Origin: Copromyces sp. CBS 386.78
Taxonomy: Eukaryota > Ascomycota > Sordariomycetes > Sordariales > Sordariaceae
DNA length: 64,000 nt
NCBI GenBank assembly: GCA_030685235.1
Contig: MU839201.1
Span: 1-64,000, forward strand
Reading direction: 5' to 3'
The notes under the pieces: model-generated
The model's input: only the letters and a program-made list of their open reading frames with translations
Database searches by the model: none
What the model was told of the DNA's origin: nothing
Program-made: the position numbers and the translations under genes
Shown here: positions 1 through 64,000 of the stretch, piece after piece
Numbering within the stretch: position 1 is the first letter of the stretch
How the letters are laid out: each line of letters starts with the position of its first letter

Positions 1-95
1 AGAAAAAGAAAAAGAAAAAGAAAAAGAAAAAGAAAAAGAAAAAGAAAAAGAAAAAGAAAAAGAAAAAGAAAAAGAAAAAGAAAAAGAAAAAGAAA
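1..95. repeat. (AGAAAA)n microsatellite
   Basis: An uninterrupted hexanucleotide tandem AGAAAA of about 16 units opens the window and may continue upstream of it. It is followed by 45 bases of featureless A/T-rich DNA before the LINE target duplication begins. It contains no CpA on the written strand, so RIP would have spared it. Confidence 0.97.
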
Positions 96-126
96 CTAAA
101 TACAACTAAAAAAAAAATTAATTAAA

Positions 127-140
127 ATACTTATACTAAA
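127..140. repeat. Target site duplication, LINE copy 1 (left)
   Basis: ATACTTATACTAAA at 127-140 is repeated exactly at 6917-6930, flanking LINE copy 1. A 14-bp duplication without LTRs or TIRs is typical of target-primed reverse transcription by LINE elements. Confidence 0.9.
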
Positions 141-699
141 ATAATAATAGTCTTATTCCCTATATTATTTATCTATAGCGCCTTATTAGCATGGGGTACT
201 TCTCCTAGTTCTCTAAAGGAAACTATACGGCAATAAGCGCCGTCGGATGAAAATTACTAACTCCTTTCGGTTACGAATAAATTACGCCTATTCTATCTCA
301 ATTTTATTTATAGCGGTACTTACCTACCGTTTTAATAAATAAATTACTTCCCTTTTACTACTTTTAATTTAATATTAGAATAATCGAAATACTATATTCG
401 TACGCCGCTCCTTCCTCCTAAACCGCCTATAGTAATCGTCCTTTCCTTATTATTTACCCTTATTCCCGCCTTATTATTATTTTTCAAATTCCTATAATTC
501 TATTAAAGTTTGTATAAGCGTAAGGGCCTCTCCTTTCCTTCTATATAAAAACTCTTCCTTACTATTATTTTTCGAACTTTCCCTTTTTCCTTATTTAATT
601 AGCTTTTAAAATAGCGTCCTCTTTTATTAACTATATTTCCGACTATTTTTCCGGCTATACTTCTAACCTTTTAAACTTTATAATTCGTATTAATTACGG

Positions 700-3600
700 T
701 ATTACTAAGCGTAACGTCGATTTCGTCTATATAATAGATTCCCCGTTCCTTAAATTCGCCCGCTCCTTTATACCCCCTTCTTCCCCGGCGTCCGAATTTT
801 AAACCCTTATCTGGGTATTAACTTCTAACCCCGCCTTTAACCTTTTTCCCGGTTAATAAATCCTTTTTATCCTTATATTTGCCTCCCTTTCTCCTTGCTA
901 ATTATATTAATTAATATTATCCGTCGCATTCTTTATTTCTACTATAATTTAAAATTTACTAATTATATTTATAATACCCTATCTTTTAATATAATTATAT
1001 TCTATACGTTCTTTACGGAATATATTTATTATATTAATAATAAAAATAAGTTTCCTCTTGCGGTTTTCTTTTTATTTTCTTCTTTAACGTTTTTTAAAAC
1101 GCCGGTAAATAGAATATTACTTATTTTATTACTAATATAAAATATATATTAAATATTCCGTTAGGTTGCTATAATAAATATAACGCTATTTAAATTATAG
1201 TTATTATTTTATCCCGCTCTTAGAATAATATTAGTCCTTTAATTCGTCGTTTCTATAACGTTTATATCGATTTCTTTAAGGACGTACGCGAGCGCCTAAT
1301 TATAAATGGCCTCCTATACGATTTTAATATCCTTCTTTATTATTAGAATATAAAAGTCGAAAATTATTAGCGTAAAGGATATTACGAAATATTTTTAACT
1401 AATTATCTTACTATTCCCGTTTTTAATTTTAGTGGAAGAAGTATTAATATTAATTCTCTAATAATAATTAATAGCCCTATTAATCCCCTTCTAATTAATG
1501 AAAATTAGATTTAGTAGTGCTGCGAAATTATTAAGAATTAGGAATTAATATTTAATATATTCCGCGAACTCTTCGCCTACGAAGAATATTAATTAATTAT
1601 TTTAATATTACTTTCGTAATTAAGTAATTATTATAATTAGTATAATTTAATTCCTCTTCCTCTTATTTCTCTTGTATTTTCTTATTCTAGTATTATAATT
1701 AAATATATTTATAAATATTATGCAAATTTATTGTGCTACTTTCCTTTTAATTCGATTATTAAACGGTATTTATTTAATTTATTAAATTGTAATACTTACG
1801 AAAGGATTTTTTTAATTCGGATTCTATTATCCAAATAAATTTAAAATTCTTCTTTCGTCTACGGTTAATTGGCTACCGTTATTTAATAATCGGTTATCCG
1901 TAAATAATTTAGGACGATATATGCGAAAGTTTTTTTACCCGTACTATAAGAATAGATTAATGTTATAATATTTAGGACTTTCTTCTGGAAAAAGAAAGAT
2001 TAGAGGCTTATAACTTCTGTTTTTATTTAGGTAAAAAGGGAATTCTTCGTTTTAAATAATAAATATTATTTATTGTTGTTTTTTAATTATTAAATTTCTT
2101 TTTTTTTTCGTTTTGTACCGATTATATATTATTTTATAGTATTATTATTAAACTTCGAGTTAAAATCGGCGATAGTAAATTTGTATTATTAATTTAATTT
2201 AATTACTGTTATTACTAATTAATAATTATAGTACGATATTTACTCTCTTATTATTACCTCTTTCAATTACCTTTTATAGTTTATAGCGGTTAATTTTAAT
2301 ATTTATAATAAAAGCGGCTACGCCCCTATTATTAGAGGCGGACCTACTATAATTATTAAAAATTTCTCTATTAATACCTATTCCTTAGCCTACCTAATTT
2401 TAGTAGTACTGTTTTCTAATTTATTAGTAGGTAGCTAACCTTTTATTCTCTTTATTTAAATATAGTTAATTACTTAAATTATAATCCTTCGGACGAACCT
2501 TATTTAATTCGTATAAGTAAACCTTTTTTCGAAAACCTTAACCTATTTATTAAAATAGAGGTCGAATAGCGGATAAAAGGTTTCTATTTTTAAATTCTTT
2601 ACCGGCGTAGCTTTATACGCCCTAGTAATAATTTTCAAATATTTAATTTAATATTTAGCTAGCCTAATCGTTATTCTTCGTAATTTATTATAAATTTTAG
2701 TTAGTTAGTAGAAAGTTAATACTCTATATACGATTGCGTTCTGAATATATTTATTATAAATCTCTTTTATTTATATAAAAGAATAATTCTAAATTTTTAC
2801 TACTAATTATATTAATATATTTATTTATATAATTATTTTCTTTTTTATTACCTTTACGTATATTCCGTAATTAAATTTCTAATTTAATTAAACCCTAAGG
2901 AATTTAATCGATTTTATTAATTTAAATATAATTCCCCAAATTTAAAAAATTTCCGTTCTTAATTCCTTTATTTATATAAAATATATAAATTCTATTTTAT
3001 TTACTTCAAATTCTATCCCTCTCTTAATTATTTAACCCGAATAAATATCCTATATTATTTAGAGCGTCCGATAATTTTCCTTAATAATTTTAATTATTAT
3101 AATAATATTAATATTATTAGCGAAGCCGACGGTAATTGTATTTTAAATAGTAATTAACTTATAATATAATAGGGTAATAAAGAGAATAAAAAGGATTAGT
3201 AAGAAGGGGGAGCTTTATAATACGTTTACTATAATATTATAAACTTAAGAAATTTTATTATCGAAAAAAAGAGAACCTTTTCTTTTAGTAATAAAATTAT
3301 TAACCTATTAAAAGATTTATTTCGGGAATTATATTTCTTATAATATATATAAAAGCTACTTATAATTAATTCTATTAAATACGCCCTTCAAATTAAAGAA
3401 TGTAAGAAATATTATAACTTTAAATTTTTATACTATATAAACCGTATTAATAATTATTCGGACGGCGAATTTAATTAAATAGCTTACTTAATTGCCTATC
3501 TAGCCTTCCGGAAGGAGATTATATTTTTTTACTATTTATATTAACTTTTTAATTATAAAGGCTTTGAAAATTTTTCTAATATTATTTAAAAATAATATAG

Positions 3601-5300
3601 GCCGCTATACCCCGGTTAATTTTTATTATTCGGCCCTTTTTTTAAATTTTTTAAAAATAATTACTTTTATATTCTTAAATTATTAGGGGAAATATCCGAA
3701 CTGGAAATTCGCTATAGCGAAAGCTATTATCGCCTATTTAAATAGTTCTTTATATATTTTTAGAAATTTATTTAAAAATTAATCGATACCTAATACCTTA
3801 TTAAGCGCTATCTTCGAAAGGATTTCCCAAATATCCTCTTCGGTAACTAAATTATTAATAAGTACTAGGGTATCGCTATTTAATAATTAAATCCAATTTA
3901 ATAAATAGCTTATCGGGATTTCTACTTTCGGGAAGAAACGGTTAATAAAGATATTTACTTTACTACTATAATCTTCGATTTTATTCGCCCGCTCGTTTTA
4001 TTTAAAAGGTAGTAATTTTAGCGGATTTATTAAATAATAATTTCGTATCCTAGCCTACCTCTCTAATAGTTAAAGTTTATTTAAGTCTTTCGACGTATTT
4101 ATAATATAATCGTATTACTTCGCTCTCTAAATTTTTATAATAAATTTCTTCTTTTTTATTGCCGCCTTTATAAACTTTCTCTAATTTGAAGGCGTTTAAT
4201 TCCTAAATTAAACCTATTATTTCTATTATACCTCCTTCATTACTGTTTTATATTCTAAATTCTATTAGTCTATTTATTTTCCCCGATTTTTCTTTCGGTA
4301 TAGGACAAATTGTTCTATAATATTAATAAATTTGCCGTCGAATTTATTAAATTTTAATTCGAATTTTTCTATTATTTTAATCCCCTTTAGGATTAATATT
4401 CTTTTTTTTACTACTTCCTACATTTTTTCTACGTTTATTAAATTTTAATTAAATTTTTCCTCTATTTCCGCTTTCTTATTTCTTTTTCCTATTTAAATTT
4501 AAATTTTTTAGGGGTAATAGTCCGAACCCGTTTACTTATATTATTATATTTTTTAATATTTAACTTCTATACTTTATAAAACTTATATATAATCGATTAT
4601 TTTATTTTTCTCTCCTTTAATCGTATTTCCGAACTTTATTAATTCTTTACGGGGGGTAATAAAATTAAACTTCTATTGCCGTACTTATATAAATAACCTT
4701 ATAGCGTTCGAATTAGTTTTATTCTCTAAATCCTAATTGGGGTAATAAAGGTTATAATCCTTTACGGCTATATATTAGCCGGCCGGAAGTTTTTCTTTAA
4801 AAAATTCGAAGAGGGGAAACCCCTACTAATATTCTGGCGTACCTTAGAAGAAAATAGGGGAATAAATAGAGTAAATAATTATTAATTTTTATAAATTCTT
4901 TAATATTACTGTAATTTAATCTTTCCTAACCCGAAAATTTAAATCCTTTAAATTCTATTTTTTATTTACGTAAATTATTATTCTACCCTTCTTTAAATAA
5001 TTAATATTATAATATTTATTGCCTTTTAGCCGGTAAATATCCCTATTTAAATTCCTACCCAATTTTTAAATTACTATAATATTGTAAATCTCTTCCTATT
5101 CGAATAATATTTTCCTTCTTTCGTACGATTTCCCTATATTCTAATAGAGTATTTTTAATTAAATTATTAATTACCCTATAAAAAGCTTCCTTCTAATCTA
5201 ATAGTGGGCTAAGGGGGTATTATTTCTTTAAAAATAATAGTAATAGCCGAAAGCGTAATAGTAATAAAGCTAATATAAATATAATCGTTTATATTTTAAA
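700..5300 (-). pseudogene. LINE ORF2 relic: reverse transcriptase and RNase H region (approximate limits)
   Basis: The minus strand encodes the remains of the LINE polyprotein. Around 3045-3135 the frame reads VGFANN then INII and KENYRTL, which matches the RT catalytic core (F/Y-A-D-D) with both Asp codons changed to Asn by G-to-A on the coding strand. Downstream near 2580-2640 the segment ITRAYKATPVKN matches the conserved post-RT block of Tad1-type ORF2. The RNase H-like part lies below about 2300. The endonuclease domain expected at the N-terminus (about 4000-5300) could not be recognised by eye. The frame contains dozens of TAA/TAG codons that align with Gln-type positions. The real start and the ORF1/ORF2 boundary are not visible, so the limits are estimates. 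Inactive. Confidence 0.7.
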
Positions 5301-6561
5301 AGCTGGTATAAATATCTATCGGGCTTATACCTACAGATTTCAATTAAAAGCCGCCTCTAATCTTCTTAGGGCGGCCTCTTTTTCCTCTTCTTATAAATAA
5401 TCTCTCTAAAGTCGTAATTAAATAGGAATTAGAAGGGGCGTTGGAAATTATGATATCCTTTTTTAGCTTTATTATTAGCTTTAATACCAATTTAACCGGT
5501 CTTTTATAAATAATAAAATTATAAAGCCTTTTAATATAATTAATAAATACCTTCGTATAAACCGCTTTTATAAATAGGTATTTCTTTTTATTAAAAGCGA
5601 AATATTCTAACTTCCTATATAATTTATAAAAGATTAAAGAACTATTTTTATTCGAAAGGTAATTCTCTTCTCCTATACGCGGCCCTTCGTATTTAATTTT
5701 ATTATAATAGCTACAAGCGTCCTCCTAACGATAAAATCTTATTATATATCTAAAATATTAATATTTAAAGTATTATTAAGTAGAAGTTATAATTTAGAAC
5801 GGTTCGTATATATATATACCGCTATTTTAAAAGAAAAAATTCTTTTAGAAGAAAATCGTAGCCTTTACAATTGTAATTTCTATTAAAAATATTCCTCTTT
5901 CCTCCCCTTCGCGTCTCTTCTAAAATTTAGCCCGAATAATCTCTACTTCTTTATTCTTCGCCTTTATTTCTTATATAACTAATTCGGATTATTTTATATT
6001 AATACTAACTTATAGAATTCCTTTAATTAAAACGGTTACGATACTTAAGGATATAACGGCCTCTTTTTTAAAAACTGTTTTAGTTTAAATTTAATACTTC
6101 TAATATTAATCCCTAATTAATTCGTCGAAGATAATTATATAATTTCCGCTTATTACTATTTTAATAGCTACGTAAATTATTTTATATAAATTCTCCTTTA
6201 GGGCGCTTTCGACGGCCTACTTTATATTATTATTCGAACGCGTAGTAAATTCGGCGGTAATTTAAGCCCCTTTAATAGTAAGCTAGCGTTCGTAATTAGA
6301 AAGAATAAATTTTTTAATAGTAATAGTAGGTAGGTAATAGAAGGTAATATTAACCCTATCCAATAATTTCCGGATAATATTAACTTATTTCTTCGGCGCC
6401 TCTTAAACGTCTTTCTTTATTTCCTTCGAAATAAATTTCTTTAAATTGTCAATATCCTTTTTAATAATAAATTAAGCCTCGGCGGCTTTATTTACCTTAA
6501 GTATTTTAAACCTATTTTTCTTTATAAAAATTTTTACGAATTCAAAAAAGAATTCTCGAAC

Positions 6562-6813
6562 CTAGCGACGGTCGTCGGTTATTATAATAATATAATCTAT
6601 AGTCTTATTCGCTATAGCGATAAATCTCTTTATAATTTTATTATCTTCCTCCGTCTTCTCCGAAGTCTTTATAGCAAATGCGGCGTCGGGGTCGTTATAT
6701 TCTAAAATACTTTTAAAGGGGTTGTAGACGTTGTTTTCGAGCCTACTCGCACCTTTATTAATTGTTATCGGCAACGACGGCTCAATGCTATCGCTACGGT
6801 CGTTGTAAGACAT
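6562..6813 (-). pseudogene. LINE ORF1, intact N-terminal 83 codons (copy 1)
   Basis: The minus frame starts MSYNDRSDSIEPSLPI at an ATG (6811-6813) and stays open for 83 codons, ending at a stop where the more RIP-mutated part of ORF1 begins. It is acidic and polar with no domain visible here; LINE ORF1 products are RNA-binding Gag-like proteins, but no zinc knuckle falls in this piece. The start is supported by copy 2, where the same position is ATA (60436-60438) and the flanking 5' UTR is conserved. The readable part coincides with a GC-richer zone covering the first ~100 codons and the 5' UTR. It is not a free-standing gene. Confidence 0.7.
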
Positions 6814-6916
6814 TGCGGAGGGGGTAAATGACCTTCTTGAGTCGATTGCCGTTGTCGGTTTTCGTTTTGGAGCACTTCCTGACCAGAAATCGGCGTTTCC
6901 GGTTTCGGCGTCGTTT
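6814..6916 (-). promoter_or_regulatory. LINE 5' UTR / internal promoter island spared by RIP
   Basis: About 100 bases between the 5' end of the LINE and the ORF1 ATG are GC-richer than the rest of the element and nearly identical to 60439-60545 of copy 2. LINEs carry their promoter inside the 5' UTR, so this is the likely promoter; that role is inference. No TATA element is evident. Confidence 0.45.
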
Positions 6917-6930
6917 ATACTTATACTAAA
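6917..6930. repeat. Target site duplication, LINE copy 1 (right)
   Basis: Exact repeat of 127-140, directly after the conserved LINE 5' terminus (GGCGTCGTTT on the plus strand). Confidence 0.9.
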
Positions 6931-7351
6931 GTAAGGAGATACTAGGCTTATAATAAATAGTATTATAATATTTAATCGAATAAAATTAATAAAAATTAAC
7001 TAAAAATATAGGGTATATATTTATATTCAAATTTATAGAAAATCTCCCAGCTTGGGCGAATGGGTGTTTCACTATCTTCCGTGGGCATAATTAAGCTCCG
7101 CTTAAGAAAACACTATTTTTATATCACCCCCCCTTATAAAGAAGACTTATTTATAAATCGTACTTCATTTGTATATAATCCTTTATAAGCTGCGGAATCC
7201 TAAAGATTTTAATAGTTCGTTATCTTCATACTCCTCCCATTCGTTATTTAATTAATATATTAAACGCTTAAGGGTTTTTATAATATTTAGGTTAATTTTA
7301 TAGAATTCTTAAAATAGCTTCGGAGTATATTTAAAATTAGAGGTAGGCTAG
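6931..7351. other. AT-rich intergenic spacer, nothing recognised
   Basis: Degenerate DNA between LINE copy 1 and the first Gypsy LTR. A less AT-rich patch lies at 7045-7130, but I see no frame, repeat or structure in it that I can name. Confidence 0.5.
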
Positions 7352-7554
7352 TATTATAGGATTAGCCTATAACATGCCCACCCTACACCGACCCTTAGAT
7401 ATACCATACTTAAAATTATAGCATAGTCACGTACAGGGTCATATGCGCGCACGGACTAGCCTTCCAAGGCTCTCGCCCATATAGCCAATCTTCCGCATAC
7501 ATCCTTCCTTCCTCTCCTTTGTACAATAACATATATCCTACCCTACCCCTAATA
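7352..7554 (+). repeat. 5' LTR of Gypsy element 2
   Basis: The segment begins TATTATAGGATTAGCC and ends CTACCCCTAATA. The same ends, before RIP, are seen on the LTRs of the complete Gypsy element at 15824-22940 (read on its coding strand: TATCACAGGGT and ACCCGTGATA). The middle of the LTR is different, so this is a related but distinct family. It lies just upstream of a plus-strand gag/pol, as expected for a 5' LTR. No matching 3' LTR exists in the window and the left target duplication cannot be identified. Confidence 0.6.
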
Positions 7555-7739
7555 GTACCTCGCCTCGTAATAAATTTTTTTTACCTCACTATCGTACTAC
7601 GCGCGTTCAAGGGAAATAAAATCAAAAACTAATCCGCTATTCCAAAATTACATCCGCAATCAAAAGACTCGACCCTACGAACGGGGCAAGCAAAGATTCG
7701 GTCGCAAATATTACGACTCAAGCCAAATAATACGATATA

Positions 7740-9400
7740 AACATCAACTTTATTTCTTTTTCCTTCTTATACCTATTAATTAAAATAGTACATTCAAAAA
7801 AACTACGGTATTTATATTAATTTAATAATTAATAACGGACCAGCTATAAATTATTACTAACAATTTTATCGTAGTAACCGCTATTAGGGCTCTTCAAACT
7901 TCCAATATTAACCTTATAAACTAAATAATTTATAATACCTTGGCTAAAATACTTACAAACCTCAATAACAATCCTAATACCCGCCCGCTCCTTATCTGCT
8001 TATATTATAAATTACGCCTTTATACTTACTTCAATCCCTATATTCCGCAATATTATCCTCGCCTTAAATTATTTCATTTCTAATAATATAATCGAAGCCT
8101 ACATATATACTTAAAGAGCTAAGGAGGATCTTATTAAATCCTACTAAGAAGTCGATCATTTAAATACCCAAAATACCAAATTCTAATAAGGGATTAACGA
8201 ATTTAAACAATCCTTTAACAATTTTAAAACCAATATTTTTAAATCCTTCTAAAAATAGAGGAACAAGTACGCCGAAACTATTAATAAAGTCTATACTTAA
8301 TTTAAATAAACCCGAAATATTAAAATACTATTTATCGTTATATCAATTATAAAAGCTAGTAGTAGCGGCTATAGGTCGGTATAATTATATACGTATATTA
8401 CTTTATTTAATAGTAAACGTACTACCTAATTAGAAAAGGCTAAGAAATACCGCTCTTAACGTATAAAAATTAAATTATACTAAATTAACGAACTTACTTA
8501 CTTTTCCTTTAAACTTAAATGTTTCTCGTATATCGCTAAATACTTTAAAGAACTTCCTTTTTCAATTATCGAATTCTAATTAACTAATATCTTCGAATAT
8601 TCTACTAATAATACTAAATAAAAATAAAAGACTATTATAAATCTTTTTAAAGAATTCAATAATAAATATAATAATTCCAACCTTACCATTATCATTCGTC
8701 GCGAACTCAACAATTAGAAAATAATTAAAAATATACGCTAATCCACTTTCGAAGACCATTTTATTATCTTTATCGACTAATATAATATAAATAACGCTAT
8801 AAAAATATATTACTTTCGTAATAAGATTAATAAAATTATCCACAATACTATCGTTTACTAATACCCGCTTTTAACGAATAACAATTATACTAAATAATTC
8901 GAAATAACCCGCTCATTAGCCTAAAATTCCGAAGATAACGTTTACCGTAAGAAATTTACTAATTCGTTTTATAAATTGTCTTCTACTAATAATAATAATA
9001 TTACCTCTTTTTCGGAGTAGCTCGTTAACTAAAGCAGTAATACAATAGACTTTAATTCTATATCCGCTACCAATATTACTATATACGGTATAATTTCTTA
9101 AAAGGTCTTTAAATACTATATAAAGACTAAAGCTTGCACCCGCTATAATCGCAAAAAATATTTTTCCGCTATATATTATAATCGTATTAATTTTAATAAG
9201 GACCCCCCTATTTGTACCCGTAGCGGTCGCGGCGGTTGCGGCGGTAGAAGCGGCGGTAGAAGCGGTAGTAAAAGCGGTAATAATAATAATTCCGCTCTTT
9301 AATAGGGCTAGTACGGCTACGGCTAATAGGGCTACGGCTAATAGTATTAAGTCAACGCTATAAACGCTTAAGCGGCTAATAATAATACTACGGCACTATA
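7740..9400 (+). pseudogene. Gypsy-2 gag relic
   Basis: Degenerate plus-strand coding region between the 5' LTR and pol. Near its end (9140-9300) it reads a Cys/Tyr-Asn segment (CTRYNRKKYF) that may be a ruined zinc knuckle, followed by a Gly/Arg/Ser-rich tract (GRGGCGGRSGGRSG, 9220-9290) and a repeated YGYGQ-type tail (9300-9340) if in-frame TAA/TAG are read as former Gln codons. Gly-rich and Gln-rich tails after the nucleocapsid are common in fungal Gypsy Gag proteins. The N-terminal capsid part is only inferred from position. Confidence 0.5.
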
Positions 9401-9479
9401 ATATTAATAAGCCCCAGTCCCCGCGTACGTCCCCGGCTTCGTCGGCCCTATCTAAGGTAACAAAACCGGTTATATCAAT

Positions 9480-12400
9480 TAGTAGGGAAATATATAACTT
9501 CTAAACTAAATTATAATTAGAGGTAATTATCTATAAAATAAATATAGAAGTAAGAGGGTATCCTTATATAATTAAATATAATTGAAATTTATAGATCTTC
9601 TATAGATAGCCGTCTAATTTATTAAACTTCTTTATTTAATTATTCGACGGATTATATAAAGTATGTTATTTAAATTTGGTCGATAATAGTTATATTATCT
9701 TAAATTTCATTAATAAATATTTCACTTATTATTACTAATTCCCTTTTTATATATGTATAATACTTAAAATTTTATACTTCGCTAATGGAAGCCCTACTAA
9801 AAGTAATATTATTCATTTTATAAAATGTATAATAAATATTAGCCCCTATTTTAAAATTATTAATTTACTTATTTATAATTTTGTAGAAAATAATTTAATT
9901 ATTCTAAACCACCTATAATTAATTTACTATTCACTAAACATTTTTTAACCTTACAATTCCTTCTAATTTATTATAATTTACGAAGGATACAGTTGCTTCC
10001 TAAAGGGAATCCTAAATCATAAACAAAGAATCTTTATAATTAGCCTTACCATTTAACCTAATACAATAAATACGAAGTTAGTATTCTAGAAGGCTATTTA
10101 CGAAAAGGTCCTAAATAAAGGGGAATTAAATGCCGAACTATAAACGGATATCCTATACCGTATTTCCATCTTTATAATTATAAAATAAGCGGCCTACTAA
10201 CGATTTAATTATTTTCGTAATTAGATCACTTATTATTTAAAGAGTTTTATAATTAATAAAAAATTAGTAAGCCCTAGCTAAATTATTATATTTAATATAA
10301 TTCCTTATAGTATAATCCCCCTTCTTTTATTAAGGATAATCCTAATACTATACCGGGTAATTAGAATATTCTACGCTGCTATTATAAACTACCGAATTTA
10401 CATCCGTCGCTTCTATATCTTAATTAAACCTATTAACCCCAACGATATTAAAGAAATATTTACCGCCGCCTTTAATTAATTAATAGAAAAATATACATTC
10501 TAAGTTATTTATACTATACAGGCTAATATAACCGAAGATATTAAATATATATTAGAGGAAAATAAATTAGTAAAAAAACATAACGTTTTAAACCCGTCTA
10601 TCCTTAATAATAAATTTATATTAGAAATAATTAAAAAAATCTTTACAAGTAGAAGATAGAAATATAAGAAGTTCTTTAGTAATAATTTTCACTATTAGAT
10701 TAATAGTCTGGCGGGTAAAAGTAATATAATTATTTTAAAGGTAATTAAGGTTTTTAATTCTATTACAATTATTAGTACGGATAACAATTTCCCCTGGTAC
10801 AAGGAAGTTATCGATTAGTACTTTACTACTAATAATATTACCTTCCGTAAAATAATTTTTAAAAACATTATTAAATTCTATAAGAAAGTAAATAAATTGC
10901 CTAAAACTAACGCTTAAATTTAAACTAAACTTCTTCAAGAATATTAGTATTATATGAATACTTTTCATTAAGAAGGGGCCGAAACCTTACCCCCGTCCCA
11001 TTCCTACAACTTTAAAATCGAATTCCGCTTAAGAACTATACCTCTAGCTATTCGCGGACACGGCTTTAATTCCGACAAATTTAGCATTTTTAAGAAATAA
11101 ATTAATAATATACTTTAGAAGAAGTTTATTCGACTATTATAATTAGAAACTTCCGCCCCAGTCCTTCTGGTAAAGAAATTAAAAAGCGGAATCCGCATTT
11201 ATATAAATTACTACAAGATTAATAACGTTATTCTTAAATTACAGTATTTATTACTACTAATTAAAAAAAATTTCAACGTAATTTATTATATCAAGATTTT
11301 TATTAAGTTCGACGTTATTACCACCTTTAATTATATTTATATTAAAGAGGGGTACGAATAGTTCACGGTTTTTATAATATAGTTTAACCTATTCAAACTA
11401 TTAATAATTGTATTTAATTTATAAAACGCTTCCAGGGCTTTCTAGAATTATATTAATAATATCCTTTACAATATTTTCAACATTTATACAACCGCTTATT
11501 TTAACAACATTTTTATTTATTCTAACAATATTAAAAATTACGAGCGGTACATTAACGATATTTTTAATCGCTTAACTAAAGCAAGTCTTAGCGTCGATAT
11601 CGATAAGTGCGAATTTTATATTATACATACAAAATATTTAGGCTTTATTATTATACCAAGAAGTATTAAAATAGATCTAAATAAGGTTAAGGCTATTACG
11701 AATCAAGTAATCCCCTAGTCTAAGAAATCCTTATAATCCTTCTTAAATTTCGTAAATTTCTATTACCGTTTTATTAAAAATTTCTTAATAATAGCGAGAC
11801 CACTATATAAATTTACCAAGAAAGACGCTATATAATTATAGTCCTTAATATATAATTCTACGTTTAAAGCTTTAAAATAGGTTTTTACTAGCGGACCCGT
11901 TTTGAAGATATATAATTAGTCTAAGAAAATAGTAGTTAAAATTAATACTTCCAATTAGGCTATAAGTAATATGTTTTTTTAATACGGTAATAACAGTGTT
12001 TTTTACTTAGTCGCCTACTTTTCTTCTAAATATATAGTTTAAAAGTATAATTATAATATATATAATGAAGAGTTATTTACTATTATTAAAGTACTAGAAG
12101 AATAAAAATTAGAATTCGAAAGAGCTTAGTAGCCTTTCAATATTTTAACGGATTATAAAAACTTCTAAATATTTATAATTAATAAGTAATTTACTTAATA
12201 TTATATAAAGTAGTCCTAATTATTATTATAATTTAATTTCTTAATTAAATATACCCCGGGCTCGTAAAATTTTCGCTTTAATACTTTTAATTATAAATCT
12301 AACAATTACCCTACTAATATTAATAATAGCCACTTAATAGCCCGTTAATATACTTTTTTAAACCTTGCTTAATTCGAAGAAGGGTACTTGGACGACCCTT

Positions 12401-13195
12401 CGGACTTCTCCCTTCGCTTAATAAGTAATTACAATAATAAATCTATCGACGATATTATCCTAAATAGTTACGAAACTTCCGTATTCCTCTAAGAAGTAAT
12501 ATTTTTCTTTATAGATCTTACTTATAGGTAATAAACCCCCAATATTAAAAAGGTCTTTTATAAAGTATTTGTAAAATACTAGGTAACTAATAATAATATT
12601 ACCAAGTAGCATAATAAGGGATTATCGACCTTTACAATAAGGAATTCCAATTCGTCCTTATTAATCGTTAATATAATTCCCCTAACGCAGGGCACCCTAA
12701 CTATAATATAATTTATAACTTTCTTTAATACAATTTCTACTAGGAAAGGATAATTTATAATATTAGAGTTTTTTATAAAACCTATTTCCCTTATACTAAA
12801 ATAAAATTTTTAAAATAAAATTCCGCCGGTTTATTTAAACCTTTTAAAGTTTCGTTCGCCCTATAGAAAAATATTTCTATTAATTACATTACTCCGCTAC
12901 TATTAGACATCTACTTTAATTAAACTTTTAAATATATCGCCGTTATTATTAACTATTTAATTAAAATACATTATTATATCCTAACAATTATATTAGAAGC
13001 CGAAGAATTATTTAACCGCTTTATTGACCGGGTATATTACCTTTATAACTTATCCAATACAATCCTTTCTAATTATAGTACGTAATTCGTTTCGCATTTC
13101 TAAAATACCTTATATAAACGGCTAACCATTACCTACAAATTAACCTCCGCTTTCCACCCCTAGACCAATACTTAAACCGAATATTGGAATTACTA
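9480..13195 (+). pseudogene. Gypsy-2 pol relic: RT, RNase H, integrase core
   Basis: The plus frame reads a Ty3/Gypsy polymerase. The RT catalytic box is YFNN followed by IFIYSNN (11497-11508, expected YLDD-ILIYS), and a downstream block reads KCEFY then YLGFII. The RNase H domain follows at about 11900-12200 (VKINTSNQAISNMFF; KYNYNIYNEELFTIIKVLEE; LTDYKNFQ), then a linker. The integrase core lies at about 12740-13190, in a second frame after an apparent indel, with STQFVSHF and SAFHPQTNTQTE as hallmarks of the catalytic core. Catalytic Asp codons are mutated to Asn (YLDD to YFNN) and stops are TAA/TAG at Gln positions. Integrase is cut off after the HPQT block; a chromodomain, if ever present, is absent. 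Confidence 0.85.
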
Positions 13196-13888
13196 TAGGT
13201 AAGGCGGACCTTATCGATAAATTCGTCGAAAGAGTAATTTTTAGTACTAATAAAGGCGATTAGTAGTTTCTTAACGGTGGGTGATAAGTAAGTTAATAAG
13301 TAGTAGAATTGCGCTTTTGTATTGCCGATGGCGAGGCTATCTATGTGGAGCTTAGCTTGCGCCTTTAAAATTTAGGTTTCGAAATTTGTTTTTTCCCTAG
13401 AAAACTTTTCTAGATGTGGGAGTACCGGCTTGGGAGGGGCTGGGGTAGGCGAGGCTTTGAGAGTGGCGAGTTCGTTTAGTACGTTTAAAACGTGGTGTTG
13501 AATTGTTCGAGGCGTTCTTGGGGGTTTTGGAATTAGGGAATCGTTGTCGGTGCTATTGTTGAGAGGGACGGAGGTCCTAGTAGCGAGGGATGGGGAACGG
13601 TAGTCGAACGTAGATGAGGGATTTTCGTTATTAGGGACGAAAGTAGCGAAAGGGAGATTCTTTGGGCGTGTAGGCGAAGGTATTGTGTCGTTGAAAAGAG
13701 GGTCAAATATAATGTAACGGGCTTATAAGAGTAAGGTATAGCGAATAATCGTATAAAGTTGAAATACTATATTTAATAAAGAGAGTAAGAGAGAAAATTG
13801 CGCAGAAGGCGTAGTCTAGAAAGGGTTTTATGCACCGTAGCGCTAAGGCCGGGGCATCCGAACTAGAGTTATCGTAGGCGGTCTCCAT
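13195..13888 (-). pseudogene. Gypsy-type gag, N-terminal part, head-to-head with Gypsy-2 integrase
   Basis: On the minus strand an ATG at 13886-13888 opens METAYDNSSSDAPALALR. After a one-frame change the sequence continues with a Pro/Ser/Thr-rich stretch (13420-13660) and a capsid-like core: LPHLEKFSREKTNFETQ, then KLHIDSLAIGNTKAQFYYLL and YSFDEFIDKVRLTY. This pattern (HPEKFTG..., RAKL..D......Q..Y....L.G.A, F..F...L...F) is the retrotransposon Gag capsid of the Ty3/Gypsy group. The region is markedly less AT-rich than its surroundings. It ends at 13195 where Gypsy-2 integrase on the opposite strand ends, so nucleocapsid and pol are missing. First 61 codons are uninterrupted (13703-13888). 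Confidence 0.65.
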
Positions 13889-13945
13889 GACCTGGTATCA
13901 GCCAGGTCTAACCCCTGGGCGGTAGCCCCATGACAGCTACCTTCG
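13889..13945 (-). promoter_or_regulatory. Double hairpin leader upstream of the minus-strand gag
   Basis: Directly before the gag ATG are two inverted repeats: ACCTGG..CCAGGT with a 6-nt loop (13890-13907) and GGTAGC..GCTACC with a 9-nt loop (13921-13941). The loop of the first on the plus strand reads TGGTATCAG, resembling initiator-tRNA primer binding sites of some LTR elements but on the wrong strand for this gag. They could shape the 5' leader of the gag mRNA; role not established. Confidence 0.35.
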
Positions 13946-15560
13946 ACGATAAAATATTGAAGGCAGGTAATTATAATTAGGAAAGCCTAATTAAATTAGT
14001 TTACTTCCGTTGTACTATTAATTGGAAGTTTTACGATAAATCTTTTATAATAGATTTTTTTAACGATTATTATATATACGTTATTTAAATATAATATTAT
14101 ACAGTTAAATACGAACGGACTTTTAAATTTAAAGAGGATTATTATAAATATTTTTATTTGTAGAAAGGGCGCTCCTAGAGTAGCGGTATTTACTTCCCTA
14201 CTTCTAATATTAATATTTAACAAATTAATATTTCCCGCTAATAAACTTAATTTATTTCTTTTTCTACTAACGATCGTCCTTTTAATTGTAATAGTAATAT
14301 TATTATAGCATTTATTCGAATCGGCGAACTTAATAGAGGTCGTAGTAATCGGGGGCGAAACGGTTTAAATTCGACTATTTTTTCTAAATGTATTAAGTAA
14401 GTATTTAATAAACAATATTAAAAGTATAGGGATAATATCGTTTTCGGGTATTTAAAAACGGAAGAATATTAAACGATAGAGTAAAATTAGCTTTAAATTC
14501 GAAAAGATTTATAAAAATATTTTAACGACGGACGTAAAGCGGAGCGAATTTTATTATAGGTATTCCAGTTGGGAAGGTTAAACGAATACTAATTAGTAGT
14601 AGAATTAGAAAGGGAGTAGCGCGAAGAGGTCGCGATATATTTATAGTTATATTACTAAAATATATGAATTTTTATATTTTCGTAATAAAATTGAGAGCGG
14701 ATTATTCGTTGGAGCGGTAAGTATGTACTATAATAATTAGAAATTGGAAGGAGCGGTCGCAATTTAATTGTGACCTTACGTAGCGGGAGTTTTAGTTTAG
14801 CGGCGCTTATCGTCGTAAGGTTTCGCCTACCGAAAACCAGGAGAAGGGCCTCATACTAGATTGGCGCTATATTTATATAAAGCTAAGGAATAAGATTATT
14901 ATTTGTTAACGAAAATATTTATTAAATAAAAAGTAAATTTTCCGTTCCTTCCGCTTCCTATTTTTTTTGTTAATTAATTTAAATATTTTTTACTTCGTTT
15001 TAATACCTCTTCACCTAATCTAATATATATTAGAAGTTTTAATTAATTTATATAACTTTTAAAACGCTATATAAAATATAGCGTCCGCGGCTATATTCCT
15101 CTATAATAGAAGCGTAACTTTCGATGCTAGTACTTTTAACCGCTTTTACTACCGCGTAATAATATTCTTTAGCGCTATATATACTTATTTCGAAAATAAC
15201 GGTATTAATATAATATTCATAATAATATTCCGCTCCTCCGGCAAAATTATTAATAATTATACTTTATTTGATGATTATCTAACCGCTAAAGTTAATAAAG
15301 AAGATAATAATAATAGACCGGAAGTTAATAATAGTAGTCATAAAGTTAGTTCGCTTATTTCCGCTAATTCCCTTATAGAAGGTAATATTATTAATTCCCC
15401 GGCCGCCGTCGGCCTACCTAGCGAATTAGGCTAATTAATTTAATACTATAATATTAATACTTAATCAGAGGCAATTATTAAAAAAAAAAATATTATTTCT
15501 CTTCGTCCGTATTCTTATTAATAAATATTAATTAATAATTAATCGTCTTGGGTATTATTT
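13946..15560. other. AT-rich RIP-degraded DNA, unclassified
   Basis: About 1.6 kb with no clear similarity to the other elements of the window. A plus-strand frame at about 14250-14880 reads Gln/Arg-rich sequence if TAA/TAG are taken as Gln, and 14290-14850 is somewhat GC-richer, so a coding relic is possible, but no family could be named. The LTR expected upstream of the 13195-13888 gag should lie here and was not recognised. Confidence 0.4.
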
Positions 15561-15823
15561 TTATGATCATAATTAACGTTTAATAATCCACTTCTTTTTT
15601 AATACCCGTTCTTAATATTTATATATTCTAATAATATAATTATAAATATATTATAACCTCTTTGTAATATTCCTTTTCTAATTCTACTATTAATCACTAT
15701 TCGTTTAATTTTCTTAATTAAAATATTGATAATAAACTTCGTGCCGTTTTACGTCCGTTATTAAAATATTTTTATAATTCTTTTCGGATTTAAAACAAAT
15801 TTTATTCTATCGTTTAATATTCT
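15560..15823 (-). mobile_element. Diverged LINE relic, 3' part (left of Gypsy-1)
   Basis: The stretch can be aligned loosely with LINE copy 1 around 1430-1760 (shared runs such as ATATAATTATAAATATA and a CCTTTTCTAATTC-like block in the same order). With 22941-23463 it forms the two halves of one older LINE copy split by Gypsy-1. Similarity is weak because both are RIP-mutated. Confidence 0.35.
15819..15823. repeat. Target site duplication ATTCT, Gypsy-1 (left)
   Basis: ATTCT immediately precedes the left LTR and recurs at 22941-22945 immediately after the right LTR. A 5-bp duplication is standard for Ty3/Gypsy integrases. Confidence 0.85.
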
Positions 15824-16061
15824 TATCACGGGTAGAGGGCGAGAGGTTGAGTGTAAATGTAGATATGCGTAATTGCACGAGGAGAGGAAAGGAAGAGAAG
15901 TGTAGAGGTATATTCGGGAGATGGGCTTTTATGGGACTCGAGTTATAAACCCCTAGTACTAGGTCTATGGCGGGAGGCCGCAGCCAATTAACCGAGATGG
16001 TGATAGTAGTCTTAGAGAGCTATTGTTACTAGTATATATAATATAGGCTAACCCTATAATA
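15824..16061 (-). repeat. 3' LTR of Gypsy element 1
   Basis: 238-bp direct repeat of 22706-22940. On the plus strand it begins TATCACGGGT and ends ACCCTATAATA; the right copy ends ACCCTGTGATA, giving a short inverted repeat TATCAC(G/A)GGT at the LTR ends. Differences between the copies are largely C/T and G/A changes of the RIP type. Confidence 0.93.
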
Positions 16062-16099
16062 CTACCCTTATTTAAAAGAAGCTATATAGTTGACTAAAA

Positions 16100-19000
16100 T
16101 TATATGAAATAATAAATAACTTTATTAAACGTTTAGTCTAATTATAAAAATTTTTTATAACTGCTAGTTGTAACGACTTCCTCCTTTTTTTATACTTCGT
16201 TAGCGGAATTTCCGCTTCTATAGCCGGCTCTTCTTTTTTTAGCGTCCTTTTTTGTTTCCGTTCCGCCGCTAGCTAGTCTAAGGGTATTAGAACTTTCGGG
16301 TATACTTCGTAAAATTATTATATTATATTAGGGGATATAGTTATATTAATACGCGGTTATTATAAAGGTTAATAAGGTAATATTTAAACGACGAAATATT
16401 TTTAATAATTGTTAGCCGTTTTGTGGTAGTTATTAATTTTGACGAAATTTTATTTTACCGAATCCTCTTCGTTATTAGTTTTTTTTATATTACGATTTTA
16501 ATTTATACGAATATCCTTTTATATTTTTAATTATCCCGGAATACTTACTTCGGTTTATAGTTTAATTTTGCTAATATAGAAAGTCGGGTTGTACTTTATA
16601 TTAATGGAGAGTTTAAGTATAATTTTATAATTATCCGTTTTAATAATTTCGAATAGGTTTTTATAAAGGGGGGTGAATTTTACGTACGGGTAGCCGGTAT
16701 TAAAGTTTTTTGTATTAAATAGGATTTTATTTTCCGTTTTATATTTTAGGGTATTTATTCGTCGAATATTGGCGTTAGCTTCGTACTATTATTAAATTTA
16801 CTTTATTTAATTTATAATATACTTTAGTATTTTTTTAAAATGGTCGGCTATTTTATTAATTTTGAAATATTCTATTTATTATTAAATTAATAGGTTTAGT
16901 AGATATAATTTCGTTAGTTTAATATTTATTCGAGGGTGGAAATTGTAGTTAGTAAAGAAAGGAAATATTCTTATTATTTTAGAAATTAGGTTGTTATTAA
17001 TAAATTTTGCGATTGGGAATTAATTTATTTAGTCGTCCTACGCTTAATTAATATAGAGAGGAAAATCTTTTTATATTTTTATATTAATATACTCTATTTA
17101 ATTATTAGTAGTTAGGTAGAATATAGAAGAGGGTTTAAAAGTTATTTTTAAGTAGGAGGATAGAGTTTTTTAAAATTATAAAATGAATTGGGAATTGTAA
17201 TTTAATATAATAGAGTCCGGTAAGTTGTAAATATTGTAAATTTTTTCGATAAATTAGTTTATTAATTCTTCGGCTATAAGGCTAATTATAGGAATAAAAT
17301 ATTGTATTTTCGTTAGGCGGTTAATAATAACGGTTATATATTTGAATTCCTATTCCCGACGTACGTAGGGCATTAAAGGGGTAATGTAATTTATAGAAAT
17401 ATTTTTTTATAGGGCGAAGGGTATTGCTAGCGGTTTTAGGAATTTATAAGGGGAGTATTATAACGGTTTAGATTTAGTATATAGTAGGTAGGCTTTATAA
17501 TAGGCTTTAATAATATTAGATATTTTTAGTTAGAAGAAGGATTAAGAGAATAATAAGTAGGTCTTTTTATAACCCGGGTAGTTAGTAAATGGCGAATTGT
17601 ATATACGGTAGAAGAGTTAGAATTAAAGTTTAATATTGTTAGGGTTAATAATAATAGTATTTCGAAAGTATATTCGTTTTTATATTATTTTATATTTAGC
17701 GAAAGATATTTTTTTTAAATAATTCTTTACTTTTTTAAATTACGTATAACGACTGGGGTTTAATAGGTAAGCGAGTAAGTTTTATAAAAATACCGATATT
17801 TCGTAATTATTTATAATTAAATTGTTAGTAGATTTATTATTTATTATTTTTAGATTGTAGATATATTTGGTTTTAATATTAATAATTTTTTTTCCGTTTT
17901 TTAAAACGAAAATTCTATTTATAAAGATATTATAATTAAATAAAACTTTATTTTTAGTTAGTAGCCGTTCGTTAGCTTTATTTTTAGGTAGGTCCTTTAA
18001 TTTCCTATTTAAAGTATTAGGGCGTACTTATAATGAATTTAGTCGGTATTTAATTATAAAGTTAAATTGGGAAAGGAAATAAGATTATTGTATATAGCGG
18101 GGAGTTAGTTATTTATTAGTTGTAAAAGTTTTTAAAGTTTTATAATTTATAAGGATTTTAAATAATTATTGTACCCCTTCGAATTCGGGGCGTTATTTTT
18201 TTTAAAGCTTTAATAATGGTAAATAATTCTTTATTATAAATATTGTAATTATATTCGGCTAAAGAGTATTATTAATTAAAGTAGGCGATAGGGTAAAGGA
18301 TATTATTATTATTATATTATAATAATATATTTCTATATATTTAGTTAGAAGTATTTATTTTTACGATGGTCTATTTTAATTAGTCGTAAATCCGAAGTAC
18401 GGGTCCGTTTGTAAAAGTTTTTTTTAACATTTCGAAGGATCTTTAATATTGTTCTTCCTATTCTTATTCTGCCGTTTTCTTAATTAATTTATATAATAGG
18501 CCGGCGATAATAGAAAAATGCTTAATGAAATAATAGTAGAAATTAGCGAATTTTAAGAAGCGTTAAAGCGATTTCTTAGAGTTTGGAACTTCCTATATTA
18601 TAATTATAAAGATTTTTTCTAGGTCTATTTCGAGACTTCTTAGGGTAATAATAAAATTTAGTTATTTAATTCGCTATATATAGAATTCGTATTTATTAAT
18701 ATCGATTTAGAGCCTTACTTTAATTATCCTTTATAAGATTTCTTTAATATATTTTTTATATTTTTTTTCGTTATTAGAATAAATTAAAATATTGTTGAAA
18801 TAAGTAGTAGTGTAAACGTCGAAAATATTATATAAGACGTTGTTAATATAGTTTTAAAAGGTTTTCGGCGCGCTTTGTAAACTAAAAGGATATATAATAG
18901 ATTTATAGAAGTTAAAGTAGGTAATAAAAGTAGTAAGCTATTTATACCCTTCTTAAATACGGATTTTGTTAAATGTAGTAATAATATTGAATTTTATAAA

Positions 19001-20900
19001 GATTTTTACTTTATAAATTATATTAAGGGTCTTTTTAATTAGTAGTAGCGGGTAATATATTTTTAATATAATATTATTAATATTATAGTAATTTATATAA
19101 ATGCGGATTCTGCCTTTGGGTTTTTTAATTAGTAAGAGGGGGGAAGCGGCCGCAAATTGTGATGGCCGGATAAACTTCTTCTTTAAGTTATTATTAATTT
19201 ACTTTTTAATGACGATTATTTTTATAGGTAATATATATTGAAGTTGTATATTAGGAAGTTATTTTCTTAATTGTAATTCGATTTTGTAATTATATGAACG
19301 ATAGGGAGGGATTTCTTCCGTTAGCGAGGGTAAAAAAGCGGTGATTTCGCTAATATATTTCTATCCTTTAAAACGGTTTAAAATTTCGATAATCTTTTCT
19401 TTAATTTTTAATGGCCGGTCTACTTTATTAAGAAATTTTTTTATATCCTCTTCGTTAATTTTAGTTAAATATATTTATTAAATAATTTCTTTATATATGG
19501 GCGTATTAGTTTTGAGGTTCCTAGTAAGGTCGATTATTTTAGTTAAGATTGTAGCTTCGCGGGTGTTTTTTAAAGTATAGATATTAGTTATTTCGTTAAT
19601 AAAATTATGGAGCGCGGGGGGTAAATTTTCTTTGTATTTCCTTTTATTGCCTTCTATAATATTATTAATAATTTCCTTAGTTAAATTTAAATTTTGAAAA
19701 TCCGTTATAGTTATTAGTTTTTTAATTTCGGCGTAATTTGTAATATACGGTTATAATTATTCCTTTTTATAAATAAAGTTGAATGTAGTTACGTTGAGTA
19801 TTTTAATATTCTTAGAATTAAATTTATAATTAGGTTTATAAAGGCGGCGGTATTGGGGGCGATTTGCGCTAATTGAAATGTAGCGGCTATTTATATATAT
19901 ATAAAGTTTGTAAAGTACGGGGTTCTTAGTTTTAATAAGGAGAACGGTAATACTAATAATAGCGATTTTAAATTTAGCCTTCCGGGCTATTAGCGTTTAA
20001 ATAGGAGTAGGGATTGTATAGTAATTAATTTTAAGATTGATTTTGGGTTTAATAGCGGTAGGAGGGAGTTTAGGAGTAGATAAGGGTTTTAGAGTAGGTT
20101 CCGCCGCAATTTTTTAAATTTTCTCCTTTTTAATAATTGGAGGGCGAGATTCGGTCTCTTCCTTTTTAATAGTTAGAGAGGGAGATTTAGTCTTTCCTTT
20201 TTTAATTGGCGGGATAGGTATTTACCGGACGGAGGTTATTAAAACTTAGTTAATAAAGGTTTTAAGTATTATTATTTAGTATTTAGGGAAATTTATTAAT
20301 AAGTAGCGGCTTCGGTAAGTAGTATAGTTAATGTATATATTATATTATTCGTAGTCGATTTTTAACCGATAATATTATATTTATAAGAAGTTTAAGATAA
20401 TTGGGTATTTTTTAGAAATATTGTAAATTAAGAAGGTAATAGTTTTTTTATAATAGTCGATCTGGAGTTTAGTTGTTATTCTTTTAGAAATAATGCTTTT
20501 AATTATTTTGTTAGTAAGAATGAACTTCTTTGCTTTTAGTAATTAGAAATAGGGAAAATTATTTTTAATAATAAAGGAATAATTAATAAATGCGAAAGTA
20601 GAATAATTATTATTAATAAGGGTAATATAATAGTTTTTGTACGAACGGGTTATAATATAAGAGGATAAGAATATTGAATTTAGGGAAGTAGAATTATTTA
20701 ATAATTGAATTTTAATTTCTTTTAAACCTTTTAATTTTATAGAGTTTAAAATTTATTTTTTAAATATAATTTAGCTAAACTTCTATACGTAATTATATAT
20801 AGAAGTTAAGCGTTTTTTTAGTCGTTATAATATTTTTTATTAGCGGCGGGCTTGGCGGGGGCGGTTAGAGTAGCTGGGGTAGTTAGAGCGGTATTGGTAA
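16100..20900 (-). pseudogene. Gypsy-1 pol relic: RT, RNase H, integrase
   Basis: On the minus strand the RT core reads YFNN then ILIYSNNEKKYKKYIKEIL (YFNN at 18791-18802, expected YLDD), followed by IDINKYEFYI, the typical 'D-K-C-E-F' block of Ty3/Gypsy RT with Cys changed. Integrase lies lower, at about 17150-17450, with ALQKNISIDYI-like and IAEELIN..IYNLPDSIILNYNSQFISQF-like segments that match the Gypsy integrase core. Stops are TAA/TAG at former Gln positions. Protease is expected around 20000-20900 but was not identified. Upstream it joins gag; downstream it reaches the 3' LTR. Both catalytic Asp of RT are Asn, so the enzyme is dead. Confidence 0.85.
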
Positions 20901-20949
20901 TGCGGATTTATTTTTGGTTATAACCTTTATTATAATTTTTATTTTTTGA

Positions 20950-22600
20950 CTTTTTATTAGCGGAGTACTAGGGGCCTTAGGAATTGTAATTGATTAAAGC
21001 GGTATAGTTGTGGGTAATATAGTTGGGTTTGTTATAACGACGGTAGAGGCTATTGCGGGAACGTTGGTCGAGAATATTTTTATAGATAAATATTGCGAAA
21101 TTAACGGCGTTTAAATTTATTTTATTACCGCCTTAGTTAATAAGGATATTATTGGTAGAAGGTTTAATATTAGAGCGACCTCTGTTATTATTATTATTGC
21201 CGGTATTGTTATTAGGATTAAGGAAATAATTTGTTATTTTTAACGATAATTTGCGTTTTTAAAATTGCTGGCGATATTATAATAATTTTGAATTAATATT
21301 TAAAATTATTATCGGGGGGAAGGTTGTGGTAAATGAAAGCGTTACGGAAATATTTATTGATTTTATTCCGGAGATAATAGATTTTTATTGAGTTATCGAA
21401 ATTACAGAAATTTATTAAATTAGTTAGTTTAAATTTGAAATTTGCGAAAGATATATTTTTTATATATAGTTTTTATAAACGGCGGCCGGTATTTATTTTG
21501 AGATTTACGTTTTGGAAATGAGAGATTAGATATTTTATAAATTTAATATTTATTTTCTAGCGTTAGTTCGCTTTATTGGTGTCCGATTGGATTATATTTA
21601 AATTATTCTAAATATTAGATAAGATTTTAAGTTTTAAAAGTATAGCGGTACGAATAATTTTAATATTTTTAGAGGAGTAAAGAATGGCGTTATATTTTTA
21701 TTAAAATTAGATATAAAAACGTTAGGCTTTAAAGATTTTATATTTACGAGCGGGATTACCAATTTTTTTATTTGTAAAGATAAGTGGGTTTTCTATTATT
21801 TAGCGAAGAGAGGAGGATATAATTATTTTTATAATTGTATTATTAATAGGGGAAAAAGAGGAAGCCTATATTTTAACAGTATTATATTTTGCGAATAAAA
21901 TGTTGTAAATAGATTTAAAGTTGACGTAGTTGAGGTTTTTTTAATTGAAATTAGATTAAGCGTCGTCGGTTATTTAGCGGGCAATTTTAAACTCTTCTTT
22001 AGAACGTTAGAAATTGCTTTCGAAATTATTGTAGTATTCGAAATTAGTACGATAAAGGTAATTAAGAAGTATAATAATAAATTGGAAAGCGGGGGCTTTA
22101 GAGAAAAGAGAGGTTATTTCGAAGTGGTTGCGCGGGATAGGGAATCCTTTTTACTAGTTAAATCTTTTAAAAAGATTAACGAGAATTATAATAGTAGGTT
22201 AAGGAAGTTCGAAAAGTATAGTACGATAGATTATAGTATTGAATTCGCTATTAAAGGTATTAATAATAGAATGTAATAATTATAGGTTAAATAGTTTATT
22301 ATTATTAATAATAGGAATAGAAAGGTTAGGAAGATTATTGTTACCGGTATTACCGTTAGGGGAGAAAAGGGCGGGATTATTATTGTCGTAAGATATAAGA
22401 TAAAAGAGAGGTGACCGTTCGAGATAAAAGAGAGGTGAAAGTCTGCGATTGGGACTATTTATAGTAGTTAAAGATAGGCGATTTCTTATCTATTAGATAA
22501 AGAGTACTTTCCTTTACGTATTAGTGAAGGGATGTTGGAGTTTTAATTGGGCGATTGTTATAATTACGATTATCGAAGTTTGGGGGGGGGGGGGGTATTA
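20950..22600 (-). pseudogene. Gypsy-1 gag relic
   Basis: Degenerate minus-strand frame beside the 5' LTR. It reads Asn/Pro/Leu-rich sequence near 22300-22400 and KRFN, RNHFEITSLFSKAPAF around 22100-22200, interrupted by TAA/TAG. An inferred Ala/Pro-rich linker (20830-20900) separates it from pol. No zinc knuckle could be placed with confidence. Assignment rests mainly on position between the 5' LTR and pol. Confidence 0.5.
22582..22595. repeat. Poly-G run (14 G; poly-C on coding strand)
   Basis: A 14-nt homopolymer in the 5' leader of Gypsy-1, about 110 bp inside the 5' LTR. It has no CpA to lose and so survives RIP. On the coding strand it is a C-tract in the untranslated leader. Confidence 0.9.
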
Positions 22601-22705
22601 GGTTTAGCGATTTATAACGAGGCGATCCCTATACGCGCGCGATTGAAAATAATTGTGATGAATGGGTTTGCGCTGTGAACGTAATAGTTAAAAGGTGTAA
22701 TTAAT

Positions 22706-22940
22706 TATTACGGGTAGAGGGCGAGAGGTTGAGTGTAAATGTAGATATGCGTAATTGTACGAGGAGAGGAAAGGAAGAGAAGTGTAGAGGTATATTCGGG
22801 AGATGGGCTTTTATGGGATTCGAGCTATGAACCCTTAGTAGGTCTATAGCGGGAGGCCGTAGCCAATTAACCGAAATGGTGATAGTAGTTTTAGAGAGCT
22901 ACTATTACTAGTATATATAATATAGGCTAACCCTGTGATA
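22706..22940 (-). repeat. 5' LTR of Gypsy element 1
   Basis: 235-bp direct repeat of 15824-16061. As the coding strand is minus, this is the promoter-bearing LTR. The minus-strand sequence just inside it reads ATTAATTACACC; no clear match to a known tRNA primer binding site. Confidence 0.93.
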
Positions 22941-23463
22941 ATTCTTCCGTTTTTAAGTACCCGACAACAATATATATAAATATTTCTTTCCCGGTATTAT
23001 ATATATAATATAGTATTTTAACGTTTAGGATATTCTTCTAAAAGAGAAATACTTATAAACTAATAACCTTTATTTTTACTTATATAAAGAAAAGGTTTTT
23101 CGTTTTTATTAACGAATAAAGTTCGGTTTCTTTTTCTTTTAATTCTTTAATTTAAATAGTATATTTCTAAAAGGTTAATTTATAGAATTTCCCGTTAAAA
23201 TTTATAATAATAAATTAGTACCGCTAGCCCGACTTTATTACTACTATTATTAATTAGAGGTTAAAGTACGATATTCATTCGCTTATTATAATTTAGTTTA
23301 ATTATTTCTCCCTATCGGCAACCGTTAATTCTATTTCTTATAATTATAATTACTACCTTAAAGTAGCCTCCGGGAAGAATTCTTCCGTTAATACTTATAT
23401 TTTAACTTATTTAATTTTAATTATATTACTTTCTAATTAGTTTATAGGTAATTAGCTTTTAAT
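22941..23463 (-). mobile_element. Diverged LINE relic, upstream part (right of Gypsy-1)
   Basis: The sequence follows LINE copy 1 from about 2100 to 2440 in order: a TAAATT..ACTATTATTAATTA..AGTACGATATTCATTC..CTTATTA block matches 2170-2250, and the final 100 bases match 2345-2445. On the minus strand both read (V/M)NIVL at equivalent places. It is a more diverged family member than copies 1 and 2, split from 15560-15823 by Gypsy-1 and cut at 23463 by a MULE-like element. Confidence 0.5.
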
Positions 23464-23471
23464 TTTTAATT
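23464..23471. repeat. Target site duplication TTTTAATT (left)
   Basis: Matches 24140-24147 on the other side of the 668-bp element. Confidence 0.75.
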
Positions 23472-24139
23472 GAGAATCCCTCGGCGGGCAGTGCCACTTT
23501 CCTATACGGGCAGTGCCTAACAGCCCGTATAGGGAACCTTATATAAGGATCCCTACACGGGCAGTGCCATACTAATCCCTAACCTTATAAAATAATAGTT
23601 CCTTAGCGGTTATAACGTTGAACTTAACGATTTGCAACTATCATATAATTAGTAATTTGCAGCCATCGTGAGATTGCGCGATTTCTTTGCAGCAACCGTT
23701 AATTACTAAATACAATAAAACCTCACAACTCTAACAAAACGCATTATATTAATACGATTTCAACGTTATCCGGTTAATACTATTAGCGCGGGGGGGGTCC
23801 TAACTAGGGGATAGGAAATCTAGGTACGCCGTAAAACGTACTATCTTTCGGTCGCTATTAACGGATACTTTACTACTACGGCTAGGTATCTATAAAGCGA
23901 TTCGACTAAAGTACGCAAAATAAGCCGTATTAAATTCCTTTTTTTAGTATTTTATTTATTAAGGTAAAAAGTAATAGCGATAGCGACGTTATTTTAATAC
24001 TACGGTAAATAACTATTACTTTATAGGGTTAAGGATTAATATGGCACAGCCCGTATAGGGATCCCTATATAAGGTTCCCTATACGGGCTGTTAGGCACTG
24101 CCCGCATAGGAAAGTGGCACTGCCCGCCGAGGAAGTCTC
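23472..24139. mobile_element. Non-autonomous Mutator-like (MULE) element with 128-bp TIRs
   Basis: A 668-bp element with near-perfect terminal inverted repeats (23472-23600 and 24012-24139), starting GAGA.T.CCTCGGCGGGCAGTG. It is flanked by TTTTAATT (23464-23471 and 24140-24147; 9 bp TTTTAATTG if the first base is counted with the target). Long TIRs plus an 8-9-bp duplication point to the Mutator superfamily; hAT (8 bp) is the alternative but has short TIRs. There is no coding capacity. Inside each TIR, GGGCAGTGCC occurs three times and CCCGTATAGGGA..TCCCTACACGGG forms a further palindrome. The core (23765-23960) is shared with the large MULE at 26096-26290. GC-rich relative to flanks, so less affected by RIP. 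Confidence 0.8.
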
Positions 24140-24147
24140 TTTTAATT
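24140..24147. repeat. Target site duplication TTTTAATT (right)
   Basis: Matches 23464-23471. The following G also matches, so a 9-bp reading is possible. Confidence 0.75.
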
Positions 24148-24380
24148 GAAGCGCAGCTGTTATGGTCAGAGGATGAAGTGTGTTGACACGAAGTAAGCGA
24201 GCATAGCGGAGCTTCTCTATAATGGGGGCAATACCTCTGCGGATCCCTGTAAGTTCTTCGTGCTGTGATTGGTCTATCCGATTTAGATTCCTCAATTTGG
24301 ATTGGTCAGAATTTTTCGCAGCCCGTGCACGCAATCCGTTCCTATCATTGGTCAGAATTTTCGCGCCTGCAACAGTGGAC

Positions 24381-24411
24381 GCACGGGGGTCCCCGGGGGT
24401 GTCCCCCGAGT
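24381..24411. repeat. GC palindrome, copy 1
   Basis: GCACGGGGGTCCCC then GGGGGTGTCCCCCG: two interlocked inverted repeats (GGGGTCCCC and CGGGGGTGTCCCCCG) that can fold as a cruciform. Repeated at 24431-24461. Confidence 0.85.
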
Positions 24412-24430
24412 TTGTACGTAATAGTAAGAT

Positions 24431-24461
24431 GCACGGGGGTCCCCGGGGGTGTCCCCCGGGA
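24431..24461. repeat. GC palindrome, copy 2
   Basis: Same 27-bp core as 24381-24411, 50 bp downstream and in the same orientation, ending CCCCCGGG. Confidence 0.85.
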
Positions 24462-24638
24462 GTAAATTACTATAAAATGACCAAGTTTTTTACTTTACTA
24501 ATAACCCTAACCCCAAAAATAAAAACGGTACCAAAATGACCGCCCTTTCTTTCTGGTTAATTTGCACCCGGCTAGCGGTCCGTGCGCCCTCTATTTAACG
24601 AGAAATCTTAGTTTAAAAATCTTTTACCGAATGGGTCT

Positions 24639-24840
24639 TCAGAAAAAAAAAATTAAAAAAAAATTAAAATAAAATTAAAAATAAAAATTAAAAATAAATT
24701 TAAAATAAAAATAAAAATAAAAATAAAAATAAAAATAAAAATAAAAATAAAAATAAAAATAACAATAAAAATAACGTAGAGATAAAATAACTCGGAGGAA
24801 TACGTTAGAAATAAAATAATTTAAATAACTTGGAAAAAAA
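24639..24840. repeat. A-rich tract with (AAAAAT)n
   Basis: A run of A and T with long stretches of AAAAAT tandem (about 24690-24765). It may be an expanded poly-A tail or a simple microsatellite. No coding or structural feature. Confidence 0.9.
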
Positions 24841-24904
24841 AATTATATCTAAAAGACCTTAAGGGTACTGAAATTTAAATATATAATAACTTATAGGATA
24901 AAAA

Positions 24905-25265
24905 GTAATTATTTACTATAGAATCTAATTTAGTATTTATATTAGAGTATTAAAATATTATTATTTATTATAGAATTCAGCTTAGCATTTATAGTAGACC
25001 GTTAAAATCTTAATATTTACAGTAAGTAGAATCCAGCTTATTATTTACAGTAGACCGTTAAAATTTTAACGTTTATAGTAGGTAGAATCCAGCTTATCAT
25101 TTATAGTAGACCGTCAAAATTTTAACGTTTATAGTAGGTAGAATCCAGCTTATTATTTACAGTAGACCGTCAACATTTTAATATTTATAGTAGGTAGAAT
25201 CCAGCTTATTATTTATAGTAGACCGTTAAAATTTTAACGTTTACAGTAGGTAAAATTTAACTCTA
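24905..25265. repeat. 56-bp minisatellite, about six units
   Basis: Tandem units with a period of 56 bp; the marker TAGACCG begins at 24995, 25051, 25107, 25163 and 25219, and a more decayed unit precedes them (about 24943). Each unit holds a palindromic core GTTAAAATTTTAAC and the string TAGAATCCAGCTTA. Divergence among units is mostly C/T, as expected if RIP touched the array. Confidence 0.93.
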
Positions 25266-25332
25266 GACCTATAACAGCTGCGCTTCAGTAAATTCTTCCC
25301 GCCTCGCGCCGGAAGACGATGTTTAAATATAG

Positions 25333-25539
25333 TAATACCGTTGATAGGGTATTTGAAAGGATGTAACAATATTGTCTTGATTGAAAGGTATAATGGTTGA
25401 TGTTCCGGGAAGAAAGGTCTAGCTTCCAGCCAGCCATCTGCACGCGGAAAGTATGCTGTGCAGCGAGCCAGAGCACGGTCCACTCTGTGGCCCGTGCTCT
25501 GGCGACTGGGCATGGCACCAGAGCCTCCATGGCAGCCCA
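25333..25539 (+). repeat. 5' LTR of element LTR-X
   Basis: 207-bp direct repeat of 33492-33698. Starts TAATACCGTT (probably TGATACC before RIP) and ends GGCAGCCCA. Contains a 31-bp palindrome at 25470-25500 (arms AGAGCACGG and CCCGTGCTCT). The nine bases after the LTR (TGGGCTGTC at 25547-25555) are complementary to its 3' end GGCAGCCCA, with one mismatch. GC-rich and little mutated compared with the right copy. Confidence 0.85.
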
Positions 25540-25561
25540 GCTAATCTGGGCTGTCACAGCT

Positions 25562-25569
25562 AATCTAAG
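25562..25569. repeat. Target site duplication AATCTAAG (left, MULE)
   Basis: Exact match to 29992-29999. Confidence 0.85.
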
Positions 25570-25632
25570 GGCATTTGATGGGGCGGCACCAGCCTTTGGA
25601 TAGAGCGGCCCCGATCCTTATTTGGGCCCCAA
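25570..25632 (+). repeat. Left TIR of the MULE
   Basis: Inverted copy of 29930-29991 with three or four substitutions in about 63 bp. Confidence 0.9.
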
Positions 25633-26095
25633 TATTATAGGTCTTGGCGTGAAACTTTATAGTAATTTATTCTTTATATAGTAATTTCCAAAGTGTTATA
25701 CATATATTCAAACCTCCTGCGTACGGACTGTAAATACTAGCTAAAATATTACCAAATGTGCCCCTTTTTTGAAAAAATATTGCTCTATTATATTATTATT
25801 AGAAATAATCCTAAAATTACTTCCAATCGCCTCCAACCGTCTTTATAATTTTAAATTCCTATTTTGATTATTATTAGCCTCCGACGGGGGGTGCTATAGG
25901 GACGCTTATGGTATAGCGGTATATAAGGACGCTTATATATTTCTATTAGTATTGTAGATTGTAGAGACCCCTGTTCCAATTCTATTTGTGACTATTTGTG
26001 ATTATTTTTCTCTATTTCTATTTATTCCTATCTTTATATTACCCTCCTTTTACCCTCCTATTACCTCTTTATTTCCTTAATACTTAAAATTTAGT

Positions 26096-26290
26096 TCGGT
26101 TAGCTATTGGCGCGGGGGGGGTCCTGGTTGGGGGAGGAGATGTAGGTACGCTATAAGATATATTATTTTTCGGGTCGTTGTAAACGGGTATTCTGCTACT
26201 ACGGCGGGGTATTTATGAGGTAATTCGACTAGGGTACGTAGAATAAGCCGTGTTAAATTCCTTTTTTTTTGGTGTTTTAGTCTTTTTATA
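26096..26290. repeat. Block shared with the 668-bp MULE-like element
   Basis: Same orientation as 23765-23960: GCGCGGGGGGGGTCCT, then TAGGTACGC, TACTACGGC, TAAGCCGT(A/G)TTAAATTCC in the same order and spacing. This copy keeps more G and C. It lies between the TIR and the transposase relic. Confidence 0.8.
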
Positions 26291-26499
26291 TATATATATA
26301 TATATTGTGAGGCTTGGTATGGTATTTTAATATTAGCTCTGAGTAAGCCTGTTTATACGGCTATTATATATAACCTTAGGAGTTGGTAAGATTAATTTAG
26401 AATTAATTGTTCTAGTTCGTTTAGTAGTTGCTCTCTTAATTTTGCGTATAATTGCCTATTTAATAGGTAAGTTCGTCTCTGGTATAATTATTTTAATAT

Positions 26500-29000
26500 A
26501 ATTTAATACTTACTCTTGCTTTTATATTGGTTCTAGTACTATTTCTGGCTTTGGGGAGGAATAAAATTCTTATTCTTTATTAGAGAGATATTTATATTAT
26601 AGGGAAGGTATTGGCTTTAGAGGGGGGGTAGGCTTTAGAGAGAGTATGAAATATAAATCTAATTTTAAATTAAAGCTAATAGGCGTTAGAAAGAGTTTCC
26701 CTTCTATAGAAGCGTAGTTAATATATTTCTTTAGAATAGGCTTTGAATCTAGGGATAGATATAGTGTAGGCGGGAGTTGTAGAGATAGTATATTTATCTT
26801 TGATTTTATATTTATCCCCAAATTTAATTTTAAGTCGAATAATAATTGTATTTCTAATTTAAGAGACGAGATTACTAGTATAGCTATTTAAATAAGGTCG
26901 AATATATTTTTTATATCGTTATTAAATTCCTCAATATTATTATTAAATATAATTATATAGATATAATTAAGCGTTTCTTTATTACTTTTAAATATCGCTT
27001 CCGAAGTATTATTATAATTTAAAATATTAGAATTAACCGGCTATTATACGCGTTTACGCTTTATAGCCTTAACAGAATTAAAAACGAATTTATTAATATT
27101 ATTTATTTTATTATAAAATTTATACCGTTATATATTTAATTATAGTCGAAGGAAGTTATTATAATTATTCTATTAAATAGGTTTAACCTTTTTACTATTT
27201 CTTTTATTAGAGGTACCCTTCTTTAATATTAGTATAATTACTTGCTTTTTAAACGTTTTAGGGGTTTTAGGAGGTTTTATAGGTAGAACGTACTTATTAG
27301 GAATAGTTTTAGTAAAGTTCTTTGCACTTTTCTTTTTAATAATATAGGGATTTTTAAATCGAAGGTAGAAATTGTTAAAGTTAAGTAGTACCTTGAAATG
27401 TTAGCGAGGGTGGACGTGTAAAAGTTTTCATACTTTGTTCGAAATTAGTTATTGGAATATAGTATAATAATAGGGTAGTTTAAATTGTATAGGAATATTA
27501 TATTTTTTATTATAAGGAGGAATGGGAGGGTTTAATTATTATACTATTAGTTAGTATTGTTTTGTTTGTCGATATTCGCGGTTGATTATTTCTAATATAG
27601 TATATATAATTTGTAACGGTAATTTCTTTAGATAAGGCTAGGTAATAAATTTATATCGGTTACGGGTTTAATTCGAAGTTAATTTTTAGACGAAGGTTAA
27701 CTTCTATTTATTAATTATTTCGAGGATGGTTTTAACTAGTTTATAGATATTGTTATTGCTGTTTAGAAAATAATTTTTAATGTTAAGGTTGTTGGATTCG
27801 GTTGGAGAGGTAATTTTAATATTAAAGTTTTTGTATTTTTTAATATAGTAGTATGCTTATTAATTTTTGATAGGGAGTTAGTTCTTTTAAATATAACGAA
27901 GAAATAACTTTTAGACTTTAAATTACCTCTTTATATCTTCCTAAGTAGTAAAGAATTTACTCTTTATTTTATTGTATATTATAAGTTTAAATTGCTTTAT
28001 AACGCTATGAGGATTATTGGTAATTGTAGTATTAGTAGTAGTAGTAGTAGTAGTAATTCTAGTACCTATAGAAATATAGAAATTATAGTCCTAATTATTA
28101 AAGGGGATAGGAGTTACTTATTTATTAATATTTTCTTCGTTATTAAAATTATTACTAATATTTTCTTCGTCGTCTTTATTATTATTTTTACCCTTATCGT
28201 TAGCCGCCTTTACCCTCTTATTTTTCTTCTATTTAAATTTAGTGTTATAGAGAACGTTCTTAATAATATAAAATAAATAGAATTATTATTAGGTATTAGG
28301 GAAAGAATTTACTAGAAATTGTTTTATTTCTTTATTTTTATTAATAATAATAACAGTTAGTTTAGGTATATTATATTATTATTATATTTATTTAATAGTA
28401 TTAATAAGAAAGTCGAAGCTTACTTACGTTTCGTTATTAATAATATTAAAGACGTAATTAAAAATAGTACTAATATTAGTAATATTAGAAATTTAATAAA
28501 AAGGATAATTAAAACGGTTAGTATTATAAGTATTATTAACAATTATAATTTTATAGAACCGTTTAATTATATTAATATATTATAGGAAGGTAAAAATAAT
28601 ATTAAAAAGTTTGGTTTTATTATTTGGATTTATTTTTTTAATATAATCGATTTTATTATTATTAAATACCTTTAGAAGTATATTAGTAAGGGTATAACTA
28701 TTAAGGTTATATCGACGAAGGGTAGCGCGTACGTTATAAATATTTCGTTTTATATATACCGATTCTATATATTCGTTTCGTATAATAGAAGTAATTTTAC
28801 GAGCCTATATAGCGCTTAATTTTAATATATTCTTAATAGTTTTAAAGATTTCCATTATTATTTTATAATATTAAGGGTAGGTAGAAGGGTGGGACGATTG
28901 AAGGTAATTATATTTTTAATACTTAGGGTTATTATAGAGGTAGAAATATTAGAGTCCGTTTTCTTTTTTAACGAGAGTTTTCTATTTGTAATTATATTTC
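26500..29000 (-). pseudogene. MULE transposase relic
   Basis: Read on the minus strand. The N-terminal part (about 28660-28840) gives EIFKTIKNILKLS, QARKITSIIRNEY, VYIKRNIYNVRATLRRY: the pre-catalytic region of fungal Hop/MULE transposases, in which a 'TPRQI...R..DIYN...R' pattern precedes the DDE domain. Next (about 28480-28570) comes RFYKIIIVNNTYNTNRFNYP, matching the first catalytic motif 'LLLDCTYNTNRFNMP' with its Asp changed to Asn. Downstream parts of the DDE domain (26500-28400) are too decayed to place the second Asp and the Glu. Stops are TAA/TAG. Function when alive: cut-and-paste transposition with 8-9-bp target duplication, consistent with the flanks. Confidence 0.75.
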
Positions 29001-29352
29001 TATAATACTATTTTTCGAACCGTCGCCTTTAATTTGCTCGGTTGATTAAGGCAGTTATAAATAAAGTAATACTATATATATTCGCTAGCTAGAACTTTAG
29101 GCTTTGTACTACAGCTATTCCAACGGTTGATTATAAAACTATAGTATTTTGCCTAATTATTAACCCCCTTATAAAATTCTTAAATTATAGCAGTAGGGAA
29201 TATAGTATTAGGAGGTAGATTAATAATTAAGTCTCTATAATCTATAATTATACTTTCTTCGTTTAATTTTAGTTCGGACTTTCGGTTAGGATTAGGTTAC
29301 GTAGAAAGAAAAGAGTTTAGAGATTTAAAGGAATCGCTATCGCTATTATTAT

Positions 29353-29388
29353 CGTATTCGTATTCGTATTCGTATTCGTATTCGTATT
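29353..29388. repeat. (CGTATT)6 microsatellite
   Basis: Six perfect hexamers inside the MULE, near its right end. Confidence 0.95.
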
Positions 29389-29929
29389 AATAAGGGAGTT
29401 ATATATCATTACCGTTAATGAATATATTAAGATCGTTATTAGAAAGACTATTTATAAAGCCTTCCTATACTTCTTGCGCAAAAAGGTCGGTATTACTATC
29501 CGAATCGCTATTTTCGATATAAGTAAGGTCGATAGGTGTATTTAGCGTATTTAGCGCCTAGGGCGGTATTTTAAAATTCGTATATACGATGCGCGCAATA
29601 TTATATAGAGCTTTAAAAAGTTAATAGATCGATTTAATAACATTTGCGATTAATATTTACGTACGTACGAATAATTCTGGCCGGTTTTAGTGTTTATAGC
29701 TAATTGGGTTGTAATAAAGGATTTGAAAGAAGGTTAGGTTAATAGAAAAGGTACTGTATATTCGAAATGGCCAAGTTTAAAGATAGGGGTTGTACGTAGG
29801 CTAGTAAATGGGGGATCTACTGGTTGGCTAGGCTTGGTACTATCTTTTACGAAAGGTTCGTGTATTATGACGGTCCTATTGAAATAAATCGCTCGAAAAT
29901 TATATATATACGTATAACCTTAACCCGAT

Positions 29930-29991
29930 TGGAGCCCAAATAAGGATTGGGGCCGTTCTATCCAAAGGCTGGTGCCGCCCCATCAAATGCC
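29930..29991 (-). repeat. Right TIR of the MULE
   Basis: Inverted copy of 25570-25632. Confidence 0.9.
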
Positions 29992-29999
29992 AATCTAAG
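29992..29999. repeat. Target site duplication AATCTAAG (right, MULE)
   Basis: Exact match to 25562-25569. Confidence 0.85.
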
Positions 30000-30013
30000 C
30001 TATAATACAGGGT

Positions 30014-30238
30014 ATGGCCAACGATACTAGGAATCTAGGGATTCCGGTATCAAATGCCGGCTTACAAGAAGAACAGCCATTGTCCTCAATGGTCCTAGAC
30101 GACCAAGTCTCCTCCGAGATCTTCCAGGTCTCCTCCGACAATGAACAAGTCTTCTCCGAGATCTTCCAGGTCTCCTCCGACAACAACCAGGTTTCCTCCG
30201 AAGTATCTGTCCGTTCGGGGCGCTTCGGGATATTATAG
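30014..30238 (+). CDS. Intact N-terminus of the LTR-X protein, with heptad repeats
   Basis: A 74-codon open frame that starts MANDTRNLGIPVSNAG, 44 bp downstream of the 5' LTR once the MULE is removed. Codons about 30-65 form five tandem heptads of the type QVSS(E/D)xx (QVSSEIF, QVSSDNE, QVFSEIF, QVSSDNN, QVSSEVS), encoded by a 42-bp DNA tandem at 30104-30193; this could be a short coiled coil or linker. The first stop is a TAG at 30236-30238; the same frame then continues with TAA/TAG/TGA interruptions to 31346. I do not recognise the protein. Position suggests a Gag-like product. The opposite strand is also open here (29995-30312, SEETWKI-type repeats), a by-product of the tandem repeat. Confidence 0.5.
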   Translation: MANDTRNLGIPVSNAGLQEEQPLSSMVLDDQVSSEIFQVSSDNEQVFSEIFQVSSDNNQVSSEVSVRSGRFGIL

Positions 30239-31346
30239 AATTCGTTAAAAGAAATCGTCGATGTCCAGTAAGGTCTGAAAAGCCAGCTAGTAACTAGGAA
30301 AGGCCATTCCATACCAAGGAAGCGAAGGCATAGTACCTAGAAAGGCTAATCCGTATTAAGAGACGAAGGTAAGCAGGCTATTTAATTTTAACTAAAAGAG
30401 AGGTATTCGAAAGAGAGAGGTACTTAAAAAGTGCTAAATCCGCTGAGAAAGGTGATTCTATAGATAAATAGAAAAAACGAGAAAAGGGGGCAAAATAGGG
30501 AGCTATAAAGAGCTTTGATTTCCGGGGAGAGCCGACGAATTATTAAAAAAAGGAAAAGAGAAATAACGGGACTAAGCGGAAACTTAGGAAGCATTACTAC
30601 GAATTTAATAATACTAGTACTTAGTATTGTTATTAAGAGAATCGCTAAAGTATTAGAAAGCCGAAGAGATCCGTTAAATTACTAAGAAAAGAAAGGCAAA
30701 AGTAACGGGGATAAGCGGACAAAACTAAAAGTATAAAATATTAGCGATATAAATATTTTAGTATTATTATTAAGAGAACCGCTTAGTTTACGGCAATAGC
30801 TATGGCTACCCGCATACGAAGAAAGGGAGTAATAACCTCGTTGCTTAGTAATAAAAGGGAAATTAACTAAGGAAGCTATTACTAACCTTTAATTATGTAA
30901 GACCGCTAGGAAGTAAAGCAGTAATTATTATATAGATAAATTTAATACTAGTAGTAATACTATACTATTATTATAATAATTATAGAAAGTAGGGCGGGGC
31001 TCAAAAATTTATTAAATAAAGGAAGTTTGAAGTATTTAGAAGCTTCTTATTCATAGTATAGTAGAAGCGCTAAATTCGCCGTAAAGGGAGGGATTGTTAT
31101 CGGGTACCCAAATTCGCCGCGCACCGGGAGTGGTATTAAGAGCTTTCAAGGTTACTTAAATTCGCCTTGAGAGAAGAGCAGTCGCGTACCTAAGTTCAGC
31201 AGCTAATAGAGCTGATAAATAATAAATGGTTACCTAAATTCGCTGTTCGAAAAGGAAAATTACTATTGGTTACCCAAATTCGCCGATAACAGGGAAAAAG
31301 AAAATAGTCGAGATTACTTAAATTCGTCTCGATAATAAAGCGGTCG
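30239..31346 (+). pseudogene. Continuation of the LTR-X frame up to the small LTR element
   Basis: From 30239 the frame of the preceding ORF runs without an obvious frameshift to 31346. It is broken by TAA/TAG at Gln-like positions and one TGA that could be a former Trp. Visible blocks are LKEIVDV, LKSQLVTRKGHSIPRKRRH, LRDEGKQAI, LKERYSKERGT and INRKNEKRGQNREL. The product would be strongly basic (Arg/Lys/Gln-rich), fitting a nucleic-acid-binding protein, but no zinc knuckle or known domain is seen. The last 240 bases overlap hairpins 1-6 of the array, where the conserved loop is read as TQIR in some units and YLSS or YPNS in others. It resumes after the small LTR element at 32624 and stays readable to about 33050, then with slips to about 33480. 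Confidence 0.4.
31343..31346. repeat. Target site duplication GTCG (left, small LTR element)
   Basis: GTCG here and ATCG at 32620-32623, the latter differing by one G-to-A change. Removing the element restores a hairpin of the CGGTCGC type with its loop at 32626. Confidence 0.65.
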
Positions 31347-31488
31347 TGGAAGGTGCTATGGTGCACTGTGCTGCGGGGTATTTAAGGTCGTTTCTTCTGG
31401 TTGTTAGTCTTGGTCTTCTTTCTTCTGAATCAACCACCCTCTCCGTTCCTTTTACCGAACCTCATTGGCATTCAACGAACGAGTTGCA
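31347..31488 (+). repeat. 5' LTR of the small LTR element
   Basis: 142-bp direct repeat of 32478-32619. Followed by TTGGCGATCTTCACC, the position of a primer binding site, which I cannot match to a tRNA. Confidence 0.9.
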
Positions 31489-31527
31489 TTGGCGATCTTC
31501 ACCTGGGAGGAGGAGGAGGAGGTGTAG

Positions 31528-31755
31528 TGGTCCGTTGGCATCAATTTCGGAATTCTATCAATCTTTTTCATTCCATCGCCCGCCTTTCTCTCGACGGCGA
31601 AATGCCTCCTATCGTCGAAATCCATCAACGTTATCTACCTCGATACTAAAAAGAGAAATATTCCCATCCTGGGCGTATTTGGTTCAACCATCAAAACAAA
31701 AGTTTGTATGGGGAAATTATCCCTATCAGCCAACACATTGCAAATTGTAAAATAG
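31528..31755 (+). CDS. Open frame in the small LTR element, possibly a captured exon
   Basis: A 75-codon stretch without an ATG, open between TAG at 31525 and TAG at 31753. It reads WSVGINFGILSIFF, then AKCLLSSKSINVIYLDTKKR and NIPILGVFGSTIKTKVCMGK. The mix of hydrophobic and charged segments with Cys residues looks protein-like, and base usage is not RIP-biased. Overlapping frames on the same strand (31346-31750, 31401-31649) run partly through the LTR and are less convincing. No family recognised. It could be part of a host gene fragment taken up by the element or of a decayed gag. Confidence 0.3.
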   Translation, partial: WSVGINFGILSIFFIPSPAFLSTAKCLLSSKSINVIYLDTKKRNIPILGVFGSTIKTKVCMGKLSLSANTLQIVK

Positions 31756-32017
31756 ATCCGGCGTCGGACCTCCTTTACCCCCTATAACCCCCCTACACTA
31801 AGCTCTTGGCCGTACCTCCCCTGTACACGGCGTACATGTGCTTACATGAGGTCTTATCAACTTCCTAATCCGGTATAGTAATAATTTATTCTGTTGGTTT
31901 CTATCTTCACAGGTTGGACTATGAAGATAGAGCGTTTTATTAGTTAACAGGGTACAACGCGTCAGTCGCGTACTGCAAATAGCGCTTTGTACCCTCCTCT
32001 ACCCCTATCAAAAACAG

Positions 32018-32251
32018 ATGGAAAAGTTGTTGGTTGAACCAAACGCGCCCCCTACCTCTCCAAAGAAACCACTACCATCGCCATCGGAAAAAGCATCATT
32101 TCCAAACCAAATCCATCTATCATCAAAAGCCGCCGCTATACCATCTTCCCAAAAAACCAAGAAGAACGAAAACCGATCGATCAAGTCGAAACCTGCGAAG
32201 TATACCTCGAAAACACATAGTGGGACGACGGAAGTTGCTAGAAGAGCCTGA
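32018..32251 (+). CDS. Pro/Ser/Lys-rich open frame in the small LTR element
   Basis: 77 codons from an ATG, starting MEKLLVEPNAPPTSPKKPLP. Rich in Pro, Ser and Lys, low complexity and basic, with no domain. A plausible 3' splice site (TTCACAG, 31907-31913) lies upstream, so it may be part of a spliced fragment. A second frame on the same strand (32034-32261) is equally open. Coding status uncertain. Confidence 0.3.
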   Translation: MEKLLVEPNAPPTSPKKPLPSPSEKASFPNQIHLSSKAAAIPSSQKTKKNENRSIKSKPAKYTSKTHSGTTEVARRA

Positions 32252-32477
32252 GCGGCGCTAGGAGGACCAATGGGCTAGACTTTTGTAAACCATTGTATAG
32301 GGTTGGGGTGGGCTGCTTTATTGAGGTTGTCTACGGTGATTCTATTGTTATTGTTGTTGTTATTATTTAGAAGATTCGGACGATGATATTGGGGGGTAGA
32401 TGATAATAATAATACTTTGGGATTGGGAGATATTTGGTGGCCGTTCGGTGCCGGCCTTGGGATAGGGGGGAATATTG

Positions 32478-32619
32478 TGGAAGGTGCAATGGTGCACTGT
32501 GCTGCGGGGTATTTAAGGTCGTTTCTTCTGGTTGTTAGTCTTGGTCTTCTTTCTTCTGAATCAACCACCCTCTCCGTTCCTTTTACCGAACCTCATTGGC
32601 ACTCAACGAACGAGTTGCA
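32478..32619 (+). repeat. 3' LTR of the small LTR element
   Basis: 142-bp direct repeat of 31347-31488, ending GAGTTGCA, followed by the duplicated target ATCG. Confidence 0.9.
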
Positions 32620-32623
32620 ATCG

Positions 32624-33491
32624 CATACCTAAATTCGGCGGCCGAAGAAGTAATAAGAATTGGAATTGGCGAATACTTAAATTTATCGCCAATAGGAGAA
32701 ACTAATAGTATTATTAAGAGCTCTTAAAGTTACTTAAATTTCCTTTAAAAGAAGAGTAGTCGTATACCTAAGTTCGGTAGCCGAAGAGATAATGAGGGAG
32801 AATATAAGAGTAATTAGTAATCCTAATTATCGTAATCGAATACTTAAATTCGTTGAAGTCGTTTAATTAGGATTAAGGCTAGTAAATACCTAAATTCGTC
32901 GCTAATAGGAGAAACTATTATGAGAGCTTTCGAAATTACCTAAATTCACTTCGAGAGAAGAGCGGTCGCGTACCTAAGTTCGGCGGCCGAAGAAATAGAG
33001 GTAATAATGAAAGTCGCTATTAGTTACCTAAGTTCGCCAACAACGGGGAAATAGTAAAAGCTTCGTAGGAAATAGTTACCCAAATTCGCCGTCGTACAAA
33101 TAAAGCTATCGTAAAGGATATGGTAATAAGAATTGTTGAAAGTACTTAAATTCGTCTCGAAAATAGGCGGTCGCGTACCCAAATTCGGCGGCCGAGGAGG
33201 TAATAATCCTAATTATCGCGGTCGAATACCTAAGTTCGTCGAAGTCGCTAAATTTAGATTGAGGCTAGCGAGTACCTAAGTTCGTCGCTAGCCGGTAGAG
33301 AAATTAATAGTATTATTGACCTAATATTAAAGGCCTTAGACGTAATCCTAGCGAAAGGGACGTTATTATAGGATACCCCGCGACGAAGGTTAGTTTATCG
33401 AGAAGCTATCGCGCACGCGACGTCGCTAGCGATTGGCGATAATAGTATAGTTTAGTTCGAAGTCGAAGTAATTTTAGTTATAGCTACTATT
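32624..33491 (+). pseudogene. LTR-X frame resumed after the small LTR element
   Basis: If the small element and one target copy are removed, the upstream frame continues as AVAYLNSAAEEVIRIG, then GEYLNLSPIGE, ASKYLNSSLIGE, MRAFEIT, FERRAVAYLSSAAEEIEV and ISYLSSPTTGK. The loop 12-mer of the hairpins is read in three codon registers along this frame: YLSS, TQ(I/V)R, and (I/V)PKF (e.g. at 32764, 33175, 33226). From about 33050 stops and probable slips increase. The last 200 bases before the 3' LTR (33296-33491) hold no further hairpin of the series. Function unknown. Confidence 0.35.
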
Positions 33492-33698
33492 TAATACCGT
33501 TAATAGGGTATTTGAAAGGATGTGACAATATTGTCTTAATTAAAAGGTATAGTGGTTAATATTCCGGGAAGAAAGGTCTGGCTTCCAGCCAGCCATCTGT
33601 ACGCGGAAAGTATGTTGTGTAGCGAGCTAGAGCACGGGCTATAGAGTGGCTAGTGCACTAGCGACTGGGCATGGCACTAGAGCCTCCATGGCAGCCCA
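33492..33698 (+). repeat. 3' LTR of element LTR-X
   Basis: 207-bp direct repeat of 25333-25539. The 31-bp palindrome recurs at 33629-33659 but its tip reads AGA where the left copy reads TCT, as if inverted. This copy has more C-to-T and G-to-A changes than the left one. Confidence 0.85.
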
Positions 33699-35528
33699 AA
33701 TCCTAAAGCGTTATTTTAGGCCTTTTTAAACTATAATACGGCTGCGGACATATATAAGGGTATAGTACATTTTATCGATAATCTAATAGAATTATACTAT
33801 ACCCTATATTAATCAAATTTAATTTATACGACTTCCGGGGAATATACGTATTTTCTTAGCGATAATCGAACCTTTAGTTCAAAAAACATCGGCAAAGCTA
33901 TTTTTCCTTCGGATTTTATCTACTTCCAATATATTAACGATATTAATAATTTCAATTATCCTTACCGTCTTCTAAAAGGCTATAATAACTACATATTATA
34001 TATCGGCCGTATTAAAGTAATAGGAAGGAATTATATTAATAAATATTTCGAATACCCTAGCGAATTAATATTAATAATTAACGAATACCTTTCTATCGAC
34101 GAAATAGAAAACGAATTTCCCGGGTTCGGTTTTAGTATTCAAATATACAATAATATAAAATTTAAAAAGAAAGAATTAATTATTCGCTTCGAATAAAAAT
34201 ATTAAATTCCCGAACGCCTAGTAAATCGATTTGTATTAATATAAATAAATTATTTCAACGGCAATAACTTAGAAAATTCGAACTTACTAATTGAATTTAA
34301 GGAAAAGTTTTCGAAATTTTCGAAAAAATTCTTCTATAGATATAGTATTAATCCCGAAAATCCGAAGAAAAAGGATTATTATTTAATTAGACGTATAGTA
34401 TAGAGACTATTTAATAATAATTGAAATTAGGACGTTATATATAATAATTAATAAACGTATTACTCCCTTAATATTTATATAACCGTTGAAGGCGGAATTA
34501 AAATATAAAATATATAGCCGGGAAATATTCGAAAATTAATAGGATAGAATTAATAGTAGTTTTAATATTTTGAATTGCCTAGTACTTACTTTTATTAATA
34601 GCTTTAATATTTACTATAATATACGTTATTCTATTATAGGGGTATATTAGTTACTAGCCGGCTTATTATATAGTAAAGGCCGTACGCAGAATTCTAATAT
34701 CTTTCCTATAGTCTTAAGTCTATATACCTCTAATTTCAATACCGTAATTAATATTATTGGCTATCTAATACCGTTAGATAAAGGTATATTAATAGATATT
34801 AAAAGTAAACCGATTATAGTATTTATTTTTATTATATACTATATTAATAATATACCCTAGTAAAATAAGAATTTTAGTATTATAGGCCCTACTAGCCTAA
34901 ATTTTTATCGGTTATATTTTATTAGACTAAAGTATATAATTAATAAATAGGATATTATAGACGATTGCGAATCTTTCGAAATAAGACGGTTTTATTACTA
35001 GTATTTATAAATATATTACGAAATTAATATTAATATTTAGAAAAAAAGCAATAAGAAGGTATATTGGATTTAATAGGGTATTAGTAAATATAAACCGGCC
35101 TTATTCGATTTAACCCCGGCACTAAATATTATTATATTTCGACCCCCTAATCTAATATATTTAAAATTTAAAGGTAAACCTTATAATTTAAAATATTCTA
35201 TATTCGAAGTTAACACCTTTTTTCCCTATAGGTATTATTGCCTACGTCTATAAAATATTCGTTAATACCTTCTTAATACCCAGATCTAAATTCGAATATA
35301 CCTATACCCTTTATATATAGCCTTTTCCACTTAGCTAAAATACACTTCCTTCCCTAATATTATACTTTAAAGGGTATACTTTAATTAAATATAGTAAATA
35401 GTCGGTTATTAATCTACCCTTCTTAGAAGTATAATTCGAAAAGGTTTATATTAACCAATACGTATAAGAAGTATAGAAGAATATTCTATCCGAATATAAC
35501 AATTATAATATCATCGATATAACCGATA
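33699..35528 (+). pseudogene. Tnp2-like (CACTA) transposase of element A, N-terminal and catalytic part
   Basis: Plus-strand relic of a large fungal transposase of the Tnp2/CACTA type, aligned along its whole length with the copy in element B (48487-50300). Blocks, with TAA/TAG read as Gln: LFQAFLN, ELYYTLYQ (33780-33800), then a long region ending in a 'GD(I/M)PQ-x-NKN' equivalent that reads NNIPQ-stop-NKN (about 34845-34870), followed by a degenerate Gly-x-x-x-x-x-Cys/Tyr segment where the family has a Cys cluster. After this come QQGISKYKPALFDL (35080-35115) and further conserved stretches. The 5' end is cut by LTR-X at 33698. The gene is interrupted at 35528 by LINE copy 2 and continues at 60561. 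Stops are RIP-type. Confidence 0.75.
35514..35528. repeat. Target site duplication, LINE copy 2 (left)
   Basis: TCGATATAACCGATA, repeated exactly at 60546-60560, 25 kb away. It is part of the transposase gene of element A, which proves that 35529-60545 is an insertion into that gene. Confidence 0.95.
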
Positions 35529-36052
35529 ATAATAATAGTCTTATTCCCTATACTACTTATCTATAGCGCCTTATTAGCATGGGGTACTTCTCCTAGTTCT
35601 CTAGAGGAAACCGTGCGGCGATAAGCGCCGTCGGATAAAAACCGCCAGCTCCTTTCGGTCGCGAATAAATCGCGCCTACTCTATTTCGATTCTATTTATA
35701 ATAGTACTTATTTACCGTTTTAGTAAATAAATTACTTCCCTTCTACCGCCTTCGATCCAATATTAGAATAATCGAAATATTATTCTCGTACGCCGCTCTT
35801 TCTTCCCAAACCGCCTATAGTAACCGTCCCTTCTTTATTATTTACTTTTATTCCCGCTTCGTCGTTATCCTTTAAATTCTTACAATTCTATTAAAGTTTA
35901 TATAAATATAAGGGCCCCTTCTTTCCTTCTATATAAGAATTCCTCCCCGCCGCTATTTTTCGAATTTTTCCTTTCTTCTTTATTTAACTAATTTTTAAAA
36001 TAGCGTCCTCTTTTATTAACTATACTTTTAACCGTTTTTCCGGCCGTACGTT

Positions 36053-36054
36053 TA
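36053..36054. repeat. Target site duplication TA, element B (left)
   Basis: Comparison with LINE copy 1 (..TTCTAACC..) shows the left flank ends ..TTTA and the right flank resumes TAACC at 54294, so TA is present on both sides. A 3-bp duplication altered by mutation is possible. Confidence 0.55.
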
Positions 36055-36084
36055 CTTAGCTAGGGGTATATAGGGAAGCTTTTA

Positions 36085-36265
36085 TAGTTGTATGACAGTT
36101 GTACAACGGTTTTTAGCATTTGCAGCGGTGGTACAACGGTAAAGAAAATTTGCAACCGTACTACAACCGTGGGGCAACGGTAACAACATTTGCAACCGTA
36201 TTACAACCGTTGCAAATTTTACAACCGTTACATATATTACAACGGTTGCAGCACGGTTGCAAATT
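36085..36265. repeat. Left subterminal repeats of element B
   Basis: About ten copies of a 9-10-bp motif (ACAACGGT, GCAACCGT, ACAACCGT) in 180 bp, in both orientations, e.g. at 36105, 36132, 36152, 36164, 36192, 36203, 36222, 36240. In CACTA elements such motifs bind the element-encoded TnpA-type protein. A short open frame across them (36120-36305) is an artefact of the repeats. Confidence 0.85.
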
Positions 36266-36640
36266 ATATATACTCCCTATATTAAATTGGGTAGGAGGTA
36301 TATAAACTAAAAGTAAAATTCATATACGTATTCGCATATCGTTATTCATACGTTATATTCACATTTAACAAGTTACGAAGCAAGTACGAAAATAGTAGTC
36401 CTTCCTTACTAGAAAACAAATAGTCGCGCCAAGACTATACGGCCATTAGGTACAACAATTACCAAGACCGTTATAGTCGCTAAAGGTTAACGCAATTAAA
36501 GAAGGTACTACAAATTCACAGTCGCACCCCTCCCCACTCTTACTAATTAAAACTATTACAATAGTACTTTAAAAGATATAGACCGTACGCTTTAGAGGTT
36601 GTCGACACCCATATCAATTATATCGCGATATAAAACAATA

Positions 36641-36680
36641 AAGACAATAACGATAATAATAATAATAATAATAATAACAA
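36641..36680. repeat. (AAT)n microsatellite, short
   Basis: Roughly eight AAT/ATA triplets followed by AACAACG. In the frame leading to the downstream Gln-rich segment these would be TAA triplets, i.e. former CAA (Gln) codons converted by RIP. Confidence 0.8.
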
Positions 36681-36785
36681 CGCTTCTATCTATAATTACA
36701 TAACTATTATCTACTATAATACTTATCGTAATTTGGCCGTAATATATCCCGTTTAATAATACATCTAGGTAGCGGTATAATATCT

Positions 36786-36809
36786 ATGCAACAAGCATAT
36801 CAGCAAGTC

Positions 36810-36903
<94 letters not shown>

Positions 36904-37043
36904 GCGGTATATACCTTATACGGGCACCTCCTCCATCGCCTAATCGAATCTCTCCTTCTCGACCCTTAACTCTCTACGCTTACGCTCCGTCTCAAAATAC
37001 GCTAGGTCTCAAAACATGCGCTAGGTCTCAAGACATACACTAG
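36786..37043 (+). pseudogene. Gln/Asn-rich open frame with a long homopolymer
   Basis: An 85-codon frame starting MQQAYQQVV, followed by about 30 consecutive Asn codons (36812-36901), then SGIYLIRAPPPSPNRISPSR. Upstream in the same frame Gln-type codons are frequent. The triplet run is (AAT)n; before RIP it may have been AAC or, in another frame, CAA. A 20-bp DNA tandem ACGCTAGGTCTCAAAACA-like follows (36995-37054). No domain. It may be the low-complexity end of a decayed element gene; the polypeptide should not be taken at face value. Confidence 0.35.
36812..36903. repeat. (AAT)30 microsatellite
   Basis: About 30 perfect AAT triplets, the longest microsatellite of the window after the opening hexamer. 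Confidence 0.97.
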
Positions 37044-37059
37044 GTCTCAAGATTATAAA

Positions 37060-40000
37060 TGAAATTAAACTCAGCTAATTACAAACCTCCTCTTTATACT
37101 TCTCTATAAAGGACTTTATATACTCTATAGACTCTCGGTATACCATACGGTTCTCGAAATTGGACAAGGCGCTATCGAGAATTTTCATAACTTCGTTATA
37201 TAGGAATTAAATCGTCTAATTAACAAAGTTCTCAAAATAAGGACCCCAAGTTCTAGCCACTTCAATATAAAACGGCTCGTACAAAGAAGTAATCAAGTCC
37301 GGGAGAGAAAAGGAATAATTACCTGAAGCCTAATATATCCCGTAGGGCAATAGAAATCGAAGGCGATATAATTATACAATCCCTAAAGGAACGGCAATCA
37401 TCCAGCTATAAACTCTATTAAATTCTTAGAGCGAGGAGCGAAGCCGCCGCCAGGTCCAGGAGAGAAAGGGAACTACCCGGGGCTTAATATATCCCATAGG
37501 GCGATAAAAATCGAATATAATATAATTATACAACTCGTCCTAAGGGAGCGGCAATCATCCAGCTCCTTAATATTAAACTTCGGTTTACTTCTAAAATTCA
37601 CTTCTTAAAGGGTACGGTAAAGAAAAAACAATCCGGCTATTATCGTCGATTATAATCATATCCGGCTCTTTAACGTTAAACTTCGATTTACTTCCAAGTA
37701 TTCGCCTCTTAAAGGGTTCGGTAAAAGAAAGACAATCCTACTAGCTCATAAATTCTTACTAGAGTATACGGGTTTTAATATTAGTCGCAAATTCCGCCAA
37801 ACTACGCATTATCTCTATCTCTAAATTTAGTAGCGGTTAAAATACTTTTCGAACTACTCCTCAATCCCCAAAAGGCGGTTATAAACTATCTATTTAACTT
37901 CGGGAATACTAAGTAAACTATTAACCTACCGTAGCCGAATCCGCAATCCTATTAAAGGCCTCTTCGAATTTACTCTATTCGTCTATTCGACTTACTACCT
38001 TAGTAAAAGGTAATAAAGTAGCCTAAACTAGTCCAATAAATTTAAAGTAATAATAGCCTTCTATTACGAAATATTAGCCTTACGGTCTTCAAAGTCCGGG
38101 ACCCTCTTATTACTATTTACTTAAAGGGTAAATTAAAAGCGGCCGCTTCGCTATTTACGGTTCCTCTAAATTAAAAAGATAATTACTATTCTTCCTTCTT
38201 CTAGTACGAAACGCTAGCCTCGCGGTCCTCGGAGTCCGGAACTCTCTTAAATTAACTTAAACGCGAAATTATTTTCGGTATTTTAATTTATAAATATAGC
38301 CTAAATAAAATTGGGGACTATTCGTTCTAGGAATTTATTTTCGTAGCGTTTAGCGGTAATAAAAACGCCGGGAGGGTTATAGAAATAAGATTACCGAAGT
38401 CTAAACCTTTAATTTCGAAAGCGATTGTATTAGGGGCGAATTAAATTTTTCCGTAAGCCCCTTCTCCTTAATCCGATTTAAATACTTACGACGAACGGTA
38501 TTAAATTATTTATTTTTATTCTTAATTCGGGAAACGAAGAACGAAAAGCGATAAAGTATACTAATATTAAAAATAGTAACCTAAGTATAGCGGAGGATAG
38601 TAATATAAATAGGGCATTTAGTACATTCTATTACTCCTTAGAAAATTCAGACCGGTAATAACTAATATTAAACTCGACTTTCCAGAAGATTGGTCGCTAA
38701 TAAAAACAAGCTCTAAAAAACTAAATTTCACCTAAGGTAGGAATCTATCGCTATTAGTAACATCCTAAAGGGTAATAAGCTCGATAAAAAGCACCTTTAC
38801 TTCGTAGAACGCCTAATAAAATTACTAATTTAAAGAGCGCCAAAATTAGAGGCGGCTACTTTAAAAAGAACTACTTCGGTCCTCTAATACAAAACTCTAG
38901 CCTTACAATCTTCGGAGTCTAGAACTCTCTTATTATTACTAGTTTAAAGGGTACTAGAATTATCAGCGTCGGGGCATAAACGAACCTCTTCTAAAAGGAA
39001 ACTTCCTCGGATATTTAAACGTAATTAGAATTTAAATAAAACCGAAAGGCGGCCGGTTTATACTTCCTATAACTATATCCTCGGGCTTAAGGGAGTAATT
39101 TTAATAAAAAGTTTAAGAACGGCCTTAAAACGGCTACCTATATTATATAGCAATTCTTTAACGACTTTACGAATAGGGGTTAGGGCAATATATTATAGTC
39201 TAGGATAATAGATTTATAATTATTAGAAACCTAAGCGATAATATAATTAATATACTTTTCGAAAGCCGAACGGATCTTTTTAAATATATTATTAAGGCAC
39301 TTGGTAGCTACTTATATCCTAGCATTAAATATTACTTTATAAATACGGTCGGTATATTCGCGTATATAATCTTTTATATATTTATAAATATTAAGCCCTA
39401 TAAAAGAGTTAATTATAGAATGCTCAAGCCTAGCTTTATTTAATTACGTACTATTTTCCGCTATATATTTCTTATATACGGCTTTTATAGCCTCTTCGAT
39501 CGCTAATTTAAATAAGCGATTTGCCTCCTTCTAGCTTATTTAGTACTAATATTTAAAAGGAATAATTTCGTATAGAATAACCCCCGTCTTATAGAATAAT
39601 TTTTTAATTTCGTAAATAGACGCTAAGGCCTTAAAAATATTATAGTCTAAAATAAAGGATTTATAATTATTATATAAAGTAAAAGTAAAATTAATTTAAA
39701 ATAGTCGAAACGTTAGAGGGCTTCGTTTATTCTATTAATATTTTTAAATTCTTAATTAAATCTTTAAGTACTTAGCCTATCTATATTAACGAAGCTCTTA
39801 AGTATAAGAAAGTCCTGTTCTACGGCTTTTAATAATTAAGTCCGTAATTTTATTAAAAAAAGCCTTTTCGAATTTATTCTACTTATCTAAATTACTACCC
39901 TGGCGAAGAGTAGCCTAGGGAGAATAATAAACGGCCGAGTCCTCTAGAGAACTAACTACTAGTATTATTAGCGTTAGGGGTATAAACGAATCTCTTCTAA

Positions 40001-41115
40001 AGGGAAATTCCGTTGTAGAATAACTCTCTAACGATTTCGTAAATAGACGCTAGGTAAGGCCTCGAAAATATTATAATTTAAGACGATAAATTCGTAATTA
40101 TTATATAAAATAAAAGTAAGGAAGAGGTTGAACGGCAAAACGTTAGAGGGTTTCGCTTATTCTATTAGGTTCGCCCGCAGTATTATTAATATCTTTAAAT
40201 TCTTAGCCAAATCCTTAAATACTTAGCCTAGGCCAATAATAGAACAATCTATATTAATAAAGCTCCTAAATATAGGAAGGTCCTATTCTATTCGTTTAAA
40301 TTACTACCCTAATAAGGAATAATAACGAAGGATTAATACTGGCCTTAAATTAATATTAATTTTCAATTTTTATAAGTATTACCAATATAGTAACTAATAG
40401 GGTCAATAACGCTAGTAAGAATAATAAGCGGCCGAATCCTCTAAAGAATTAACTACCAATATTATCGATATCGGGGGTATAAACGAACCTCTTTTAAAGG
40501 GAAATATCCGTTGTAGAATAATTCTCTAATAACCTCGCAAGTAAATACTAAAGCCTAAAAATATTATAGTGTAAGCGGGGACGATAAATTTATAATTATT
40601 AGAAATTCGAATATTAAAGCGGAATATAATATAAAAGTAAAGTTATATTAAAATAAAACGTTAGAAGGTTTCGTCTATATTATTAAATATAGGTATTAAT
40701 ATTTATAAGTAGGGGATTGACAAAATAAGGAATAAGAAGATAGGGGCGTACTTAAATATATTTTAAGGAAGAAGGTAAACGGCGAAATAGCCGAATTAGT
40801 ATTAATTTAATTATATAATTCTATTTCGATTTTAACGTTAACGTCGGCTAATTAAGTAGCCTCCTTCGTATATAGACTTAGATAAGAAGTATTTTTGCCT
40901 CTTAAGGTACTTAGTAAACCTTTCGGATATCCGAAAATTTTACTTAATATTATAATATAGTACGGTTTCGGCCTTTTCGAAAATAATACAATCGTATTAC
41001 TTTTAGGGATTGGCCATTTAGCGCTATACATTATCCTTAGCGCTATTTCTATTCTACTTTTCGTCTTCAAAATCCTTGTAAATTTCTTATTTCGCAACCT
41101 CTTACTATTCGACAT
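37060..41115 (-). pseudogene. Coding-like minus-strand relic with internal duplications, unknown
   Basis: Degenerate region of element B. At its right end an 87-codon frame opens MSNSKRLRNKKFTRILKTKS and continues KWPIPKSNTIVLFSKRPKPY, IFGYPKGLLSTLRGKNTSYL (40852-41115). Further left, frames such as PTLGEIQFFRACFYQRP and RSEFSKEQQNVLNALF (38500-38720) appear when TAA/TAG are read as Gln. A block of about 55 bp containing ATAAACGAACCTCTTCTAAA recurs at about 38955-39010, 39955-40015 and 40450-40515, and a longer one at 39700-39830 and 40135-40290, so the gene or region grew by duplication. I cannot assign a family. Probably two or more genes; limits are approximate. Confidence 0.35.
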
Positions 41116-42169
41116 AGTTAAACGAATATTTAACTTAACGTTAGAAGGCAGCCTCCTTATTATTAAGAATTAAATAATTGTATAGTATTTAATAAATATT
41201 TTAAATTTAGATCCGTATAGGTCTACTACGGTTGGAATATCGCGACAATTTAAATAGTAGCGCTACGAAGGGTAGTAGGATAGGCGAGCGCAATGCGAAT
41301 TTAGGGATTTCGGGTACTAAATAAACTATTTTATATTAATTTGGCCGGGCAAATGAAAAGCTGCGTAATAATATTATTCGAATAGGTTAGCCTCGGTGCC
41401 TTCTGCTAAGTTCTACGTCTTAAAATCACTCTCAACTTGCTCTAGAGTCGTAGCCTTCGCTAGAATTACTCCTCTATATCTTCGACAACCGCTTTTACCG
41501 CTTTTAGAAATATTCGACGTAGCGGACCGAATGTACAATTACTAGTATTGAAGTATAGTAGGTAGTACGTAAGGTAGTATTATACTATAGATATTCTTTA
41601 TACCGTACATCAGTACGGGGAGTTTGCAACAAGTCCTATCATAGCAATTTACTATAGTAATTAATAATTAGCAATTTACTTTATATTATACCGAGCGGGG
41701 CCATATTACACTGCCCTATATTACCGGTCGATATACCGCATCGCTCACTACACTAAGATTACTAGAAAAAAATAATACAAGTAAAAAGGGGATGTAAATT
41801 ATAATAATAAATAATTGATTGAAAAGGCTAATACTAAGGATATAATATAATATTTTTTTTGGTATTTTTAGTTTTCGAAGAGGGGGGTTCAATTGGTACT
41901 TAATAGGCTAAGATAGTAGAAGAAATGGGTATTATACCTATATAATATACGAACAACTAAAGGAAAATTATATTCATACCGAATAAAGATATTATAATTA
42001 TATATTAGGGTATAAAATATATATCAAATATATATAGAGTCGAAGTCTAAGGTAGTAAACGAAAGAATAAGCATACGGTTGCGCCTAGGGCGAGGCGGGG
42101 TAATAATATCGCCGTTTTCGCGGTAGATAACACGATAATTACTATATTAATAGAGGCGACGAAATATAG
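41116..42169. other. AT-rich spacer in element B, nothing recognised
   Basis: No frame or repeat of note. 41640-41760 has somewhat higher GC with an AGCAATTTACT/TAGTAATT-type imperfect duplication. Confidence 0.4.
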
Positions 42170-42530
42170 GAGAGGTAGTCTATATAGTAGAAGACAATAT
42201 AGTGCCTCTACCTATACCACCCCTAATATTACGACCTTTACCCTTACCTTTATTACAATTACGAGCGTAGCGAAGATTAATAGGCTGCTCATCCTCATTA
42301 TCCTCCTCAATATTAATAGTCGGACCCTAGCTAATAACAGGAACTTAACATTACTTCGACTTATTAAGGGGGCGAACAATTTACTACTACTAGACTTTAT
42401 AGCGCAAACCCGAAGATAACCGCATTTAAAAGGACAATTATATTTAAAACGACGACGGCTAAAAGTAGTAATATAACGGCGGCGGCGAATATACTTACGA
42501 CTACCCCTATAACACCTACTACCGCGCACG
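42170..42530 (-). pseudogene. Gln/Ser-rich to Lys/Gly-rich coding relic, minus strand
   Basis: With TAA/TAG read as Gln, the minus frame gives SPPPLYYYF, a run of Gln (about 42390), then QGPTINIEEDNEDEQP and INLRYARNCNKGKGKGRNIRGG (about 42195-42310). The acidic stretch followed by a Lys/Gly tail resembles low-complexity parts of nuclear proteins. Another frame here (42212-42529, 105 codons, MRGSRCYRGSRKYIRRRR) is also open but Arg-rich without a pattern, so I prefer the first. Not assigned to a family. It may be the 3' exon of the gene to its right. Confidence 0.3.
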
Positions 42531-42544
42531 TACCAATTCTCACT

Positions 42545-44423
42545 CTAAAAATTAAATTTATATACTATTAAGACTAGGGCCAACAACTGTATTACTATAT
42601 CCATAACGACCATAAGGAATCGGGGAAGGTTAAAAAGGCTTAAAAATTAAAGAAAACTAACGATTCTCATACAAACTACTATTAAGACCGATAAAGTAAA
42701 ATAGAATCCTCTAAACTATATTAAATACAGCAAGCTTCTATATACCTATATTAAAATAGGTATTAAGCCTTTTCGGAAGCGCCTTTTCCCTAATAATTAA
42801 ATACTTATTAAGAATTAAATCGATCTAAGCAACCTTCTTCGGTTTCTCGACCACCAACTCTAACGGCCTTATAGTAAAATCATCCTTATTAATATTTACA
42901 AATTCGGGATAAAATCCCAAGTTATCGAATACTAAATTGTACCTCCTCCGCAAAATCTTATTTTTCTCACAAAATTCGCCAGGTTACTTTCCTTCGTTTA
43001 TTTCTTCCTCAAACTACAATATCCGAATATATATAGTACCGAAATTAAATACGACTATTTTAAAATAAAACTATACAAAACTTATCTTATTATTAAATAA
43101 AACCCTATAATCGATATATCGGGCAACAAATAAAAAATTCGTAGTAAAGAATTAATAATTAATCTAAAGTTCGATAAAAGTATAGAATTAATTTTAGTCG
43201 TCTTTATTATCTATATTTAAATTCTTTAAATCTAAATAATTAATAAAGAAACTTCTAAATTACAATAATAACTTCCTTATTAACAATTCCTACTTATATT
43301 ACTTAATAACTTCCATAAAGTATTAACGAAACTTCTTAAACCGGTACATATACAAATTAATACTAAGAACTACCAATTTAATAATCCAATTAATAAACCA
43401 ATTAGTATAATATAGAAAAATACTCTATTGAATCTCTTTACTAATCTCGTCCTAAATTTTATTAATTTTAATATCGGAGCGGGGGACTATAATAAACGTT
43501 TCGCCAATAGGGGTCTCGGAATTTACTATTACGAAAGGGTTATCCTCCTTATCGATAAATTCTAACCGGGGCACGCTAATATCCTTCAAAAGCTATAGGT
43601 TAGTATAGGTAAACATATAAAAATAGTATAGCGTAGCAACTTCCAATAGAATATTAGGATTATAAAGACGTACCCTTCTTTTATACTTTTCGCTTACTAA
43701 TTTATAAAAATTAATACTTCTATATAAACCGGGCGTAACTAGTATAATAATAGGGGCACTTATAATAGTAGCAGCCGAAATCGTAGGCTTAGTAGTACAT
43801 TCTTCGAAAGGATCCGAACTATTAGAATTATCGCCGATAAAAAGCTATTCAATTAATTCGCGATAATATTAATTTTAATAGCAATTAAATAAACCCGCAA
43901 ATTTATCGTCGTCGTTATTATAATTAATATTAGACAATTAATTAAATTTAATTTAGCTAGACTAAATATAATAATTAAAAGACCATTAATTAGACTAAAA
44001 ATTAAGGGGAGGAGGAGGCCTTTTCTTTACTTCTAACTTCTCGAACTTTTCCTCCCTCTACCTCTTTTCAAGCCACCTCTTATATTCCTCTACCTTACGA
44101 GCTATATTCTATCGTATCTTATTATACAATACCGGCGGATATATCTTATCCTACTCGTATTACCATCTTTCCTCTTCGCTTATAGACTTTTAATCGGAAA
44201 TTTCGATAGGCTTAATATTAATAAATACAATAATACCGGCACTTAATATAGTAATATCGAATTGTTCTTACTTAATTTTAGTTATATCCTTACTAGAAAT
44301 AAACGGCTTTATAATCTATAATTACCGAAACTTCTTCTCCTCCGCAACCTATTAAACCTTTATATTAATTTATATTTAACGCTTACATTCCTTATTTTCC
44401 CGTATAACCTATTCTTTAACCAT
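42545..44423 (-). pseudogene. Long unknown gene of element B, one continuous RIP-damaged frame
   Basis: From an ATG at 44421-44423 the minus strand can be read for about 620 codons with TAA/TAG at Gln-like positions and no obvious frameshift. The N-terminal third is charged and helical (MVKEQ-VIRENKECKR; later EEYKRWLEKRQREEKFEKLE, about 44050-44110), then PPPPLNF. The centre is well preserved: TPGLYRSINFYKLVSEKYKR, VRLYNPNILLEVATLYYFYM, LEFIDKEDNPFVIVNSETPI. The C-terminal part includes RRRYNLVFDNLGFYPEFVN, PLELVVEKPKKVAQIDLI and PIPYGRYGYSNTVVGPS. I do not recognise a domain. Its place beside a Tnp2-like transposase suggests an accessory (TnpA-like, subterminal-repeat-binding) protein; that is inference only. 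Confidence 0.55.
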
Positions 44424-46200
44424 ATTTTACTATTCTTTTCTTACCCTATTGTGTTCAAAGGTATCGTACAATTACTATTTAATATATTCTTCCTAACGTT
44501 ATATATACTATTATCATAATTATTACTATACTTTATAAATTAACTCACGCTACTAGACCTACTAATTAATAGAATTAAAAATATTCTTAATCTATATATT
44601 AATAGAAGTAGCGATATTATTATTATTACGTACGAAAGGGTTACGTAATCGATAACCGAGAGGAAGTTAAAGCCGAAGGCTTTAAGTTTAATATTAATAA
44701 TAAAGACTATAATAAGTAAATAATATAATATTCTAATGTCCAGGTAATATTCTAAATATTATAGCCATACCAAGCTTAAAGTCTATAATAATAATTCCCG
44801 AAGCTTATAATAAATCTGTAAATTAGGATTTATATTAGAATTAAAACTTAGATTAGTAGGAAGGAGGTATACGAAGAATTCAGAATTCTCCGCTAAAGAG
44901 AATTTCAATAGACCGACCCTAATAAATAGAAATATTTAATTAATATATATATACTATATATATTAAATACTATACTTAACTATATAAACTTACTAATAAA
45001 TCGAAGAAAATCTGATTTTAACTCGTATATTATATTATAAGCACCTATAATAGACTAAAACTCTAACTAAAATTAGTAACTATAATAGCAGGAATCGGAA
45101 GGGCAATAAATAATTAAAATATTAACTACTAAAAAGTAAACTAGCGAAGAGGCTAATTAATAACTGTAAATATAAAAGGCCGAATAAAAGGATTAAATTA
45201 ATTACCCGAATACTATTAAATATTAAATGTAAATTAAGTAATTATATACTAGGCAATAAGTTTAATAAGTACGGCAAATTTAAGAACGGGGGTAGCGTTA
45301 TAAACATTATCTATAAAATCGTCCTAACTAGTACTATTACCAAACTTAGCCTTCTTAAAAGACTAAAGTCTATAAAGACTATCAATTATAGTAACATACT
45401 ACTACACAATTTTCTTACTAGACAATAATCCCTTAGTCCAATTACGAAGATAACTACCGGGAATACTAGTAGCCTAAAACGTATCCGCCGTAACTCCCTT
45501 ACACTTAGAAAATATAACTTAAATATAATTAATATATAAATTAAATATAAGAACAAAAAAATAATATTTATAGTTACTATAATTTAAAATTACTAAATAC
45601 TAAGTACGAAGTTTTAATACAAATACAATTAACGCAGCGACGAAATAAGCAAGCGCTATATCGACTAATCGAATTATTAATTACAAAAAGGAGGAAATTC
45701 AACAAAGGGAAAGAACGAGAAAAAATATTTACTAATTAAATTTTATACAACTTGAACTTTAAAGGTTCGTCGAAGTAAATAGAAAATACAAAGCATAGCG
45801 ACTAGCTTCCACTACCTTCCATAGTACCATCGTACTAACTAATACCTAATATTGTACCATAGTACCATAGTATAAACAAAAGAATTAAAATAAAAAAGCA
45901 GGGTATAGTATTAATACTAATAAATAGCAATAGTAAATAGCGATAGTATTAATAACCAAAAGTACTAAAGGTTGAGAGTAGGGCACTAAATCCGGCTCCA
46001 CAAGGCGGGACGGGAACTAGAACTACAATCTTAGCAGGGACCAGAATAGACTACAGCTAATAAAAACTTACAGCCCCTAATGCCTAACAGCCGGCATAAC
46101 ATAGAGTAGTAGGGGCATAGGGTACATACCTCTTATTAATATCGAAATACACTATCGCCTAAGTAAGGAACCTCGGCGTAACAACAACCCCGCCAATACA
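44424..46200. other. Unclassified part of element B
   Basis: AT-rich with scattered coding-like pieces, e.g. a plus-strand RKGYVIDNREEVKAEGFKFN at 44630-44690. No family, no repeat. 45900-46140 is less AT-rich. Confidence 0.35.
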
Positions 46201-46243
46201 TAGGCACTCGATAAAGTAAATAAGGTATAACTAAATAGAACGC

Positions 46244-46541
46244 CATTACCCGCCTCAGCTCGAATCGTTCCCCCATTCACCCGCAGGTAGTAGGAGGGGT
46301 AAATATAGTATTCTAACTATCCCTTCCGCCGGGATCTAGTCTTATATAAGGATTCACATCCATCTAGCCATACTAAGGGGGGAAATAAAATACAATACAA
46401 TAATAAGTGATTAATTAACTAATACCTATTATACAACTAAGAATACCACTACCCCGCCTCGGCTTAAATCGTTCTCCTATTCACCTAAATAGATAGGTAG
46501 TAGCAGGGGTAAATACAACATTCTAGCTTATCCTTCCATCG
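46244..46541. repeat. Direct duplication of about 90 bp
   Basis: 46244-46334 and 46450-46541 share CCCGCCTC(A/G)GCT, AATCGTTC(C/T)CC(C/T)ATTCACC, GGTAGTAG(G/C)AGGGGTAAATA and a final CCTTCC(G/A)(C/T)CGG, in the same orientation 206 bp apart. Differences are mostly C/T. Confidence 0.8.
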
Positions 46542-46654
46542 GACTAAAAACAATAATTTATAGATATTGAAGTCTAATATCCCAACTATAACAAATATCA
46601 TAGCTAAAGTTAAAAGAATAACAAATAAACTAGTATAAGAGGGGTAAGTTTATA

Positions 46655-46765
46655 ATTAATAGAGATTTGAAAAATAAAGATTTGAAAGATAGAAAGATTT
46701 GAAAAATAGAGAGATTTGAAAGATAGAAAGATTTGAAAAATAGAGAGATTTAAAAAATAGCATAT
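46655..46765. repeat. Minisatellite with AGATTTGAAAAATAGAG-type units
   Basis: About six tandem units of 17-20 bp (AGATTTGAAA(A/G)ATAGA(A/G)), between the 90-bp duplication and the transposase gene. Confidence 0.9.
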
Positions 46766-47779
46766 AGCACACCCCGCACTACCCCCCCTTACAACCAGAC
46801 CTCCCCACGTAATCGTATACTTAATTCTACACCCCTATTATTTACTATTTCAAAATATAACCGAAATACTTCTAGAAATAAAATATATCTACCGTCTAAT
46901 ATCGAAGGTAATACAAACCTCTAAATCCGTACTTTAACTATAGTACTATAATAAATTATATCCGAATCCCGTATAACTTACTAATTTAAATATATTTACT
47001 ATTAATAAGCGAACCAAATAAATAGAAGTTAAGCGAGGTTAGCCTCTTATAGGGTATCTCACATCCTCCCCTACTATAGGGTACGGGTATACAATATTTT
47101 ACATCCCCTACCTACAAAGTATATCTTATATATACGTACCCGCTTGCAAACTATTATACTTCCTGCGTAGCCTTATAATCTATACTCCCTACCTACTTTA
47201 CTTACGACCAGCAAACTAAATATCCTCCCCATCTTTTACCAAACCACCATCTTTTACCAAATATCTCTCTTTCAACTAGACTACTATCTTCTACCGAATA
47301 CTATCTTTCTAAACCACCCTCCTTAACTAGAACAAGCCACATAGCCAACACTACTATAGGCGGCTTACCATACCTAGGAAGAAGAAATCTGGGCCAGCGG
47401 TTATCGCCCCCAGATTCTCGTTACAATATATTAAAATAACTACGAGAGTCGGTTATAATCGCCGCGCACCGAAACAACAACTAGCTAAGGCTAGAGGTCC
47501 CATCTAGAAACTAACCAGGTCTATAGTTAACAACTTAATTAATAACCCAATCAACTTAAAGATTAACAACCTAATCAACTTCTAAGACCCCTAGTTTTAC
47601 CAAATTAGAATACGGGGTATAACGACATTTAAAACGACGACGTCTTAATATAAAACGATTAAGAAGACGTTAAAAATAAAAGTAACAATAATAATAAATA
47701 AATTAAATAAAGTAAGCCAATTCAATTCTAATCTATCTTTCAATCAAATATTACAACTAATTCTAATAAACGGAAAATA
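46766..47779. other. Upstream region of the element B transposase
   Basis: Contains a duplicated ACCATCTTTTACCAAA (47235-47265) and a GC-richer stretch 47360-47520 with CTGGGCC..CCCCCAGA partial pairing (47389-47415). The true 5' end or a zinc-finger exon of the transposase may be here, but I could not define it. Confidence 0.35.
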
Positions 47780-50700
47780 TTATCGACTAAAACTTCTTAC
47801 TAACTAATATAATAGATATCTAATTCGAAGATTTTGAAAATATCCTCCCGCCTAGATTCGACGAGGACTAGCTTCGTTTCGATCTTAAATACGGCGAACG
47901 CAAATTTAACCGGCAAAAATTAAATATAATCCTATTCGAAAACGAATTTGTCAACGATTAGGTTATTAAGTAAACTAGACTTATTATAACTACCCTAAAA
48001 GCGGAACCCCACATTACATCGATTGCCCTACAAATCCCTACCGTACTTAGCCGTATTATAAATAATTCAACGCTAATATATCATTACTATAATAAATTCG
48101 CCAACCTACCAGATTTCTATATAATATTTAATTTATATATATATATTAAACATATAATTATAATAGAGTATTCGATTATATTACAAATATTACAATCACT
48201 TTATAGTATAAACGGGAGACTTATACCCGCTATCGAATCGATACTAAAATAAGTTAGCACCCTCAAATCTAACGTCGAAAAAAGGCTACCCCTTTTAGAT
48301 ATACATATAGTCGAAGTACCGTTGGAAGCCTCAAAAATGAAGATAGAAATAGCTAATCGTAAGCGGGAAGCAATATTGAAAAAAGTATAATAATAATAGT
48401 AAGATCTAATAGCCAACTATAATAATAAATCCAATAAAGACGATATCTATTATATAAATATAATACCTTTATCTCTTTACTTTATAGATCCCTAATCTTT
48501 ATTTTAAGCCTTCTTAAATTTAGACGCCGCCAAAAATATATACAAAGGCATAGCCTATTTCGTAGACAACCCAATAGAACTATACTATACTTTATATTAG
48601 TTAAATTTTATACGCACGACTTTAGGGGAATATGCCCATTTTATAATATAGTCCAATGAAGAGGATATTGGGAAGGTTATATTTCCGTTAGACTTTATAT
48701 ATTTCCGCTGTATTAACTACCAGAAATGCCGTTACGGTCTTGAAAATAACGACCTAAACTATATTCTATATATTAGCCGTATTAAAGCAATAGGCAAGAA
48801 TTATACTAATATATACGTATACGAGGAGGGTGAAATAATATTTATTATTAACGAATATATTAATATTAATTAAATCGAAAAAGAATTCCCTAATTATAGC
48901 CTTCATTTGCAGCTTATATTAGAGATGGAATTTTTACCCAACGAATTAATTATACGTTTCGACGAGGAATATTGGATCCTATAGGAATATATATATCGAA
49001 TTGTATAGGTCGATATTGATTATTTTTATAGCGATATACTAGAAGACCCTAGCCCACCTATTAAGCCCGGTAAATAAATGCCTAAGTATAATACTAGACT
49101 AAAGTTACTATTAGAGGCGTTTTTCGTTGTACGATATATATTCGATACTTTAGAAGATTCTAACGAGGAATAGAACGTACAAATTTTCCCCCTTACGTTT
49201 ACCCCACTAATTAAAATATAATTTGAAATCGATATATTCGGCCGCGAGCACTTTAAATAATAGGATAAATTCTATAGCCGATTCGAAATATTAAATTGCT
49301 TAGTATTTATATTTATCAATAGATTTAGTATTTATTATAATGTATATCGATCAATCATAAGCATATACTAATCGCCGGCTGGATTGCTATTAGGGAAGAG
49401 GTTGCGTAATATTAATATTTTCTTAATTGTTTTTAGCCCGTATATATCTAACTTTGAGTTTGTTATCGAAGCGATTAGTTATTTTATATTTTTGGATAAA
49501 GGTATTATAATAGAAATTAAAAGTATTCTAATACTGGTATCAATTTTTATTATATATTATACCGGCGATATACTCTAATAAAATAAGAATATTGGAATAG
49601 TTGGTCTAGCGGGTTATAAATTCTATCGCTTCTGCCACGTCGGCCTAGATTATATGGTTAATAAGTAAAATATTTTGGAAGAATATAATATTATAGATAT
49701 ACGAAGATACTATTTCTAATATATGTAGATATATTATAAAATGGATAATAATTTGATAATAAATAAAGATAAGAAGAAGTATAGTATTTAATAGGGTATT
49801 TTTTATAATTGCCCGGCCTTATTCGATTTTATATTAGTATTTAATATTATTCGAACCCAACTACCCGATCTTGTATATTCCGAGTTCAAGGGTATTATAT
49901 AGTATATATATGAAATGCTTCTGGATGTATTTTTGACCCCCAAAGTTTGTATTGAATATAGTAGAGTGTTCCGATTATAGCCTTTTCCCCTCGGTTAGAT
50001 AATACTATTATTTTCCGTTTTATATTTTAAGAATTATAATTTATCCGAATATGCTAGATAGTTAATTATAGTACTATTAATATTGTAGGCCTAGCTTCGT
50101 CGAAATTATATCGATCTATATATATAGGATACTTAGGAAATAGTAATAAAGATACTATTTCCTAGTAAAAATGAAAGGGAACGGTTCTTATACTATATAA
50201 CCGGTAATAATTTAATAGAAGAATAACTATTATATATTTTAATTAGAGTATTTATAACAATAGTTCAAAGTAATTCAATCTTTATAAATACCTATAATAG
50301 TTAATTAGAGTACGAAAATTTCAACCAATATATGTTAAATATATATCGTTAATATAAGAGGATATATAATATAATAATAGAAGCTATCGCTAAGAATCTA
50401 CGCAATTAGGATAATATTAAATTTAATAATCGACCTAGGGCATCCTAATTACCTTTAAAAATATTATTATTTCGATAATCATTAATATCACGATATTTAA
50501 GACGGTTATCTATAGCCGTAGAAATAGTAGAGGAGGCTACTATCGAAGCTATTAGTAATAAAGCTAAAAACGAAGACGATTATATAGCCGATAACGAAGA
50601 ATAATAAGTTGAAGATATTGTAGAGGCAATTAAACTAGAATTAAGGCTATTTAAACGTACTAAACGGTATATTGCCAAAACTCTTCGGCCGAACGTATAT

Positions 50701-50787
50701 ATAGGTATTTATTATATATAGATTTATAAAGAATATAGCCCTCCTAATCTATTAAATATGTTAGCGGAGGAAAAGTATTATAAGTAA
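47780..50787 (+). pseudogene. Tnp2-like (CACTA) transposase of element B, main part
   Basis: About 1,000 codons on the plus strand, single frame for most of its length with TAA/TAG as former Gln/Trp. Blocks in order: EDFENILPPRFDED (47815), LDIHIVEVPLEASKMKIEIA (48295-48355), AYFVDNPIELYYTLYQ (48555), then the central domain with YYTGDIL-stop-stop-NKN..IVGLAGYKFYRFCHVG (49555-49650), which matches the 'GDMPQQNKN.G...GCRFC' signature of fungal Tnp2-type transposases, and PALFDF (49820). It closes with LRPNVYIGIYY..YKEYSPPNLLNMLAEEKYYK (50685-50785), equivalent to the family's 'RPN.H.G.HY.....EYG.P.N.NVL.GE.KHR'. The product would be the DDE transposase acting on the element's TIRs and subterminal repeats. 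Confidence 0.8.
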
Positions 50788-50929
50788 ATTACTTATATTT
50801 AATCTTAGTATAACCTACTTATATTACCCTAACTTAAAGCCGAACGGCCCGCTATACGTAACCTATATACGGTAAACCTGCCGTATAAAAAGCGGGCTAT
50901 ATAACCGTATACTAATACTAGTATTTATT

Positions 50930-52830
50930 ATAGATACGAATAATATTAATAATTAGCGATAATAAATAATTGAAAAGACGGCCGAAAGAACTAATAGTAA
51001 GGATATTGAGAAATAGATCCTCGAATACGAGCGCGTCTTTTATACTATCCGATTTATCCTCCTCAATACATTTACCCTATCCGACCCCGCTTTAACCGAT
51101 TAAATATATTCTTTAGCCAAAAACGTATTTAAATTATTCGAAGTACTATTTAGAAGTAAAGATAAATGCCGTCTTAGTCTTGAATTATTTTTATTAGTTA
51201 ATAAAAATAAGGAGTTTAATATACCCGAAGTGGTTAATAATACGTATATCCAATTATTTATCTCCGGTAAATCGAAAGATATAATGAGTAAAATATATTA
51301 CCCTATTTGCGATTAGTTATACTGAGACCGAAACCCGGCGATAATAATATTTATTAAGGAACGAAAATAATAGAAGGTATTGCCTATAAGTTCGAGATAG
51401 ATATCGGATTTATTTCGTCGCTTACTATATAACGCTTACGAACGCAATTACGGTTCTAAGCGAATATTGATTTTCGGGCCCGGTATTATACGATATAGTA
51501 AACGTATAGTATTTTCAAATAAGTAAGTAATTAGATCGTACCTTTTTCCCCTACTCTTTATCTACTACCCCGAAATCCCGAGCCTACCGAAATATATAGA
51601 GCAAGCTATTAGAAATACGCATTATAATAGTATCTATATATATTACTATTACAAGCCCCCTCCCTACAAGTGCCCGTCATATACGAGTCAAATACTAAAC
51701 TAATATAGATGTATATATTATATATACATTCTCATACTTCCTTACCTCGAATATACTTCTCCACATTCCCATTACCCCCTTACTTAAGCACCCGGACATA
51801 AATACACAGCCTTAAAACTCTTAGGGTTCATAAACTATATTTAAAAGCATATTGGGTAGCCAATATAATAGTAATTACCGGATTTAGTAGTCGTAATGCC
51901 GAAAGAGCAGCTTCAAAACGAGTTTTAGCAGTATCGACGGTAAAACGATATTCTTAATACCAATATTAATAATACTATATATATTTAAGATAACATTGTA
52001 CAATTTACGTATTAAATAGTTAATTAAAGTCTTTAAAACTATATACAATTTTCTAGATGCCGTATAGCCGCATTATCGATATATATAAGTACGGAGTTTA
52101 ATAGGGATATTTTAAGTTTAATTAGTATAAAGTTTTAATAGTAAAAAATATAATGTTTTTACACCTTTTTTAATATATTTTTTGCTAATAATAATATTTT
52201 ATATTAATTCGACCAAGATTAATATTTCCCCCTTCCGATATATTAAATACAAACGTAAGCTCGTTAATATATTTATACGCTATTTTACAATATCGCCGCG
52301 AAATCGTTAAATTTAATAGCTAAAAAGTAATATTACGATACTTTATAACCGCTATAACCAACCGTATCCCGCACAGTTATATTATATATTACCCTATATT
52401 ATATTAAATCTATGCTAACCTTTAAATCTTATAGAATTCTTCGGCGTTATACGTTTAACTTTAGCGATTATATTCGTTACCGCAACAATTATAATACCGC
52501 CCCTATAGATAATAATAACGATAATACTACTAGTTTTATACGTATCGATCATATCTTTATTTACAATTAGAAGTTGATAGGAGAATGTAAAATCTTCTTT
52601 ATACTAATTAAATTCTAGTTTTTATTTTAAGAAAGGTATATAACCTTCGATTTTACTTATATCGAAAATTTTAGTAAGTTACTTATTATCGGCCTTTTAG
52701 TAGTCTTTCCCGATAGGATTTATATTGTCGACGTATCGAAGTTTTAAGAGCGTAAAAGGAGGAATTATAGCCTTACTTAGGTATAGGTAAATTGGGATAT
52801 TATTTGGCTATAGCTGCTAATACGGGTATT
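50930..52830 (+). pseudogene. Element B transposase, C-terminal part after a probable intron
   Basis: Downstream of the KYYK stop (50787) a plus frame resumes around 50930 with KTAERTNSKDIEKQILEYER and FYTIRFILLNTFTLSDPAL, then FKLFEVLFRSKDKCRL and further blocks that correspond one-to-one with element A (61300-61850). A later part (52400-52800) reads FNFSDYIRYRNNYNTA and RIDHIFIYN-like sequence parallel to 62280-62480 of element A. Fungal Tnp2-like proteins have such a region after the 'GE.KHR' block, so the interval 50788-50930 is probably an intron with RIP-altered splice sites, although a stop-containing spacer cannot be excluded. Confidence 0.6.
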
Positions 52831-53349
52831 ATTTTTATTAATTAACTTTATTACTATTATTTTCTATTATTAATTATCTCTATTTATTTTTATTTAATTA
52901 ATGTAGTTGTTTATAATTAGGAAGTAATTAGGTGTATACTAACGTATATAGAGTTTGTAATATTAATTTATATTGTGAGTATTGTAGCTTCCAATTTCCT
53001 ATAGTGTGTAATAAACTAATTATTAGAACTATTCCGAATCGAACGTAGGATATTTATTTAATATATAATATATAATACTATATACTTATTCGGTAAATAT
53101 TCCCAATCTAACTATCCTATTTATTATAATTGCTACTGTATAGATACTTGGATACCTGGATATATGGATATATAGCCAATATTAGACCTCTATTCCGACG
53201 GCGATATCTAAGTATAATTATATTTATTACCTACCCGGAATATAATATTAAAAGTTTGCTTATTACATCTAGTCTAGTACCTACCCGGATATAATAATTC
53301 CTATTAATAGCCTATCCTAAATAATACTTAGTCGGTTATTATTTATTAT
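52831..53349. other. AT-rich 3' flank of the element B transposase
   Basis: No gene. Contains repeated phrases such as CCTACCCGGATATAATA (53231, 53281) that merge into the following minisatellite. Confidence 0.4.
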
Positions 53350-53645
53350 ATAAGGTCTATTGCTTGCCCGGATACTATAACATTAAAGTTTGCTTATCAA
53401 TTGCTTATTAATTACTTATTAACTACTTGTCAAGGCCAAATCTATTGCCTGGCCGGATATAAGATATTAAGGTTTGCTTATCAACTACTTGTCAACTGCT
53501 TGTCAATTGCTTGTTAAGGCCAAATCTATAGCCTGGCCGGATATATGATATTAAGGTTTGCTTGTTAACTACTTGTTAACTGCTTGTTAATTACTTGTTA
53601 AAGCTAAGTCTATAGCTTGGCCGGATATATGATATTAAAGGTTTG
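53350..53645. repeat. 84-bp minisatellite near the right end of element B
   Basis: Marker GGCCAAATCTAT begins at 53434 and 53518 and its mutated form at 53602, a period of 84 bp; a partial unit precedes. Each unit contains GCCTGGCCGGATAT and three or four short ACTTGTCAACT-like subrepeats. Confidence 0.88.
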
Positions 53646-53810
53646 TTTATTATATTAAATTAATTGCCTGCCCCGGATATATTCAGTCCTTGTATTTTAT
53701 TCCCCTTATCCCTATTCTAATATATTACAAACGTATTTACATTGCTTACTTATATTGCTTGCTTATATTACTTACTTGTATTACTTGTAAAATCAATTGA
53801 TAGATAATAG

Positions 53811-53842
53811 TTTATATTATATTATATTATATTATATTATAT
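53811..53842. repeat. (TATAT)n microsatellite
   Basis: Perfect TATAT pentamer tandem of about six units. Confidence 0.9.
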
Positions 53843-53844
53843 CG

Positions 53845-54025
53845 CATTGTACCGGGTGTAGCGCCGGATATAGGGTAGCCGGGCGGGCGGCAGGGTGGGC
53901 GGGTAGACCGTACATAGGCCGGGCGGCGGTACAAACGGGGTCGAATAGGCGGGTAAACCGTGTATAGGCTGGCGGCGGCAACCGGCCGGCAATTGGTAGT
54001 AGGTAGCAAGTAGCAGGTAGCAAAT
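53845..54025. repeat. GC-rich degenerate minisatellite close to the right end of element B
   Basis: GGGCGGGCGGCAGGGTGGGCGG and two copies of GGCGGGTA(G/A)ACCGT(A/G)(C/T)ATAGGC (53909, 53949), then AGGTAGCAAGTAGC repeats. The element A copy of this position (63165-63310) is also GC-rich and repetitive. Short overlapping minus-strand frames (53827-54023) are artefacts. Confidence 0.75.
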
Positions 54026-54138
54026 ATATAACTATATTTGCGATTTACTTTTATAACCTTCGCGACTTCCCTTTATAAATTTTCCGTGCTACGAAAAGTT
54101 TTTTAGACCATTACGTCATATATATAAAAATTCTATAG

Positions 54139-54275
54139 TTGTAGATCTTGCAACGGTTGTAGGACGGTTGTAATACGGTTATATTTTATTAAACCGTTGC
54201 TCTACCCTATCCAAATTTGCAATAGTAGCATATCTTTATACCGTTGTATAATTATTGCGCTACGGTAATTTGGAC
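54139..54275. repeat. Right subterminal repeats of element B
   Basis: GCAACGGTTGT, GACGGTTGTAA, TACGGTTATA, ACCGTTGC, ACCGTTGTA and TACGGTAAT, i.e. the left subterminal motif mostly in opposite orientation, ending 20 bp before the TIR. Confidence 0.8.
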
Positions 54276-54293
54276 CCACATATTGTTAGCTAG

Positions 54294-54295
54294 TA
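54294..54295. repeat. Target site duplication TA, element B (right)
   Basis: LINE homology resumes TAACC here; pairs with 36053-36054. Confidence 0.55.
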
Positions 54296-57200
54296 ACCCC
54301 CTAAACTTTATAATTTATATTAATTGTAGTATTATTAAGCGTAGTGTCGATTTCGTCTATATAATAAACTCCTTATCCTTTAAATTCCCCCGTTCCCCTA
54401 TACCCCCTTCTTCCCCGGCGCCCGAATTCTAAGCCCTCATCCGGGTATTAATTTCTAACCACGCTTTTAACCTTCTTCCCGGCCGGTAAATCCTCTTTAT
54501 TTTTACGCTTACTTCCCCTCTTTTTTATTAATTACGCTAATTAGCGCTATCCGTTGCATTTTTTTTATTTATTATAATTTAAAGTTTACTAATTATATTT
54601 ATAATACCCCGTCTTTTAATATAATTACGTTTTATACGTTCTTCGCGGAATATATTTATTATATTAATATTAAGAATAAGTTTCCTCCCGTAATTTTCCT
54701 TTCGTTTTTCTTTCTAATATTCTTTAAAACGCCAGTAAATAGAGCGCTATTTATTCTATTTATAAAATATATATTAAATATTCCGTTAGGTTATTATAAT
54801 AAATATAATGCCGTTTAAATTATAGTTATTATTTTATCTTACTCTTAGAACGATTTTAGTCCCTTAATTCGTCGTTTTTATAGTATTTGTATTAATTTTT
54901 TTAAGGATATACGTAAGCGTTTAATTGCGGACGGTCTTTCGTACAACCTTAATATCCTTTTTTACTACCGGAATATAAAGGTTGAGGATTATTAGTATAA
55001 AGGATATTACGAAATATTTTTAACCGATTGTCCTACCACTCCCATTTTCGGCTTTAATAGAGGAAATACTAGTATTAGTTCCCCAATAATAATTAATAGC
55101 CTTATTAGTCCCCTTCCGGCTAATGAGGATTGGGTTTAATAGTACTATAAGGTTATTAGGAATTAGGAGTTAATATTCAATATATTCTACGAATTTTTCG
55201 CTTACGAAGAACGTTAATTAGTTATTTCGGTATTACTTTCGTAGTTAGGTAATTATTATAGTTAGCGTAATTTAATTCCTCTTCTTTTTATTTCTCCCGT
55301 ATTCTTTTATTCTAGTATTATAATTAAATATATTTACGAATACCGTACGAATTTATTATATTATTCTCCTTCTAATTCGATTACTAAATAATATTCGTTT
55401 AGCTTATTAAATTATAATATTTATAAAAGGATTTTCTCAATTTGGGTTCCGTTGTCCAAATAAATTTGGAGCTTTTCTTTCGTCTACGGCTAATCGGTTA
55501 TTATTATTTAATAGTCGGTTATCCGTAAATAGTTTAGGATAATATATATAAAGGTTTTTTTATTTATGTTATAAGAATAGATTAGCATTATAATATCCGG
55601 AACTTTCTTTTAGAAGAGGAAGGACCGGAGGCCTATAACTTCCGTCTTTATTTAAGTAAGAAGGGAAATCTTCGTTTTAAATAATAAGTACTATTCGTCG
55701 TCGTTTTCCGATTATTAAGTTTTTTTCTTTTTTTATTTCGTACCAATTATATATTATTTTATAATATTATTATTAAATTTCGGGTTAAAGTCGGCGATAG
55801 TAAATTCATACTATTAGTTTAATTTAATTATTGCCGCCGCTAATTAATAATTATAGCGCAATATTTATTCTCTTATTTTTACTTCTTCTAATTACCTTTT
55901 ATAATTTATAGTAATTAATTTTAATATTTATAATAGGGGCGGCGGCGCCCCTATTACCAGGGGCGGACCTACTATAATTATTAAAAAATTTTCTATTAAT
56001 ATTTATTTTTCAATTTATTTAGTTTTAACAGTATTACTTTTTAGTCTATTGGCGGGTAGCCGACTTTTTATTCTCCTTATTTAAATATAGTTAATTATTT
56101 AAATTATAATCCTTCGGACGAATTTTATTCAATTCGTACGGGTAAGCCTTTTTTCGAAGGTTCTAACCCGTTTATTAAAGTAGAAGTCGAATAGTAGACA
56201 AAAAGTTTCTATTTCTAGGTTCTTTATTAATATAGTTTTATACGCCCCGGTAATAATTTTCAAATATTTAATTTAGTATTTAATTAACCTAATCGCTATT
56301 TTTCATAGTTTATTATAAATTTCGGTCGATTAATAGAAAATTAATATTCTATATACAATTACGTTTTGAATATATTTAATATAAATTTCCTTCGTTCGTA
56401 TAAAAAAATAACTTTAAATTTTTGCCGTTAATTATATTAATATATTCGTTTATATAGTTATTTTCTTTTTTATTACCTCTATATATATTTAGTAATTAAA
56501 TTTCCAATTTAGTTAAACCCTAAGGAATTTAATCGATTCCGTTAATTTAAATATAATTCTCCTAATTTAGAGAATTTCCGTTTTTAATTCCTTCGTTTAC
56601 GTAAAATATATAAATTCTATTTTATTTATTTCGAATTTTATCCCTCTTTTAATTATTTAACCCGAATAAATATCCTATATTATTTAGAACGTCCGATAAT
56701 TTTCTTTAATAATTTTAATTATTGCGATAATATTAATATTATTAGCGAAGCCGATAATAATTACGTTTTAAATAATAGCCAACTTATAGTATAATAAGGT
56801 AATAAAGAGAATAAAAAGAATTAATAAAAAGGGGGAACTTTATAATACACCTACTATAATATTATAAGGTTAGGAAATTTCGTCGTCGAAGAAAAGAGAA
56901 CTTTTTCTTCCGGTAATAAAATTATTAATTTATTAGAGGATTTATTTTAAGAATTATATTTCTTATAGCGTATATAAGAATTACCTATAATTAATTCTAT
57001 TAAATACGCCCTTTAAATTAAGGAGTATAAAAGACATTACGGCTTTAAATTTCTATATTATATAAATTACGTTAATAATTATTCGGACGGCGAATTCGGT
57101 TAAACGGCCTATTTAATTACTTATTTAACTTTCCGGAAGGAAATTATATTCTTCTACTACTTATATTAACCTCTTTATTATAAAGGCTTTAAAGATTTTT

Positions 57201-58920
57201 TTAACGTTATTTAGAAGCGATATAGGCTATTATATTTCGGATAATCTTTATTATTTAACGCTTTTTCCAAATTTTTTAAAAATAATTATTTTTATATTCT
57301 TAAACTATTAGGAGAAATATCCGAACTAGAGGTTCGTTACAGCGAAAACCATTATCGCCTATTTAAATAATTCTTTATATATTTTTAAAAATTTATTTGA
57401 AAATTAATTAATACCCGGTACTTTATTGGGCGCTATCCTTAAAAGGATTTCCCGGATATCCTTTTTAATAATTAAATTCTTAATAAATATTAGGGTATTA
57501 TTATTTAATAATTAAATCTAATTTAATAAATAGCCCGTCGGGACCTTTATTTTCGGGAAGAAATAGTCGGTAAAAATATTTACTTTATTATTATAATTTT
57601 TAATTTCGTTCGCCTATTCGTTTTATTTGAAGGGTAATAATTTTAGTAGATCCGTTAAATAATAATTTTGTATTTTAGCCTACTTTTTTAATAATTAAAG
57701 TTTATTCGGGTTTTTCAATAAGTTTATAATATAGTCGTACTATTTCGCTCTTTAAATCTTTATAATAAATTTCTTCTTTTTTATTACCGCTTCTATAAAT
57801 TCTTTTTAATTTAAAGGCGTCCGGTTCCTAAATTAAATTTACTATTTCCGCTATACTTCCTTCGTTACTATTTTATATTTTAAATTCTATTAGTCCGCTT
57901 ATTTTTTCTAACCTTTTTTTCGGTATAAAACGAATTCTTTTATAATATTAACGAATTTACTATTAAATTTATTAAATTTTAATTCGAACTCTTTTACCGT
58001 TTTAATCCCTTTTAAGATCGATATTCGTTTTTCCGCTACTTCTTATACTTTTTCTGCGTTTATTAAACTTTAATTAAACTTTTCTTCTATTTCCGCTTTC
58101 TTATTTCTTTTTTTTATTTAAATTTAAATTTCTTAAGGGTAATAATCCGAATTTATTTACTTATACTATTATATTCCCTAATATTCGGCTTCGATACTTT
58201 ATAAAATTTATACGTAATCGATTATCCAATTTTTCTTTCTTGAAATTATATTTCCGAATTTTATTAATTTTCTATAGGGGGTAACGAAATTAAATTTTTA
58301 TTACTATACCTACATAAATAATTTTACGGCGCTTAGGCTAGTCCTATTCTCTAAGTCTTAATTAAGGTAATAAAAATTATAATCCTCTACAATTATATAT
58401 TGGCCGGCCGGGGGTTTTTCTTTAAAGAGTTCGAGGAGGGGAAACTTTTATTAGTATTCTAATATACTTTAGAGGAAAATAAGGGAGTAAATAGAGTAAA
58501 TAATTATTAATTTTCGTAAATTCTTTAATATTACCGCGGCCTAATCCTTCTTAATTTAGAAATCTAAGTACTTTAAATTCTACCTCTTATTTATATAAAT
58601 TACTACTTTACCCTTTTCTAAATAATTAATATTATAATATCTATTACCCTTCGGCTAATAAATATCTTTATTTAAATTCTTGCCCGGCTCTTAAATTACT
58701 ACAATATTATAAGTTTCTTCTTATTCGAATAGCATTTTCCCTCTTTTATACAATTTCCCTATATTTTAATAGAATATTTTTAATTAAATTATTAATTACT
58801 TTATAAGAAGCTTCCTTCTAATCTAATAGCGGGCTAAGGAGGTATCGTTTTTTTAGAAGTAATAGTAGCGATTAAAGGTATAATAGCAATAGAATTAGTA
58901 CGGGTATAGTCGCTTACATT
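54294..58920 (-). pseudogene. LINE copy 2 ORF2 relic (reverse transcriptase, RNase H)
   Basis: Minus-strand remains of the LINE polyprotein, parallel to 700-5300 of copy 1. The RT core around 56690-56760 reads FANN-INIIAIIKIIKENYRTF, the F/YADD box with both Asp lost. The C-terminal part includes YYIDEIDT near 54345-54370. The extreme C-terminus and 3' UTR lie on the other side of element B at 35529-36054. RIP stops throughout. The N-terminal endonuclease was not recognised by eye. Confidence 0.7.
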
Positions 58921-60438
58921 TTAAGAGCAGGTATAAATATTTATTAAATTTATACTTATAAATTTCGGCCGAAAACCGCCTCTAATCTTTTTAGGGCGGC
59001 ATCTTTTTCTTTTTCTTATAAATAATCTTTTTAAAATTATAATTAAATAGGAATTAAAGGGGGCATTAGAAATCATAATATCCTCTTCTATTTTTATTAT
59101 TAATTCTAATACTAATTTAATTAGTCCTTTACAAATAATAAAATTACAAAGCCTTTTAATATAATTAATAAATACCTTCGCGTAGGCCACTCTTACGAAC
59201 GGGTATTTCTTTTTATTAAAGGCGAAATACCCCGACTTCCTATACAATTTATAAAAAATTAGGGAATTATCTTTATTCGAAAAGTAATTCTCTTCCCCTA
59301 TATACAGCCCTTCGTACTTAACTTTACTATAATAATTATAAGCGTCCTCCTAACAATAAAATTTCGCCGTATATCCGAAATACTAATATTTAAAATATTA
59401 TTAAGCGGAGGCTATAATTTAAAATAGTTCGTATACATATACGCTACTATTTTAGAAGAAATCTTTTTTTTAAAAGAAGATTATAGCCTTTACAATTACA
59501 ATTTCTATTAGGAATATTCTTCTTTCCTCCCCTTCGCATTTTTTTTAAAATTTAATTCGAATAATTTCCGCTTCTTTATTCCTTTCCTTTATTTTTTATA
59601 TAACCAATTCGGGTTATTTCGCGTCGATATTAACTTACAGGATTCTTATAATTAAAGCAGTTACAATATTTAAAAATACGATAACTTCTTTTTTAAAGAC
59701 CTTTTTAATTTAAATTTAATACTTCTAATACTAATCCCTAATTAATTCGTCGAAAATAATTATATAATTTCCATTTATTATTATTTTAATAATTATATAG
59801 ATTACCCTATATAAACTTTCCTTTAAAGCGCTTTCGACAGTTTATTTTATATTATTATTCGAACGTATAGTAAATTTAACGGTAATTTAAACCCCTTTAA
59901 TAGTAAATTAACGTTCGTAATTAGAGGGAATAAACTTGTTAATAGTAATAGTAAATAAGTAATAAAGGGTAGCGCTAACTTTATTTAGCGATTTTTAAAT
60001 AATATTAATTTATTTCTTCGACGCTTTTTAAACGTCCTTCTTTATTTCTTTCGAAATAAACTTCTTCAAATTATTAATATCCTTCCTAGTAATAAATTGG
60101 GCTTCGGCGGCTTTATTTACTTTAAATATTTTAGACTTACTTTTCTTCGCAAAAGTTTTTACAAATTCGAAAAAAAATTCTTAAATTTAATAATAATCGT
60201 CGGTCGTTATAGTAGTATAGTCCGTAATCTTATTTACTATAATAATAAATTTCTTTATAGTTTTATTATTTTCCTTTATCTTTTCCGAGGTTGTTATAGT
60301 AAGTACGGTATTAGGGTCGTTATATTTTAAAATACTTCCGAAGGGGTTGTAAACGCTATTTTCGAACCTACTCGTATTTCTATTAATTATTATCGGTAGC
60401 GACGGCTTAATATTATTACTACGGTCGTTGTAGGATAT
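58921..60438 (-). pseudogene. LINE copy 2 ORF1 region; start codon lost
   Basis: Minus-strand ORF1 region. Its start is ATA at 60436-60438 where copy 1 has ATG. The longest open stretch (58921-59247, 108 codons) reads YRKSGYFAFNKKKYPFVRVA, then DYIKRLCNF-like and ICKGLIKLVLELIIKIEED, and a basic tail RKRKRCRPKKIRGGF; this block is also conserved in copy 1 (5285-5610). The basic tail resembles an AT-hook-like or RNA-binding segment, but ORF1 motifs such as CCHC knuckles are not visible. Whether 58921-59247 ends ORF1 or starts ORF2 is unresolved. Confidence 0.5.
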
Positions 60439-60545
60439 TGCGGAGGGGGTAAATAACCCTCCTGAATCGATTGCCGTTATCGGTTTTCGTTTTAGAATAC
60501 TTCCTGACCAGAAATCGGCGTTTCCGGTTTCGGCGTCGTTTAAAT
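60439..60545 (-). promoter_or_regulatory. LINE copy 2 5' UTR island
   Basis: Nearly identical to 6814-6916, including the CCTGACCAGAAATCGGCG block, in contrast to the mutated body of the element. Probable internal promoter region. A short AAAT follows the common terminus before the target duplication. Confidence 0.45.
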
Positions 60546-60560
60546 TCGATATAACCGATA
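60546..60560. repeat. Target site duplication, LINE copy 2 (right)
   Basis: Exact match to 35514-35528. Confidence 0.95.
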
Positions 60561-61110
60561 AATATTTACTTAGAAGTATATTATATAAATTAACTATAAT
60601 AATATATTGAAATACTATTCTTATAAATATTAAAAATTCCCTATTAGAATATAAATATTTAGATAATTATATTTAGGAAGGGCGTTATTAGTATAAACTC
60701 ATATACAACGTAGTAGCGGAAGGTATAGCGAAAAATCCTAAAGTAAAGGATACTTTTAAGGGTAGAATACGTATATCCGAATTACCCTTTCAATTTTTTA
60801 GGCGTTTATTAATATTTATAGCGACTTTAGGGTTAAATTCTTTATTCGACGATTATAATAATAATATATTTATAATTAGGGGTATAAAAGACGAAATTGC
60901 TCTAATTAATAACGTAGTAGTTAAAGTAGTTATAGAGGTAATAATAGAAGTATAACCGGATTAACGACCTTTACCCAAGCGAATAAAGGATTATATTAAG
61001 AAAATTCTACGGCCTAACGTATATACCGGTATTTACTACGGCGATATTTATAAAGAGTATAAGCCTCCCGGGTTATTAAATGTAATAGCGGAAGAGAAAT
61101 ATTATAAATA
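60561..61110 (+). pseudogene. Element A transposase, continuation after LINE copy 2
   Basis: Continues the frame broken at 35528: NVVAEGIAKNPKVKDTF (60710-60750), ISELPFQFFRRLLIF (60775-60815), then RIKDYIKKILRPNVYTGIYY (60975-61035), DIYKEYKPPGLLNVIAEEKY (61040-61100) and a stop at 61108. These match 50340-50787 of element B and end with the family's 'RPN.H.G.HY' and 'GE.KHR' equivalents. It shows that one gene has been split by 25 kb of inserted DNA. Confidence 0.8.
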
Positions 61111-61289
61111 AAGTATATTGAATATACTATAGTACTCTATACTAATAATTTCCCTTAAAACCAAATAATGCCCCTTTTCCCGTTAATAATTCGAAATCTC
61201 GGCCCGGCGCCGAACCGCCCTACGTAACCCTTATCGTAAAATTTCAATATATAAAAGGCGGGCGGGCCGAATAATACAATAATATATTA

Positions 61290-62630
61290 GAATAAAGATT
61301 AATAATAACAATAATATAGACAATTAAAGAAAACGGCGGAAACTATTAACGGAAAGGATATCGAAAAATAGATCCTATAGTACAAACGTATTATTTATAC
61401 TATTCGATTCATTTTACTAAACGTATTTACTATCCGACCCGAAATTAATATAGTAAGTTAAAAATATCGTAGGCTAGGCCCCTAACTTATTTAAATCGCT
61501 ATTTAATTAGGAAAATAAAAATAAACTAAATTTAATAACGTTCGAATTCGAAAATAAATTAAATATTAATTTATTTACTAACGGGACCTATCTATGACTA
61601 TTAGCCATTAGTAAATTTAAAGCTATTAAAATAAGCACAATCTATTACCCTATTTTAACTAGCCTTAACCTAAATATTAGCTAACTATATACCCTACCCT
61701 AGACCTCCAAATTTATATTCGATATCTTCCGGCGTACCTTATCAAACGTATATAATAAAGACTATGGTATACTATATATTAAAAGATTTAGTCTAGGTAT
61801 TGTCCAATATATAAAACGGGTATTATTTTCAAATAAATAAATCTATATCCCTAATATTTCCCCTACAATATCCCTAATATTCCCCTATTCTTAATATTTC
61901 CCCTATCCCTAATATTCCCCTGTCCCTAATATTTCCCCTATCCTTAATATTATACCCTACTTCCCCAATTTATACCCTCAACCCTACATTCCGCTTACTC
62001 CTCCTATATATTATTACTACGTTCGACAAATCTATGCCTAAAGAAGACCGTATAATGTAGTAAACGACCGTATAATGTGTATACAATAATATTACCATCC
62101 CTATTATTATATTATAGCGCGTTTTTCGTACAATTATAGTGTAGAAGCCTATAATTACATATAGCCTATAAAACCTCTACATAGGAGTTCCGAAGACGCT
62201 TCCGATTATTATATATACCCGGTTAATAATAGATACTAACCCGTCTTATACCAACTGAATAAATCCTATAAGCGCTACACTTTCAATATTAGCGACTATA
62301 TTAAATACTATAACGAGCAGGCCTTCTTTAGCCGTATCGATTATATTTTTGTATATAACTAAAGGAAAATTAAACGCTATAATTTCCTTATACTAACCAA
62401 AATACGAATAAATAGCTATATTAATAATTTCGACGTACCAGCAGTTCAAAATACTAACGAAACTATTATTATTAGGCTCCCAACTATTTAAATTAACCGC
62501 CTTTATATTATTGATATTTCTAAGCTATTTAAACGGCGCTATTATTACCAACCTATTTAGGCCTAGATCAACTAGGACATTATCTTAATATAGAAGGTAG
62601 CCTAGTAATATATCAATCTATTTATTATCC
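61290..62630 (+). pseudogene. Element A transposase, C-terminal part after a probable intron
   Basis: Parallel to 50930-52830 of element B: RKRRKLLTERISKN, LLSDPKLI, APNLFKSLFNQENKNKLNLI (61480-61540), ISTIYYPIL (61635), then after a gap FNISDYIKYYNEQAFFSRID (62283-62343), LILTKIRINSYINNFDVPAV (62385-62445) and RLYIIDISKLFKRRYYYQP (62500-62560). TAA/TAG replace Gln. Between about 61850 and 62250 a minisatellite and unalignable DNA intervene. Confidence 0.6.
61845..61965. repeat. TATCCCTAATATTTCCCC minisatellite
   Basis: About six imperfect units of 16-19 bp (T(A/G)TCCCTAATATTTCCCC), inside the C-terminal part of element A. Confidence 0.88.
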
Positions 62631-62639
62631 CCTATAATT

Positions 62640-63160
62640 TCTATTCTAATATTTAATTAATATAATAGTATTAAATAATATATAAATCCTAGTTAATATT
62701 CGATATAAATAATAGTTTATTAAGACTAATAGCTTATTTAATAAGTATAACGCTTTAATATATAGGCTTTTATATCCGATATTTCCCTATCCCCTCCTTT
62801 CGTCTCGTCTAATACCTAATAATTAACTAAAGTATTTTACTACATCCGTACCCCGTATCTTCGAATCGATACTTTATTCTAAATACTATTAATTATAATA
62901 GTTCGTTTTATTTAACTATAACGTCTAATATATCCCTATTGCCTCCTCTCGTTTCGTCTAATACCCCGTACCCTCGAATCTTATAGTAGTTCGTCTTATA
63001 GTGTTTAATTGTAACTATAGTATTACTATTTGTACATCGCATCGATTAACCGTTCAAACTAACCATATATACTAATAATTAATAATTTAATAATGATATT
63101 CCTCATTAACATCACATCGTATTCAATTACTAGCAACGTATCCGCCAGTATAATATAATA
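62640..63160. other. AT-rich 3' region of element A
   Basis: No gene. CCTCCTTTCGTCTCGTCTAA (62795) and CCTCCTCTCGTTTCGTCTAA (62943) form a short direct duplication, each followed by ATACC. Confidence 0.45.
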
Positions 63161-63164
63161 TAAT

Positions 63165-63315
63165 ATTGGGGTCGGGCGGGGACTGGGGTCGGGGACCGGG
63201 ATCGGGCGGCAGGGGTATAGTATAGTACCGGGGTCGGGCGGGGACCGGGGTCGGGCGGCAAGGGTATAATATAATACCGGGGTTGGGCGTACCGGGGCAG
63301 TAGGGGCAGGTAATT
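63165..63315. repeat. GC-rich minisatellite near the right end of element A
   Basis: Repeats of GGGGTCGGGCGGGGAC and GGGTATA(G/A)TATA(G/A)TACC alternate three times. Not RIP-mutated in its G runs. Short minus-strand frame across it (63130-63336) is repeat-derived. Confidence 0.85.
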
Positions 63316-63479
63316 ATAGGTAGTAAATACGCGCACTAAGTCAATTCGTACCGTTTACCTATAGGAATAGGGCACGACTATATATATTATAGGTATATAT
63401 ACGACGTACTATATAAATTGATTGCGACTTCCTAACCCGAGCGACTTGTTACGGTCGTAACTGCGTACGTCGCAACCGG

Positions 63480-63658
63480 CTTATTAGCTAAATATAACCT
63501 GCTCCTACCTTAAAGGTAACCTTTAGGAATGGTTAACTAACGGTTAACTTTAAATTATAGTTGACTAATAGTTTTATTATATATAATAGGAAGGTGCGGT
63601 TAAACCGTCCAAGGACTGTTGGGCAACGGTAAAAGATGTTTATATAGCGCCAGCCAAG
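63480..63658. repeat. Right terminus of element A with subterminal motifs
   Basis: Contains AACGGTTAAC, GCGGTTAAACCGTCC and GGCAACGGTAAA and ends GCGCCAGCCAAG at 63658. Read inwards the end is CTTGGCTGG, the unmutated counterpart of CTTAGCTAG at the left end of element B, so A and B are related CACTA-like families. TA follows (63659-63660), then LINE sequence. The left terminus of element A was not found in the window. Confidence 0.7.
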
Positions 63659-63660
63659 TA

Positions 63661-63818
63661 TTCCTATTACTAAGGGCAGACTTATTATAATTATTAAAAA
63701 AATTTCTATTAGTATTTATTTTTTAATTTACTTAATTTTAGTAGTACTACTCTTTAATTTATTAGTAGGTAGCTAATTTCTTACTCTCTTTATTTAAATA
63801 CGGCTAATTCCTTAAATT
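63661..63818 (-). mobile_element. LINE copy 3 fragment
   Basis: 158 bp matching copy 1 at about 2322-2475 (RNase H to RT interval) in the same orientation: CCTATTACTAAGGGCAGAC against CCTATTATTAGAGGCGGAC, then AATTATTAAAAA, TTTAGTAGTACT and AGTAGGTAGCTAA. It begins exactly where element A ends and stops where a new LTR begins. The remainder of this copy is beyond the window or lost. Confidence 0.85.
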
Positions 63819-64000
63819 TGTTACGCGAAGAGAGTCATCACAAGTGATACTACAAATAATAATAATAATAAAAGATAAAGAGTGCGACTAATCACTAGAC
63901 AGAGTGACAATACGTAACAATAGGCAACAATATTATCAAAAGAAACGTAAGGCAACACTAACGAAAGCCTCAACCTAAGACCTTGCACATAACTTTATAA
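63819..64000. mobile_element. Start of a further LTR element, running off the window
   Basis: LINE copy 3 is interrupted after CTTAAATT by TGTTACGCGAAGAGAG, which starts with TG and has normal, non-RIP base composition with direct motifs (AATAATAATAATAA at 63857, AGGCAACA twice, AACAATA). This is how an LTR of a Copia- or Gypsy-type element would begin. Only 182 bp are visible, so superfamily and orientation are open. Confidence 0.55.

Follow-up and report, generated by a model that had tools for sequence, protein, structure and literature searches.

Constant-loop hairpins with covarying stems: an array in the 5′ leader of a Copromyces LTR retrotransposon

The hairpin array and its host element

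The window analyzed here, a stretch of 64,000 nucleotides from Copromyces sp. CBS 386.78, carries at positions 31095-33293 an array of 20 hairpins with a common 13-nt loop and stems which are unlike one another but complementary. The array is cut in two by a 1.27-kb insertion. The 12-mer TACYYAARTTCG is found in 16 exact copies, all on the plus strand, from 31105 to 33284 (shuffled sequences: mean 0.25, maximum 2), and the number of units rises to 20 once up to two mismatches to the 12-mer are allowed. For the interval 31101..33295 the first-pass annotation had proposed about 20 hairpins, their 13-nt loop invariant and their stems varying but complementary; the hairpins were confirmed and the array does lie there, but 31346-32619 is unrelated insertion. 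At least seven paired units had been claimed, and eight units (31153, 31271, 31315, 32674, 32731, 32971, 33176 and 33273) have six or more contiguous pairs when G.T is counted. A covariance model, suggested at that time as a check, was trained on related copies with no window sequence included. It recovered all 20 units of the window, 19 of them at E < 0.02 and one at 0.45.

The strand has to be corrected. The coding frames of the relative C66 run opposite to the strand first read, which is thus antisense; the functional strand of the array is the minus strand and the sense loop is CGAAYTTRGGTAN. The orientation of the C66 frames places the array in the 5′ leader, between the putative primer-binding site and the first frame. 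A position in the 3′ untranslated region before the polypurine tract had also been considered and is ruled out by the young C66 copy, the strand being reversed. The features are listed here in the sense direction, with the model score where a hairpin is concerned.

33492..33698, minus strand, matching stretch of the 5′ LTR of the host element (sense), whose outer end is lost; 207 bp share 88.9% identity with 25333-25539
33476..33491, minus strand, putative primer-binding-site region adjoining the 5′ LTR; by sequence, TAGTAGCTATAACT is the RIPed form of TGGTAGCTGCAACTG in C66
33263..33293, minus strand, hairpin adjoining the 5′ LTR, stem GGCTAGCGA/TCGCTAGCC, 35.8 bits
33217..33247, minus strand, hairpin, 29.4 bits
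33166..33196, minus strand, hairpin of the CGGCCGC/GCGACCG type, 35.9 bits
33133..33163, minus strand, hairpin, 23.7 bits
33067..33097, minus strand, degraded hairpin, 17.7 bits
33015..33045, minus strand, hairpin, 30.7 bits
32961..32991, minus strand, hairpin of the CGGCCGC/GCGACCG type, 38.1 bits, top score of the window
32927..32957, minus strand, hairpin, 20.7 bits
32877..32907, minus strand, hairpin, 27 bits
32831..32861, minus strand, hairpin, 19.9 bits
32755..32785, minus strand, degraded hairpin, 19.6 bits
32721..32751, minus strand, hairpin with heavily degraded loop and 6 contiguous pairs, 12.6 bits (E 0.45), weak alone and assigned from its array position
32664..32694, minus strand, hairpin with degraded loop and 8 contiguous pairs, 17.3 bits
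32616..32646, minus strand, hairpin bordering the insertion, 34.4 bits
31346..32619, no strand assigned, unrelated insertion inside the array, a small LTR-like element carrying direct repeats of 143 bp (31346-31488 and 32477-32619, 98.6% identical)
31305..31335, minus strand, hairpin, stem TCGAGA/TCTCGA, 28 bits
31261..31291, minus strand, hairpin, 31.8 bits
31221..31251, minus strand, hairpin, 27.6 bits
31177..31207, minus strand, hairpin, 23.5 bits
31143..31173, minus strand, hairpin, stem CTTTCAAGG/CCTTGAGAG, 30.4 bits
31095..31125, minus strand, hairpin most distant from the 5′ LTR, 28.6 bits
29989..30052, minus strand, rest of the 3′ LTR, past a nested insertion; 89% to C35 LTR positions 244-307
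25333..25568, minus strand, first part of the 3′ LTR of the host element, from LTR comparison with the window 5′ LTR and relatives

The array belongs to an LTR element, as had been supposed: LTRs flank it in the window and relatives carry it in the leader. Direct terminal repeats were found in C35 (307 bp, 91.5%), C25 (292 bp, 84.6%) and C66 (247 bp, 100%). By eye, short target-site duplications are seen around C35 (GCCTC) and C25 (ATTAT); no clear polypurine tract was seen in either of these two. C66 is the least mutated relative, with identical LTRs, long open frames and a candidate primer-binding site (TGGTAGCTGCAACTG) which begins 2 nt past the LTR end. RVT_1 is located at C66:149429-149896, and the 1123-aa frame of C66 matches proteins annotated PF00078, PF17917, PF17921, PF24626 and PF00385, the named best matches being fungal. 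Related pol proteins are known in this way from Chaetomium globosum, Gaeumannomyces, Fusarium and Parastagonospora. This autonomous relative is predicted to have reverse transcriptase, RNase H, integrase and a chromodomain; frames at the gag position gave nothing above the Pfam cut-off. The host family is best explained as a Ty3/gypsy-type chromodomain LTR retrotransposon, of which the window copy would be a non-autonomous relative. The longest stop-to-stop pieces are 105 aa in C35, 74 aa in C25 and 94 aa in the window copy. A coding repeat (YLSS-like frames) was rejected, as the units of C35 do not follow each other at multiples of 3 and no C35 frame is longer than 105 aa.

In total 137 motif places were counted, and the model search covered 36 loci. 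The matches with E < 0.1 in these loci are located in the leaders of related LTR elements, apart from those in C98, which adjoin a short match to the LTR end, and two weak ones of about 19.5 bits, found among 14 lone-motif loci. Within the 36 loci this clustering, with its two exceptions, does not support the earlier suggestion of a free mobile hairpin module, for which insertion at many unrelated sites would be expected, as in mitochondrial double-hairpin and bacterial palindromic elements. Copies without long frames have 15-21 units and those of the C66/C17 lineage 5-6, C17 itself four or five depending on the scan; C43, a C35-type relative, has five only. No hairpins of this kind were detected on either strand of the C67 leader (L049), and the matches in C82 were discarded as loose motif occurrences with inconsistent stems. 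Rfam gave no window match at the gathering score; two chance-level matches were noted in L032. A motif pair from IMG/VR (L077) belongs to a viral contig of 111 kb, where it forms a short repeat in three copies, and was taken as chance, and a search of viral contigs revealed no relatives of the pol protein. A literature search found no such hairpin array in print.

Pairing and covariation of the stems

The pairing test took 60 of the 71 candidate units (21 from C35, 20 from the window and 19 from C25), leaving out nine units with three mismatches and two lying in the insertion. At least one of those left out for three mismatches, at C25 4643, is apparently a genuine degraded unit. At the first eight stem positions 375 of the 480 cells are paired. 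When the right arms were re-dealt within each array the mean was 239 (sd 12), and 375 was reached in none of 2000 shuffles. Units of related copies also pair above the shuffled level: in 42 units of C66, C226 and C35 the share of paired cells is 78.2% versus 52.1 (sd 2.2). Both-sided changes occur in 87 cells of the same units versus 28.0 (sd 5.6) after shuffling, and the covariation score is 0.672 versus 0.218 (sd 0.028), the best slid control reaching 0.228. Two further measures on the 42 units are poor discriminators. Both-sided change is seen at all seven pairs, yet 264 of 500 shuffles match this, and the 25 pair types (21.1 shuffled) are reached by 11 of 500. The pairing and the covariation score support the first-pass claim of a selected nucleic-acid structure.

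The units which fail to pair had been taken for RIP-damaged ones, and this agrees with the 60-unit set, where the non-Watson-Crick pairs at stem positions 1-3 are exclusively A.C or G.T, the transitions expected from RIP. Only 31 of 103 units show all six inner pairs, but many of the 103 are RIPed. Paired C-to-T and G-to-A changes between RIPed copies are not clean compensation because the arms of a palindrome give RIP identical context. The solid covariation is that between different hairpins, which has transversions among the differences.

A single hairpin repeat could have been amplified by tandem or segmental duplication and then have drifted with no selected function, and some parts of the array are plainly duplicated blocks. 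We consider this explanation very improbable. There are 24 distinct arm pairs with all six inner positions paired (G.U allowed, and some being RIP variants of each other), and shuffling brings the mean covariation score down to a third of the observed one. Furthermore the loop is constant, and the hairpins are retained in coding and in coding-less elements whose LTRs share short stretches only.

The arms are also inverted repeats in the DNA, and in old copies A.C and G.U mismatches are about balanced, as palindromic sites for a DNA-binding protein, e.g., in a promoter or silencing region, would allow; the RNA structure would then be incidental. This we regard as improbable, since the non-palindromic centre is conserved and the arms are free to vary, which is the reverse of the usual palindromic DNA site, and all 20 window units point in the same direction. 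In the linkers G is scarce on just one strand (sense-strand G content 5-15%, against 20-28% in the hairpins). Among 42 stem positions each of two young copies has 2 G.U on the sense strand, 0 A.C and 5 other mismatches, although the hairpins of these copies are nearly identical and the copies are therefore not independent. The strand-asymmetric G-poor linkers, along with the position in the 5′ leader, favour a role of the RNA.

A probable leader intron and the loop sequence

Judged from the leader sequences, the array of the coding relatives (C66 lineage) appears to lie inside an intron. In C66 this intron measures 453 nt; it begins 129 nt past the LTR end, ends 18 nt ahead of the ATG of the first frame and contains three of the four leader ATGs. 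From C91 exactly the interval GTACGT...CGTAG of C66 is missing, a GT-AG interval which holds the hairpin array, and the 18-nt segment before the ATG is kept. The donor lies at the foot of hairpin 1, and this foot donor, AARGTACGTRAR, is aligned in seven of seven leaders. C39 is C66-like up to CGAATTCAG| in the loop of hairpin 5 and then passes into a segment of 23 nt that precedes the ATG of the first frame; its donor side is exact. C17 is joined at CGAACTTGG| in the loop of hairpin 6, unless a single substitution and a deletion slightly further along are assumed instead. Both joins would fall at RG|GTA of the loop, exactly on the donor side in C39 and probably in C17. Thus three of the nine leaders of the coding lineage (C66, C159, C39, C91, C17, C134, C56, C16 and C8) lack the intron sequence, with three different donors, and six have kept it. 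In the scanned leader stretches of C35, C226 and the window none of GTACGT, GTAAGT, GTATGT and GTGAGT is found; that of C25 has one GTACGT. Neither the location in a leader intron nor a splice-site core in the loop had been foreseen in the first-pass annotation.

The 453-nt intron of C66 has six copies of the motif RGGTA, one per loop (1000 intron shuffles: mean 0.39, maximum 3). Six of the seven occurrences in C159 are in loops, the seventh being the foot donor, and loops hold 13 of 14 in C226, 17 of 19 in C35, 11 of 11 in C25 and 9 of 10 in the longer window part. Because the units were chosen by patterns containing RGGTA its presence within units is partly built in, whereas its scarcity outside is not; this holds also for RG|GTA in the loops of C66 and C159, six in each, since the search pattern included it. 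The antisense strand of the C66 intron has four further RGGTA, which we attribute to the palindrome GGTACC. Kissing or dimerisation via GGTACC cannot be general, as the final base of the loop can be C, A or T. A loop E or sarcin-ricin-like fold of the loop is conceivable. Most loop donors do not have G at +5 and may therefore be weak or cryptic. The loop start CGA is conserved equally to GGTA, and a splice site alone leaves this conservation unexplained.

In the minimum-energy fold of the whole C66 intron hairpins 2 and 3 alone form with high probability, and long-range pairs displace hairpins 1, 5 and 6. Of ten hairpins folded singly most are only modestly better than shuffles (z 0.11 to -3.56).

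Retroviral psi signals are leader hairpins downstream of the splice donor and are present in unspliced RNA only. The hairpins could similarly be a multivalent packaging signal: the loop would bind Gag, the location in the intron would restrict packaging to unspliced RNA, parasitic copies would have expanded the array in competing for particles, and the joins in the loops would be accidental use of GGTA. Within the leader the array does follow the first donor, and it is part of the interval missing in C91. Several stems with a single loop suit a protein target, as does a CGA as conserved as GGTA. The intron is retained in most leaders of the coding lineage, and the largest arrays occur in copies without long frames, but C43 does not follow this. 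Against packaging stands C91, an inserted copy without any hairpin; it was reverse transcribed and inserted all the same, and thus the hairpins are not essential. The confinement of RGGTA to the loops in the C66 intron also speaks against it. The repeat number is far higher here than in psi signals. We consider packaging possible, though rather doubtful.

A possible role in splicing and comparison with known systems

In LTR retrotransposons it is an open question how a single transcript can be both mRNA and genome. We think it somewhat probable that the hairpins display 5′ splice sites and thereby balance spliced mRNA against unspliced genome. The array would act as an RNA element, encoded by the minus strand and placed in the 5′ leader of the non-autonomous window copy; in coding relatives it would be part of a facultative intron between the putative primer-binding site and the first frame (gag position). 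The loop would carry the 5′ splice-site core CGA....RG|GTAN. Intron positions +5 and +6 sit in the stem, and we propose that U1 snRNA therefore reaches the loop core only. Several weak donors under structural control would then vie for a single acceptor just upstream of the first frame. Splicing would strip three of the four upstream ATGs and give mRNA, and unspliced RNA would retain the hairpins and become the genome. Coding-less derivatives, the window copy among them, would keep the hairpins and multiply them to 15-21. The probable reason is either that U1 is recruited by the loops, sparing the full-length transcript early 3′-end formation, or that the loops attract Gag. The binding of U1, the control by structure, the division of labour between mRNA and genome and the reason for the expansion are inferred. 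More tentatively, and with real doubt, we suggest a new kind of RNA control in retroelements: multivalent 5′ splice-site cores in loops would recruit U1 snRNP repeatedly close to the 5′ LTR, set the share of spliced mRNA and protect the full-length genome, and would be amplified by coding-less derivatives which parasitise the autonomous element.

Plant LTR retrotransposons also contain tandem repeats in untranslated regions, for the most part the 3′ UTR, and these are known to give rise to satellites. The present repeats are likewise in a non-coding part of an LTR element, but they lie in the 5′ leader and consist of a structured unit whose loop is constant and whose stems covary.

According to PMC4974535 on the HIV-1 major splice donor (SD) hairpin, a 5′ splice site of the untranslated leader lies in a hairpin whose structure partly suppresses splicing. 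A 5′ splice site inside a leader hairpin would be common to both systems. The HIV-1 hairpin is single, whereas 5 to 21 tandem copies occur here, with the core in a constant 13-nt loop and freely varying stems; the hosts and elements are unrelated to the present ones, for which a suppression of splicing would be a proposal. In the system of PMC3694450 the donor is close to the 5′ LTR and structure decides the access of U1, as far as its relevant passages go. It shares the donor near the 5′ LTR and may serve as a model for donor retention in gene-less copies; in our case both the binding of U1 and a control of poly(A) sites are proposals, and no donor array is described in those passages.

For barley BARE1/BARE2 the corresponding part of PMC3735527 reports RNA pools kept separate, a parasitic partner, and a facultative GT-AG intron whose donor is CAG|GTAT. 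Removal of the BARE1 intron, located at the gag-pr border, leads to a Gag-only RNA; BARE2 does not splice. In our elements the intron would be in the leader before the first frame, and that part of PMC3735527 describes no hairpin array for BARE. Coding and coding-less partners are present here in one genome together with apparent retrocopies of spliced RNA, a natural series in which the double use of one transcript is testable with simple reporters.

Recovery of the array and pairing of its stems

The loop 12-mer, said in the first-pass annotation to occur 20 times, reaches this number in the window when up to two mismatches are allowed; exact matches number only 16, all on the plus strand. 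In the 49.8-Mb assembly it occurs 137 times and the reversed pattern 37 times. The stretch 31101..33295, described as one array, does hold 20 units but is cut by an insertion:

31346-32619, insertion of 1.27 kb with 143-bp direct repeats

This insertion is small and LTR-like; its direct repeats (98.6% identity) begin close to TGGAAGG and end with GTTGCA, and the longest frame among those listed (134 aa) lies at its edge.

A covariance model, the check suggested in that annotation, was built from 42 units, all from outside the window, though many belong to copies of this element type. It recovered all 20 units of the window array, on the minus strand, with E < 0.02 for 19 of them and E 0.45 for the other, and gave three weak window matches outside the array. 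One of these three, isolated and far from the array (54845-54880, minus; 17.4 bits, E 0.016), scores above the two weakest array units. Rfam gave no match in the window.

Pairing was examined in 60 of the 71 motif rows of three arrays (C35 21, window 20, C25 19; C35 and C25 are coding-less copies), omitting nine rows with three mismatches and two within the insertion. At the first eight stem positions 375 of 480 are paired, versus 239 (sd 12) when right arms are re-dealt within each array, and none of 2000 re-dealings reached 375. For 42 units from C66, the least mutated coding relative (6), C226 (15) and C35 (21), one row being off by one column with a loop of 12 nt, the covariation score is 0.672 versus 0.218 (sd 0.028) after shuffling and at most 0.228 in the slid control. 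The seven pairs with both-sided changes say little, as 264 of 500 shuffles get there too, and the 25 pair types, attained by 11 of 500, are less informative than the score. All six inner positions are paired in 31 of 103 units, with 24 different arm pairs, some being RIP variants of each other. The earlier claim of differing yet complementary stems thus holds above shuffled controls, and the hairpins and their covariation are well supported.

The leader of C66

The C66 LTRs are 100% identical over 247 bp and its pol frame of 1123 aa has an RVT_1 match; the open frames in gag position had no Pfam match. These frames run opposite to the strand first read, which is therefore not the functional one. 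The leader consists of the LTR end, 2 nt, TGGTAGCTGCAACTG, an intron starting from 129 nt (453 nt, six hairpins), 18 nt and the first-frame ATG, and the position of the array in the 5′ leader is well supported.

RT-region frames without stops (1669 and 2513 aa) are found in C66:146601-155168 and C159:240-8893, and most of the 150 RT matches listed in the assembly contain stops. From this long stop-free frame and the identical LTRs we infer that C66 is recently active. Protein searches found relatives of its pol in fungi, e.g., Chaetomium globosum. Five older copies (C17, C134, C56, C16, C8) align with the C66 leader and keep five hairpins; a query from the C66 first frame did not find them, so that kinship rests on the leader and the frame start. 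One C66 frame (L041 1-1509, minus) has two zinc-finger-like motifs by eye, C-x2-C-x12-H-x3/4-C, unlike the usual retroviral knuckle, and no Pfam family at its cut-off.

Candidate splice donors in the loops

The sense loop is CGAAYTTRGGTAN; C66 has CGAATTCAGGTAC three times, and CGACTCAAGGTAC, CGACCAAGGTAC and CGAACTTGGGTAC once each. Its intron contains 26 GT dinucleotides and six RGGTA, one per loop (shuffled intron: mean 0.39, maximum 3). Since the loops were gathered by a pattern containing RGGTA, its presence there is partly built in, and the telling point is its absence elsewhere in the intron. This confinement is our clue to function, the loop probably displaying a 5′ splice site.

C91 is C66 without exactly GTACGTGAG...CGTACGTAG. 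C39 matches C66 through CGAATTCAG of the hairpin-5 loop and resumes 23 nt before the ATG; the join is exact on its donor side. C17 matches its relatives through CGAACTTGG of the hairpin-6 loop and resumes 15 nt before the frame start; one may alternatively read this as a substitution together with a deletion placed a little differently. Three of the nine leaders thus resemble retrocopies made from spliced RNA, with three donors used. The C91 intron is well supported and the loop donors are likely to be real.

The array might then serve splicing balance, U1 protection or packaging. An essential role as packaging signal is disfavoured by C91, a copy that was inserted although it has no hairpin. 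For leader hairpins displaying 5′ splice sites as a functioning array we see somewhat better than even chances, and not more because its function is something we infer. Predicted folds speak against this reading: when the C66 intron is folded as a whole, hairpins 2 and 3 are the only ones to form with high probability, and ten hairpins folded singly gave z-scores from 0.11 to -3.56. In old copies (C17 itself left out of the count) mismatches of the G.U and A.C kinds are about equally frequent: the window, C25 and C35 have more A.C, and C226 and the C17-type copies more G.U; this might be the pattern of neutral decay. On the sense strand G makes up 5-15% of linkers and 20-28% of hairpins, and C makes up 21-36% of linkers; as RIP acts on both strands, the linker G asymmetry is not as expected from it. 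Strong canonical donors are lacking in the C35-type arrays: a scan for four hexamers gave none in the parts of C35, C226 and the window covered, and one, GTACGT, in C25.

The HIV-1 major donor sits in one leader hairpin which partly suppresses splicing (PMC4974535), U1 at the major donor silences the 5′ poly(A) site in HIV-1 and foamy viruses (PMC3694450), and in barley the intron of BARE1 is facultative, its parasite BARE2 being unspliced (PMC3735527). The parts consulted describe no repeated array, and searches of the open-access literature showed none of this sort.

Host element and further repeats

The array adjoins an LTR, of 307 bp in C35 and 292 bp in C25; these complete copies are flanked by 5-bp target-site duplications, and their longest stop-to-stop pieces are 105 and 74 aa, respectively. 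C35-type copies carry 5 (C43), 15 (C226, part of the copy covered) or 18-21 hairpins (C25, window, C35). The copy in the window is nested; the outer end of one LTR is lost and the other LTR is split:

25570-29991, insertion in the 3′ LTR of the host element, about 4.4 kb, 64-bp inverted ends (95%)

This insertion looks like a DNA transposon. Near the 3′ LTR lies a second array:

30102-30201, units of about 21 bp around AGGTCTCCTCCGA

Similar units occur in the C35 and C67 stretches, and the stretch around 30651-30924 is repeated within several relatives. The relative C67 has a similar LTR and a different leader with CTATCG...CGATAG around CGAACTTACCTAG (L049 450-1000), possibly a remodelled hairpin.
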